37,632 bases of DNA. Origin: a virus. Position 1 is the first letter of the stretch; each line of letters begins with the position of its first letter. Location of the stretch: IMG/VR virus record IMGVR_UViG_3300008267_000141, positions 1 to 37,632 of that record. One strand, written 5' to 3'. Below the pieces are notes generated by a model. That model was not told where the DNA came from. It searched no databases and worked only from the letters and a program-made list of their open reading frames with translations. Shown in pieces: positions 1 through 37,632 of the stretch. The translations under genes and the position numbers were made by a program.

Positions 1-108
1 CCCATACGGCGGGTCCGTAACAACCGCGTCCACCGGGCCAAGCGTTGGCAAGATGTCCCGGCAATCGCCAAGTAACAGCCGACAGTCACCAATGACTTCC
101 TCACGCAT
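1..108 (-). CDS. DNA methyltransferase, N-terminal fragment (beta-class N6-adenine/N4-cytosine)
   Basis: Only the first 36 codons are present; the gene runs off the left edge. The fragment ends in the catalytic motif IV of amino-methyltransferases (D-P-P-Y-G), preceded by the usual acidic strand. A DPPY motif about 32 residues from the start is the beta-class order, with the SAM-binding motif at the C-terminus. I chose ATG 108 over ATG 114 because the GGAGG at 115-119 is too close to the latter. It overlaps the 3' end of the small HTH gene upstream. The matching C-terminal part is at the other end of the window (37443-37632), so this is probably one gene cut by linearising a circular sequence. 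Target sequence is unknown. Confidence 0.85.
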
Positions 109-274
109 CACCATCCTCCACAAACGGAAAGCCAATCACCTTAGCCCGGATGATTACGCTTTCCTCTAGCCGGTTAAGCGCCTTTGCCACGTCTGCAACA
201 GAACGCTTGGCAAGCGAGCCTGATTTGACCATGCGGTCTTCCTCTGGGGTCCAATGGCCCGGCGGCTTACGCAT
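101..274 (-). CDS. Small HTH (Myb/SANT-like) protein, 57 aa
   Basis: A 57-residue protein opening with an H-W-T-P-E-E-D segment, as in Myb/SANT-type helices, followed by two predicted helices (residues 20-37 and 38-48). It is probably a small DNA-binding protein; target unknown. The start codon lies inside the stop region of the upstream HTH gene (overlap 267-274), with GGAGG a few bases upstream. The stop overlaps the start of the methyltransferase fragment. Dense coupling on both sides is the main argument that it is real. I recognise no closer family. Confidence 0.7.
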
Positions 275-653
275 TGTCATCCTCCCAAACGGTAAAGAGC
301 GGGTGAGGCTTGGCGGGGACGGGCCTGGTACGTCTCGGCTCCGGTTTCACCGCTGGCAGATGGTCACCACGCTGGAAAGCCTCCGCAAGCGCAATAACAA
401 AGCGCCGGTCAGCGTCTCGGTGTTTAGCTTCCGCATCCCTGTCCCGATCAAACCCAGTTGGCGCGGTTGTGGCAAGGATGCTTTTGCCGAGGTCTTTGTG
501 CCAGCTAATGTTAAGCGTTCTGGCGCGTTCACGGATGACGTATTCCGTGCGGCCTAGCTTTTCGCCAATCTCGGCAGGCGTGAATCCAAGTTTTTTCATC
601 TTGCGGATGGTGTTGTCCTGAACGGACGTGAACCAATTACGCGGCTGTCGCAT
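267..653 (-). CDS. HTH protein, GcrA/sigma-like N-terminal domain
   Basis: 128 residues. Residues 10-48 form a likely helix-turn-helix: an aromatic/basic first helix, then F-T-P-A-E-I-G, then a recognition helix rich in Arg. This pattern resembles the N-terminal HTH of GcrA-type regulators of Alphaproteobacteria, but I cannot name the family with certainty. The rest is charged and proline-rich without a clear fold. The start has GGAGG five bases upstream and overlaps the end of the DnaA-like gene by 17 bases. It sits between genes for DNA modification and a replication-initiator domain, so a role in regulating phage or host promoters is a reasonable inference. Confidence 0.75.
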   Translation of the reverse strand: MRQPRNWFTSVQDNTIRKMKKLGFTPAEIGEKLGRTEYVIRERARTLNISWHKDLGKSILATTAPTGFDRDRDAEAKHRDADRRFVIALAEAFQRGDHLPAVKPEPRRTRPVPAKPHPLFTVWEDDNA

Positions 654-1005
654 AGAAGCCTCCGTCGCGGGCTTTGGTCATGGTGCGCTCGTAACCCTTC
701 GCAAGCGCATAGAAGGCAAACTCTGGACCGCCTGACTTACGGATACGAACCGCGTGTTTGTACGACTGCCCAATGCGTTCACAATGAGCGCGGACGCCGT
801 GCATGATAGTCGTATGGTCCCGACCTCCAATCCGCCGGGCAATCTCTGGATAAGAGAGGTGCGGGCATTCGGTGAAAGCGCGGTAATAGACCAACTGGCG
901 AGGCCGAGTGATGTGCGCTTGCCGGTTCGGGCCGGTCAACGCTGCGGTGGTCAGGCCATGCTCTACGGCGACCTCCCGCAGAATGTTGGCGACTGTCTGT
1001 CTCAT
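637..1005 (-). CDS. DnaA C-terminal (domain IV)-like DNA-binding protein
   Basis: 122 residues. Residues 30-85 match the DnaA box-binding domain IV: an R-Q-x-x-x-Y-x-x-R helix, S-Y-P-E-I-A-R-R-I, then the signature G-G-R-D-H-T-T-I-x-H-G (60-69). There is no AAA+ ATPase, so it cannot act as a full initiator. Known DnaA domain IV binds DnaA boxes; here it could recruit host replication to the phage or compete with host DnaA. I chose ATG 1005 because GGGGAGA lies just upstream and its ATGA overlaps the HNH stop; a longer start at 1038 lacks a site. The downstream HTH gene overlaps by 17 bases. Confidence 0.85.
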   Translation of the reverse strand: MRQTVANILREVAVEHGLTTAALTGPNRQAHITRPRQLVYYRAFTECPHLSYPEIARRIGGRDHTTIMHGVRAHCERIGQSYKHAVRIRKSGGPEFAFYALAKGYERTMTKARDGGFYATAA

Positions 1006-1373
1006 GTGTCTCCCCTTTTGAAAGGCCGCTTTGGCCATGTGGTTTTGGTCTTTGGAAACGGTCGGGATGGTATCGATCCGCCTTTGACTGCGCGTCTGGC
1101 CTGTTGGCCCGTCTCCCGGCCTTGGCGCTTTGCCTTGGCAATGCGGGCAACGTCTCCTCCCGTCTTGTCCGTCCGGTGGCAGGTTTTATGGACCAGCCTC
1201 AAGTTCTCGTCGCTGTCGTCAAACCCTAAAGCCCACGGGATAATGTGGTCTAGCTCATACGCTTCACCGGCTAAAACCTTCCGCTTGCAAATGTCGCACA
1301 CGCCACCGTCACGGGTGAACAAGCGAAGGCGGCGGGCTTTTGACATGGTCGGGCGGGGTGGCGCGGCTGTCAT
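1002..1373 (-). CDS. HNH endonuclease
   Basis: 123 residues. A compact HNH fold: C26-x-x-C29, the L-D-H43-I-I-P metal-binding strand, N57, and H62-x-x-C65-H66. The C-terminal half is a basic tail (Lys/Arg/Pro). HNH proteins of this size are common in phages as homing-type or packaging-associated nucleases; this one lies beside the methyltransferase, so a nuclease acting on unmethylated host DNA is possible but unproven. It overlaps dcm upstream and the DnaA-like gene downstream by four bases each (ATGA). A second in-frame ATG at 1346 is an alternative start. Confidence 0.85.
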   Translation of the reverse strand: MTAAPPRPTMSKARRLRLFTRDGGVCDICKRKVLAGEAYELDHIIPWALGFDDSDENLRLVHKTCHRTDKTGGDVARIAKAKRQGRETGQQARRAVKGGSIPSRPFPKTKTTWPKRPFKRGDT

Positions 1374-2170
1374 GCGGATTCAGCATCTAGGATGGCGTAG
1401 CCGATGAGTTCAGGGATTTGCGGGACGACGGCGTTTCCGCATCGGGCAAGGCGGTGTGGCCAATCGGAAACCCCATCAGCCACTCCGACAGGATCGGGTT
1501 GATCCATCCACCGACCAAATAGGGAACGGCTCGGGGCTCCCACTTCAGGTCGAACCCCATCTTGCAGCCGCTCGGCCGCGTTTCGCCGGATTGCTTTCGC
1601 AGCATGGTTAGCATCGAAAACGGGGCGAAGCCGTTGGACTTGTTCGGGGTAGGCCAGAACCCACACCCGGTCTCGACCATGTGGAGCGCCGACAGCGGAA
1701 GCTGGTATGCAATGCCACTCCGCATCATACCCGATCTCGGCCAAGTCTCCGAGAACTCGGCCAAACCAGCGCCCGGGTCGTTCACCGGGTCCGCTAATGA
1801 GGTTTGAGACGTTTTCCACGATGACGAACGAGGGTCGTAGCTCGCCAACAAGTCGAACGATCTCCGACCATAATCCGCTTCTAGAAGCCTCAATCCCTGC
1901 GCGACGGCCAGCGATAGACAGGTCTTGGCAGGGGAACCCGCCTGTGATGATGTTGGGAAGTCGAACCCCATCTGCTTCGAGTCGTAAACGGGTGAGAGTG
2001 GCAACGTCGTCATAACATGGAACCTCTGGCCAATGTCGAGCGAGAACCCTCCTCGCATGATCGTCAATTTCGCAGAAAGCGACGGTTTCAAATCCGCCTG
2101 TCCGTTCTAGTCCGAGACTGAACCCGCCAATCCCGCTGAACAGGTCCAAGACCTTTAGCTTCTCGGTCAC
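1370..2170 (-). CDS. dcm: DNA (cytosine-5)-methyltransferase
   Basis: 266 residues with the C5-methyltransferase motifs in order: I, D-L-F-S-G-I-G-G (9-16), binds SAM; IV, G-G-F-P-C81-Q, with catalytic Cys81; VI, E-N-V (119-121); VIII, G-A-P-H-G-R-D-R-V-W (161-170), where the second position after His is Gly rather than the more usual Arg; IX-X, G-N-A-V-V-P-Q (245-251). The target recognition region (about 172-225) is short, so the enzyme is near the small end of the family. It starts at GTG 2170 inside the stop of the coiled-coil gene (GTGA). Likely role: methylating phage DNA against host restriction. A long second frame is open inside it (see 1387-2013). Confidence 0.95.
   Translation of the reverse strand: MTEKLKVLDLFSGIGGFSLGLERTGGFETVAFCEIDDHARRVLARHWPEVPCYDDVATLTRLRLEADGVRLPNIITGGFPCQDLSIAGRRAGIEASRSGLWSEIVRLVGELRPSFVIVENVSNLISGPGERPGRWFGRVLGDLAEIGYDAEWHCIPASAVGAPHGRDRVWVLAYPEQVQRLRPVFDANHAAKAIRRNAAERLQDGVRPEVGAPSRSLFGRWMDQPDPVGVADGVSDWPHRLARCGNAVVPQIPELIGYAILDAESA
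1387..2013 (-). CDS. Candidate overlapping gene nested in dcm (+1 frame)
   Basis: A 208-codon frame lies wholly inside dcm on the same strand, +1 relative to it. From ATG 2013 (AGAGG nine bases upstream) it reads with a recognisable order of motifs: T-S-S-x-A-x-S-P-A-K-T, S-S-S-W-K-T-S-Q, F-S-E-T-W-P-R-S-G-M, A-Y-Q-L-P, W-P-T-P, E-W-L-M-G-F-P-I-G and T-P-S-S-R-K-S. From memory these resemble uncharacterised phage proteins found near dcm genes, but I cannot run a search. Some motifs are forced by dcm: S-S-W-K-T-S-Q is the shifted E-N-V region and S-P-A-K-T the shifted P-C-Q region. It is either a true second product or a constrained shadow. Confidence 0.4.
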   Translation of the reverse strand: MTTLPLSPVYDSKQMGFDFPTSSQAGSPAKTCLSLAVAQGLRLLEADYGRRSFDLLASYDPRSSSWKTSQTSLADPVNDPGAGLAEFSETWPRSGMMRSGIAYQLPLSALHMVETGCGFWPTPNKSNGFAPFSMLTMLRKQSGETRPSGCKMGFDLKWEPRAVPYLVGGWINPILSEWLMGFPIGHTALPDAETPSSRKSLNSSATPS

Positions 2171-2457
2171 TTCTCCCCCATCTCCACACGCAATTCTGCA
2201 ACAGAAAGAGCGCGGAGAGCCTGGTATATCGGAGCGCGGGCTTTCTTGTCCCGCACGGCCTTTGCCAGCTTTTCCTTAAGCGCGTCTCTTTGCCGTGCAA
2301 TCTCTGCAAGGCGACGGGCTTTCGACGTTGCAGCTTGTTCTGCCAGCCATTGAGCGTGGTCAGCGTCTCGCCGGTTCAGATAATCGTGCCATTCCTTTTG
2401 CTGGCGCTCGTAATTGAAGTCGAGGCGGGCGAGGATGCGTTTGATGAAGGCAATCAC
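2167..2457 (-). CDS. Coiled-coil protein of unknown function
   Basis: 96 residues. After a short hydrophobic N-terminus (residues 1-12) the protein is almost wholly charged and helical, with many Arg/Lys/Glu/Ala from about 16 to 75, typical of a coiled coil. No catalytic motif is visible. It starts at ATG 2457 within the stop of the HTH regulator and ends in the GTGA start of dcm, so all three are probably made from one message. I do not recognise the family. Confidence 0.75.
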   Translation of the reverse strand: MIAFIKRILARLDFNYERQQKEWHDYLNRRDADHAQWLAEQAATSKARRLAEIARQRDALKEKLAKAVRDKKARAPIYQALRALSVAELRVEMGEK

Positions 2458-2666
2458 GATGCGTTCTCCGCTTTCCGGTATGCAGTTTTAATGGTCACAA
2501 CCTTATCCACGCCGACGAGGGCGCAGAGAAGCTGAGTAGGGGGCTTGTGGCCTCGCAGAACGTCGCTCAGGACGGTTTGATTGACGCCGTTCCTTGCGCA
2601 CCATTCCTTCTGCCGTTCGTCTCCGACCAGCCGCTTAATAGCCTTGACTACTTGTTCCTGTTTCAT
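2454..2666 (-). CDS. Small HTH transcriptional regulator (Cro-like)
   Basis: 70 residues. Residues 7-45 fit a Cro/CI-type helix-turn-helix: Q-K-E-W-C-A-R-N-G-V-N then T-V-L-S-D-V-L-R-G as the recognition helix, followed by P-P and a short hydrophobic helix. Start ATG 2666 has GGGAGA seven bases upstream. It is the first gene of the leftward block and faces a rightward promoter across a 118-base gap with repeated operator-like sites. This is the usual position of a phage early regulator, so it probably controls one or both divergent blocks. There is no oligomerisation domain and no integrase in the window, so a lysogeny role is uncertain. Confidence 0.8.
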   Translation of the reverse strand: MKQEQVVKAIKRLVGDERQKEWCARNGVNQTVLSDVLRGHKPPTQLLCALVGVDKVVTIKTAYRKAENAS

Positions 2667-2693
2667 CCGTTTCTCCCTGAATGTGCGGCAAAG

Positions 2694-2728
2694 CTAGGCG
2701 AGATAAATCGCGCTGTCTAGCGAAATAA
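2694..2728. promoter_or_regulatory. Operator-like repeats in the divergent control region
   Basis: Two near-identical direct repeats, CTAGGCGAGATAA at 2694-2706 and CTAGCGAAATAA at 2717-2728, differ by one base and one deletion. Between and across them lie dyads: GCGA-N6-TCGC (2698-2711) and a perfect CGCT-gtct-AGCG (2711-2722). They sit just upstream of the rightward -35 box and between the two divergent first genes. This fits binding sites for the HTH protein at 2454-2666, which is inference. Confidence 0.55.
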
Positions 2729-2732
2729 TAGC

Positions 2733-2761
2733 TTGACGGTTTGCCGGGTGCCGTGTTTTAT
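2733..2761 (+). promoter_or_regulatory. Rightward early promoter
   Basis: TTGACG at 2733-2738, 17 bases, then TTTTAT at 2756-2761 (5/6 and 4/6 matches to sigma-70 consensus). It lies 24 bases before the first rightward gene, whose Shine-Dalgarno is AGGGAGAG. The operator-like repeats directly upstream suggest regulation. Confidence 0.65.
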
Positions 2762-2784
2762 GGTGGCAACAAGGGAGAGACGTT

Positions 2785-2952
2785 ATGCCGATTGAAGAAA
2801 TGACCAACACCGACCTTCTGGCCGCGCAACGCGAGTTGATGGCCAAGGCCCGCGTGGCCCGCGATGCTGGCGACTTGGATATGGCGCAGCGTTATTTGCG
2901 CGTCATCCGCCCGATGAACAACGAAATGCAACGCCGCATGGAGGCAATGTGA
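2785..2952 (+). CDS. Small helical protein, 55 aa, first gene of rightward early block
   Basis: 55 residues, almost entirely predicted helix with many Arg, Ala and Met; no motif is recognised. ATG 2785 is preceded by an AGGGAGAG ribosome site at good spacing, and the promoter at 2733-2761 lies directly upstream. The stop overlaps the next start (TGATG). Position and signals support a real, strongly expressed early protein; its function is unknown. Confidence 0.7.
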   Translation: MPIEEMTNTDLLAAQRELMAKARVARDAGDLDMAQRYLRVIRPMNNEMQRRMEAM

Positions 2953-3176
2953 TGCGCTACGAAGACACCATCATGCCGGAGACAAGCTGCTGCGATAGCT
3001 GCGGCGTTCGCATGGACGAAGGCGACAACTACGGCACTGGCGACGAGTGGCTGTGCGAGGATTGCCACGACGAACGCGCGGACGATGATTGCGACGACAG
3101 CGACGAGCCGCTGACCCTCTCGCCCCGCACGGACTGGCTCGCCATTGCCGCTGACATTACGGGAGCCGCGAAATGA
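2952..3176 (+). CDS. Small acidic zinc-ribbon protein
   Basis: 74 residues. Two CxxC pairs (C-D-S-C and C-E-D-C, about residues 13-38) separated by an acidic stretch form a probable zinc ribbon; one extra Cys follows at about 47 and the protein is very rich in Asp and Glu. I chose ATG 2952 (TGATG with the upstream stop) rather than GTG 2949. The stop overlaps the next gene by four bases. Small acidic zinc proteins in phage early regions often bind host proteins, but no specific partner is visible. Confidence 0.7.
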   Translation: MRYEDTIMPETSCCDSCGVRMDEGDNYGTGDEWLCEDCHDERADDDCDDSDEPLTLSPRTDWLAIAADITGAAK

Positions 3177-3514
3177 GCAAGCGTTACACATACTCAACGT
3201 GCCTGATGTTTGGCACGGACGGCGAGGCTGACCATTGCGAGATTGACGTGACGGTTTCGTATGAGGTCGCATGGCTCGACGATTGCGGCCAGCGCGGCGA
3301 GATTGAGGACATTCGCGTTGAGGCGATTGATTCCGACACGGCGGCAAAAGCCGATCCCGTGGCAGTCGCGGAGGCATTCGACGTGTTCGAGTGCGGGCGT
3401 TTTGATGACGCCATGTTGATCCATGCCAGCGAAGAATGGGCAGAGGATTATGCCGATGCCCTTGACCGGCGCGATGAGGCCAAAAGAGAACGCGCGTGGA
3501 TGGGAGATTATTGA
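3173..3514 (+). CDS. Hypothetical acidic protein, 113 aa
   Basis: 113 residues, strongly acidic, with alternating beta-like segments in the first half (residues 5-50) and a helical, Asp/Glu/Arg-rich second half (75-113). Four cysteines (about 10, 22, 38 and 74) are too scattered for an obvious zinc site. ATGA overlap with the upstream gene and TGATG with the downstream one. I do not recognise it. Very acidic phage early proteins can mimic DNA, but nothing here shows that. Confidence 0.65.
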   Translation: MSKRYTYSTCLMFGTDGEADHCEIDVTVSYEVAWLDDCGQRGEIEDIRVEAIDSDTAAKADPVAVAEAFDVFECGRFDDAMLIHASEEWAEDYADALDRRDEAKRERAWMGDY

Positions 3515-3705
3515 TGACCGACATCATCGAAACCATGCGCGGCCTCCGCAATCAGACGATTACGTTTGAAGCCACAATGTCAGCCCTGACCGTAGCAATC
3601 GGCAACGTGGAGCGCCTGACCGATCTGCAACCCGACCAGCTTGAGCGGCTATGGAAAGCCACGGCCCGTCTGGGCAATGCTGTAGCGGTGAAGTCTGATG
3701 ACTGA
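3514..3705 (+). CDS. Small hypothetical protein, 63 aa
   Basis: 63 residues. I chose ATG 3514, which overlaps the previous stop as TGATG, over an in-frame start at 3496 inside that gene. The sequence is predicted to be two helices joined by a short turn, with no motif I recognise. It overlaps the next gene by eight bases. The coupling pattern makes it likely to be translated. Confidence 0.6.
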   Translation: MTDIIETMRGLRNQTITFEATMSALTVAIGNVERLTDLQPDQLERLWKATARLGNAVAVKSDD

Positions 3706-3919
3706 CCGCCCACTTGCCCGTTTTCACAACGGCCAGTTAGAGCTAGACCGTGGTGGCGTTTACGGACCGGCCACGCGCCTCAGTGTCCGTGTGATGCTGC
3801 AATCATTCCAGCACAAACCCGGCCCTGACGCAGCGCGATACGTCCGCGATTGTCATACCGCCCTGCAACAATATGAACAGGCAATGGAGGAAGCCAAATG
3901 CGAAGCAGCGACACACTAA
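3698..3919 (+). CDS. Small hypothetical protein, 73 aa
   Basis: 73 residues with a basic N-terminus containing a possible beta hairpin (residues 5-30) and a C-terminal helix (about 45-70). No family recognised. It begins eight bases before the previous stop and overlaps the start of the ERF gene by 22 bases. Position directly before a recombination gene suggests the same early message, nothing more. Confidence 0.6.
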   Translation: MTDRPLARFHNGQLELDRGGVYGPATRLSVRVMLQSFQHKPGPDAARYVRDCHTALQQYEQAMEEAKCEAATH

Positions 3920-4569
3920 CCAAAATCAGCCCCGCGCTTGTGAGGGCTATCAACGCAATCGAAGGCGTGAAGAAGGGCGCAGATAACCCGTTTTTCAAAT
4001 CCAAGTATGCCAACCTCGAAAGCGTGATTGAAGCCGCTCACGGTGCGTTGGAGGCTAACGGGCTGGCGGTTATGCAAGGCCCAGGTCCGATGGATGGCAA
4101 CTGCATCACGCTCACGACGCGCCTTGTTCACGAAAGCGGCGAGTGGATTGAGACTGACTTCTCGCTGCCCGCTGGCAAGATGGACCCTCAAGCGGCAGGC
4201 TCGGCAATCACCTACGCCCGTCGATACTCGCTCATGGCCATGCTGAATATGCCAGCCGTGGATGATGACGGGGAGGCGTCTATGCCCCGTAGCACTAAGC
4301 CCGGCGAGCCGAAAAACCCGAACGTAAGCGTTCACCCTGAAGGCCCTGACTTTTGGGGCGCTGAAGGCTCCGGAATGTCTGCGGCTCAAGCTAAGAAAGA
4401 TGGCTGGGGCGAGACGCTGGACGGATGGCTTGGCGAGATTGCTGTGTTGCCAACCACGCAGGCATGGCAAGATTGGTGCCGTGAGAACGCTGCTGACGTT
4501 AAGCGGCTCCCGAAAGGCTGGCGCGTTCAAATCCGTGAAGAACTCGAACTGAGAAAGAAGGAACTCTAA
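3898..4569 (+). CDS. erf: ERF-family single-strand annealing protein
   Basis: 223 residues. The N-terminal 125 residues carry the ERF hallmarks: I-S-P-A-L-V near the start, N-P-F-F-K-S-K-Y-A (about 30-38), the H-E-S-G-E-W-I-E strand, and D-P-Q-A-A-G-S-A-I-T-Y-A-R-R-Y-S-L (about 95-111) followed by D-D-D-G-E. ERF proteins anneal complementary single strands and serve phage recombination, circularisation of terminally redundant DNA and replication. The C-terminal 90 residues are variable and Trp-rich. Start ATG 3898 has AGGAAG upstream. The next gene, an SSB-like partner, overlaps by one base. ERF use fits a genome that is circularly permuted. Confidence 0.92.
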   Translation: MRSSDTLTKISPALVRAINAIEGVKKGADNPFFKSKYANLESVIEAAHGALEANGLAVMQGPGPMDGNCITLTTRLVHESGEWIETDFSLPAGKMDPQAAGSAITYARRYSLMAMLNMPAVDDDGEASMPRSTKPGEPKNPNVSVHPEGPDFWGAEGSGMSAAQAKKDGWGETLDGWLGEIAVLPTTQAWQDWCRENAADVKRLPKGWRVQIREELELRKKEL

Positions 4570-4841
4570 TGGCTGGATATGAAGCCCGACCCGGCGACCT
4601 CACGATCTACAAAGAGCGCGAGAAGAAAAACGAGAAGGCCCCGGATTGGAAAGGCTCCGCGCTTGTCGTCATTCCCGATGGCGCAAAGCCCGGCGACGTG
4701 GTGAAGATGGACGTGGCCGTGTGGGCCAAGGGTCAATACGGCACGATGCTTGGTGGCCAAATCAAGCCCGCTCGCCAGATTGACGCGCCGATCACACCAG
4801 GCCGTCCCAAGGATAGCTTTGACGACAACGCGCCGTGGTGA
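4569..4841 (+). CDS. SSB-like small protein with acidic C-terminal tip
   Basis: 90 residues. The body (about 10-65) looks like a small beta-rich domain with an E-K-A-P-D-W-K-G segment, reminiscent of DUF736-like or OB-type proteins. The tail ends D-S-F-D-D-N-A-P-W, a short acidic tip with a final hydrophobic residue, as in single-strand DNA-binding proteins that recruit partners through the tail. It directly follows the ERF annealase (TAATG), and annealase-SSB pairs are common in phages. Binding to single-stranded DNA is an inference from tail and neighbour. Confidence 0.65.
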   Translation: MAGYEARPGDLTIYKEREKKNEKAPDWKGSALVVIPDGAKPGDVVKMDVAVWAKGQYGTMLGGQIKPARQIDAPITPGRPKDSFDDNAPW

Positions 4842-5167
4842 TGCTCGTATCAGACGATGATATGCACCTTGTGTTGGAGGCCCTTGGCGATGAGTCAGGG
4901 GCCGCTCACAGGGCCGCGCATGAGTATCTGGACGCTCTTACGAAAACGGTTCTTGCTGAACTAATGGGCGAGAGCGATGCAAAGTCAGCTACGGAGCGAG
5001 AGCAATGGGCAAGAGCGCAGCCACGGTTCAAGGATCATCTGGCGAAAGTCGGAGCGCAGGCCAAAGCGGACTACACGGCTCGCCAACGTTACGCAGCGGC
5101 CAATGCCAAGATGGAGGTCTGGAGAACGCAGAACGCCAACAACCGAGCGGCGGAACGCCTCCGCTAG
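4841..5167 (+). CDS. Conserved phage protein, helical, unknown function
   Basis: 108 residues, nearly all helix, with an acidic N-terminus (S-D-D-D-M-H) and a C-terminal segment containing K-M-E-V-W-R-T-Q-N followed by Arg-rich residues. I recall phage proteins with the same arrangement beside annealase genes, but no function is known to me. ATG 4841 overlaps the SSB-like stop (TGATG); a GTG two codons earlier is possible. Location suggests an accessory role in recombination or replication. Confidence 0.7.
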   Translation: MLVSDDDMHLVLEALGDESGAAHRAAHEYLDALTKTVLAELMGESDAKSATEREQWARAQPRFKDHLAKVGAQAKADYTARQRYAAANAKMEVWRTQNANNRAAERLR

Positions 5168-5210
5168 AAACCTGGACCCCGTGGACAGTCAGAAAGCAAG
5201 ACTACACCCG

Positions 5211-5384
5211 ATGAATGACCCGATCACCGCAGTCCGCACCTACGCCTGCCCGAAAAGCCGTGCCGCCCGCGATAAGTGGCTTGCCCATCGTGCGGAAGCT
5301 GGAATGCCAGTGTTTCGCATTGCTGATAAGCATGACGATCCGCCGGGTGCATTCATGAGACAGTTTCGCAAAGCGCAAAAATAA
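5211..5384 (+). CDS. Small basic protein, 57 aa
   Basis: 57 residues, basic, with three or four predicted helices and no recognised motif. No strong ribosome site precedes ATG 5211; the same frame is open further upstream, and GTG 5181 is an alternative start adding ten residues. It ends 24 bases before a promoter-like sequence. Function unknown. Confidence is limited by the weak start signal. Confidence 0.5.
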   Translation: MNDPITAVRTYACPKSRAARDKWLAHRAEAGMPVFRIADKHDDPPGAFMRQFRKAQK

Positions 5385-5407
5385 ATCTGGCTAGGTGACG
5401 ATTTGTG

Positions 5408-5435
5408 TTGCCGGACCGGTCCGGTGCTGTATGTT
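5408..5435 (+). promoter_or_regulatory. Promoter with a palindrome in its spacer
   Basis: TTGCCG at 5408-5413, 16 bases, TATGTT at 5430-5435. The spacer and -35 edge contain the perfect 14-base palindrome CCGGACCGGTCCGG (5411-5424), a likely protein-binding site. It lies upstream of the zinc-motif gene at 5461, whose ribosome site is AAGGGAGA. Confidence 0.6.
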
Positions 5436-5460
5436 GGTCTCAACAAAGGGAGACAGACCA

Positions 5461-5751
5461 ATGACCAGCGCGACGCAAACACTTTCAATCCGGGGCTACG
5501 AAGGCGAGTGCTATTGCGACCATTGCGGTCGCGCTCTGCAACACGGCGTCCGCACCGACCTGATGGGCGTTATTGGGGCTGACTGCTTCAACAAGCTTAT
5601 TAAAGCTGACCGCAAGCGGTTCAGCGGCAACGGAAAGCCGGGCGCTTCGCTGGTCCGCACTTTCGCCGCTCTGCGTGAACGCCGTTCGGATGCTGACCTC
5701 TCGCGGATGGGCTACCATGCCCCGACCTCCTTCACTTTTGAGGTGGCGTGA
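5461..5751 (+). CDS. Zinc-binding small protein (CxC-xx-C ... G-A-D-C type)
   Basis: 96 residues. Cys17, Cys19 and Cys22 (C-Y-C-D-H-C-G) with a later G-A-D-C42-F-N-K-L make a four-Cys zinc site. The rest is basic and helical. Proteins with C-x-x-C-G ... G-x-x-C-F are frequent in phage early regions; their function is not known to me. The start at ATG 5461 has AAGGGAGA nine bases upstream and its own promoter (5408-5435). The stop overlaps the next start (TGATG). Confidence 0.75.
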   Translation: MTSATQTLSIRGYEGECYCDHCGRALQHGVRTDLMGVIGADCFNKLIKADRKRFSGNGKPGASLVRTFAALRERRSDADLSRMGYHAPTSFTFEVA

Positions 5752-5906
5752 TGCGCGGTATCTGGTTTGAAGAATACGAGCGGCTCTGGAACGAAACCGA
5801 GGACAGCGAGCCTGACCCGCTCGCTGTCACCGAGGCCGTAACGGAAAGACTGGCGAACGCTGCTGATCGTTATCGTGACGCTCAGAAATACGAGGGCCTT
5901 GAATGA
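5751..5906 (+). CDS. Small acidic protein, 51 aa
   Basis: 51 residues, Glu-rich and helical, with a Trp-rich beginning (I-W-F-E-E-Y-E-R-L-W). No motif recognised. TGATG start coupling with the zinc-binding gene and ATGA overlap with the RHH gene place it inside one translational unit. Function unknown. Confidence 0.6.
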   Translation: MRGIWFEEYERLWNETEDSEPDPLAVTEAVTERLANAADRYRDAQKYEGLE

Positions 5907-6127
5907 CCGCCAAGCCCTATCATCACGCAGTGCAGAAAGCAGCCCGCAGAGGGGTTTTGTCAGCCGGAGGCGCAAAGCGTGTCGAGGTAGTGCTAGACGC
6001 TGGCCAGCTTGCCGATCTGCAAAGCATCAAAGACCGTTACGGCTACACGACGGCAGACGCTATTTCCTACGCCATTAGCGCCGCACTGGTCGCTATAGCG
6101 CGGGACACCCCATTGAGCAGCCAGTAG
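5903..6127 (+). CDS. Ribbon-helix-helix (Arc/CopG-like) DNA-binding protein
   Basis: 74 residues. After a basic arm, residues 25-32 (K-R-V-E-V-V-L-D) form a beta strand with alternating outward residues, followed by two helices (about 33-47 and 50-67), the layout of ribbon-helix-helix repressors. Such proteins dimerise and bind short inverted or direct repeats. It is the last gene of its unit. Candidate targets are the palindrome at 5411-5424 upstream of its own operon and the promoters at 6215 and 6760; this is inference. Confidence 0.65.
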   Translation: MTAKPYHHAVQKAARRGVLSAGGAKRVEVVLDAGQLADLQSIKDRYGYTTADAISYAISAALVAIARDTPLSSQ

Positions 6128-6214
6128 TTAGAGGGACTGGTGGGCGCGGGTTATGGGAAGTCACTGGCCCGCCGCGCCCCGCTCAACAAAATGCGCGGAC
6201 TGCGTAAAAAGTGC

Positions 6215-6242
6215 TTGATCCCTGCGTAATAGGTGCTATGTT
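6215..6242 (+). promoter_or_regulatory. Promoter for the gene at 6293
   Basis: TTGATC at 6215-6220, 16 bases, TATGTT at 6237-6242. The -10 box and spacer length are identical to those of the promoter at 5408-5435. The 165-base gap it lies in (6128-6292) holds no gene that I can support. Confidence 0.6.
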
Positions 6243-6254
6243 CAGTCATCGGCG

Positions 6255-6292
6255 CAGGGCAATCAAGCACTAGCCGGAACGGAACCAAGCAA
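6255..6292 (+). repeat. Leader repeat, copy A
   Basis: This leader directly before ATG 6293 is nearly the same as copy B at 6801-6837. Both share CAATCAAGCA, then CGAACGGAACCAAGCAA or CGGAACGGAACCAAGCAA running straight into ATGACC. One base is inserted and a few differ. The match continues into the first codons. Neither copy has a strong Shine-Dalgarno sequence; GGAACGGAA is the only purine-rich stretch. Confidence 0.75.
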
Positions 6293-6550
6293 ATGACCAC
6301 CAAAATCCACCTTCGCCAAGGCAAAAACGGCACCACGGCCTGCGCTTCGCGCGGCGTTGATGGCCGGGGCAACGTTATCCGCAACAGTCGCCAGACCTAT
6401 CAGTGCATGGCGGCAGAAGTTGTTGGGGTGGCTGATTTTATGGCAACGCCCGCCGCTGACCGTTGCGCTCACTGCTGCGACCGCTTCGTGCCGATGATGA
6501 CCGCCCGCCACATTCGGCTTGGCCTGCCGCCGTTCACGGGGTCGCTGTAA
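6293..6550 (+). CDS. Small Cys-rich protein behind leader repeat A
   Basis: 85 residues. It begins M-T-T-K-I, close to the M-T-A-K-I of the gene at 6838 that has the same leader. Cysteines lie at about 17 and 39 and in a C-A-H-C-C cluster (about 58-62), a possible zinc site. Its own promoter is at 6215-6242. The start was chosen at ATG 6293 at the end of the repeated leader, not at an upstream in-frame codon within the promoter. Stop and next start overlap (TAATG). Function unknown. Confidence 0.65.
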   Translation: MTTKIHLRQGKNGTTACASRGVDGRGNVIRNSRQTYQCMAAEVVGVADFMATPAADRCAHCCDRFVPMMTARHIRLGLPPFTGSL

Positions 6551-6720
6551 TGACGCCCGTTGAATACCGCGCCGCCCTCGCAACCCTCGGCCTGTCGCAA
6601 CTCGCGGCGGGCCGGTGGCTCATGGTCAGCCCCAAGACCGCACAGAACTACGCCAAGCTAGGCCCCAGCGGCCCGGCTGCTGTAGCTATCCGCATGGCAT
6701 TGCAGCACGGCTTGAAATAG
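6550..6720 (+). CDS. Small HTH protein, 56 aa
   Basis: 56 residues. Residues 5-40 fit a helix-turn-helix: a first helix, L-G-L-S-Q-L-A-A-G-R-W-L, then V-S-P-K-T-A-Q-N-Y as recognition helix. This resembles short phage Cro/XRE-type proteins with a conserved Trp. The start at ATG 6550 overlaps the previous stop (TAATG). Likely a DNA-binding regulator; target unknown. Confidence 0.7.
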   Translation: MTPVEYRAALATLGLSQLAAGRWLMVSPKTAQNYAKLGPSGPAAVAIRMALQHGLK

Positions 6721-6759
6721 GGCCAGGAATCTTTTTTCGTCCGTCCTGCATTTTCCCTA

Positions 6760-6788
6760 TTGCGTAACATCTACCCATATGGGATAAC
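6760..6788 (+). promoter_or_regulatory. Promoter for the gene at 6838
   Basis: TTGCGT at 6760-6765, 17 bases, GATAAC at 6783-6788. Matches are moderate. It lies before leader repeat copy B, as the 6215 promoter lies before copy A. Confidence 0.45.
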
Positions 6789-6800
6789 AAATCAACGGGG

Positions 6801-6837
6801 CGCGGCAATCAAGCAGCACCCGAACGGAACCAAGCAA
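6801..6837 (+). repeat. Leader repeat, copy B
   Basis: Second copy of the leader found at 6255-6292; it runs into ATG 6838. See copy A for the comparison. Confidence 0.75.
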
Positions 6838-7065
6838 ATGACCGCCAAGATCGAAGTTCTTGCCTACGACGTTCGCCCTGGCAAAGGCCCGATGTTCTTC
6901 AACGTTCGCAACGTGGACGGCGCTTTCAAGTTCATGCAAACCATCGCCAAGTGGTCGGATGGCCGCGCCGACAGCACCTCGTTTGGCTATGTGTTCAAGC
7001 AGGAGCGCCTCGGCAACTTTCTGGCATACGCTGACAAGTGCGGTGTGGAGGTGGTGGGGGTTTAG
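6838..7065 (+). CDS. Small protein behind leader repeat B, 75 aa
   Basis: 75 residues. It starts M-T-A-K-I, then a beta-rich segment (about 5-25), a helix (28-42) and a final strand ending V-E-V-V-G-V. No motif recognised. Beyond the first residues it is not similar to the other leader-repeat gene, so the repeat covers the leader and start rather than the whole gene. The 113 bases after it (7066-7178) hold a weak TTGACC-N17-CATCAT promoter candidate (7085-7113) and no gene. Confidence 0.65.
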   Translation: MTAKIEVLAYDVRPGKGPMFFNVRNVDGAFKFMQTIAKWSDGRADSTSFGYVFKQERLGNFLAYADKCGVEVVGV

Positions 7066-7178
7066 CCCCCGTTACCGTCACACCTTGACCCGCCAAGCCC
7101 TCTAAGGCATCATCCCCACGCTCTAAGCCCGCGCCAAGGCAATAAGGCTAGACGCACAGAACTAAAATAGATGGTGAA

Positions 7179-7460
7179 ATGTTGTCCGGCTTTAGACCGT
7201 CATTGCCCGGTGAACGTCGAGGCGGTCGCCAGAAGGGGACGCCTAACAAAAGCACGGCGCTGCTTAAGGACGCCATCCTGCTTGCCGCTCAAAAGGCAGG
7301 CGGTGACACGGATACAGGCCTGGTGGATTACCTGACCGTTCAGGCCAGCGAAAACCCCGGCCCGTTTATGTCGCTGCTTGGCAAAGTGCTGCCGATGCAG
7401 CTTGCCGGTGATCCAGACGCACCAATCTCAATCAGTGTCTCTTGGCTGAAACCAGAGTAA
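7179..7460 (+). CDS. Terminase small subunit-like protein
   Basis: 93 residues. The start region R-G-G-R-Q-K-G-T-P-N-K (about 15-24) is the basic, proline/asparagine motif typical of small phage proteins directly before the large terminase (DUF5681-like). It is followed by a helix and P-G-P-F-M-S-L-L-G-K-V-L-P-M-Q. It overlaps the large subunit by 19 bases. Known role for this position: recognising the packaging start and feeding DNA to the large subunit. At 93 residues it is shorter than most TerS proteins, so part of the usual oligomerisation core may be missing. Confidence 0.75.
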   Translation: MLSGFRPSLPGERRGGRQKGTPNKSTALLKDAILLAAQKAGGDTDTGLVDYLTVQASENPGPFMSLLGKVLPMQLAGDPDAPISISVSWLKPE

Positions 7461-8761
7461 TCCCTTACGCCCCTCGCCGGGTGTTCCTGCCGTTCCATAA
7501 CCGGACGCAACGCTTTGCAATCGGGGTGGCGCACCGTCGCTGCGGTAAGACGGTGGCTTGCATTAACGACATGATCCGCAATGCGGTGGTGTCCGATAAG
7601 CCCCACTATCGAGCGGCCTATCTCGCGCCGTACCTGAAGCAGGCTAAGGACGTGGCATGGGAGTACCTGAAACGATACAGCCAGCCGATCTGGGCCAAGC
7701 CGCCTAACGAAAGCGAGCTATATGTCGAACTAATCGGCGGCAAGCGCATCAAGATTTACGGCGCTGACAACCCGGATGCCCTGCGTGGTGGATACCTGGA
7801 TGACGCCACGCTGGACGAATATGCCGATATGTATCCCGGCATCTTCGGCTCGATCATCCGCCCGATGCTGGCCGACCGCCAAGGCACAGCTACGTTCATC
7901 GGGACGCCAAAGGGACGCAATGCGTTCTTCGACCTGTTTGAGCGAGCCAAGACGGACCCTGATTGGTTCCCGTTCTTCTTGCCAGCCTCGGAAACGCTGA
8001 TCCTGCCACAGAGCGAGCTAATCGCCGCTGCGAGGGAGATGACGCCGGAGCAATACGAGCAAGAGTTTGAATGCTCGTTTGAGGCGGCAATCATTGGTGC
8101 CTACTACGGCAAGGACATGGCTGAGAGCGAGCGGGCTGGACGGATTACAGACGTTCCGTATGACCCTGCGCTGCCGGTCTATACGACGTGGGACTTGGGC
8201 ATCGGTGATTCAACCGCCATCTGGTTTTGGCAGGCTCATGGCGCTGAGATACGGGTTATCGATTTTTATGAGGCCAGCGGAGAGAGCATCGAGCATTACG
8301 CCAAGGTCTTGCAGGCCAAGCCTTACAAGTATGAGGCCGATTGGGTGCCGCATGACGCGAGGGTGCGAGAGCTAGGCACGGGCCGCACCAGGATTGAGAC
8401 GATGATGGGCCTGAAACTCAAGCCTAAGCTGGTTCCAAGCCACAAGGTGCTGGACGGCATCAACGCGGGTCGGGTTCTGTTCCCGCGCATCTGGTTCGAC
8501 CGAGACAAGTGCAAGGCAGGGATTGAGTGCCTGCGCCAGTATCGAGCGGACTACGACGAAAAGGCTAGGGTGTTCCGTGACGGGCCTAAGCACGATTGGA
8601 CCAGCCACGCTGCCGATGCGTTCCGGTATCTGGCAATGGCCTATCGTGAGATTAAGCCGGAGGTCAAAGCAGCGGACAAGCCGATCCGTGGCGTTCAAGA
8701 CATGACGTGGGATGATCTGCTAGCCAGCCAGCCAGTTAGAAGCGCATACGAACGCGCATGA
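7442..8761 (+). CDS. terL: Terminase large subunit
   Basis: 439 residues. ATPase: Walker A variant A-H-R-R-C-G-K-T (30-37), Walker B L-D-E (124-126) after a hydrophobic strand, and motif III F-I-G-T-P-K-G (152-158). Nuclease: D251-L-G-I-G-D-S-T and a C-terminal A-A-D392-A-F-R-Y, fitting the RNase H-like fold with metal-binding Asp residues. The enzyme cuts concatemers and pumps DNA into the prohead through the portal. The start is TTG 7442, inside the small-subunit gene, with no good ribosome site; no ATG occurs before residue 44. Translation probably depends on coupling. Confidence 0.95.
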   Translation: MAETRVIPYAPRRVFLPFHNRTQRFAIGVAHRRCGKTVACINDMIRNAVVSDKPHYRAAYLAPYLKQAKDVAWEYLKRYSQPIWAKPPNESELYVELIGGKRIKIYGADNPDALRGGYLDDATLDEYADMYPGIFGSIIRPMLADRQGTATFIGTPKGRNAFFDLFERAKTDPDWFPFFLPASETLILPQSELIAAAREMTPEQYEQEFECSFEAAIIGAYYGKDMAESERAGRITDVPYDPALPVYTTWDLGIGDSTAIWFWQAHGAEIRVIDFYEASGESIEHYAKVLQAKPYKYEADWVPHDARVRELGTGRTRIETMMGLKLKPKLVPSHKVLDGINAGRVLFPRIWFDRDKCKAGIECLRQYRADYDEKARVFRDGPKHDWTSHAADAFRYLAMAYREIKPEVKAADKPIRGVQDMTWDDLLASQPVRSAYERA

Positions 8762-8821
8762 TCGTTCTATCGACAAGCGGTCCCGTGCACGATATGTTCG
8801 CCGGAATGCTTGCGAGGGGCT

Positions 8822-10909
8822 ATGCTTCCCACCGAACCTGAAAATCAAGAGGGTGTGAACCTCGTCACCAAGTGGATTGACGAGATCAACCTCGCTGAGA
8901 AAGAGCTTCAGCCGTGGTGGCGGGCTGGCGATATCATTGTGCGTCGGTTCAAGAACGAGAACCGCAATCAAGCTGGCCGTCCGTCTGTGGATTTCTCGCG
9001 CCGTCGCTTTGCCATCCTCTGGTCCAACGTCCAAACGCTTCAGCCTGCTATCTACGCCAAGCAGCCGGTGCCGCTTGTCTCTCGCCGGTATCGGGATGAA
9101 GACCCCGTAGGCAAGGTGGCGTCCGATGTGTTGGAACGGGCGCTAGGGTTCAGCCTCGATCAGTATGATTTTGACGGGCGCGTTAAGCTTTGCGTTCTGG
9201 ACTACCTCCTGCCGGGCCGTGGCCAAGTGTGGGTGCGCTACATCCCGCATATGCGCCGCATCAATCCTGAGCAGGACATTGAGCTAGGCGAAGGCGAGGA
9301 AGACGCTGACCGTGATGAGGTCGGAGAGGTCGAGACGCCGGAAGCGACAGAGGAAGTCGTTTACGAGGAAGTCCAGTGCGACCACGTTGCATGGAAAGAT
9401 TGGCTGACTAACCCGTCCCGTGAATGGTCTGAGGTGCGGTGGGTTGGACGGCGCGTCTATATGACGAAGGCCGAGCTTACGGAGCGATTCGGAGCCGAGA
9501 AGGCCAAGCTAGTCCCGATCACCAAGACGGTGACGGGTTCGGGCAATGACCAAGCCGAAGACGCACAGCGCCAAGCCAACCAGACGGGCGAGGTCTATGA
9601 GATTTGGGACAAGCCTAGCAAGACGGCCTATTGGATTGCGAAAGGCGTAACGAGCGGCGTTCTGGATCAGCGTGAAGACCCGCTAGGCCTGCAAGGCTTC
9701 TTCCCCTGCCCGCCTCCGCTGAATGCCACGACGGCCAATGACAGCACGATTCCGGTTGCGGATTACATCATGTATCAGGATCAGGCTGAGGAGCTTGACG
9801 ACCTGACGGCCCGCATTGGCAAACTGCAAGAAGCCTTGCGGATGGTGGGTGTCTATGCAGGCGAGGCGAACAAAGAGCTTCAGTTGGTGTTCTCGCCGGG
9901 CAATGAGAACAAGCTCATTCCAATCGACACCTACGACATTTGGAAAGAGAAGGGCGGCGTCAAGGGCCTGATCGACTGGGTGCCAATCGATATGGTGATC
10001 CAGGTCTTGCAGGGGTGTTTCGAGACCCGCGCTCAAATCCTGAACGACATTTACCAAATCACCGGCCTCTCCGACATTATCCGTGGTGAGAGCAACCCGA
10101 ATGAGACGGCGACGGCACAACGGCTTAAAGGCCAATGGGGCAGTCTTCGCGTCCGTGACCGGCAGCGGGACTTGCAACGGTTCTGCCGTGATGCAATCCG
10201 CCTGAAGGCCGAGATTATCGCAGAGCATTTCAGCATTGATACGCTCAAGGCGATGACCAACGTGAAGCTCCTGACTGCGGCTGAGAAGGCCCAGATCGAG
10301 CAGATCATGCCGATGATCGAGCAGGCCAAGGCGCAACAGTTGCCGATCCCGCCCGGTATCGAGCCGCCCCCTGAGATGCTTGAGCTTATGCAAGAGCCGA
10401 CGTGGGAAGACGTTATGGCCTTGCTGAAGAACGATGCGCTGCGCTCGTTCCGCATTGACGTTGAGACGGACTCGACCATTGAGCCGGATGAGAACGCGGC
10501 GAAGATGGCGTTTACGGAGTTCACGGGCGCTGTGGTTGGCCTGCTGACGGCTGCGGCTGGCATTGTCCCGACCGCGCCTTACACGGCTCCGCTCTTTGCG
10601 GAAATCCTCAAGCAAGGCGCTCGGACATTCAACGTCAGCCGGTCCATGGAAGACGTGATTGACAAGGTGTTTGAGACTGCCGGTGAACAGCCGCCTGCCC
10701 AGCCTCCCGGCCCGCCGCCTCCCGATGAGACGGCAATGCAGGTCGAGCAAATGAAGTCGCAGACAGCGCAAATGCAGGCTCAAATTGAGCAGCAACGGAC
10801 GCAAATGGAAGGCCAGCTTGGAGCGGCTGAGCTTCAACTGAAAGGGCAGGAGTTGCAGGTTAAGGCGGCTGCGCTTGCTCGTGACCCAACGCCTCAAGGA
10901 AGTGCATGA
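8822..10909 (+). CDS. Portal protein (P22 gp1-like)
   Basis: 695 residues. The central part includes L-T-G/I-T-G-L-S-D-I-I-R-G-E-S-N-P-N-E-T-A-T-A-type sequence (about 415-435), which is typical of P22-like portals. The N-terminus has the usual W-x-x-A-x-x-x-x-x-R-F region and the C-terminus a long Gln-rich helix (about 610-690), like the P22 barrel. It forms the dodecameric ring at the capsid vertex. I chose ATG 8822, after GAGGGG, rather than TTG 8810. Gene order (terminase, portal, scaffold, capsid) supports this. Confidence 0.92.
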   Translation: MLPTEPENQEGVNLVTKWIDEINLAEKELQPWWRAGDIIVRRFKNENRNQAGRPSVDFSRRRFAILWSNVQTLQPAIYAKQPVPLVSRRYRDEDPVGKVASDVLERALGFSLDQYDFDGRVKLCVLDYLLPGRGQVWVRYIPHMRRINPEQDIELGEGEEDADRDEVGEVETPEATEEVVYEEVQCDHVAWKDWLTNPSREWSEVRWVGRRVYMTKAELTERFGAEKAKLVPITKTVTGSGNDQAEDAQRQANQTGEVYEIWDKPSKTAYWIAKGVTSGVLDQREDPLGLQGFFPCPPPLNATTANDSTIPVADYIMYQDQAEELDDLTARIGKLQEALRMVGVYAGEANKELQLVFSPGNENKLIPIDTYDIWKEKGGVKGLIDWVPIDMVIQVLQGCFETRAQILNDIYQITGLSDIIRGESNPNETATAQRLKGQWGSLRVRDRQRDLQRFCRDAIRLKAEIIAEHFSIDTLKAMTNVKLLTAAEKAQIEQIMPMIEQAKAQQLPIPPGIEPPPEMLELMQEPTWEDVMALLKNDALRSFRIDVETDSTIEPDENAAKMAFTEFTGAVVGLLTAAAGIVPTAPYTAPLFAEILKQGARTFNVSRSMEDVIDKVFETAGEQPPAQPPGPPPPDETAMQVEQMKSQTAQMQAQIEQQRTQMEGQLGAAELQLKGQELQVKAAALARDPTPQGSA

Positions 10910-11724
10910 TGGTTGCGCCTGTTACGATCAACGAAAAGATTTACCTCGCCTGTGATGACATCATCAACGGGCGCGTTGCCAACTCGACCTCGCAACTGTT
11001 CACGTCCAGCGGGACGTTTACCGTTCCGGCTGCCGTGTCGCTTGTCTATGTGACGGCGGTTGGCGGCGGTTCGGGTGGCGGTGGCGGCAACGCGACGGGC
11101 GGTGGTGGCGGAGGCGGTGGCGCTGGTGCTGCCGTCACGCGGTTTCCACTGTCGGTAACACCAGGCGCAACGCTCACCGTGACGGTTGGCGCTGGAAGTG
11201 CGGGCGGGGCAATCGGTGCGGGCGGCGGGGCAAACGCAACTCAATCTACTGTTACGGGCGGTCTAAATGGCGTTCCCGCTGGCTTCCCAGGTGTTGCGGG
11301 TAGCGCGGGCGGCGCGGCGAATGGAGGAAGCGGCGGCGCATCTGGCGCTTCCGGCTTTGGCCTCACGTCCCTTGGCCTTGGAGCAACCGGTGGCGCTGGT
11401 ACGGGAGCCGCTGGCGGTGTTCCTGGTGCTGTTGGCGTCATGGCAACGGGGACGGGTGGCGGTGCTGGTAGCGGCACGGCGGGTTCGTCGGGTGGTGCAT
11501 CGCGCTCATTCTTCAATCCCTCTGGTGTTGCGGGTGGGAGCGGTATTGGTGGCGGTGCTGGCGGATGCTCACTCTTTGGTGACGGTGGCGTAGGTGGTGC
11601 GGCGACGGTGGCGGGTACGGCAGCGGCTGCTACGGCGTATGGTGCTGGTGGTGGTGGCGGTGGCCAGAACGCAGCGGGCGGCGCAGGACGCGCGGGAGCA
11701 GTCCTTATTGAGTGGACCGCTTAA
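10906..11724 (+). CDS. Glycine-rich adhesin-like protein
   Basis: 272 residues, of which about 45-272 are Gly/Ala/Ser-rich with runs such as G-G-G-G-G-G. After a short N-terminal helix comes F-T-S-S-G-T-F-T-V-P, then a V-Y-V-T-A-V-G-G-G entry, and the chain ends G-A-V-L-I-E-W. This layout is known from phage receptor-binding adhesins with packed polyglycine-II helices (gp38 type) and related tail proteins. Its place between portal and scaffold is unusual, since adhesins normally lie with the tail genes. It could be a capsid fibre or decoration instead. ATGA coupling with the portal; AAGGA upstream. Confidence 0.65.
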   Translation: MMVAPVTINEKIYLACDDIINGRVANSTSQLFTSSGTFTVPAAVSLVYVTAVGGGSGGGGGNATGGGGGGGGAGAAVTRFPLSVTPGATLTVTVGAGSAGGAIGAGGGANATQSTVTGGLNGVPAGFPGVAGSAGGAANGGSGGASGASGFGLTSLGLGATGGAGTGAAGGVPGAVGVMATGTGGGAGSGTAGSSGGASRSFFNPSGVAGGSGIGGGAGGCSLFGDGGVGGAATVAGTAAAATAYGAGGGGGGQNAAGGAGRAGAVLIEWTA

Positions 11725-12053
11725 TGCCGAGGGCGACCTTTCGCGTCTGCCGGTCATGTGGGGACATGCATGAAGTCTCCGCATGGCCGCGCACTTGTCT
11801 TGAGCAGTTCCGCAAAGCTCGCTCCGACTTGCCCATGCCGTACATTCGGGCAGACGGCATGGATGCAATTCTAAACCACGCCAACGGGCAGATGTACGAT
11901 TCCCGCTCTGCTTATGAGCGCGGTGTGCGTGATGCCGGGTGCGAGATTGTCGGAGGCGAGAAGATCGAACCAAAGGCGCGGCCTGTGCTGTCTGACCGCG
12001 AACTTAAGCAGGACATCAAGACGGCAATGGATCAGGTGGAGGCCAGACTATGA
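11724..12053 (+). CDS. Conserved virion-region protein with N-terminal zinc ribbon
   Basis: 109 residues. C-R-S-C-G near the start and a later Cys at about 26 may bind zinc. The middle is a compact domain with P-Y-I-R-A-D-G-M and Y-D-S-R-S-A-Y-E-R, and the end is helical. Proteins like this commonly stand just before phage scaffold genes, but their role is not known to me. TAATG start, and ATGA overlap with the scaffold. It may be an assembly helper. Confidence 0.65.
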   Translation: MPRATFRVCRSCGDMHEVSAWPRTCLEQFRKARSDLPMPYIRADGMDAILNHANGQMYDSRSAYERGVRDAGCEIVGGEKIEPKARPVLSDRELKQDIKTAMDQVEARL

Positions 12054-13072
12054 GCGACATGGAAGACGACATTCGGGCGGCAATGGCCGAGGTGAGCGGT
12101 AATGCCCCTGAGCCTGCGCCCGTTGAGGAAGTGGTGGTTGCGCCGGAAGCAATCATCACAGAGGCAGAAACGCCCGAAGATGACACTGAAAAGGCCAATG
12201 ACGGGCGCGAGCGCGGCCCAGACGGCAAGTTTATTGCCAAACAGCCTGAAACGGTGCAAGATACTCCCGACCAGCCGCTTAAGGTGGAAACTCCGCAAGA
12301 GTCCATCCGTCCTCCGGCAAGCTGGACGCCCGCAAGCAAAGCCAAGTTTGCGACGCTGGACCCTGACATTCAGAAAGAGATTCTGAAACGGGAGACGGAC
12401 GTTGAGAAAGGCTTTCGTGAGCGGTCGCAGAGAGAAAAGGCTTTCGAGCCGCTAGAACAGCTTATCGCCCCACGCAGAGCCATCTGGGCCGCGCAAGGGA
12501 TGGATGAGACGACAGCGATTCGGACGCTTCTAGCGGCTCAAGACCTTCTTGAGAAAGACGCGGCGCAGGGCATTCAGTTTCTGGCCAAGTCCTATCAAGT
12601 CGATCTAAGCCGATTGGCCCAGCCGCAGGGACAGCCATACCAGGCCCAGCCCGCGCGAGACAGCCACCCAGAGATTGCGGCCCTCAAGCAGCAACTCCAA
12701 GTCCTGCAATCCCAAGTCCAGACGGCGCAGACCGCGCCAATCGTCAATCAGATTGAGGCCTTCCAGAACGATCCCGCCAACCTGTATTTCGAGAACGTCC
12801 GCGATGATATGGCGGTCCTCTTGCATAACGGCAAAGCGTCGGACCTGAAGGAAGCCTACGAGATGGCTTGCTGGATGAGGCCAGACATTCGCCCACTGTT
12901 GCAGACCGCGCAACCGTCACCGGCGAACGTCACGCAGGACAAGGCAGCGCAAGCGCGAAGGGCGGCTGTAAGTGTCACCGGGTCACCGGGCAAGTCCCCG
13001 ATACCCAAGTCCAACGGCTCAATTGAGGACGACATTCGCGCGGCTTTCCAAGAAGTCGCCGGTTCGGCCTAG
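12050..13072 (+). CDS. Scaffold (capsid assembly) protein
   Basis: 340 residues, acidic and largely helical with a Gln-rich coiled-coil region (about 190-235) and a disordered, Pro/Glu-rich N-terminus (15-90). It precedes the major capsid gene, where scaffolds usually lie. A 15-residue motif occurs at both ends: E-D-D-I-R-A-A-M-A-E-V-S-G-N-A near residues 4-18 and E-D-D-I-R-A-A-F-Q-E-V-A-G-S-A at the very C-terminus. Scaffold C-termini usually contact the capsid protein, so two copies could bind two subunits. No protease gene is visible nearby. Confidence 0.8.
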   Translation: MSDMEDDIRAAMAEVSGNAPEPAPVEEVVVAPEAIITEAETPEDDTEKANDGRERGPDGKFIAKQPETVQDTPDQPLKVETPQESIRPPASWTPASKAKFATLDPDIQKEILKRETDVEKGFRERSQREKAFEPLEQLIAPRRAIWAAQGMDETTAIRTLLAAQDLLEKDAAQGIQFLAKSYQVDLSRLAQPQGQPYQAQPARDSHPEIAALKQQLQVLQSQVQTAQTAPIVNQIEAFQNDPANLYFENVRDDMAVLLHNGKASDLKEAYEMACWMRPDIRPLLQTAQPSPANVTQDKAAQARRAAVSVTGSPGKSPIPKSNGSIEDDIRAAFQEVAGSA

Positions 13073-13082
13073 GAGAACATAA

Positions 13083-14057
13083 ATGACCTCCCCGAATCTT
13101 TCGGAAATCGCCGCCACTACCCTGCGCAACCGCACGGGCAAACTGGCGGATAACGTCACCAACAACAACGCGATTCTGTCGCGTATGAACCGTCGCGGCA
13201 CCATCAAGCCGGTGTCTGGCGGTCGCACCATCCTGCAAGAGCTGGAATACGCTGAGAACGTTACCTATCAGCGCTATTCGGGCTATGAAGTCCTGAACAT
13301 CTCGCCTAGCGACGTGTTCACGGCTGCTGAGTTCGACTGGAAGCAAATCGCTGTCAACGTGACCATGAGCGGTCTCGAACAACTGCAAAACTCCGGCGTT
13401 GACGCAATCATTGACCTGCTGGCCTCGCGTATCAAAAACGCCGAGAAAACCATGCAGAACGGTGTGGCCGAAGACCTCTACTCCAACGGCACTGCGTCGG
13501 GCGGCAAGCAAATCGGTGGCCTGCAACTGCTTGTGGCGGATGATCCCACCACTGGCACTGTCGGCGGCATCAACCGGGCAACTTGGACGTTCTGGCAAAA
13601 CCAGAAGTTCCAGGCGACCTCGGACGGCGGTTCGGCTGCTTCGGCGGCTAACATCACCCGCTTCATGAACACGCTGTATCGCCAATGCTCGCGCGGTACG
13701 GACAAGCCTGACCTGATCCTGTGTGACGACAACTATTTCGGCTTTTACGAATCGTCGCTTCAGGACATTCAGCGCGTCACCAATCCCAATGAAGCAGACG
13801 CGGGCTATGTCTCGCTGAAGTACAAGGGAACCGACGTGGTGTTTGACGGCGGTTACGGCGGGGCTTGCCCGGCCAACCACATGTACTTCCTCAACACCGG
13901 CTATATCCATTGGCGTCCTCACAAGGACCGCAACATGGTTCCGCTGGAAGAAGTGCGTTCGATCAACCAGGACGCGATGGTCAAGCCTATCGTCTGGGCT
14001 GGCAACATGACGCTCTCCAACGCCTTCCTTCAAGGCGTTCTGTTCCAGACCGGCTAA
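13083..14057 (+). CDS. Major capsid protein
   Basis: 324 residues, a mix of strands and helices with the N-terminal region (1-90) typical of phage coat proteins of the HK97-like group as used by podoviruses; P22-type lineages share this size. No export or catalytic motif. A strong ribosome site (TAGGAG, seven bases before ATG 13083) suits the most abundant virion protein. It lies just after the scaffold. Assignment rests on position, size and general sequence character; I could not align it. Confidence 0.85.
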   Translation: MTSPNLSEIAATTLRNRTGKLADNVTNNNAILSRMNRRGTIKPVSGGRTILQELEYAENVTYQRYSGYEVLNISPSDVFTAAEFDWKQIAVNVTMSGLEQLQNSGVDAIIDLLASRIKNAEKTMQNGVAEDLYSNGTASGGKQIGGLQLLVADDPTTGTVGGINRATWTFWQNQKFQATSDGGSAASAANITRFMNTLYRQCSRGTDKPDLILCDDNYFGFYESSLQDIQRVTNPNEADAGYVSLKYKGTDVVFDGGYGGACPANHMYFLNTGYIHWRPHKDRNMVPLEEVRSINQDAMVKPIVWAGNMTLSNAFLQGVLFQTG

Positions 14058-14079
14058 CCCCTAGAAAGGAGCCACTAAC

Positions 14080-14367
14080 ATGGCATCGACTGCTGCTACG
14101 GTCTTCTCGACCACTCCGACTCTGGGGATTGACCTTGACGACAAGGCTTCGACCCCGGCCTTTGCGCTCAATACGCGCATCAACGCTAACGACGGTCGCT
14201 CGCATCTGTATGTGCGGGCTTCGGAGGCTCTGTCCTCGACCCAGACCATCCTGATTGGCACCAGCGGCTCTGCGTCGTCGGATGCCGGTTCGGCTGGCTG
14301 GACCGTCAACACGACGGGTGGCGTTGCTTCGGGCCAGTATTTCTGGGCCAAGCGCACCGCTCTCTAA
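14080..14367 (+). CDS. Small Ser/Thr/Ala-rich virion protein, possible capsid decoration
   Basis: 95 residues, rich in Ser, Thr, Ala and Gly, predicted to be all beta, with a strong AAAGGAG site before ATG 14080. It directly follows the capsid gene and a transcription terminator follows it. These features fit a capsid decoration or head-fibre protein expressed at high level with the coat protein. The high number of Ser/Thr residues would also make it a possible acceptor for the glycan enzymes encoded next; that is inference. Confidence 0.6.
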   Translation: MASTAATVFSTTPTLGIDLDDKASTPAFALNTRINANDGRSHLYVRASEALSSTQTILIGTSGSASSDAGSAGWTVNTTGGVASGQYFWAKRTAL

Positions 14368-14414
14368 GCCTTCCGCCTGCCCTAGCCTCCACTGGGGTTA
14401 GGTGTTAGCCTAAG

Positions 14415-14444
14415 CCGCCCTCGGCTCGTCCGGGGGCGGTTTTT
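14415..14444 (+). terminator. Intrinsic terminator after the capsid block
   Basis: CCGCCC (14415-14420) pairs with GGGCGG (14434-14439) and is followed by TTTTT. A second small hairpin, CCTA-GCC with GGTTAGG, lies just before it. It should reduce transcription into the glycan and tail genes relative to the capsid genes. The ribosome site of the next gene lies right after it. Confidence 0.75.
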
Positions 14445-14459
14445 GCTATGGAGGTAGCG

Positions 14460-14630
14460 ATGGAATGGAAACCGATCAAAGACGCGCCAAAAGACCGCCG
14501 CTTGCTGCTTTGCGATGACAAGTGGGTTTCGTGCGGGCGCTGGATGGACGGCAAACACCAACAAGGATGGCGTCTTGATACCGGCGATGTCCGTGAACCG
14601 CTGTGGTTTTGCGAGATTATCAAGCCATGA
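14460..14630 (+). CDS. DUF551-like small protein
   Basis: 56 residues starting M-E-W-K-P-I-K-D-A-P-K-D, the W-x-x-I-x-x-A-P-x-D motif of DUF551-type phage proteins; a second such domain occurs at 33300-33908. Two Trp-rich strands follow, ending in W-F-C-E-I-I-K-P. Function of the family is unknown to me. GGAGG lies five bases before ATG 14460, and the stop overlaps the glycosyltransferase start (ATGA). Confidence 0.75.
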   Translation: MEWKPIKDAPKDRRLLLCDDKWVSCGRWMDGKHQQGWRLDTGDVREPLWFCEIIKP

Positions 14631-16060
14631 TTAACGTTGTCAGCGTCCGCGTCGGGGACAAATACCCGATTGAATACGTCACGAAGCTGCATGACGGCAT
14701 TGCCCGCCATCTGGACGAAGAACAGCGCCATTGGTGCCTGACTGACAAGCCGGACGAACTGCCGGAAGGCATCACGGCTATCGAGCATAGTGATGAAATG
14801 CCGGGCTGGTGGCAAAAGGTCTATTTGTTTTGCGAAGAAGCAATGCCGTGGGAACTAGGAGATGAGGTTCTGTATATGGACCTTGACGTATGTGTGACCG
14901 GCAGACTTGAGGGCTTGCCGCACGGCATTATTCAGGATTGGCATTGGCCGACCTATAACAGCAGCGTCATGCGTTGGCGTCACGGCGAACACGCGGACAT
15001 CTGGACGTGGTTTGAGCCGGAGTTCATGGAGTATAAATCCGAAACCCTGCAAGGCTTGCTGCCTAAAGGCCAAGTGAACGGCGGGGATCAAGAGTGGATC
15101 ACGCAAATCAGCAAGTGGGACACGTTCCCCGCTGATATGTTCGTGTCTTACCGTGACGCGGTGTCATGGCCTCCTGAGACGGCTAAGGCGGTTATATTCC
15201 ACGGACAGCCCAAGCCGCATGAAGTGACGGACGGGTGGGTGCCTGGTGTCTGGCGCGTTGGCGGCTATACGGCCATGCCAGAGCTAAAGGGCATGAACGT
15301 CTCGCATGACTTCGCCTATGCCAACGTGCGGGCCAACGTGCAGCGTGATTTGCCGTGGTTCTCCGGCTTCGGGGATCAGGACAAGGCTTGCGTCATTGTT
15401 GGCGGCGGTCCCTCGCTTTCGGACAGTGTGCAGGCCATCAAGGACCATCGCAGGCGAGGCGCGAAGATTATCAGCGTCAACAATGCGCTACGGTATCTGA
15501 CGGAACGGGCTGTCACGCCGGACGCTCATGTGATGCTGGACGCGCGGGAAGAAAACCTGCACATGGTCGATGATGCGCCAATGTCCGTGCGCTATTTCCT
15601 CGCCTCGCAGGTTCATCCGTGCGTGTTTGATGCGCTTTCTGGGCATGATGTTGTTCTGTGGCACAATGCGATGGGTTCGGGTGAAGAACTGATGGACATC
15701 ATCCAGCCGTGGTTCGACGACGGGCCTAACCAGAAGCCGTGCGTTCTGGTTCCGGGGGGCGGCACTGTTGGCCTTCGCGCTATCAATCTGGCGTGGCTGT
15801 CGGGATACAAGAAAATCCACCTTTACGGCTTTGACAGTTCGTATGCGGAAGGCAAGCATCACGCTTACTCGCAGAGCCTCAACGACGGGGAAGCCACGAT
15901 GGACGTGGTTCTGGCTGACAAGACATACACCTGCGCTCGCTGGATGATCCGGCAGGCAATGGAGTTTCAGCAGCAGGTGCTATACCTCAAGGACCGTGGC
16001 GTGAAGGTCATTGCCCACGGGGCTGGGCTGATTCCGGCAATGGGGAGGTTGTTAGCGTGA
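14627..16060 (+). CDS. Glycosyltransferase-DUF115 (MptE-like) fusion
   Basis: 477 residues in two parts. Residues 1-215 look like a nucleotide-sugar glycosyltransferase of GT8/GT32 type: a V-L-Y-M-D85-L-D87 metal-binding motif, N-S-S-V-M-R-W, G-D-Q-E-W-I and F-H-G-Q-P-K-P-H. Residues 250-477 match DUF115: C-V-I-V-G-G-G-P-S-L, an I-I-S-V-N-N-A strand, P-D-A-H-V-M-L-D, P-G-G-G-T-V-G-L-R-A and I-H-L-Y-G-F-D-S-S-Y. Related proteins with DUF115 are linked to flagellin glycosylation (Maf) in bacteria. The fusion is probably cytoplasmic and builds or transfers a sugar. Acceptor unknown: virion protein or host surface. ATGA coupling with the DUF551 gene. Confidence 0.8.
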   Translation: MINVVSVRVGDKYPIEYVTKLHDGIARHLDEEQRHWCLTDKPDELPEGITAIEHSDEMPGWWQKVYLFCEEAMPWELGDEVLYMDLDVCVTGRLEGLPHGIIQDWHWPTYNSSVMRWRHGEHADIWTWFEPEFMEYKSETLQGLLPKGQVNGGDQEWITQISKWDTFPADMFVSYRDAVSWPPETAKAVIFHGQPKPHEVTDGWVPGVWRVGGYTAMPELKGMNVSHDFAYANVRANVQRDLPWFSGFGDQDKACVIVGGGPSLSDSVQAIKDHRRRGAKIISVNNALRYLTERAVTPDAHVMLDAREENLHMVDDAPMSVRYFLASQVHPCVFDALSGHDVVLWHNAMGSGEELMDIIQPWFDDGPNQKPCVLVPGGGTVGLRAINLAWLSGYKKIHLYGFDSSYAEGKHHAYSQSLNDGEATMDVVLADKTYTCARWMIRQAMEFQQQVLYLKDRGVKVIAHGAGLIPAMGRLLA

Positions 16061-16230
16061 ACCAATACGACAAGCGCAACGACAACGACCGCCGCGCCGC
16101 ATGGGCGCGAAAGACGTGGTTCCCCGACGACGTGACAGACGCAGACTTGCTGATCGTGGAGCGGCCTGACTTTTTTGCGCCGGTCGATGCAAGGCGGCAT
16201 TTGTACGATGAGCGGGGTTTCGCAAAGTGA
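16057..16230 (+). CDS. Small Arg/Asp-rich protein in glycan cassette, 57 aa
   Basis: 57 residues, rich in Arg and Asp with several aromatic residues; no motif recognised. GTG 16057 overlaps the previous stop (GTGA) with GGGGAGG about ten bases upstream. The stop overlaps the GTG start of the FkbM gene. Its position between two glycan enzymes suggests an accessory role, but nothing in the sequence shows one. Confidence 0.6.
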   Translation: MNQYDKRNDNDRRAAWARKTWFPDDVTDADLLIVERPDFFAPVDARRHLYDERGFAK

Positions 16231-16805
16231 AACAGATTGACGGCCTTTGGTGGCCTGATTTTGACGTGCGGTGCCGTGCGGTGGTGGTCAGTGAGTGCGC
16301 CGCTGCTATGCCAGCCGTCCTGCCGTTGGTGGCAGAGAAGCGCGTTTGCGTCCAAGCTGGCGGCAATGTCGGAGTGTATCCGCTGGCGTTGTCCAAGGTG
16401 TTTGATCGGGTCATCACGTTTGAGCCTGATCGGGACAACCTCGATTGCCTGATTGAGAACGTGCGGGATGTTGCCATTGAGGTGCGATGGGGTGCGTTAG
16501 GCGCGGAGCCAGGAACGTGCGGCATCCTTCGCATCGACACTGACAACTGCGGTTCGCACAAGACGTTGCCGGGTGACGCTATTCCCGTTCGGACCATTGA
16601 CAGCCTCGACCTCGATCAGTGCGATTTGATCTGGCTGGACATTGAAGGCGCGGAGGCAGACGCCATCAAAGGCGCACTAGCGACAATCGAGAAGTTTTCG
16701 CCTATCATAGTGCTTGAAGAAAAGGGATTGGGTCCGAAAGCCGACCTGCCCGGTTATTCTCGCGTGATGCGGATTGGAAATGACACTGTGTATCGGAGGA
16801 CATAG
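16227..16805 (+). CDS. FkbM-family SAM-dependent methyltransferase
   Basis: 192 residues. SAM-binding V-Q-A-G-G-N-V-G-V-Y (42-51; the usual first Asp or Asn of motif I is Gln-Ala here), acidic F-E-P-D-R-D-N (65-71), and the family hallmark L-D-I-E-G-A-E (137-143). FkbM enzymes methylate hydroxyl groups of sugars or small molecules. Together with the glycosyltransferase fusion two genes upstream, it could cap or alter a glycan. Start is GTG 16227 (GTGA overlap). Such methyltransferases are recurrent in phages of this gene order, but their target has rarely been defined. Confidence 0.85.
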   Translation: MKQIDGLWWPDFDVRCRAVVVSECAAAMPAVLPLVAEKRVCVQAGGNVGVYPLALSKVFDRVITFEPDRDNLDCLIENVRDVAIEVRWGALGAEPGTCGILRIDTDNCGSHKTLPGDAIPVRTIDSLDLDQCDLIWLDIEGAEADAIKGALATIEKFSPIIVLEEKGLGPKADLPGYSRVMRIGNDTVYRRT

Positions 16806-17327
16806 ATGGATTATGTAGCGCCAGACGGACGGGATCGGGTTATCCCGCGTTTCCACATCAAGGCCGTGCGAAACAACTTCCTCTCTGCCAAGGAAGGCCG
16901 TGAAGTCTGGAACGATGAGGAATACGTTGAACTCATCGTGCCGGGCGACAACAAGAACATTGTTGACGTGCGCGTGAAGGACGAACACCGCGAGCGTTGG
17001 CCGACCAAATACGCGGCGTTCAAGGCGAACATGGAAGCCCCTGAAAGCGGCACTCCGTTGGACGAGTGGGCAGGCGTTGGCCGCAGTCAGGTCATGGAGC
17101 TTAACAGCGTCCATATCCGCACGGTGGAGCAACTTGCGGGCTTGTCTGACAGCCAGCTTGCCAAGGCTATCCCGATGGGCGGCAACGCGCTCCGTGCCAA
17201 GGCTCAACGGTTCATCGAGCAAACCGACGCTGAGAAGCCCCTGCAAGCGATGGAACAGCGCATCCGTGAGCTTGAGGAAAAACTGGCGCTGGCGGTTGAA
17301 AGCAAAGCAGAAAGGGCCGTGGCATGA
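16806..17327 (+). CDS. Virion-region protein with helix-hairpin-helix-like segment
   Basis: 173 residues. The first half (1-80) is beta-rich. Residues 83-140 resemble a helix-hairpin-helix: L-N-S-V-H-I-R-T-V-E-Q-L-A-G-L-S-D-S-Q-L then a G-G-N-A-L-R turn. The C-terminus (about 143-170) is a Glu/Lys coiled coil. A HhH motif binds DNA non-specifically or serves as a protein contact; the role in the particle is unknown. GGAGG precedes ATG 16806, so this gene starts independently of the glycan cassette. The next gene overlaps by four bases. Confidence 0.7.
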   Translation: MDYVAPDGRDRVIPRFHIKAVRNNFLSAKEGREVWNDEEYVELIVPGDNKNIVDVRVKDEHRERWPTKYAAFKANMEAPESGTPLDEWAGVGRSQVMELNSVHIRTVEQLAGLSDSQLAKAIPMGGNALRAKAQRFIEQTDAEKPLQAMEQRIRELEEKLALAVESKAERAVA

Positions 17328-17620
17328 GCGGGCTGGAACGAGACGTGATGTACAAGCCTGGTGCGACCTTCTTTAAGGATGGCAAGTTTCTCATGTTCCG
17401 CTATCAGGCGGATTCGTCGTCGGTGATTGGGCCGCGAGTTGCGACCGAAGCCGACAAGAAAACGCATGGCGCTGAGTATGCTATGTACCTCAAGGAAGCG
17501 TTTAATAACGCTCCCGTTGAGGCATTTGATCACGACGGGGTGGATGGTCCCGGCGGTGTTGCTTCACCTGCTGAACCTGAGCCGCCGCTTAAAAAGCGGG
17601 GCCGTCCTCCGAAGGTCTAA
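17324..17620 (+). CDS. Small protein with AT-hook-like C-terminus
   Basis: 98 residues. An N-terminal beta-rich part (M-Y-K-P-G-A-T-F-F-K-D-G) is followed by acidic residues, a Pro-rich linker and a terminal K-K-R-G-R-P-P-K, which matches the AT-hook core that enters the DNA minor groove. Proteins of this kind near phage head-completion genes are usual, without known function to me. ATGA overlap with the gene before. Confidence 0.65.
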   Translation: MSGLERDVMYKPGATFFKDGKFLMFRYQADSSSVIGPRVATEADKKTHGAEYAMYLKEAFNNAPVEAFDHDGVDGPGGVASPAEPEPPLKKRGRPPKV

Positions 17621-17623
17621 CCG

Positions 17624-18322
17624 ATGAACCTCTTGCAGATTGTACAGCGAGCCTGTCGCCTGCTTTCCATTCCGGTGCCAACCGAAGTGGTCAACTCGAC
17701 TGATACGCAAGTCCAGCAGCTTTACGCTCTCGCCAATGAGGAGGGAGATGAGCTTGCGGGTTCGTATGATTGGCAAATCATGCGGAGGCAGCATCTGTTC
17801 AATACGGTGGCAAGCGCGGTTCAATCGAGCGCAATCCCGTCTGACCTCGATCATTTCGTGGCTAACTCGTTCTTTAACCGGACGACGATGCGCTACATCT
17901 ACGGGCCGATTACCCCGCAAGAGTGGCAGGCTATCCAAGCGCAGCCTCAACTCAATCGGGTGTTTCTGGCGTTCATTGAGCGTGACGGGCAGTTCCTTGT
18001 TACCCCGACGCCGGGTGCAGGCCAGCAGATTGCTTACGAATACATCACGCGGCAATGGGCCAAGTCGGCGGCTGGTGTCCCGCAGGCTGAGTTTCTGGCC
18101 GATACAGACGAGACGTATCTTGATGACAAGCTCTTTCCGCTTGGCCTTCGCTGGCGCTTCCTCAAGTCTAAGGGCCTCGATTACGCGGAGGATTTTCGCA
18201 CTTATCAAAGCGAAAAGTCGCAACGCATGGCGCGGGATGGCGGCAATACCATTGTGGATTCCACGGGCGGCAACTACTACGGATGGGCCACTAACATCCA
18301 GATGGGTGGGTTTCCGGGGTGA
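17624..18322 (+). CDS. Head-tail adaptor, P22 gp4-like tail accessory factor
   Basis: 232 residues. Helical N-terminus (L-L-Q-I-V-Q-R-A-C-R-L-L, residues 3-14), the W-Q-I-M-R-R strand (about 50-55), and a C-terminal region with L-R-W-R-F-L-K-S-K-G. Size, position after portal/capsid genes and helix pattern fit the adaptor ring that binds the portal in P22-like particles. AAGG lies before ATG 17624. I rely on position and general resemblance, so the gp4 label is tentative. Confidence 0.7.
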   Translation: MNLLQIVQRACRLLSIPVPTEVVNSTDTQVQQLYALANEEGDELAGSYDWQIMRRQHLFNTVASAVQSSAIPSDLDHFVANSFFNRTTMRYIYGPITPQEWQAIQAQPQLNRVFLAFIERDGQFLVTPTPGAGQQIAYEYITRQWAKSAAGVPQAEFLADTDETYLDDKLFPLGLRWRFLKSKGLDYAEDFRTYQSEKSQRMARDGGNTIVDSTGGNYYGWATNIQMGGFPG

Positions 18323-18513
18323 CGTTCTTCCTGACCATCGCTGACACGAAGAACCAGGAGACGCAGCGCAAGAAGCTCAACACGCTGCTGGCGACCTATG
18401 GCACGGGCTATGGTTCGTCCCTCCCTTCGGCCACGCTTTCACCGGAAGGCCGTCTGTTCTATGTCGGGTCGCAGGGTTATCAGAACCGTGCGGGAACGTG
18501 GGTGGCGCTATGA
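18319..18513 (+). CDS. Small virion-region protein, 64 aa
   Basis: 64 residues. GTG 18319 overlaps the adaptor stop and the end overlaps the next start (ATGA), so it is locked between two structural genes. The chain is predicted beta with a Gly/Tyr/Ser-rich middle (about 27-36). No family recognised. Perhaps a minor tail or head-completion protein. Confidence 0.55.
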   Translation: MTFFLTIADTKNQETQRKKLNTLLATYGTGYGSSLPSATLSPEGRLFYVGSQGYQNRAGTWVAL

Positions 18514-20195
18514 GGCAGGCAGCACAGCGATACGGTCGCCAGCCTCTACAGTCGGCGTCTCAACAGCGGGTGTCGATTGGCCGTGCGGTTCCGGCTCCGG
18601 TTGGCGGGTGGGATGCTCAATCCCCGCTGGCTAATATGCCGCCTGAAAACGCGGTCATTCTGGACAACTTCATCCCTCGCGCTGGCTATGTGGAACTGCG
18701 TAAGGGCTATGTGCCGTGGCAGGAAGGGCTAGTCCTCCCGACTGAATCCATCCTTGTCTGGCGCGGTCAGACGCTGGCCTTGGCGGATGATATTTTCGCG
18801 GCTTGTGGCGGCAGCATCTTTGACATTAGCAATCAAGGCGATGCGCCGGTTGAGGTGTTCACCAACGCGGGCAACGCTCGCTGGCAATGGCTAAACTTCT
18901 CAAACGATGCGGGGACGTTCCTCGTCGCTGCGAACGGTGCTGTAGAACCGATCTATTACAACGGCACATCGTTTGCATCGACGACCATCACGGGGACGGC
19001 TGGCGTCATCACGCTAGACCCTCGCACGTTGGTCGATGTGATGGACCACAAAGGGCGTCTGTTCTTTGTGCAAGAGGACAGCCTCCGCGTCTGGTTCCTT
19101 GAGCCGTTCGCCATTCAGGGTGACGCTAATCTGCTGGACCTCGGGCCTATCTTCGACAAGGGCGGCTCAATCCTTTGCCAAGCCACTTGGACGCTTGATG
19201 GCGGCTCCGGTGCGGATGATCTAGCGGTATGGGTGACGACACAAGGTCAGGTGGCTGTCTATCAGGGCCTAGACCCCTCGGACGCTAACAACTGGGCGCT
19301 TGTCGGGGTGTATGACCTTGGCCTGCCTCTCTCGCGCCGGTCGCTCATCAAATACGGTTCGGACCTCGTTCTGCTGACCACGGACGGGGTGGTGCCTCTC
19401 TCGCAAGCCCTGAAACTCGACCGCGCACAAGAGAACCTCGTGGCTCTGACGCAGCGTATTCAGAACGCATTTCAGCAGGCCACGCAACGCTATCGCGGCA
19501 ACTTTGGATGGGAAGGCGCTCTCTATACCAAGGGGACGCTGGCAATCTTCAACGTGCCCACGGCGAGCCTCACGCGGTCGGAACAATACGTCCAGAATGT
19601 TCAGACGGGGGCCTGGTGCCGGTTCACGGGCATCAATGCATTCTGTTGGTCCGTCGCCAATGACCAGATGCTGTTTGGTGGCTCGGATGGCGTCTATCTA
19701 TGGGACGTGGGCTATGCTGATAATGAGGGCGGCATCGTCGGGGACATTAAGACGGCGTTCAACTATTTCGGCTCACGCGGAAGCCTCAAGAAATTTGAGA
19801 TGCTGCAACCCGTGCTGCGGATCGCGGGCGACCTCGCTCCGGCTGTGGAGATTGTGACGGACTTCAAAGAACGCGCTCCGACTGCCGTTCCTACGACCAT
19901 CACCACGACGGGCGGTAAGTGGGACACGGGCTTGTGGGATGTGGCTCTGTGGTCGCCCAGCACGGAAACGCGCGATAGCTGGACGAGCGTTACGGGCATT
20001 GGCTATTGCGGGGCGGTGCGCTTGCGGGTGTTACCGCCTCCGCTGATCTATACCGACCTTGGCGTTGATGACGTGGATTTGGTTTCCTACGGCGACGGCA
20101 TCGTGGCGCTGTCCTACACCCGCAACACCAACGCGCCGTGCGAGATTATCGCGTTCAATGTGAAATACCAAAACCAGACGGGCGGGCAGCTTTGA
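18510..20195 (+). CDS. Tail hub/stabilisation protein (P22 gp10-like position)
   Basis: 561 residues. After a basic start comes the conserved-looking V-G-G-W-D-A-Q-S-P-L-A-N-M-P-P-E-N-A region (about 32-50), followed by many short beta strands up to 560, suggesting a propeller-like fold. No catalytic motif. In podoviruses of this gene order such a protein is the large tail-hub or DNA-stabilising component. ATG 18510 overlaps the previous stop. The identity with gp10 is inferred from position, not from a match I can show. Confidence 0.7.
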   Translation: MRQAAQRYGRQPLQSASQQRVSIGRAVPAPVGGWDAQSPLANMPPENAVILDNFIPRAGYVELRKGYVPWQEGLVLPTESILVWRGQTLALADDIFAACGGSIFDISNQGDAPVEVFTNAGNARWQWLNFSNDAGTFLVAANGAVEPIYYNGTSFASTTITGTAGVITLDPRTLVDVMDHKGRLFFVQEDSLRVWFLEPFAIQGDANLLDLGPIFDKGGSILCQATWTLDGGSGADDLAVWVTTQGQVAVYQGLDPSDANNWALVGVYDLGLPLSRRSLIKYGSDLVLLTTDGVVPLSQALKLDRAQENLVALTQRIQNAFQQATQRYRGNFGWEGALYTKGTLAIFNVPTASLTRSEQYVQNVQTGAWCRFTGINAFCWSVANDQMLFGGSDGVYLWDVGYADNEGGIVGDIKTAFNYFGSRGSLKKFEMLQPVLRIAGDLAPAVEIVTDFKERAPTAVPTTITTTGGKWDTGLWDVALWSPSTETRDSWTSVTGIGYCGAVRLRVLPPPLIYTDLGVDDVDLVSYGDGIVALSYTRNTNAPCEIIAFNVKYQNQTGGQL

Positions 20196-20353
20196 TGTAT
20201 TGGATAGTCAGGCTCCCTATGATATTTCTGGAAATTGGTTGGGAACCAAAGGTTTCGTGGAACTGGCATCGCGACGGCGATGGGACGGGCCACGCAGGGA
20301 AGCGCGGGCGTCGTCGGACGCAAAGCGGTCCCGTAAGATTGAGCGACGGGTGA
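20195..20353 (+). CDS. Small protein with hydrophobic N-terminus, 52 aa
   Basis: 52 residues. The first 16 are hydrophobic (Y-W-I-V-R-L-P-M-I-F-L-E-I), then Trp-rich and finally a basic G-K-R-G-R-R-R tail. ATG 20195 overlaps the tail-hub stop (TGATG) but there is no separate ribosome site. It could be a small membrane-associated protein or a remnant. Function unknown. Confidence 0.45.
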   Translation: MYWIVRLPMIFLEIGWEPKVSWNWHRDGDGTGHAGKRGRRRTQSGPVRLSDG

Positions 20354-20362
20354 GGAGAGATT

Positions 20363-20830
20363 GTGAGGCTAGTCTCCGGCCCCTTCTCCCCCCTAGTCGC
20401 TCAATGGGTAGCAGATCAGATTGGGCATGGTCTGGACTGGGGACCGTGCGAGGCTATCGGGGTAGTCGATAAGCACGATAACCTTATCGGAGGCGTCGTC
20501 TTTAACGCCTATCAGCCCCAATACCGTAACATAGAGGTCAGTTTTGCCTCGATACGCTCCGATTGGTTGACGCCTCGCCTAGTGACGGGTATCTTGCGTT
20601 ATCCGTTCTATCAGCTTGGAGCGGCGAGAATCACCAGCCTGACGCCAAAGAAGTTGCGTCCCGCTCGCCAGTTTCTCTCAAAGTTTGGTTTCAAACATGA
20701 GGGGACTATCCGGCGTGGTTATGGTGATGACGATTGCATCATCTCCGGTCTCCTCGAAAGCGAGTGGCGTTGCCATCGCTTCAACAAGGAGCGCGTGAGT
20801 GAGCAAGCCGAGACCGCCAGCCGCACCTGA
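20363..20830 (+). CDS. GNAT-family N-acetyltransferase-like protein
   Basis: 155 residues with the GNAT layout: strands and helix in the first half, a central strand N-I-E-V-S-F-A, then R-x-x-x-G-I-L-R-Y-P-F-Y-Q-L-G-A-A-R-I, and the late motif A-R-Q-F-L-S-K-F-G-F-K-H-E-G-T-I-R-R-G typical of ribosomal-protein-type acetyltransferases. The acetyl-CoA loop (R/Q-x-x-G-x-A) is degenerate. Known GNATs move an acetyl group to amines; the target here is unknown. GAGGAGAG lies just before GTG 20363. It overlaps the next gene by 32 bases. Confidence 0.75.
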   Translation: MRLVSGPFSPLVAQWVADQIGHGLDWGPCEAIGVVDKHDNLIGGVVFNAYQPQYRNIEVSFASIRSDWLTPRLVTGILRYPFYQLGAARITSLTPKKLRPARQFLSKFGFKHEGTIRRGYGDDDCIISGLLESEWRCHRFNKERVSEQAETASRT

Positions 20831-21902
20831 TCCGGTCCAACTGGCCAACGCTCAGTCAACGGCCAATACCGCGACGGCGCGTGAGCAGCAGCGGCTAAAC
20901 ATGATCAACACGACCGGCCCGCAAGGCTCGGTTCGTTATATCGCTGACCCTTCGGCACCCGGCGGCTATCGTCAAGAAACGTCCCTCAGCCCGCTTGAGC
21001 AGCAGAACTACGACCGCTCAACCGGCGTTTATGGTAGCGCCCTCGACACGGCTGGTCAGCAGATTGGTCGCGTAAACCAGGCGCTTGGCCAAGGTCTCAA
21101 CACCGAAGGCCTGCCCGACCTGCAAGGCTTCAACGCGCCAGACTTTGACCGTCAACGGTTTGAGGATTCGGTTTATGCGAGCCAGACCCGCCGCCTCGAT
21201 CCACAGTTTCAGCGGCTTGAGAGGTCGCAAGATGCACGTCTTGCCGCGCAGGGCCTTGGAGCGAATAGCGAGGCAACGCGAAACCTTCGATCTGATTTTG
21301 CTAGAGATCGAAACGACGCATACGGAGAGGCTGCAAACCAAGCCATCCAAGCCGGTGGTGCGGAGCAATCTCGCGCAATTCAGAACGCCATTGCGGGTGG
21401 GACATTCGGTAATCAGGCGCGGACGCAGGGCCTGCAAGAGCGGGCTTATATCCAGAACCAGCCGCTTCAGCAGCTTCAAGCCCTGCTAGGCACGGGCCAG
21501 GTCGGTATGCCTACCGGCATCCAATACAGCCCGACCGGCGTGGCGCAGACGGACGTTCTCGGCGCTAATGCGCTGTCGCAGCAGCAACTGAACAGCAACT
21601 ATCAAGCCAAAATGGCTCAAAACAACGCTCTTATGAGCGGGCTGTTCCAACTTGGCGGCGCGGCAATTGGCGCGGGCGGTCAAATTTCAGCAGCACGGCA
21701 AACACCGTCTGACCGTCGCCTTAAGCGTGACATCAAACGCGTTGGCACGATGGCTAACGGCCTGCCGGTCTATGAGTATCGCTATGTTTGGGGCCGCAAG
21801 CGCCACATCGGCGTAATGGCTCAAGACGTGCTTAAGGCTGGCATTGATGCGGTGGTCCGTCACTGGACGGGCTTCCTCATGGTTGATTACGGGAAGCTCT
21901 AA
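20799..21902 (+). CDS. Virion protein with C-terminal S74 intramolecular chaperone domain
   Basis: 367 residues. The first 290 are Gln/Asn/Ala/Arg-rich and helical, resembling internal (ejected) or tail proteins. The last 65 match the S74/endosialidase chaperone: S-D-R-R-L-K-R-D-I (about 305-313), Y-E-Y-R-Y-V-W, then H-I-G-V-M-A-Q-D-V. That domain trimerises tail fibres and is normally cut off at the Ser of S-D. A chaperone domain without a visible beta-helix before it is less usual. GTG 20799 lies after AAGGAG, inside the GNAT gene. Confidence 0.8.
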   Translation: MSKPRPPAAPDPVQLANAQSTANTATAREQQRLNMINTTGPQGSVRYIADPSAPGGYRQETSLSPLEQQNYDRSTGVYGSALDTAGQQIGRVNQALGQGLNTEGLPDLQGFNAPDFDRQRFEDSVYASQTRRLDPQFQRLERSQDARLAAQGLGANSEATRNLRSDFARDRNDAYGEAANQAIQAGGAEQSRAIQNAIAGGTFGNQARTQGLQERAYIQNQPLQQLQALLGTGQVGMPTGIQYSPTGVAQTDVLGANALSQQQLNSNYQAKMAQNNALMSGLFQLGGAAIGAGGQISAARQTPSDRRLKRDIKRVGTMANGLPVYEYRYVWGRKRHIGVMAQDVLKAGIDAVVRHWTGFLMVDYGKL

Positions 21903-23398
21903 TGGCCCGCGCTCCCATGCCAGCCCCGCAGATGATCGAAACGCCCGCAATGCGGCGTAGCGCCTTGCTGGCCAAAATGCTGGAACAACAACGCCAGCCG
22001 ACTGAGATTAAAGGCGGTTATGGCGAGCTTGGCGCACGGCTTCTCGCGCAAGGCATCACGCAATGGGGCGCTAATCGTGCTGAGAAGGCGGCGCGGGAAG
22101 AAGGCGCAGCGCGGGTTCAAAGCCAATCGGATGCGCTTAACTTGCAACTGGCCGCGTTGCTCGGTGGAAACCAGCCGCAGCCGGAAGCGATGGGCGCGGC
22201 TCCCCCGCCCCCGATGGTCGCTCCGGCTCAGAACACGCAGCAACCTGTTGAGGCAATGTCGGCTCCCGTGGCTCCGGTTGATGGCGCTCCAATGCCTCCT
22301 GCTGCCCCGGCGGTCGCTCCGATTGCCCCGCCTGCGCCGATGCCTATGGCAGACGCTCCGGCTGTGCCGCAGGCCCCCGCACCGGCTCCCGTGGCCCCGC
22401 AAGCTCCTCCTGCGGCTCCGGCGCGTAACCCGCTCGGCATTACTCCGGGCGAGGAAACGCTTATCCGTCGTGCGCTTTCGAGTGGCGACGCTGGACAGAT
22501 TGCATGGGCGCAAGGCGTCCTTGGCGAAATTGAGATGCGAATGGCGAGTCCGTCCGCTGAACGGCAAGAAGTCGTTGACCAAAACGGTGTCAAATATTTG
22601 GTTGACCCGACCGGCGCAAATCCACCAACGCCATTGTTTGGTGAGCAAGGCGTTCCTGAGTTGGCGCGAACTAGAAATGTTGTGGCTGGTCCAAATGACC
22701 CGTATGGCATGGTCGAAGGCACAACCTACTCGATCAATCCAAGCGGTGTTGCGTCTGTCGTCCGCGCGCCATCGGCAGGCTATCGCGGAGCAAACGGTCG
22801 GGAAACGCCGATCTCGGGCGGTCCGCAAGACCCTGCGGCGGGCGGAAATCGCATTCAAAACGAGCGTGAACTGCGGCGCGAGTTTGGAACGCTCACGCAA
22901 GAATACCGCACCGTTCGGCAAGCCTTCCAAAAGGTTGAAGCATCGCTTGGCCAAGGCACCGGCATTGGTGACGTTGGCGGCATCTTTGGCGTGATGAAAA
23001 TCTTTGATCCTGGCTCGACCGTGCGCGAAGGTGAAGCAGCAACCGTGCAAAACTCCGGCGGTGTGCCGGAAACCATCCGTGGCCTCTATAACCGCGTCGT
23101 GACCGGCGAGCGGCTGACGCCAGCCCAACGGGCGGAAATCGTTGCCGTTGGTCGCGCCCAGTTTGGCACTTACGAACAAGGCTATCAAAGCCGCGTGTCG
23201 GACTTCACGCGCATGGCCAATGACTACGGCATTGACCCGCGCAACATTGTGGGTGGCGACGAAGCGCCGGCCCCGCCAAGAACGCCTGCCGGTGGCGACG
23301 GATCGCCCCCTCGGGTTACGACGCGAGCGCAATACGATGCGCTTGCAAGCGGTGAGCCATACATCGACCCTAACGGCGTTCGTAGGACAAAACAGTGA
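21902..23398 (+). CDS. Putative internal virion (ejection) protein 1
   Basis: 498 residues. A helical start (1-90), a long Pro/Ala-rich linker (about 97-180) and a folded remainder with charged helices (300-420). No enzyme motif such as transglycosylase is visible. The location between tail-hub and tail-fibre genes, the size and the Ala/Gln-rich helices fit ejection proteins of podoviruses, which leave the particle with the DNA and form a channel. TAATG with the gene before and GTGA with the one after. Confidence 0.6.
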   Translation: MARAPMPAPQMIETPAMRRSALLAKMLEQQRQPTEIKGGYGELGARLLAQGITQWGANRAEKAAREEGAARVQSQSDALNLQLAALLGGNQPQPEAMGAAPPPPMVAPAQNTQQPVEAMSAPVAPVDGAPMPPAAPAVAPIAPPAPMPMADAPAVPQAPAPAPVAPQAPPAAPARNPLGITPGEETLIRRALSSGDAGQIAWAQGVLGEIEMRMASPSAERQEVVDQNGVKYLVDPTGANPPTPLFGEQGVPELARTRNVVAGPNDPYGMVEGTTYSINPSGVASVVRAPSAGYRGANGRETPISGGPQDPAAGGNRIQNERELRREFGTLTQEYRTVRQAFQKVEASLGQGTGIGDVGGIFGVMKIFDPGSTVREGEAATVQNSGGVPETIRGLYNRVVTGERLTPAQRAEIVAVGRAQFGTYEQGYQSRVSDFTRMANDYGIDPRNIVGGDEAPAPPRTPAGGDGSPPRVTTRAQYDALASGEPYIDPNGVRRTKQ

Positions 23399-25689
23399 GG
23401 CAGGAACCGTTTTGGGCTAATGATCCTATAGCGGCTCCTACTCGCCAGCAGCGCGAACCTGCGCCGTTTTGGGCGAATGACCCTGCCGCTACGCCTCGCC
23501 CATCCGTTCCGCAAGATGGCCCAGATGCGCCGTTTCAGCCAGAACTAGCGCCGGGTGATAACGGCGTTTATCCGCCGATGCGGCCCGGTTTCGAGGCTGT
23601 CGGCACCCCGCAAGCACCGATTGACACCATCGGCGCGGAAGAAGCAGCGGCTAATCGCAACGTGTTTGGCGCTCAAGGAACGCGGCTAGACCCTATCGAC
23701 CTTAACACCCTCCCGCCGGAAGACCGCGCTTACCTGAACGCGGGAATGTATGTGAAGCTCGGCAACGGCGAAGTGCGCCGGATGATGGCCGATGCGCGAC
23801 CGAATGCGGGCGGACCTGGCACCCAAGAAATCCGCCCCGGCTTGTTCATTGAGGAAAACGCAGACGTTGGCACTGATATAGCCAAGTCTATTCCGACCGG
23901 CGTGGTTGAGGGTATCACGGCCATTTTGGGCTTGCCCGGTATGCTGGGTGACGTTGGCGCTGGCGGTGGCGTGGCAAGCAATGCGCTGCTTTCCATGCTT
24001 CCGACCGGCGCGGAGATGAACCAAGGCATTAGCGACCGGATTGGGTATAGCTATTACCAGCCGCAGACAGTGCCGGGAGAATATGCACGGACCCTTGGCG
24101 AATTCCTGCCCGGTGGTGTTGCGCCCGGTGGCGTAGGCACCAAGATTGCATCCGTTGCGGTTCCGGCATTTACCAGCGAAACGGCAGGCCAGATTGCACG
24201 GGGCATGAGCGGCGGGCGTCCTGACACGGATGCTGAGAACTATGCCCGCTTGCTCGGTGGCCTTGGCGGCGGTTTAGGCGTTGGAGCTTTTAGCGCTGTG
24301 CGAGGCGGCGTCGATAACGTGCTAGCTAATGCCGCGCCTAACGTAACGCCGCAACAGCTTCACATGGCCGCTGCGTTGAGCGCGTCGGGCGACATTTTGG
24401 GTAATCCGTTGACGCGAGCGGAAGCGGTGCAGCAAGCGACTGGCGGCGCGACCAACTTGGGTCGGGTGCAGCGTGTTATTGAGGGAACCACAAACCGTCT
24501 CGGCCCCATGATGGCGGCGCGACCGGAGCGTGTAGAGCGGGCGCTTGCTGGCGTTCTTGATCAAATCGGCCCGCTTGTTGAGCCGGGACCGCTTGCTGGC
24601 CAAGCTCGCGCGGCGGCAAATCGCGTGTTGGAAAACACCCGCGCTCGCATCAACGCGCAAGCACGTCCATTTTACGGAGCGGCGGATCAGCAAGTAGTTT
24701 CGGCTGAAGAATATGCCGCGTTGCGCGAAATCCCGACTTATCGAGAGGCCGAAGCAGCGTTTTTTGGCAGTCCTGAATTGTCTGCGGGTGTCGGTGGCCC
24801 TCAATCCGTAAGCGCGATTAATCGCGTTATTCAGGAAATGGATACGCTTGCAAGGAACGCTGACGCTGGCCCGATGGCACCCAACGCAAACGCTAATCTG
24901 GCGCGAGTTCGCGGTGAGGCGTCTGACCTTGCCAAGGGCATCGTTGACATTGCATCGCCGGAATATGCCCAAGCCCGCGCAATCGGGGCCGCTGGGCGGC
25001 AAGCAGAGCTTGTTCCGATACAGCGCGGACCGCTTGGGTCTATTGCTCGGCAAGACGAACTGCAACCGGATTTAGGGGCAACACAAGGTCGCCTTTTCCC
25101 ACCGTCGCCTTATGGAGGCCAAGCGCAAGAAACTGCTCGCGCGTTGCAGTTGATGGGTGATGTTGATCCGACTGTCGGAGGCCCCCTTGTGCGTCAACAG
25201 TTGGAACAGCAAGCCGCTGAAGCCATGCAGCGAAACGTCAGCGGTCCTAACCCGTTCGGCGGCGCAAAGTTTGCGGCAACGCAGTTCGGCAATCGCCTGC
25301 AAAGTGACACGATGCTTGGTGCTGTTGATACGGTTGCACCAATGGCCTCGCGGGACATTCGGGATTTGATTGAGAACTTCCGTGCGACTGGCCAGCGCGA
25401 GCCTCAAGGTTCCAACACGTCGTTTAACAACATCCTTGCTGCGGAAATGCAGGGCGGAAACGTCGCGCAAGAATCGTGGGCTTCGCTGCTCAGCCCGCTG
25501 CGCGTTCCTGGTCGGGTAGCGGGCGCGATTGACGACATGACGGCGCGGGCTAACGCAAACACATTGGCCGATTTGTTGGCTGGCAGTTCCGACGAATTCA
25601 ACGCGCGGCTGCTCCGCGCAATCAATCGCCCCCGTGGCGCTAACCGCATCCGTGCGGGCGTAGCGGTCGCGGCGGGACAGGAGGACTAA
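23395..25689 (+). CDS. Putative internal virion (ejection) protein 2
   Basis: 764 residues. The N-terminus holds a near-exact repeat, E-P-F-W-A-N-D-P and A-P-F-W-A-N-D-P (residues 4-11 and 22-29). Around 170-215 and 280-305 are Gly/Ala-rich hydrophobic stretches that could insert in or lie on a membrane; the rest is helical and Gln/Arg/Ala-rich. Such proteins form the ejectosome channel in podoviruses. No lytic domain recognised. GTG 23395 overlaps the previous stop (GTGA). Confidence 0.6.
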   Translation: MRQEPFWANDPIAAPTRQQREPAPFWANDPAATPRPSVPQDGPDAPFQPELAPGDNGVYPPMRPGFEAVGTPQAPIDTIGAEEAAANRNVFGAQGTRLDPIDLNTLPPEDRAYLNAGMYVKLGNGEVRRMMADARPNAGGPGTQEIRPGLFIEENADVGTDIAKSIPTGVVEGITAILGLPGMLGDVGAGGGVASNALLSMLPTGAEMNQGISDRIGYSYYQPQTVPGEYARTLGEFLPGGVAPGGVGTKIASVAVPAFTSETAGQIARGMSGGRPDTDAENYARLLGGLGGGLGVGAFSAVRGGVDNVLANAAPNVTPQQLHMAAALSASGDILGNPLTRAEAVQQATGGATNLGRVQRVIEGTTNRLGPMMAARPERVERALAGVLDQIGPLVEPGPLAGQARAAANRVLENTRARINAQARPFYGAADQQVVSAEEYAALREIPTYREAEAAFFGSPELSAGVGGPQSVSAINRVIQEMDTLARNADAGPMAPNANANLARVRGEASDLAKGIVDIASPEYAQARAIGAAGRQAELVPIQRGPLGSIARQDELQPDLGATQGRLFPPSPYGGQAQETARALQLMGDVDPTVGGPLVRQQLEQQAAEAMQRNVSGPNPFGGAKFAATQFGNRLQSDTMLGAVDTVAPMASRDIRDLIENFRATGQREPQGSNTSFNNILAAEMQGGNVAQESWASLLSPLRVPGRVAGAIDDMTARANANTLADLLAGSSDEFNARLLRAINRPRGANRIRAGVAVAAGQED

Positions 25690-26730
25690 ATGCCTAGGAA
25701 CGGCAGCGGCTCATACTCGCCCCCTTCAAACACATGGAATCCGGCCACTCCTGAGACGCCTATTCTCTCGGATGACTGGAACGCCACGCTTGCCGATATG
25801 TCCACGGCCATCACGCAGTCCATTGCGTCGGATGGTCAGACCACGGCCACGGCTCCCATCCCGTTTGTGCAGGGTATTCGGTTTTCCGGTGGCACTGTCT
25901 CGGCTCCGGCATTCTCCATCATCGGGGACACGGATACCGGCTTCTACACGCCAGCGGCTAACCAGTTGGCTATCGCGGTCGGAGGCGTCCAAGGCTTCCT
26001 GATTACGCCAACCGGAACGACCATCCCGCTTGCTCTCAGCGTTGGCGACAACGCGGCGGTAGCTTTGAGCCTGACCGTTGGCGAGGCGCTGACCGTCAAC
26101 GGTAACGTGGCGCTTGGCAATGCGGCGGGTGACGTGCTGACCGTCAATGCGACGGGGACGTATAACGCGCCTCAGACGTTTGCAGGCACCATCACAGTGC
26201 CGGATGCATCGTTCTCCAATGCCAAACTTGCCACGGTGGCAACTGCTACCTTCAAGGGGCGGGTGACGGCTGGCACTGGCGTTGTCGAGGATTTGACCGG
26301 AACGCAGGCCGCTACGTTGCTGCCGGTGGTGGTCGGAGCCACGCAATCGACGGGTGGGACCAAGGGCCTTGTCCCCGTTGCGGCGGCAGGCGACCAATAC
26401 AAGGTGCTGACCGGTGCGGGGACGTTCCAAGCCGGTTATGGCCGTGCGTTTGGCTGTGTCATCACCACGACCAGCGTCAACGGCTCAACTCCGACGATTG
26501 CCGGTGCGGTGAACGTGGCCAGCATATCTAACGTCACGGAAGCGGCTGGCGTGGCCTATGCGGACCTGACCTTTACCAATGCGCTCGCCTCGACAGCGTA
26601 CGCCGTTCACGTTAGCCGTGAAGACCCAGTGGGAACCGTTGAAGGCTACGCCAACAAAACGGTTAGCTCTGTTCGCATCTATTGGTCCACGGACAACCCT
26701 GCCGAAATCAGCGTTTCAGGATTCGCATAA
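25690..26730 (+). CDS. Tail fibre protein
   Basis: 346 residues, beta-rich with many Thr/Val/Gly/Ala. The N-terminus contains D-D-W-N-A-T-L-A-D-M (about 28-37), typical of phage fibres, then a repeated-strand region (60-230) and a Thr/Ser-rich C-terminal domain (250-346) that may bind a receptor. GGAGG stands before ATG 25690. It directly precedes the tailspike, and the two may assemble together. Confidence 0.75.
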   Translation: MPRNGSGSYSPPSNTWNPATPETPILSDDWNATLADMSTAITQSIASDGQTTATAPIPFVQGIRFSGGTVSAPAFSIIGDTDTGFYTPAANQLAIAVGGVQGFLITPTGTTIPLALSVGDNAAVALSLTVGEALTVNGNVALGNAAGDVLTVNATGTYNAPQTFAGTITVPDASFSNAKLATVATATFKGRVTAGTGVVEDLTGTQAATLLPVVVGATQSTGGTKGLVPVAAAGDQYKVLTGAGTFQAGYGRAFGCVITTTSVNGSTPTIAGAVNVASISNVTEAAGVAYADLTFTNALASTAYAVHVSREDPVGTVEGYANKTVSSVRIYWSTDNPAEISVSGFA

Positions 26731-29700
26731 TGGCTCTCACTCCCCGTAAGACCTACCCTGAGCTTACCGCGCTAACGGCTCCCGTTGTCGGGACGGACGT
26801 GCTGGCGGCTTATCGTGCGCCCGGCCCGTTGAAAAAGGTTCCGGCATCGACTGTCCGTGACTACGTTCTGGACGATGCCGCCGGGTCTATCCTGTTCCGG
26901 CAACTAACCAACCCGACCGGCTCGGTTGAGCGTCCGATTGACGCCAAAATGTCGGACATGGTGAACGTCAAGGACTTTGGCGCGGTTGGTGACGGGATTG
27001 CAGACGACACTGTGGCTTTCCGTAATGCCATCAACTTTGCTCACGGTCGCGCGGTGTACGTCCCTGGTGGGGATTACCTCATCACCTCGCAAATCCGCGT
27101 TGAGCCGTTTGCATGGATTGACGTGAACCCTGCCAAGGCTGTCGGAGCGTTCGCGCCGGGCATGTGGCTTGTCGGTGATGGCATGGTGGAGACGCGCATC
27201 CAGTGCCGCGTGGCCAACAATGCCATGTTCTATTGCAACGTGACCAATCCGGTTCCGTATGCCTTCCGCGCTCAGATGGGGATGCGGGTCCAGAACCTTG
27301 CTATCGTCGGTTCGGGTAGCGTCGCTAACTCATCCGCGTTTGAAATCCTGAACGCATATCAAGTTCAGTTCTCGCAGGTTCATATCCGCAGTCTGACCGG
27401 CGGGGCAATCCGCCTAGTCAACGGCGAGTTCGTCGATGACGGCTGGAACTGCGCGATGTTTGATAGCGTCTGGATTGAGGCTTGCGGAACCAGCGGCTAT
27501 GGGTTTGGCTTCGACGCCACGGGCGCGACCGGGCGCAATGAAGGCTCGTTCACTCAACTACGCAACGTCTTCATTCAGGGATGCGGGCGAAACGAATATT
27601 TCACCGTCACCAATCTGGCAGATGTGGCGGGCGAGGCGACGCTTACGCTCAACCTCAACCAAATGCCGCAGACGTTCCCGACTGCCACGGCGCATCCGTT
27701 CGTGCCGGTTCGGGTCATGGGCAACAATCCCATCTCGACCGTCAACGGCTCGGCTCGCGTCACCATCGCGCTCACGGGGACCAGCAACTACATCGCTGGC
27801 CAACAAATCAGCATTAGCGGCGCAACGGCTGTCGGCGGCATTACCCTGAGCGGCGATTACGTCATTCAGCAGGCCAACCCGACCAGCATCATCATCACGC
27901 ACGGCTCGGCTGCGACAAGTACGGCGACGGGTGGCGGCGCAGGTGTCACGATTAACGCCCGCATCAAGATCAAGATGTTCGGCGTCCTCAAGACGGAAAC
28001 GCTTGGCGCTGATCCGATCAGCACCACAAGCGGCTCGCCCATTGTCACGATTGCGGACACGGCTCACGGGCTGTCTGTCGGGGATGTGGTGACGTTTTCG
28101 GGCGCGACGGCGGTCGGCGGCATTACCGTATCGGGTAGCTATCCGATCAGTTCGGTGCTTACCAATACGTTCACCATTATCGCGTCGTCCGATGCGACCA
28201 GCACGGCAACGGGCGGTGGCGGCGCTGTCGTCATGGTCAGCCCGATGTGGCAGGCCAATGACACGGTGTTTACCGTGGGACCGTCCCCGACCAGCACCAC
28301 ACTCCGTCTGTTTACCGATGACACCGTGCCGGTTGCAGTCAGCGCGGCAACGTGGGGGACGTGGGTTTCTGGCCTTCCCGCGCCGGTCGCCTTGGGTACA
28401 AATCCGCTGGCGACGGTCAACGGGTCATCGACTGTCACGGTCACCCATACCGGTCACGGTGCAGCGGCTGGCGCGTTGGTTACTATTGCCGGAGCGTCTG
28501 CTGTCGGTGGTGTGACGGTCAACGGGCAATATCGCATCAACGTCGTGATTGACGCCAATACCTACACCATCACAGCCACGGCGGCGACCAGCACGGCGAC
28601 GGGTGGCGGGGCTGGTGTTACGGCTCAATACACGCTGGCCAGCGATGCGATTGGCGAGGTGGCTTACTATGAGCCTCGCTCTGGCGGCATGAGCAGCAAG
28701 GGCCAACTGGTCAAGCTGCAATCGTGCGGCTTCACGGTTAATCAGAACGTGGCTCAGTACGTCCCCGGTGGGGCGGGTGGCAGCATCGGGCTGATCTGCG
28801 AGCAAGTGACGTGGGAGAACAGCTACCGTCGCCATTTGTTCGTTCGCGGCGGCATTAACTATCTGTTCTTCGGCTGTCAGTTCCACGGCAATAAGCCGTT
28901 TGGTCTCTCGCAATGGCGCTTGGCGGATTTTGACGCCAGCGAGTTTGTCGTTACGCAGGTGCTTTGGCAGAACACAAAAGTAAGGGCGCGTGAATGCCCG
29001 GCTATCGCGTTCAAATACACCGGCACCAACTCCAACCCTAACACCGTGCGCGTTCGTGGCACGTTCTGGGATGACTTTGACCACCTCGGACAGAACCGCT
29101 TTGTCGGGATTCAGTTCGATCAGGTCATGCAGAATATGAACTTGTCGTGGAGTTCCGCGACCTTGATGACCTTGCGGCCTAATCAGTCGTTTGGTGATGG
29201 CGCAAAGACCCCGCTCCGGCTCCGTGGCCCGCAAAACGGTTCGGGAACCGGCGTAGTGTCTATGACCGGCGAGTGGATTTCGGCTCAAACCACGTCCAAC
29301 AACGGCGTTTCCGCGTTCAATACGACGAACGGGCAATCCGGTGGCCCGGCGCTGGCCAACAGCACCATTTACAACATGTATCTGTACGACAACGACGGGG
29401 CGCTCGCGCTTACCCCTTCGTTGGTCGCTCCGACCATCGACACCAATCACGGTTACATGGTGATGACGGGCGACCCTACGATGCTGTGGGTTGGTCGCGC
29501 TCAAACGGACGGCTCGGCTCAATGGCTGGCGACGGGTGCCCAGTTCCTCAACCCCGTCATTATTCCCGGCGGGCAAGAGGGTCAGGACGCGGCGCTGTGG
29601 TTTAGCGATGCAGACCGCAAGCTCTACATCAAGTCCACGCCGGGCCTTCCCACGGTGCTTACGGGCGGAACCTATGCCTATGTCCCGACCTTTGAGACTA

Positions 29701-29939
29701 GCGTGGCCTATGACCCGCCCTCGCTTGCGGCTGGGGCGACCACGACGACGACTGTCACCGTGACGTGCAGCGTTGGCGACTATTGCTCAGGCGTTGGCTT
29801 CTCAAACGGCTGGGGCGGTTTGACGGCCACGGGCTGTGTCAGTGCAGCAAATACCGTTACGGTGACCATCACGAACAACACGGCGGGGACGATTGACCTC
29901 GCATCCGGCAATCTGCGCGTAAACGTTCAACGGAGATAA
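26730..29939 (+). CDS. Tailspike with pectate lyase-like beta-helix
   Basis: 1069 residues. N-terminal adaptor (1-80), then V-N-V-K-D-F-G-A-V-G-D-G-I-A-D-D-T-V-A-F (about 85-104), the entry of pectate-lyase-type right-handed beta-helices used by phage tailspikes to bind and often cut host polysaccharide. Three tandem 75-80-residue repeats (about 331-632) interrupt the helix. After them the chain returns to helix-like sequence (650-900) and a small C-terminal beta domain. Catalytic residues cannot be assigned by eye. The TAATG start couples it to the fibre gene. It probably decides host range. Confidence 0.85.
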   Translation: MALTPRKTYPELTALTAPVVGTDVLAAYRAPGPLKKVPASTVRDYVLDDAAGSILFRQLTNPTGSVERPIDAKMSDMVNVKDFGAVGDGIADDTVAFRNAINFAHGRAVYVPGGDYLITSQIRVEPFAWIDVNPAKAVGAFAPGMWLVGDGMVETRIQCRVANNAMFYCNVTNPVPYAFRAQMGMRVQNLAIVGSGSVANSSAFEILNAYQVQFSQVHIRSLTGGAIRLVNGEFVDDGWNCAMFDSVWIEACGTSGYGFGFDATGATGRNEGSFTQLRNVFIQGCGRNEYFTVTNLADVAGEATLTLNLNQMPQTFPTATAHPFVPVRVMGNNPISTVNGSARVTIALTGTSNYIAGQQISISGATAVGGITLSGDYVIQQANPTSIIITHGSAATSTATGGGAGVTINARIKIKMFGVLKTETLGADPISTTSGSPIVTIADTAHGLSVGDVVTFSGATAVGGITVSGSYPISSVLTNTFTIIASSDATSTATGGGGAVVMVSPMWQANDTVFTVGPSPTSTTLRLFTDDTVPVAVSAATWGTWVSGLPAPVALGTNPLATVNGSSTVTVTHTGHGAAAGALVTIAGASAVGGVTVNGQYRINVVIDANTYTITATAATSTATGGGAGVTAQYTLASDAIGEVAYYEPRSGGMSSKGQLVKLQSCGFTVNQNVAQYVPGGAGGSIGLICEQVTWENSYRRHLFVRGGINYLFFGCQFHGNKPFGLSQWRLADFDASEFVVTQVLWQNTKVRARECPAIAFKYTGTNSNPNTVRVRGTFWDDFDHLGQNRFVGIQFDQVMQNMNLSWSSATLMTLRPNQSFGDGAKTPLRLRGPQNGSGTGVVSMTGEWISAQTTSNNGVSAFNTTNGQSGGPALANSTIYNMYLYDNDGALALTPSLVAPTIDTNHGYMVMTGDPTMLWVGRAQTDGSAQWLATGAQFLNPVIIPGGQEGQDAALWFSDADRKLYIKSTPGLPTVLTGGTYAYVPTFETSVAYDPPSLAAGATTTTTVTVTCSVGDYCSGVGFSNGWGGLTATGCVSAANTVTVTITNNTAGTIDLASGNLRVNVQRR
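27720..28623 (+). repeat. Three tandem repeats inside the tailspike gene
   Basis: Copies lie at about 27720-27950, 28005-28234 and 28395-28623. Each encodes N/D-P-x-x-T-x-x-G-S, G-A-t/s-A-V-G-G-I/V-T, a Y-x-I strand and A-T-S-T-A-T-G-G-G. They resemble small repeat domains seen in many phage tail proteins (sometimes labelled E1-FCCH-like). The spacers between them differ. Confidence 0.8.
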
Positions 29940-29942
29940 CCC

Positions 29943-30188
29943 ATGACGGCCCAGGTTCATATTGACGCCATCGGCGCGGCTATTACCGATCTAGAGGACG
30001 CGGCAAAGGACGCTCGCCAAGCGTCCAAGCGCGTCGTGCAAGCAACCAAGGCTCTGCATGATGCCCTAGGCGCTGCGGAGGCGGCTTACATCGCCAGCGT
30101 GGTTAACGACGGCGGTAACATCGTGGCTTTCTCGGGCGGGACGAACAAGCCGCCGGTCAATGACCCGAACGATCCTGTGAAGCCATGA
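29943..30188 (+). CDS. Small helical protein at start of lysis region, 81 aa
   Basis: 81 residues. A long amphipathic helix (about 3-55) with regularly spaced Ala, Asp, Lys, then a Gly/Asn/Pro-rich tail. No membrane segment. ATG 29943 follows the tailspike stop by three bases; GGAG lies in the end of that gene. The stop overlaps the next start. It might be a tailspike chaperone or regulator; no evidence decides. Confidence 0.6.
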   Translation: MTAQVHIDAIGAAITDLEDAAKDARQASKRVVQATKALHDALGAAEAAYIASVVNDGGNIVAFSGGTNKPPVNDPNDPVKP

Positions 30189-30673
30189 TGTACTGGTATC
30201 TGGTCGCCATGACCGCCGTGTTCGCTATGGCGCATTGGGCCTACATCTCGCGCCCGCGCAAATACGCGGACCTCATGGGCGTAAGCGCCCTGCTGTCCGT
30301 GGTGTTCGTGGTCAACAACCTGCTGGTCGAGCTTCTAGGCTTTCCCGAGGTCATGCTGGCCGCGCCGATCCTCGACCTGGCGCTCTCGGCGTTGATCTAC
30401 AAGGCGTGGCGGGCAAACCCGGAGCCATGGAAAATCTTTATGGTTTACGCTTTGGTCTCTCAACTTGCGCTCCACACCGTCGCCATTTCAATGTGGCGGC
30501 TTAACGAACTCACTCAGGCAGGTCTTTACACCTATGTGGTCGCGGTTAACGCCCTCTTTATCGCCCAACTACTCACCCTTGGAACTGTCGGAGCGGGGCA
30601 TGGGCTGGATTGTATTCGCCGTTGGGTGTCTGATCGGAGGCGGGATGCTGCTGTCCCGCATGTTGGCCGATGA
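30185..30673 (+). CDS. Multi-pass membrane protein in lysis cassette
   Basis: 162 residues with four clear membrane segments (about 3-22, 30-55, 58-74, 85-100) and a possible fifth (115-135), then an Arg-rich tail. It lies directly before small holin-like genes and the lysozyme, so a holin or antiholin role is possible, though it is longer than most holins. ATG 30185 is in ATGA overlap; a second ATG follows at 30188. It overlaps the next gene by four bases. Confidence 0.7.
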   Translation: MMYWYLVAMTAVFAMAHWAYISRPRKYADLMGVSALLSVVFVVNNLLVELLGFPEVMLAAPILDLALSALIYKAWRANPEPWKIFMVYALVSQLALHTVAISMWRLNELTQAGLYTYVVAVNALFIAQLLTLGTVGAGHGLDCIRRWVSDRRRDAAVPHVGR

Positions 30674-30858
30674 GCGAAAAGACCCTCCCCGTAGTGGCGA
30701 ACGACGTGGAGCATCTGGAAAAGCGCATGGACGCGATGGAGGCGAAGCTAGACGCTGTGCTGAAATCTAACGTCTGGATCTACGGCGTGGCGGGCGGCGC
30801 AGGCGCGGTGCTGATGATCCTGCTGCCGAAGGTGTCCAAGGTGTTGGGGCTGACATGA
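30670..30858 (+). CDS. Holin-like protein, XhlA type layout
   Basis: 62 residues. A charged helix (about 9-34) with heptad-like spacing is followed by one membrane segment (36-55). This coiled coil plus single helix layout is seen in XhlA-like haemolysin/holin components of phages. It lies between two other membrane genes and just before the lysozyme. ATGA and ATG-TGA overlaps on both sides. Either this or the next gene is the likely pore-former. Confidence 0.7.
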   Translation: MSEKTLPVVANDVEHLEKRMDAMEAKLDAVLKSNVWIYGVAGGAGAVLMILLPKVSKVLGLT

Positions 30859-31055
30859 CCCCGCTTGACGTTCGCCAGATGGTTTCCACGGTGTTGCCCT
30901 ACGCGACCATTATCGCGGCGATGGGCTTTGCGCGTTCGGGTGTGGACGCCACGATTATCTCGCTTGTGGCAGGTGGATGCCTTGCCGCGATTGACCCGCG
31001 CCGGAATCAGACGCCTATTCCGCCCACTCTGCCCCATGAGGACGCTAAACCATGA
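30855..31055 (+). CDS. Holin-like small membrane protein
   Basis: 66 residues with two hydrophobic segments (about 10-26 and 31-46) separated by a short G-V-D turn, and a Pro-rich polar tail. This fits a class II-type holin hairpin. It overlaps the previous stop and ends in the start of the lysozyme gene, the classic holin position. Confidence 0.7.
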   Translation: MTPLDVRQMVSTVLPYATIIAAMGFARSGVDATIISLVAGGCLAAIDPRRNQTPIPPTLPHEDAKP

Positions 31056-31603
31056 GCAAGGCTCTGTTTGACGTTGTAAGGGCCATCAAGGGCGCTCCAC
31101 TCTCTCAGGCGGATGTGGATGCCATTAACGCGGCATTGGCTCCCACGGCCCCCGCACCGGGCAAGCGCGTTAGTTCTGCTGGCATTGCGCTTATTCACTC
31201 GTTTGAATCATGCAAACTGACGGCCTATCCCGATCCCGGCTCGGTGGATGGAAAGCCGTGGACGATTGGTTGGGGGTCCACTGGACCAGGTATCGCCAAG
31301 GGTGTCGTCTGGACGCAAAAGCAGGCCGATGATCGGTTTGCGGCTGACCTTGGCCGGTTTGAGAAAGCTGTGGCCCTCATGGCTCCGGTGACAACGCAAA
31401 ACCAGTTCGATGCGCTTGTCTCGTTTGCCTATAACGTCGGCTTGGCGGCTCTGAATGACAGCACGTTGCTGCGGTTTCACAAGGCGGGCGATTACGCAGC
31501 TGCAAAGCTACAGTTTGGCCGCTGGGACAAGAACGACGGCAAAGTGATGAAGGGCCTAACGCGGCGTCGTGCTGCGGAAGCCGCACTGTATGGGAGCGCG
31601 TGA
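31052..31603 (+). CDS. Endolysin, T4-type lysozyme (GH24)
   Basis: 183 residues. The catalytic Glu52 (H-S-F-E-S-C) is followed eight residues later by Asp61 and then Thr71 (W-T-I-G-W-G), the E-8-D/C-T signature of GH24 lysozymes; the C-terminal N-Q-F-D-A-L-V-S-F-A-Y-N-V-G and W-D-K-N-D-G-K segments also match. It cuts the glycan chain of peptidoglycan. Residues 1-32 form an extra N-terminal helical segment seen in other phage lysozymes of this group. There is no signal peptide, so release needs the holin. Confidence 0.93.
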   Translation: MSKALFDVVRAIKGAPLSQADVDAINAALAPTAPAPGKRVSSAGIALIHSFESCKLTAYPDPGSVDGKPWTIGWGSTGPGIAKGVVWTQKQADDRFAADLGRFEKAVALMAPVTTQNQFDALVSFAYNVGLAALNDSTLLRFHKAGDYAAAKLQFGRWDKNDGKVMKGLTRRRAAEAALYGSA

Positions 31604-31905
31604 TGTTCGGCCTCGACCGTCTCGGAACCCGCGTCATTCAGATTGGCGCTGTCGTGGTCACGCTAATCTTCGTCGGCCTCACGCTGGCCTATTGTGTGGA
31701 GCGAGGCAACGCGCACCGTGCAAAGAGCGAGGCTTCAATTGCTCGCGCTACGGGTAAGGCGCTGGATAAGGTCGCCTCGGAAACCCCCATCATCCGCCAA
31801 GAGCAAGAGGAAAAGCAACGTGCAGTCGATCAAATCCAAGGCGCTGACACTCCCCTGCCTGCTGGTTTTGGCAGCGACCTTGAGCGGGTGCGCCGGGGCG
31901 GCTAA
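31603..31905 (+). CDS. Inner-membrane spanin (Rz-like)
   Basis: 100 residues with an N-terminal membrane anchor (about 12-31), then a charged periplasmic helix and a short polar end. This is the i-spanin layout. ATG 31603 overlaps the lysozyme stop (TGATG); the o-spanin gene begins inside it at 31820 in another frame. Together they fuse inner and outer membranes at the last step of lysis. Confidence 0.8.
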   Translation: MFGLDRLGTRVIQIGAVVVTLIFVGLTLAYCVERGNAHRAKSEASIARATGKALDKVASETPIIRQEQEEKQRAVDQIQGADTPLPAGFGSDLERVRRGG

Positions 31906-32092
31906 CGTCGTCATCCCAGAAAGCCTCAAAGCCCCTTGCGTCTCTACCGTGGACGTAAGCACGGCCCAGACCGTTGGTGATCTAGGCCGTGCCATTGTCG
32001 CTCAGGACGGTGATTTGCGCGTGTGTGATGTAAAGCGCGAGGCAATCGTGGCTATTGCGGAGAGCCAGAATCGTCGGTGGTGGCAGTTCTGA
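31820..32092 (+). CDS. Outer-membrane lipoprotein spanin (Rz1-like)
   Basis: 90 residues. A lipoprotein signal: K-S-K, a hydrophobic stretch (8-20) and lipobox L21-S-G-C24, with Cys24 the likely lipid-modified residue. The mature part contains two more cysteines and ends W-W-Q-F. It starts at GTG 31820 (AGG eleven bases upstream) inside the i-spanin gene and extends past it, an overlapping spanin arrangement. Partner: the protein at 31603-31905. Confidence 0.85.
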   Translation: MQSIKSKALTLPCLLVLAATLSGCAGAANVVIPESLKAPCVSTVDVSTAQTVGDLGRAIVAQDGDLRVCDVKREAIVAIAESQNRRWWQF

Positions 32093-32234
32093 CCGCGCCG
32101 GTTCTAAAGCCTTCCAGCCCTCCAATATGAAGGGCTAGGGTTAGAGCTTGAAGATGGGCGATAGTGCGGGCGTTGTTTGGTTCATTCGCCTTGCGGCTCA
32201 TACCCACCGAGGGGCGTTTGGGGGCGGGGGTCAT
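32052..32234 (-). CDS. Small protein downstream of DpdA-like gene, 60 aa
   Basis: 60 residues, basic, with one amphipathic helix (about 20-38) and a Thr/Ser-rich end; no motif recognised. ATG 32234 overlaps the stop of the DpdA-like gene (ATGA), the pattern of this leftward block. Its last 41 bases overlap the o-spanin on the other strand. An imperfect hairpin (32116-32136) lies within it. Real or not cannot be decided without expression data. Confidence 0.45.
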   Translation of the reverse strand: MTPAPKRPSVGMSRKANEPNNARTIAHLQALTLALHIGGLEGFRTGAVRTATTDDSGSPQ

Positions 32235-32944
32235 GCTGCTGCCTCAAACAGATCAGGGTGAGCGATGCGACCGGCCCACGTTGGCGGGCATTGCGCGGCG
32301 TCCCATCGGTCGGCCATTGCGCGAGCGGTGCGGTGCGGAAGGTGATGGTTCTGCGCTACGTCGGTCGAGTCCACCGAGGCAAACGGCCACGGGAACTTGG
32401 TCAGTTGCATCCCCCGCAGCATATGGACGTTCGGGGTTCTGCGGTGTCGCTTTGCCAGCTCGTTCCAGACCGCATCCATTCTGGCGGTGAACGCCGGACC
32501 TGGGATGGCCGAATACTCGCCGTTTGCCCCAAAGCAGACGCGGGGCCATTCGTCGGCAAGGCGCAGCGCCCGATCAATCGGCTCGTCCATGTGCCAGACG
32601 GGCGCGCCCCGGTCGCCGTGCGGCCATTCACGGATGAGGGCGTCCTGCTCTTGTGAACCGGCCTCAATCTCGTCGGGGATGACTGCCCATGTGGTCGGGT
32701 AATCGAGCCACTTGTCGGTCCATTCATAATAGCCCAGCCAGTCCACGGCCTTGCCGGATTTCCATTTCGAGAACGCGCCGTTATCCAGCATCACGGACTG
32801 CCCGATCTGGTGACACACGGCGACCTGATCCGGCCTCATGTGCGAGACGCAGAAATGCTTGCCCGCCAAAGTCAGCATGGTCGCGTTCGGCGTGATCGGG
32901 GTGCCGTGATAGCAGATGGTCACAGGGTGATGGTCGTTCCGCAT
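32231..32944 (-). CDS. dpdA: DpdA-like DNA guanine transglycosylase (TGT fold)
   Basis: 237 residues. It keeps the TGT-like pattern: M-L-D54-N-G-A-F (compare D-S-G-G-F of tRNA-guanine transglycosylases), D91 after a hydrophobic strand, F-G-A-N-G-E (138-143), H-M-L-R-G-M (174-179) and S-V-D192-S-T-D-V-A-Q-N-H (190-200), where the second catalytic Asp is expected. There is no C-terminal CxCxxC zinc site, as in the smaller phage DpdA type. Such enzymes exchange guanine in DNA for preQ0 or a derivative, which protects phage DNA from restriction. The gene next upstream is QueD-like, which supports this. ATG 32944 is preferred over TTG 32965. Confidence 0.85.
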   Translation of the reverse strand: MRNDHHPVTICYHGTPITPNATMLTLAGKHFCVSHMRPDQVAVCHQIGQSVMLDNGAFSKWKSGKAVDWLGYYEWTDKWLDYPTTWAVIPDEIEAGSQEQDALIREWPHGDRGAPVWHMDEPIDRALRLADEWPRVCFGANGEYSAIPGPAFTARMDAVWNELAKRHRRTPNVHMLRGMQLTKFPWPFASVDSTDVAQNHHLPHRTARAMADRWDAAQCPPTWAGRIAHPDLFEAAA

Positions 32945-33303
32945 GGGACCGCCCCCTTCCGCCAAACGTCGATCCGCTTAATGTCGTCGCCCATCAACTG
33001 CGCGATGGCCTTTGCAACGCCGTAGTTTGTCGGCTCGCAAACGTCGTCCAGCATCCGGTGATCGAAAGCGGCCTCCAGATACTGCCGGAGCCGGGCATGC
33101 ATGAACCGTGCGTCCTTCGGCGGATGCGCTGGCCAGAACACGCGGACGAACCAGGTGTGACCGTGAACTTGCTCGGCATACTCGCCCTTGTGCGCGGCGT
33201 CGAACGAGCTTTCAGTGAAGTCGAGGGCGCTGACAGAAGCACCACCCTCACCGGGTATGGAGGCGAAGCCGGAATGAACCAGGGCCTTGGGAGATTGGCT
33301 CAT
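32920..33303 (-). CDS. queD: QueD-like 6-carboxytetrahydropterin synthase
   Basis: 127 residues of the tetrahydropterin synthase fold. Zinc ligands His38 (F-D-A-A-H), His47 and His49 (H-G-H-T-W) are present, as is the D81-H82 pair (F-D-H-R-M-L-D-D). The catalytic Cys usually found between the first His and H-G-H is absent, and so is the C-terminal Glu of the V-W-E-T-P type; here it reads D-V-W-R-K-G. Known QueD makes 6-carboxytetrahydropterin from dihydroneopterin triphosphate for queuosine and 7-deazaguanine synthesis. ATG 33303 has a GGGGCGGGG region upstream and overlaps the DUF551 stop (ATGA). DpdA follows with a 25-base overlap. Confidence 0.8.
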   Translation of the reverse strand: MSQSPKALVHSGFASIPGEGGASVSALDFTESSFDAAHKGEYAEQVHGHTWFVRVFWPAHPPKDARFMHARLRQYLEAAFDHRMLDDVCEPTNYGVAKAIAQLMGDDIKRIDVWRKGAVPCGTTITL

Positions 33304-33908
33304 GCCCCGCCCCTTTCTGACTGAATGAGAGAAAGGATGGCGTCGGCTTTGTCCAAGGAAGGTTGTAAATCGCCAACCCATTCGATTTGCGTTTCGCGGG
33401 GAATGTGGGCCGCATACGGCGGGCGGCGGTCAAAACGTCGCCACGATAGCGGATCGACAATCCGCGCCACCGTTTCCCGCAAATCACCGGGCAGGGCGTC
33501 GGGTTCACTCCGCTTCGCTACGTACCCACCGAGACTGTCAGCAGATGGCGGGGGTGGCAGGGGCATCCAGTGGGTTGGATGTTGGCTGATGACGTTGCTG
33601 AGACAAGCAGAAACCCAGTCTCCGCCGCCAGAGGCGTAGTTGCGGTAACGCATAACGTGGGCCACCATAACAGCGGAACGAAGCGGGCCATTGTCGTTGC
33701 GGCTGTTCAAAAAGCCCCACCCGACAACCGCAGTCCCATCCCTCGGAGCCGTCTCTATAGCTTGCCAGCCGTCAACAGGGGGTGCGGCTGCGAGGGCTGC
33801 GCGGTAAGTGGCGCTGTAACTGCCTTCGCTACCGACATATGCGCTGAACATTGCGTCCAACATCGCCTCTGTCGGCTCTCTCGGCACCAGGACCCATCCG
33901 TCAGTCAT
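33300..33908 (-). CDS. DUF551-like early protein
   Basis: 202 residues. The N-terminal segment resembles R-E-P-T-E-A-M-L-D-A-M of phage proteins, then D-G-W-Q-A-I-E-T-A-P-R-D-G-T and P-T-H-W-M-P-L-P form a DUF551 domain (about 45-120). The C-terminal 80 residues are variable. GGAGAAG lies six bases before ATG 33908; a longer in-frame start at 33971 lies inside the neighbour. Function of DUF551 is unknown to me; a shorter relative is at 14460-14630. Confidence 0.75.
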   Translation of the reverse strand: MTDGWVLVPREPTEAMLDAMFSAYVGSEGSYSATYRAALAAAPPVDGWQAIETAPRDGTAVVGWGFLNSRNDNGPLRSAVMVAHVMRYRNYASGGGDWVSACLSNVISQHPTHWMPLPPPPSADSLGGYVAKRSEPDALPGDLRETVARIVDPLSWRRFDRRPPYAAHIPRETQIEWVGDLQPSLDKADAILSLIQSERGGA

Positions 33909-34534
33909 GCGTCTTCTCCTGTAAGGGCGGCTCGGGCGTTGATGGCGATAACGCGCTTCAAGTGGACCCATCGGCCATCCTCGCGTTCGGCTTCAATCTG
34001 GATGTCCCGCAAAGCCCCCCGCAGCCTCTCTATCTCAGCGGCTTGGCGTTGAATGGTGTCGGCTGCTTCATCTGCTATGCTTTCGGCAACGTGGTCGCCA
34101 ACACAGACGCCGTCTTCCTCGGTCGCATCGGGGAAGTTCAACTGGTCATTCTTGAACCACGGATAGCCAAGGGCTTTGCCTAGCACTTGGCAGACCTCAT
34201 CGTTCGACTTGCCTGCCCCTCTTCGCAGCCTCTCGATTTCAGCGGCCTCGCGTTCAATGGTGTCGAGAAGCGCGGTGATGTTGGCCGGGTTGGCGGCGCG
34301 GAAGAACGCCTCGTATTTGGCAAACTCGTCACCCACGCCGAAGAACTGGACGCCGACTGCAAAACCGTCGAAGTTCGTGAACGTCTTGCCGTCAACCGTC
34401 CCTTCGCCTTCACAGCACGGGCAGTCGTGACTGCCGGTCCCGGTATGGTCGGCGGTATCTAGGTCGCCCGGCGTGACGCCTTCCAGCGCAGCCCGCAGCC
34501 TCTCGCACGGGGCGGCTATGTCAGTGGTGGTCAT
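33905..34534 (-). CDS. Ead/Ea22-like early protein
   Basis: 209 residues. F-A-K-Y-E-A-F-F-R-A-A-N-P-A-N-I-T-A-L-L-D (about 74-95) is the hallmark of Ead/Ea22-type phage early proteins. A C-P-C-C-E-G-E-G motif near 38-45 may bind zinc, and two I-E-R-L-R-containing helices form a coiled coil. Role unknown in the family; accessory early function. ATG 34534 has GGAGA upstream and lies inside the previous gene. Confidence 0.75.
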   Translation of the reverse strand: MTTTDIAAPCERLRAALEGVTPGDLDTADHTGTGSHDCPCCEGEGTVDGKTFTNFDGFAVGVQFFGVGDEFAKYEAFFRAANPANITALLDTIEREAAEIERLRRGAGKSNDEVCQVLGKALGYPWFKNDQLNFPDATEEDGVCVGDHVAESIADEAADTIQRQAAEIERLRGALRDIQIEAEREDGRWVHLKRVIAINARAALTGEDA

Positions 34535-34721
34535 TGGGGGTCTCCAACATTGGTTCGCGCCCGCCCGGAAAGTCGCCGCGTCCGTGCATCGGGCAGTCGT
34601 CGGAATAGTAGAAACAGACGCCGTCACTGGTCGGGATGCCCGCGCCACGGCGGTTATCCATCACCGGGCATTTGCAGCCTAGCGACACAGCGGCGTCAGA
34701 GCCGGGATTAGGCCGCGCCAT
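34521..34721 (-). CDS. Small Cys-rich protein, 66 aa
   Basis: 66 residues. C-K-C-P-V-M-D-N and later F-Y-Y-S-D-D-C-P-M-H with one more Cys in between form a likely zinc knuckle (C-x-C ... C ... C-x-x-H). Similar short proteins with C-x-C-P-x-x-D-N are known to me from phages, without function. ATG 34721 overlaps the upstream stop (TGATG). Confidence 0.7.
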   Translation of the reverse strand: MARPNPGSDAAVSLGCKCPVMDNRRGAGIPTSDGVCFYYSDDCPMHGRGDFPGGREPMLETPNDHH

Positions 34722-35044
34722 CACCCTTCCCTCCCTGTATCGGTGGCTTTTCGGATGGCTGCGCGTCGGAGGGTGTGAACGCGCTCAATCTCGGCGTCCG
34801 TCATGTTGAAGATGCCGCGCTGGTGCTTGTCTTCCGCAGCCAGAAGCGCCTCCAGCAATTCGGCTCTCTCGGAGAGAAGGGAAAGGATGGTTGCGGGGCT
34901 GGTTGCAGCGATAAAAGTGGCGTCCTCCGGCGCAAACCGGTCGTCTTTGGTCAGGTGCTCGGGACAAAACCACGTTTCACCCTCGGTTTCAGGAACGAGG
35001 TCATTTGCTTCCCCTGCCAGCCGTTCTAGTTCTTTGCGGGTCAT
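34721..35044 (-). CDS. Ead/Ea22-like small protein, 107 aa
   Basis: 107 residues. The middle holds D-A-T-F-I-A-A-T-S-P-A-T-I-L-S-L-L (about 47-63), again the Ead/Ea22-type hallmark, followed by a coiled coil. A Cys-His pair (F-C-P-E-H) lies at about 25-29. I chose ATG 35044, one base after the stop of the membrane gene; the longer frame to 35170 would read through that gene. No strong ribosome site, so coupling to the membrane gene is likely. Confidence 0.7.
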   Translation of the reverse strand: MTRKELERLAGEANDLVPETEGETWFCPEHLTKDDRFAPEDATFIAATSPATILSLLSERAELLEALLAAEDKHQRGIFNMTDAEIERVHTLRRAAIRKATDTGREG

Positions 35045-35045
35045 A

Positions 35046-35243
35046 TCAAGCAATCCAAAAGAGCGAGAGAACACCAGCCACCACGGCCAGCAGGATGAGG
35101 CTGCGAGGCCTGAACACCTCGGCCAAGGCTCGGAGCCACAGCGGCGGCTCGTCGGACGGGCGGAAGTCAAACCCGCGAGTGGATTGGCTGGTCGCCTGCG
35201 CCGCTTTCATGCGGTGGCAAACGTAGTCGGAACGGTCAATCAT
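35046..35243 (-). CDS. Small C-terminally anchored membrane protein
   Basis: 65 residues. A polar first half and one hydrophobic segment at the very C-terminus (about 46-65), so probably tail-anchored in the inner membrane. No family known to me. GGAGAAGACCA before ATG 35243 is the same ribosome-site sequence as at the gene starting at 35494. ATGA overlap with that gene's stop. Confidence 0.65.
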   Translation of the reverse strand: MIDRSDYVCHRMKAAQATSQSTRGFDFRPSDEPPLWLRALAEVFRPRSLILLAVVAGVLSLFWIA

Positions 35244-35494
35244 TGGTCTTCTCCGTTCAGCAGGGCAACAATGCGAGCGGCAAACGCTTCCTGCTCTGCG
35301 TCTGTCTTGTCGTAAGGGTCGCTGCGTTTGACGTAAGCAACGCGGGGAACGACCAAACGAAAGCCCATATCGTCGCGGGAATCGTCACCGTCGTCGCGAA
35401 TAATTAGTGATCCGTCGTTTTGGCGGATAAAATCGCCGCCAAACATTCGGTCGCCAATCTCAACGATTGGATTAGTCGAAATTCGGAACGCCAT
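35240..35494 (-). CDS. Hypothetical protein, 84 aa
   Basis: 84 residues; beta-rich first half with G-D-R-M-F-G-G-D-F, then an acidic D-D-G-D-D-S-R-D-D loop and a C-terminal helix. No family recognised. GGGGAGAAGACCA lies before ATG 35494. The frame is open to 35641, but the strong ribosome site marks the start. Overlaps the neighbour by 23 bases. Confidence 0.7.
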   Translation of the reverse strand: MAFRISTNPIVEIGDRMFGGDFIRQNDGSLIIRDDGDDSRDDMGFRLVVPRVAYVKRSDPYDKTDAEQEAFAARIVALLNGEDQ

Positions 35495-35660
35495 TGGTCT
35501 TCTCCCCTTGTTCGGAAGCCGCTGCCATTTCAGCAAACTGGCTTGCCCATGAATGAATAATCTCGCCCATTGCCTTGTTAGAACGAGCGTTGTCGTTCCA
35601 TACGGCTTCCAGCTTGGAGCCTTGGCGGGGGCGAACTGCAATCGGGTTTGGCTGCTTCAT
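35472..35660 (-). CDS. Small protein from a possibly leaderless message, 62 aa
   Basis: 62 residues, basic N-terminus and a helix (about 32-50); function unknown. ATG 35660 has no Shine-Dalgarno sequence. A promoter (35668-35695) ends eight bases upstream, so transcription would begin at or next to the ATG. An alternative GTG start at 35678 would lie upstream of the predicted transcript start. Confidence 0.6.
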   Translation of the reverse strand: MKQPNPIAVRPRQGSKLEAVWNDNARSNKAMGEIIHSWASQFAEMAAASEQGEKTNGVPNFD

Positions 35661-35667
35661 GGGTCTG

Positions 35668-35695
35668 AGTTTACTCACGGCTTGGACCTAGTCAA
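35668..35695 (-). promoter_or_regulatory. Leftward promoter, leaderless arrangement
   Basis: On the minus strand: TTGACT (35695-35690), 16 bases, TAAACT (35673-35668). The 16-base spacer equals that of the promoters at 5408 and 6215. Expected transcript start is around 35661, adjacent to ATG 35660. Confidence 0.6.
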
Positions 35696-35976
35696 CGTTT
35701 ATTTTCCAGCGCCGCAAAAAGCTGCTGCCGTTGAGCCGCCGCCTTATCGCAAGCGTCCTTGATCTCAGACAGCGTCGGGAAAAAATTTGGCTTGTCGGAT
35801 CTATAAATAAACCGCTCAACCACCGCCTTAGCCACGTCAGCCGGAAACCTGGCTAGGCAGTCCGCATAAAGCCGCAGGATCAGCCTCAAGCTATTCTCGC
35901 TGTCATTCCGGTGCGCTGTGACCGCGTGGAGCGTTGAAACGTGTTCTTCGCACCGCTGGACCGTCGCGGGCGTCAT
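35692..35976 (-). CDS. Helicase-loader-like replication protein, 94 aa
   Basis: 94 residues, helical. L-R-L-I-L-R-L-Y-A-D-C-L-A-R-F-P-A-D-V-A-K-A-V-V (about 28-51) and F-F-P-T-L-S-E-I-K-D-A-C-D (64-76) resemble the small proteins that follow HTH replication genes in phages (lambda P-like helper). ATG 35976 is the first start after the end of the gene upstream; GGAGG lies 13 bases before it. The frame is open to 36309, but that part overlaps the replication gene by 308 bases and I regard it as a shadow. Confidence 0.65.
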   Translation of the reverse strand: MTPATVQRCEEHVSTLHAVTAHRNDSENSLRLILRLYADCLARFPADVAKAVVERFIYRSDKPNFFPTLSEIKDACDKAAAQRQQLFAALENKR

Positions 35977-36001
35977 GGCGCTGTAGGTGGCCTCCAAGGC
36001 C

Positions 36002-36790
36002 CTAGAACGGTTGTCCTGTGTCAGACCCTCGAATGAATACCCCGTCACTGTCCGTTGGTAGCCACCCGTCACCGGATACGTCAGGCTGATTTGCGGCTGC
36101 GGCACGATCCCCAAGGATGATGTCAACCATTGAAGCAGGTTTCTGTCGGTGTCCTCCGGCGCTTGGCTTTCCAGCTTGGCCCGTATTGGCGTCAGGTTCG
36201 TCTGCCCATCGCTCACCATTGAGCCAGGTTGCGGCGTGAGGGCTGTATTCTGGGTTTGCCCAGACCCCCCAACGGACTTGAGTAGCGACTGCGCTGACAA
36301 GCGTTCCATGATCGATGACCTTTCGGGCTTTGAGATAGGCCTTCAGGGCTGCGCCTTTAGCCTTTTTGTGGGGGTAGCATTTCCAGAACTCATCAAACTC
36401 GGATGATTTGGCTGACTCCGAAGAAGCTTTAGCTTCTGAGGATAGGTTAGAGACAGGTTCCGTGTCCCGTTTTTGGGACTGTTTCCGTCCAATTTCGGAA
36501 CTGTTCCGATTTTGGGACTCTTTGCCGACGTTGACGGTATACACCTTCACTTGTTTGGTTGAGCCAACGCGCTTTCCAGAGTCAGCGATAAGCCCGCAAG
36601 CCTCTAACCGATCCAACGCAGAGATAACGGTTTTCCGGTTCAGGCTGCTAAACTCGCAAAGCCAATTGATTGACGGATAGGCAAAGCCCGTTTCATCATT
36701 GTGGCGGTCGCACAAAGCGATAAGAATCAACTTCTCACTGGCCCGCTCAACGCGGGTCTTAGAAGCCCAAGCCAAAGCGCCCCAACTCAT
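36002..36790 (-). CDS. Replication initiator-like HTH protein
   Basis: 262 residues. Residues 15-70 form a winged HTH (HTH_36-type): K-L-I-L-I-A-L-C-D, F-A-Y-P-S-I-N-W-L, then L-N-R-K-T-V-I-S-A-L-D-R-L. A Ser/Glu/Lys-rich linker follows, then F-W-K-C-Y-P-H-K-K-A-K-G-A-A-L-K-A-Y (about 143-160), typical of phage replication initiators and helicase loaders of the DnaD/O-like group. It probably binds the phage origin and recruits the host replisome. ATG 36790 overlaps the HNH stop (ATGA). The origin itself could lie within this gene, as in lambda O; I see no iterons. Confidence 0.8.
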   Translation of the reverse strand: MSWGALAWASKTRVERASEKLILIALCDRHNDETGFAYPSINWLCEFSSLNRKTVISALDRLEACGLIADSGKRVGSTKQVKVYTVNVGKESQNRNSSEIGRKQSQKRDTEPVSNLSSEAKASSESAKSSEFDEFWKCYPHKKAKGAALKAYLKARKVIDHGTLVSAVATQVRWGVWANPEYSPHAATWLNGERWADEPDANTGQAGKPSAGGHRQKPASMVDIILGDRAAAANQPDVSGDGWLPTDSDGVFIRGSDTGQPF

Positions 36791-37254
36791 TCTCCGACGC
36801 CTTGTTTTGAAAGCCAATCAAACAACAGACTGACCTCGCGAACCGTGTCCGCAATATTGCCAATCTCCATTAGTTCGGAGTAGGCGTAACCGCACGAATA
36901 CGCCCGAGAAATAATCGCTATTGCAGCGTCTCGCTCCGTGTCTGGCCAACTAAGGTATGGCCAAAGCAGCGAATAAAGGCTCTGCTGGTGCCTATCGGTG
37001 TGGTTAATTAGGTCATCGGACGCCTTGCCCGCGTTGCAGTCCTCGCAAGCTGCGACTAGGTTTTCATCGTCGTCGTCACCGCCGTTGCAAACTGCCGTGA
37101 TATGGTCAACGTGAAGCACAACGGACGGCGCGGACTGACCGCAATAGCGGCAGGTAAAGGCGTCCCGGTTAAGAATGCGAAACCGCTTCTTAGCGCTAAG
37201 TCCGCGCCTACGCTTGCGCCCGCGTAGGCCAAACTGTATATCCCTGATGGTCAT
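36787..37254 (-). CDS. HNH endonuclease
   Basis: 155 residues. C35-R-Y-C38, L-H48-V-D50-H51-I, N65, and C70-E-D-C73 complete a zinc-bound HNH fold; the basic N-terminus (R-G-R-K-R-R-R) may bind DNA. The C-terminal half is helical and not part of the nuclease. GGAGAG lies before ATG 37254; the longer frame to 37317 lacks a site. First gene of the leftward early block. It could be a homing-type or host-DNA-degrading nuclease. Confidence 0.85.
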   Translation of the reverse strand: MTIRDIQFGLRGRKRRRGLSAKKRFRILNRDAFTCRYCGQSAPSVVLHVDHITAVCNGGDDDDENLVAACEDCNAGKASDDLINHTDRHQQSLYSLLWPYLSWPDTERDAAIAIISRAYSCGYAYSELMEIGNIADTVREVSLLFDWLSKQGVGE

Positions 37255-37408
37255 TGGCTCTCCTAAAGCCGGTGGCAGGGTGGGATTGAGACGGACCGCC
37301 AGATGCGTCTCTCCCACCCACCCACTTTCGCTTATTGCAGGGACGAACGCAAGGCGCTAAGGTGGTGACACCCACGACGTTCTCCCTCCCTTGTTGTGGC
37401 TAGACTGG

Positions 37409-37443
37409 CCCGGCGCGTGAAATAATCCGCGCCGGGTCTTTTT
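37409..37443 (+). terminator. Strong intrinsic terminator (plus strand)
   Basis: CCCGGCGCG (37409-37417), a 10-base loop and CGCGCCGGG (37428-37436), then TCTTTTT. Nine perfect GC-rich pairs with a U-tract on the plus strand. On the minus strand the hairpin follows the methyltransferase stop directly but no U-tract follows it. The 154 bases between it and the HNH start (37255-37408) hold no gene that I can support. Confidence 0.85.
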
Positions 37444-37632
37444 CATATCAGAACATCTTGCACCGGCTTTTGAACCGGCTCGGCAAATAGGCGGGGCTGC
37501 TTGTAAGCGGCCTCGATACGGCGGCAGGAAATCTCGAAATAGGTAGGCTCGCGCTCTATGCCGATGAAGGCGCGGTCGGTCAGGGCGCACGCAACGCCCG
37601 TTGTGCCGGAGCCCATGAATGGGTCTAGGATG
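37443..37632 (-). CDS. DNA methyltransferase, C-terminal fragment
   Basis: 62 codons and a stop; the gene runs off the right edge. It begins with the SAM-binding motif I of amino-methyltransferases ([11 protein letters not shown]) and continues I-G-I-E-R-E-P-x-Y, as in the C-terminal part of beta-class enzymes. It is the natural partner of the N-terminal fragment at 1-108 (D-P-P-Y). Joined directly they would be out of frame and about 130 residues short, so a stretch is missing rather than the gene being broken. Confidence 0.85.

Follow-up and report, generated by a model that had tools for sequence, protein, structure and literature searches.

Analysis of a complete IMG/VR virus record of 37,632 bases (the window) revealed two near-identical leaders, each directly in front of a small gene. 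We propose that they form the transcribed portion of a mobile control unit for accessory genes that regulates itself and works like an acr-aca operon, a reading to which sequence comparison leads us to assign a probability of roughly two in three. From the same comparison, leader, promoter motif and a small HTH gene can be shown to form one unit with exchangeable genes. Each unit would run from a promoter and operator through a 27-nt hairpin at the mRNA 5′ end and a weak ribosome site to an exchangeable small gene. The HTH protein p6550, whose gene closes the first unit, would bind to the promoter motif of either unit and switch both promoters off after an initial burst, as Aca proteins do, while the hairpin may act as a conserved 5′-UTR device governing 5′-end stability or ribosome access, possibly via a bound factor. 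New genes would enter by recombination in or beside the leader, as the hybrids and swaps described below suggest, and the small genes would be candidate anti-defence or host-takeover proteins.

Two copies of one leader precede small genes

An earlier note on this DNA had described a duplicated leader before ATG 6293 and ATG 6838, and this duplication is confirmed. Copy A (48 nt) and copy B (46-47 nt, starting at 6791 or 6792) lie immediately 5′ of their start codons and are near-identical over 46-48 nt with a single indel (Table 1). An exact 22-mer, GAACGGAACCAAGCAAATGACC, is shared by positions 6277-6298 and 6822-6843, and allowing up to three mismatches still yields two matches in the window, compared with a shuffled expectation of 0.00 (100 shuffles). 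A covariance model applied to the whole window returned only copies A and B, at 54.8 and 49.3 bits, with the third-best match at 13.5 bits. As the note had also stated, the likeness extends into the first five codons (13 of 15 bases alike), beyond which the genes diverge, and no strong Shine-Dalgarno sequence precedes either gene, both having weak GGAA matches only.

The copies are distinguished by a subtype mark, CGGCGCAGGGCAATCAAGCACTAGCCG in A and CGGGGCGCGGCAATCAAGCAGCACCCG in B. Among relatives, A-type leaders usually end in GGAACGGAAACAGACAG and B-type leaders in CTAAGCAG, a wider gap than that between the window copies. Since the two types differ more in relatives than in the window, the near-identical 3′ halves of the window copies look like the outcome of a local exchange between A and B. 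A search of the viral collection with an exact 20-mer from the leader gave no match because this 20-mer stretch is peculiar to the window.

Table 1 Features of the two units and the evidence for each.
Feature	Position	Strand	Evidence
Operator-like 13-mer GCGTAAAAAGTGC, proposed upstream HTH operator	6202..6214	+	Exact match to GCGTAANANNTGC
Predicted promoter of copy A, TTGATC-17-TATGTT	6215..6243	+	By eye; conserved upstream of relatives' leaders
Second operator-like 13-mer GCGTAATAGGTGC, between −35 and −10	6224..6236	+	Exact match
Leader copy A (type A)	6245..6292	+	Repeat search, 22-mer match, nucleotide profile, covariance-model match
5′-terminal hairpin of copy A, loop AAUCAA	6250..6276	+	MFE fold, covariation, covariance model (54.8 bits)
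p6293, 85-aa accessory protein, variable slot A	6293..6550	+	ORF; no family match
p6550, 56-aa four-helix HTH protein, proposed autoregulator	6550..6720	+	AF2 model, Aca-like fold matches, leader co-occurrence
Predicted promoter of copy B, TTGCGT-17-GATAAC	6760..6788	+	By eye; conserved in relatives
Operator-like 13-mer GCGTAACATCTAC	6762..6774	+	One mismatch to GCGTAANANNTGC
Leader copy B (type B)	6791..6837	+	Same kinds of evidence as copy A
5′-terminal hairpin of copy B, same topology and loop	6796..6822	+	MFE fold, covariation, covariance-model match
p6838, 75-aa accessory protein, variable slot B	6838..7065	+	ORF; no family match

An HTH gene and a promoter motif accompany the leader

The earlier note had overlooked that an HTH gene lies between the copies, that the promoter motif varies with HTH type, and that the whole resembles acr-aca operons. 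The start of p6550 overlaps the stop of p6293, and its AF2 model consists of four helices with a pLDDT of 95.6. The exact A leader pattern is present in 53 contigs of the viral collection, and an HTH gene lies within 1500 nt in 51 of these 53 loci; the two exceptions, L218 and L240, are truncated loci whose contigs carry the HTH gene in other loci (L143 and L096). Among loci found through the HTH, two (L142 and L147) end early, the contig of the latter showing the leader in L250, and one (L139) has the HTH gene without the leader although 2.9 kb of upstream sequence is present. We scanned terminase relatives (the best 80 of 381) and HTH relatives (58 loci and 62 loci) with an iterated nucleotide profile, whose 237 leader matches reduced to 63 non-redundant leaders from metagenomic phages. 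In 50 of these 63 leader units the HTH gene comes after the first gene, with an overlap of 1 or 4 nt in 14 cases, and the 13 units without it are second-slot units. Thus, as in acr-aca operons, a small HTH protein is encoded downstream in the same operon.

The folds nearest to p6550 were Aca2 (Z 8.4), Aca1 (7.8) and Aca10 (7.4), with SO3848 and MqsA in the same range (Z 7.4-8.4). Foldseek placed Aca1 first, and the fold matches were weak by E-value (0.15-2). This likeness supports but does not prove Aca kinship, as a common small HTH fold can reach Z 7.4-8.4. A profile search of PDB sequences with p6550 returned no Aca protein. A search of 84,980 bacterial genomes for relatives of the HTH protein gave 30 matching stretches, none of which was confirmed; those HTH relatives that carry a name are alphaproteobacterial.

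Each copy had been credited with a promoter of its own. Boxes placed by eye and conserved in relatives favor this, whereas a consensus promoter scan reported none before copy A or copy B. The 13-mer GCGTAANANNTGC lies between the presumed −35 and −10 elements or just upstream of them, at offsets that include −43, −29, −28, −23 and −21. Across 113 non-contained loci, 52 exact copies fall in the 60 nt preceding leaders (4,051 bp) and none in the remaining 1,014,882 bp, a count that describes localisation rather than independent discovery, the motif having been read off the same promoters. The window holds one further site with one mismatch, at 10331, and several B promoters carry three mismatches. 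As a palindrome the 13-mer is weak in the window's clade, and clear repeats are found in the KTAQR/KTSHL and Roseomonas-type clades.

The motif varies with the recognition helix of the HTH protein. All 36 distinct promoters associated with the helix KTAQN are within two mismatches of GCGTAANANNTGC, 28 of them exact, compared with none of the six promoters associated with KTAQR (three) or KTSHL (three), which have 3-5 mismatches each and in most cases GCGTCA..TGACG-type repeats; one further row was unclassifiable. One KTAQR promoter (L143) contains a perfect GCGTCANTCTGACG, from which the KTSHL promoters differ by one mismatch, and another (L230) contains the palindrome CTTGACGCCCGTCAAG. Because promoter motif and recognition helix change in parallel, the comparison points to the HTH protein as the one that reads the promoter motif. 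As a point against the proposed unit, the operator also occurs apart from this leader hairpin, at the second promoter of L209. There, at about 2670-2750 and directly after the HTH gene, a promoter with a KTSHL-type motif precedes a leader of another sequence, TTTCAACAAGGAGAGACAGAC, which stands in front of the next gene.

The 5′ hairpin is kept through compensatory changes

The earlier note had raised the possibility of an RNA element and suggested folding and covariation as checks; covariation supports it. The leaders tested fold as ((((..((.((......)).)).)))) or a close variant. Over 21 rows, 97.6% of cells are paired and four of eight pairs have changed on both sides. The covariation score of 0.338 was reached by none of 500 shuffles (mean 0.127), and slid controls gave at most 0.087, none of their pairs having changed on both sides. 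As the rows are related to one another, these figures reflect few independent events (A versus B, B versus the L068/L206 forms, and L262). Folding energies of single leaders were unremarkable relative to shuffles (z −0.05 to −2.2), and Rfam gave no match in the window above the gathering score and one at chance level (E 0.79).

Given its asymmetric inner loop (2 versus 1 nt) and fixed orientation, the hairpin fits better with action as RNA than as a DNA palindrome. The stem starts about 7 nt past the presumed −10 element in copies A and B alike, at the expected transcript start, so that it probably begins near the 5′ end of the predicted mRNA. A longer inverted repeat, AGTGCTTGATCCCTGCG / CGCAGGGCAATCAAGCACT, spans the promoter and leader A at 6210-6271 in one promoter variant only; read-through RNA over this repeat is predicted to fold at −34 kcal/mol (z −3.1), which would bury the leader hairpin.

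The hairpin might instead be an RNA operator, with the HTH protein also binding leader RNA to repress translation. Aca2, the closest structural match to p6550, is an HTH protein that reportedly does so, hairpin and HTH gene are nearly always found together, and the loop and stem flanks show sequence conservation. Yet the same hairpin is kept in all HTH recognition types while the DNA operators have changed with the recognition helix, which argues that its reader is something other than that helix and makes binding through it unlikely. We consider an RNA operator rather unlikely, and favor an Aca-like unit in which the hairpin is a conserved 5′-UTR device.

Exchangeable genes stand behind the leader

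The first genes behind the 63 non-redundant leaders fall into 46 small-protein families (BLASTP E 1e-3, 50% coverage, at which very remote kinship among some families is possible). The search for this leader before other genes in relatives, which the earlier note had proposed, thus found it widely, and the idea of a shared control element or mobile expression cassette is well supported by this diversity and by recombination of the leader. Searches with the 46 family representatives gave three weak matches in Pfam, three in PHROGs and none in NCBIfam, none of them informative and none to a known anti-defence protein. In the earlier note's terms, loss of one copy or free drift of the leader in close relatives would count against a shared element. 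By these terms the outcome is mixed. Only 13 of 50 non-redundant loci showed a second copy, B-type or variant, which is a minimum since many loci end early, and the leader itself shows no free drift. In bacterial genomes the leader pattern had one exact match, in a Nitrospirae MAG, near ribosomal-type genes and lacking the outer stem; it was dropped, as we estimate that several chance matches would be expected for this pattern in 257 Gb.

The window carries a second cassette at 5408-6127, in which a perfect 14-bp palindrome, CCGGACCGGTCCGG, lies in the likely promoter and a strong-SD leader precedes p5461, a 51-aa frame and p5903, in that order. The model of p5903 has two confident helices after a likely strand and looks like a ribbon-helix-helix protein, likely the regulator of this cassette. 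Many relatives have ACCGGAAACGGT instead of CCGGACCGGTCCGG and a different regulator N-terminus.

Genes have moved between such control heads. Relatives of p6293 with 89-90% identity stand in five loci (L003-L007) behind a promoter containing ACCGGAAACGGT (a close form in L003) with no hairpin leader, and in four of them (L004-L007) a p5903-like gene follows in place of p6550. The MQTFSATDY family is likewise found behind both heads, and the MAGFVGYRAS family behind an A leader in one locus (L012) and a B leader in another (L255). For p6838, no relative was found in viral contigs. Another locus, L053, is a hybrid in which an A-type promoter is joined to a B-type leader. By terminase comparison, the cassette is carried by phages with differing terminases: 8 of 24 leader- or HTH-bearing records matched the window terminase (E 0.001), mostly distantly, a rough count as some records are fragments. 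Next to the terminase, the small gene at 7179-7460 has matches of 97-99% in several close relatives without the leader cassette, and most leader-bearing relatives with a 94-96% terminase show no match to it, which makes this junction a mosaic one. A DNA methyltransferase gene lies at 1370-2170 on the minus strand (phrog_363, E 3e-72).

An Erf-like annealing protein, encoded at 3898-4569, is a plausible agent of this exchange. Together with junctions in or at the leader, such as that of the L053 hybrid, it would also suit a leader that is a mere homology anchor for Erf-type recombination, with no regulatory role. Such a leader accords poorly with base pairing kept through compensatory changes, with promoter motifs matched to HTH type, and with an outer stem that lies 40-45 nt from the ATG in 63 of 63 leaders, and we regard it as improbable. 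We give slightly less credence still to a toxin-antitoxin operon, in which the small gene would encode the toxin and the HTH gene an antitoxin and autorepressor. The antitoxins HigA2 and MqsA are among the nearest folds, and 8 of 19 members match the Pfam Xre-like-HTH antitoxin domain with weak E-values, but near-identical HTH proteins stand beside 46 partner families without detectable similarity, unlike a cognate antitoxin, and slot-B units have no HTH gene of their own; the sequences thus offer no sign of the cognate, co-evolving toxin gene of type II systems. That the leader is a site for packaging (cos/pac) or replication, duplicated ahead of the terminase genes (7179-8761), just upstream of which the copies lie, is very improbable given its fixed position relative to start codons, its tie to the HTH gene and promoter motif, and its counterpart on a Roseomonas plasmid.

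A similar architecture occurs in Roseomonas-type loci

The order operator repeat, hairpin of the same topology, small gene and HTH gene recurs on this plasmid (NZ_CP024587) and in three viral contigs. These loci have one or two TAGGYG-N5-CGCCTA repeats before the hairpin and distant HTH proteins (19-24 identities over 51-55 aligned residues). A hold-out covariance model built from the window clade only (R2) recovered the Roseomonas-type leaders where they were predicted in all four loci, with E-values of 0.065, 0.092, 0.34 and 0.85 among 38 matches in total, some equally good by chance. On 15 loci without the HTH leader it gave no convincing match (best E 0.49). A second model (R1) finds the Roseomonas-type leaders at E ~1e-4 or better but was trained on them, and a clade-1 nhmmer profile gave E 2.2-2.4 in two of the four loci and no match in the other two. 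The score link between the two groups of hairpins is thus marginal, and their proposed homology is based on where they lie, on their topology and on the partial match TCATCGGC..GGGCAAT, without a significant score.

At 2174-3189 of the plasmid locus, the operator repeat and hairpin lead to ATG 2243, the start of a 39-aa frame that is absent from the annotation and lies in another reading frame than the annotated gene start at 2319; annotated small genes and the HTH gene lie downstream. Bradyrhizobium phage ppBeUSDA76-2 combines the palindrome GCCCTATAGGGC with a strong 5′ hairpin of another form, and a small open frame and an HTH gene are present as well.

Discussion

Tentatively, these units may belong to a widespread system of phages and plasmids, whose hosts are probably Alphaproteobacteria, with orphan anti-defence genes from a common pool standing behind interchangeable heads. 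Each head would combine an Aca-like repressor and its fast co-evolving promoter operator with a slow-evolving 5′-terminal hairpin that recruits a conserved factor, giving control at two levels, and a ribbon-helix-helix version with its own operator would draw on the same pool. If our main reading is right, leader and HTH gene together provide a search handle for at least 46 otherwise unrecognisable small-protein families in uncultured phages, and these families become candidate anti-defence or host-takeover genes. The contrast between a constant hairpin and a co-changing operator and repressor also makes RNA-level control in Aca-type operons directly testable.

Open-access literature searches found no paper describing the same combination of leader, HTH gene and cassette; several known systems share parts of it. 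The PeSLs of T4-type phages are mobile regulatory cassettes in which a T4 early promoter is flanked by a stem-loop and which are linked to gene shuffling. The window cassette resembles them as a unit of promoter plus stem-loop tied to gene shuffling, and we know of no HTH partner in PeSLs.

The start-associated sequences (SAS/ESAS) of cluster K mycobacteriophages likewise repeat just before the starts of different gene families; SAS is a 13-bp GGGATAGGAGCCC located 3-7 bp before the start, and its authors reported little evidence of RNA pairing in ESAS (PMC3203893). The window leader has no GGGATAGGAGCCC at that distance, its sequence is unrelated and, in contrast to ESAS, its pairing covaries.

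In archaeal viruses, anti-defence genes are marked by a single conserved regulatory sequence that lies in front of many small early genes, and these Aca8-type early regulons resemble the present system in placing one regulatory sequence before many unrelated small genes and in having an HTH regulator (PMC11065993). They differ in their archaeal TATA/BRE promoters and in their regulators, and the available part of the account describes no 5′-UTR hairpin (PMC11065993).

The closest parallel that we propose is with acr-aca operons, in which Aca proteins act as repressors that bind to inverted repeats within the core promoter (PMC9410906). As in the operons so described, small diverse genes are followed by a small HTH gene, and a repeat motif, only weakly palindromic in the window's clade and sometimes present twice, lies within the predicted core promoter; the HTH fold is nearest to Aca2, Aca1 and Aca10. 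Unlike acr-aca operons, the window cassette contains no known acr gene and its HTH protein has no clear match to any family tested, while a conserved 5′-UTR hairpin is common to all units and one HTH gene apparently serves two of them.
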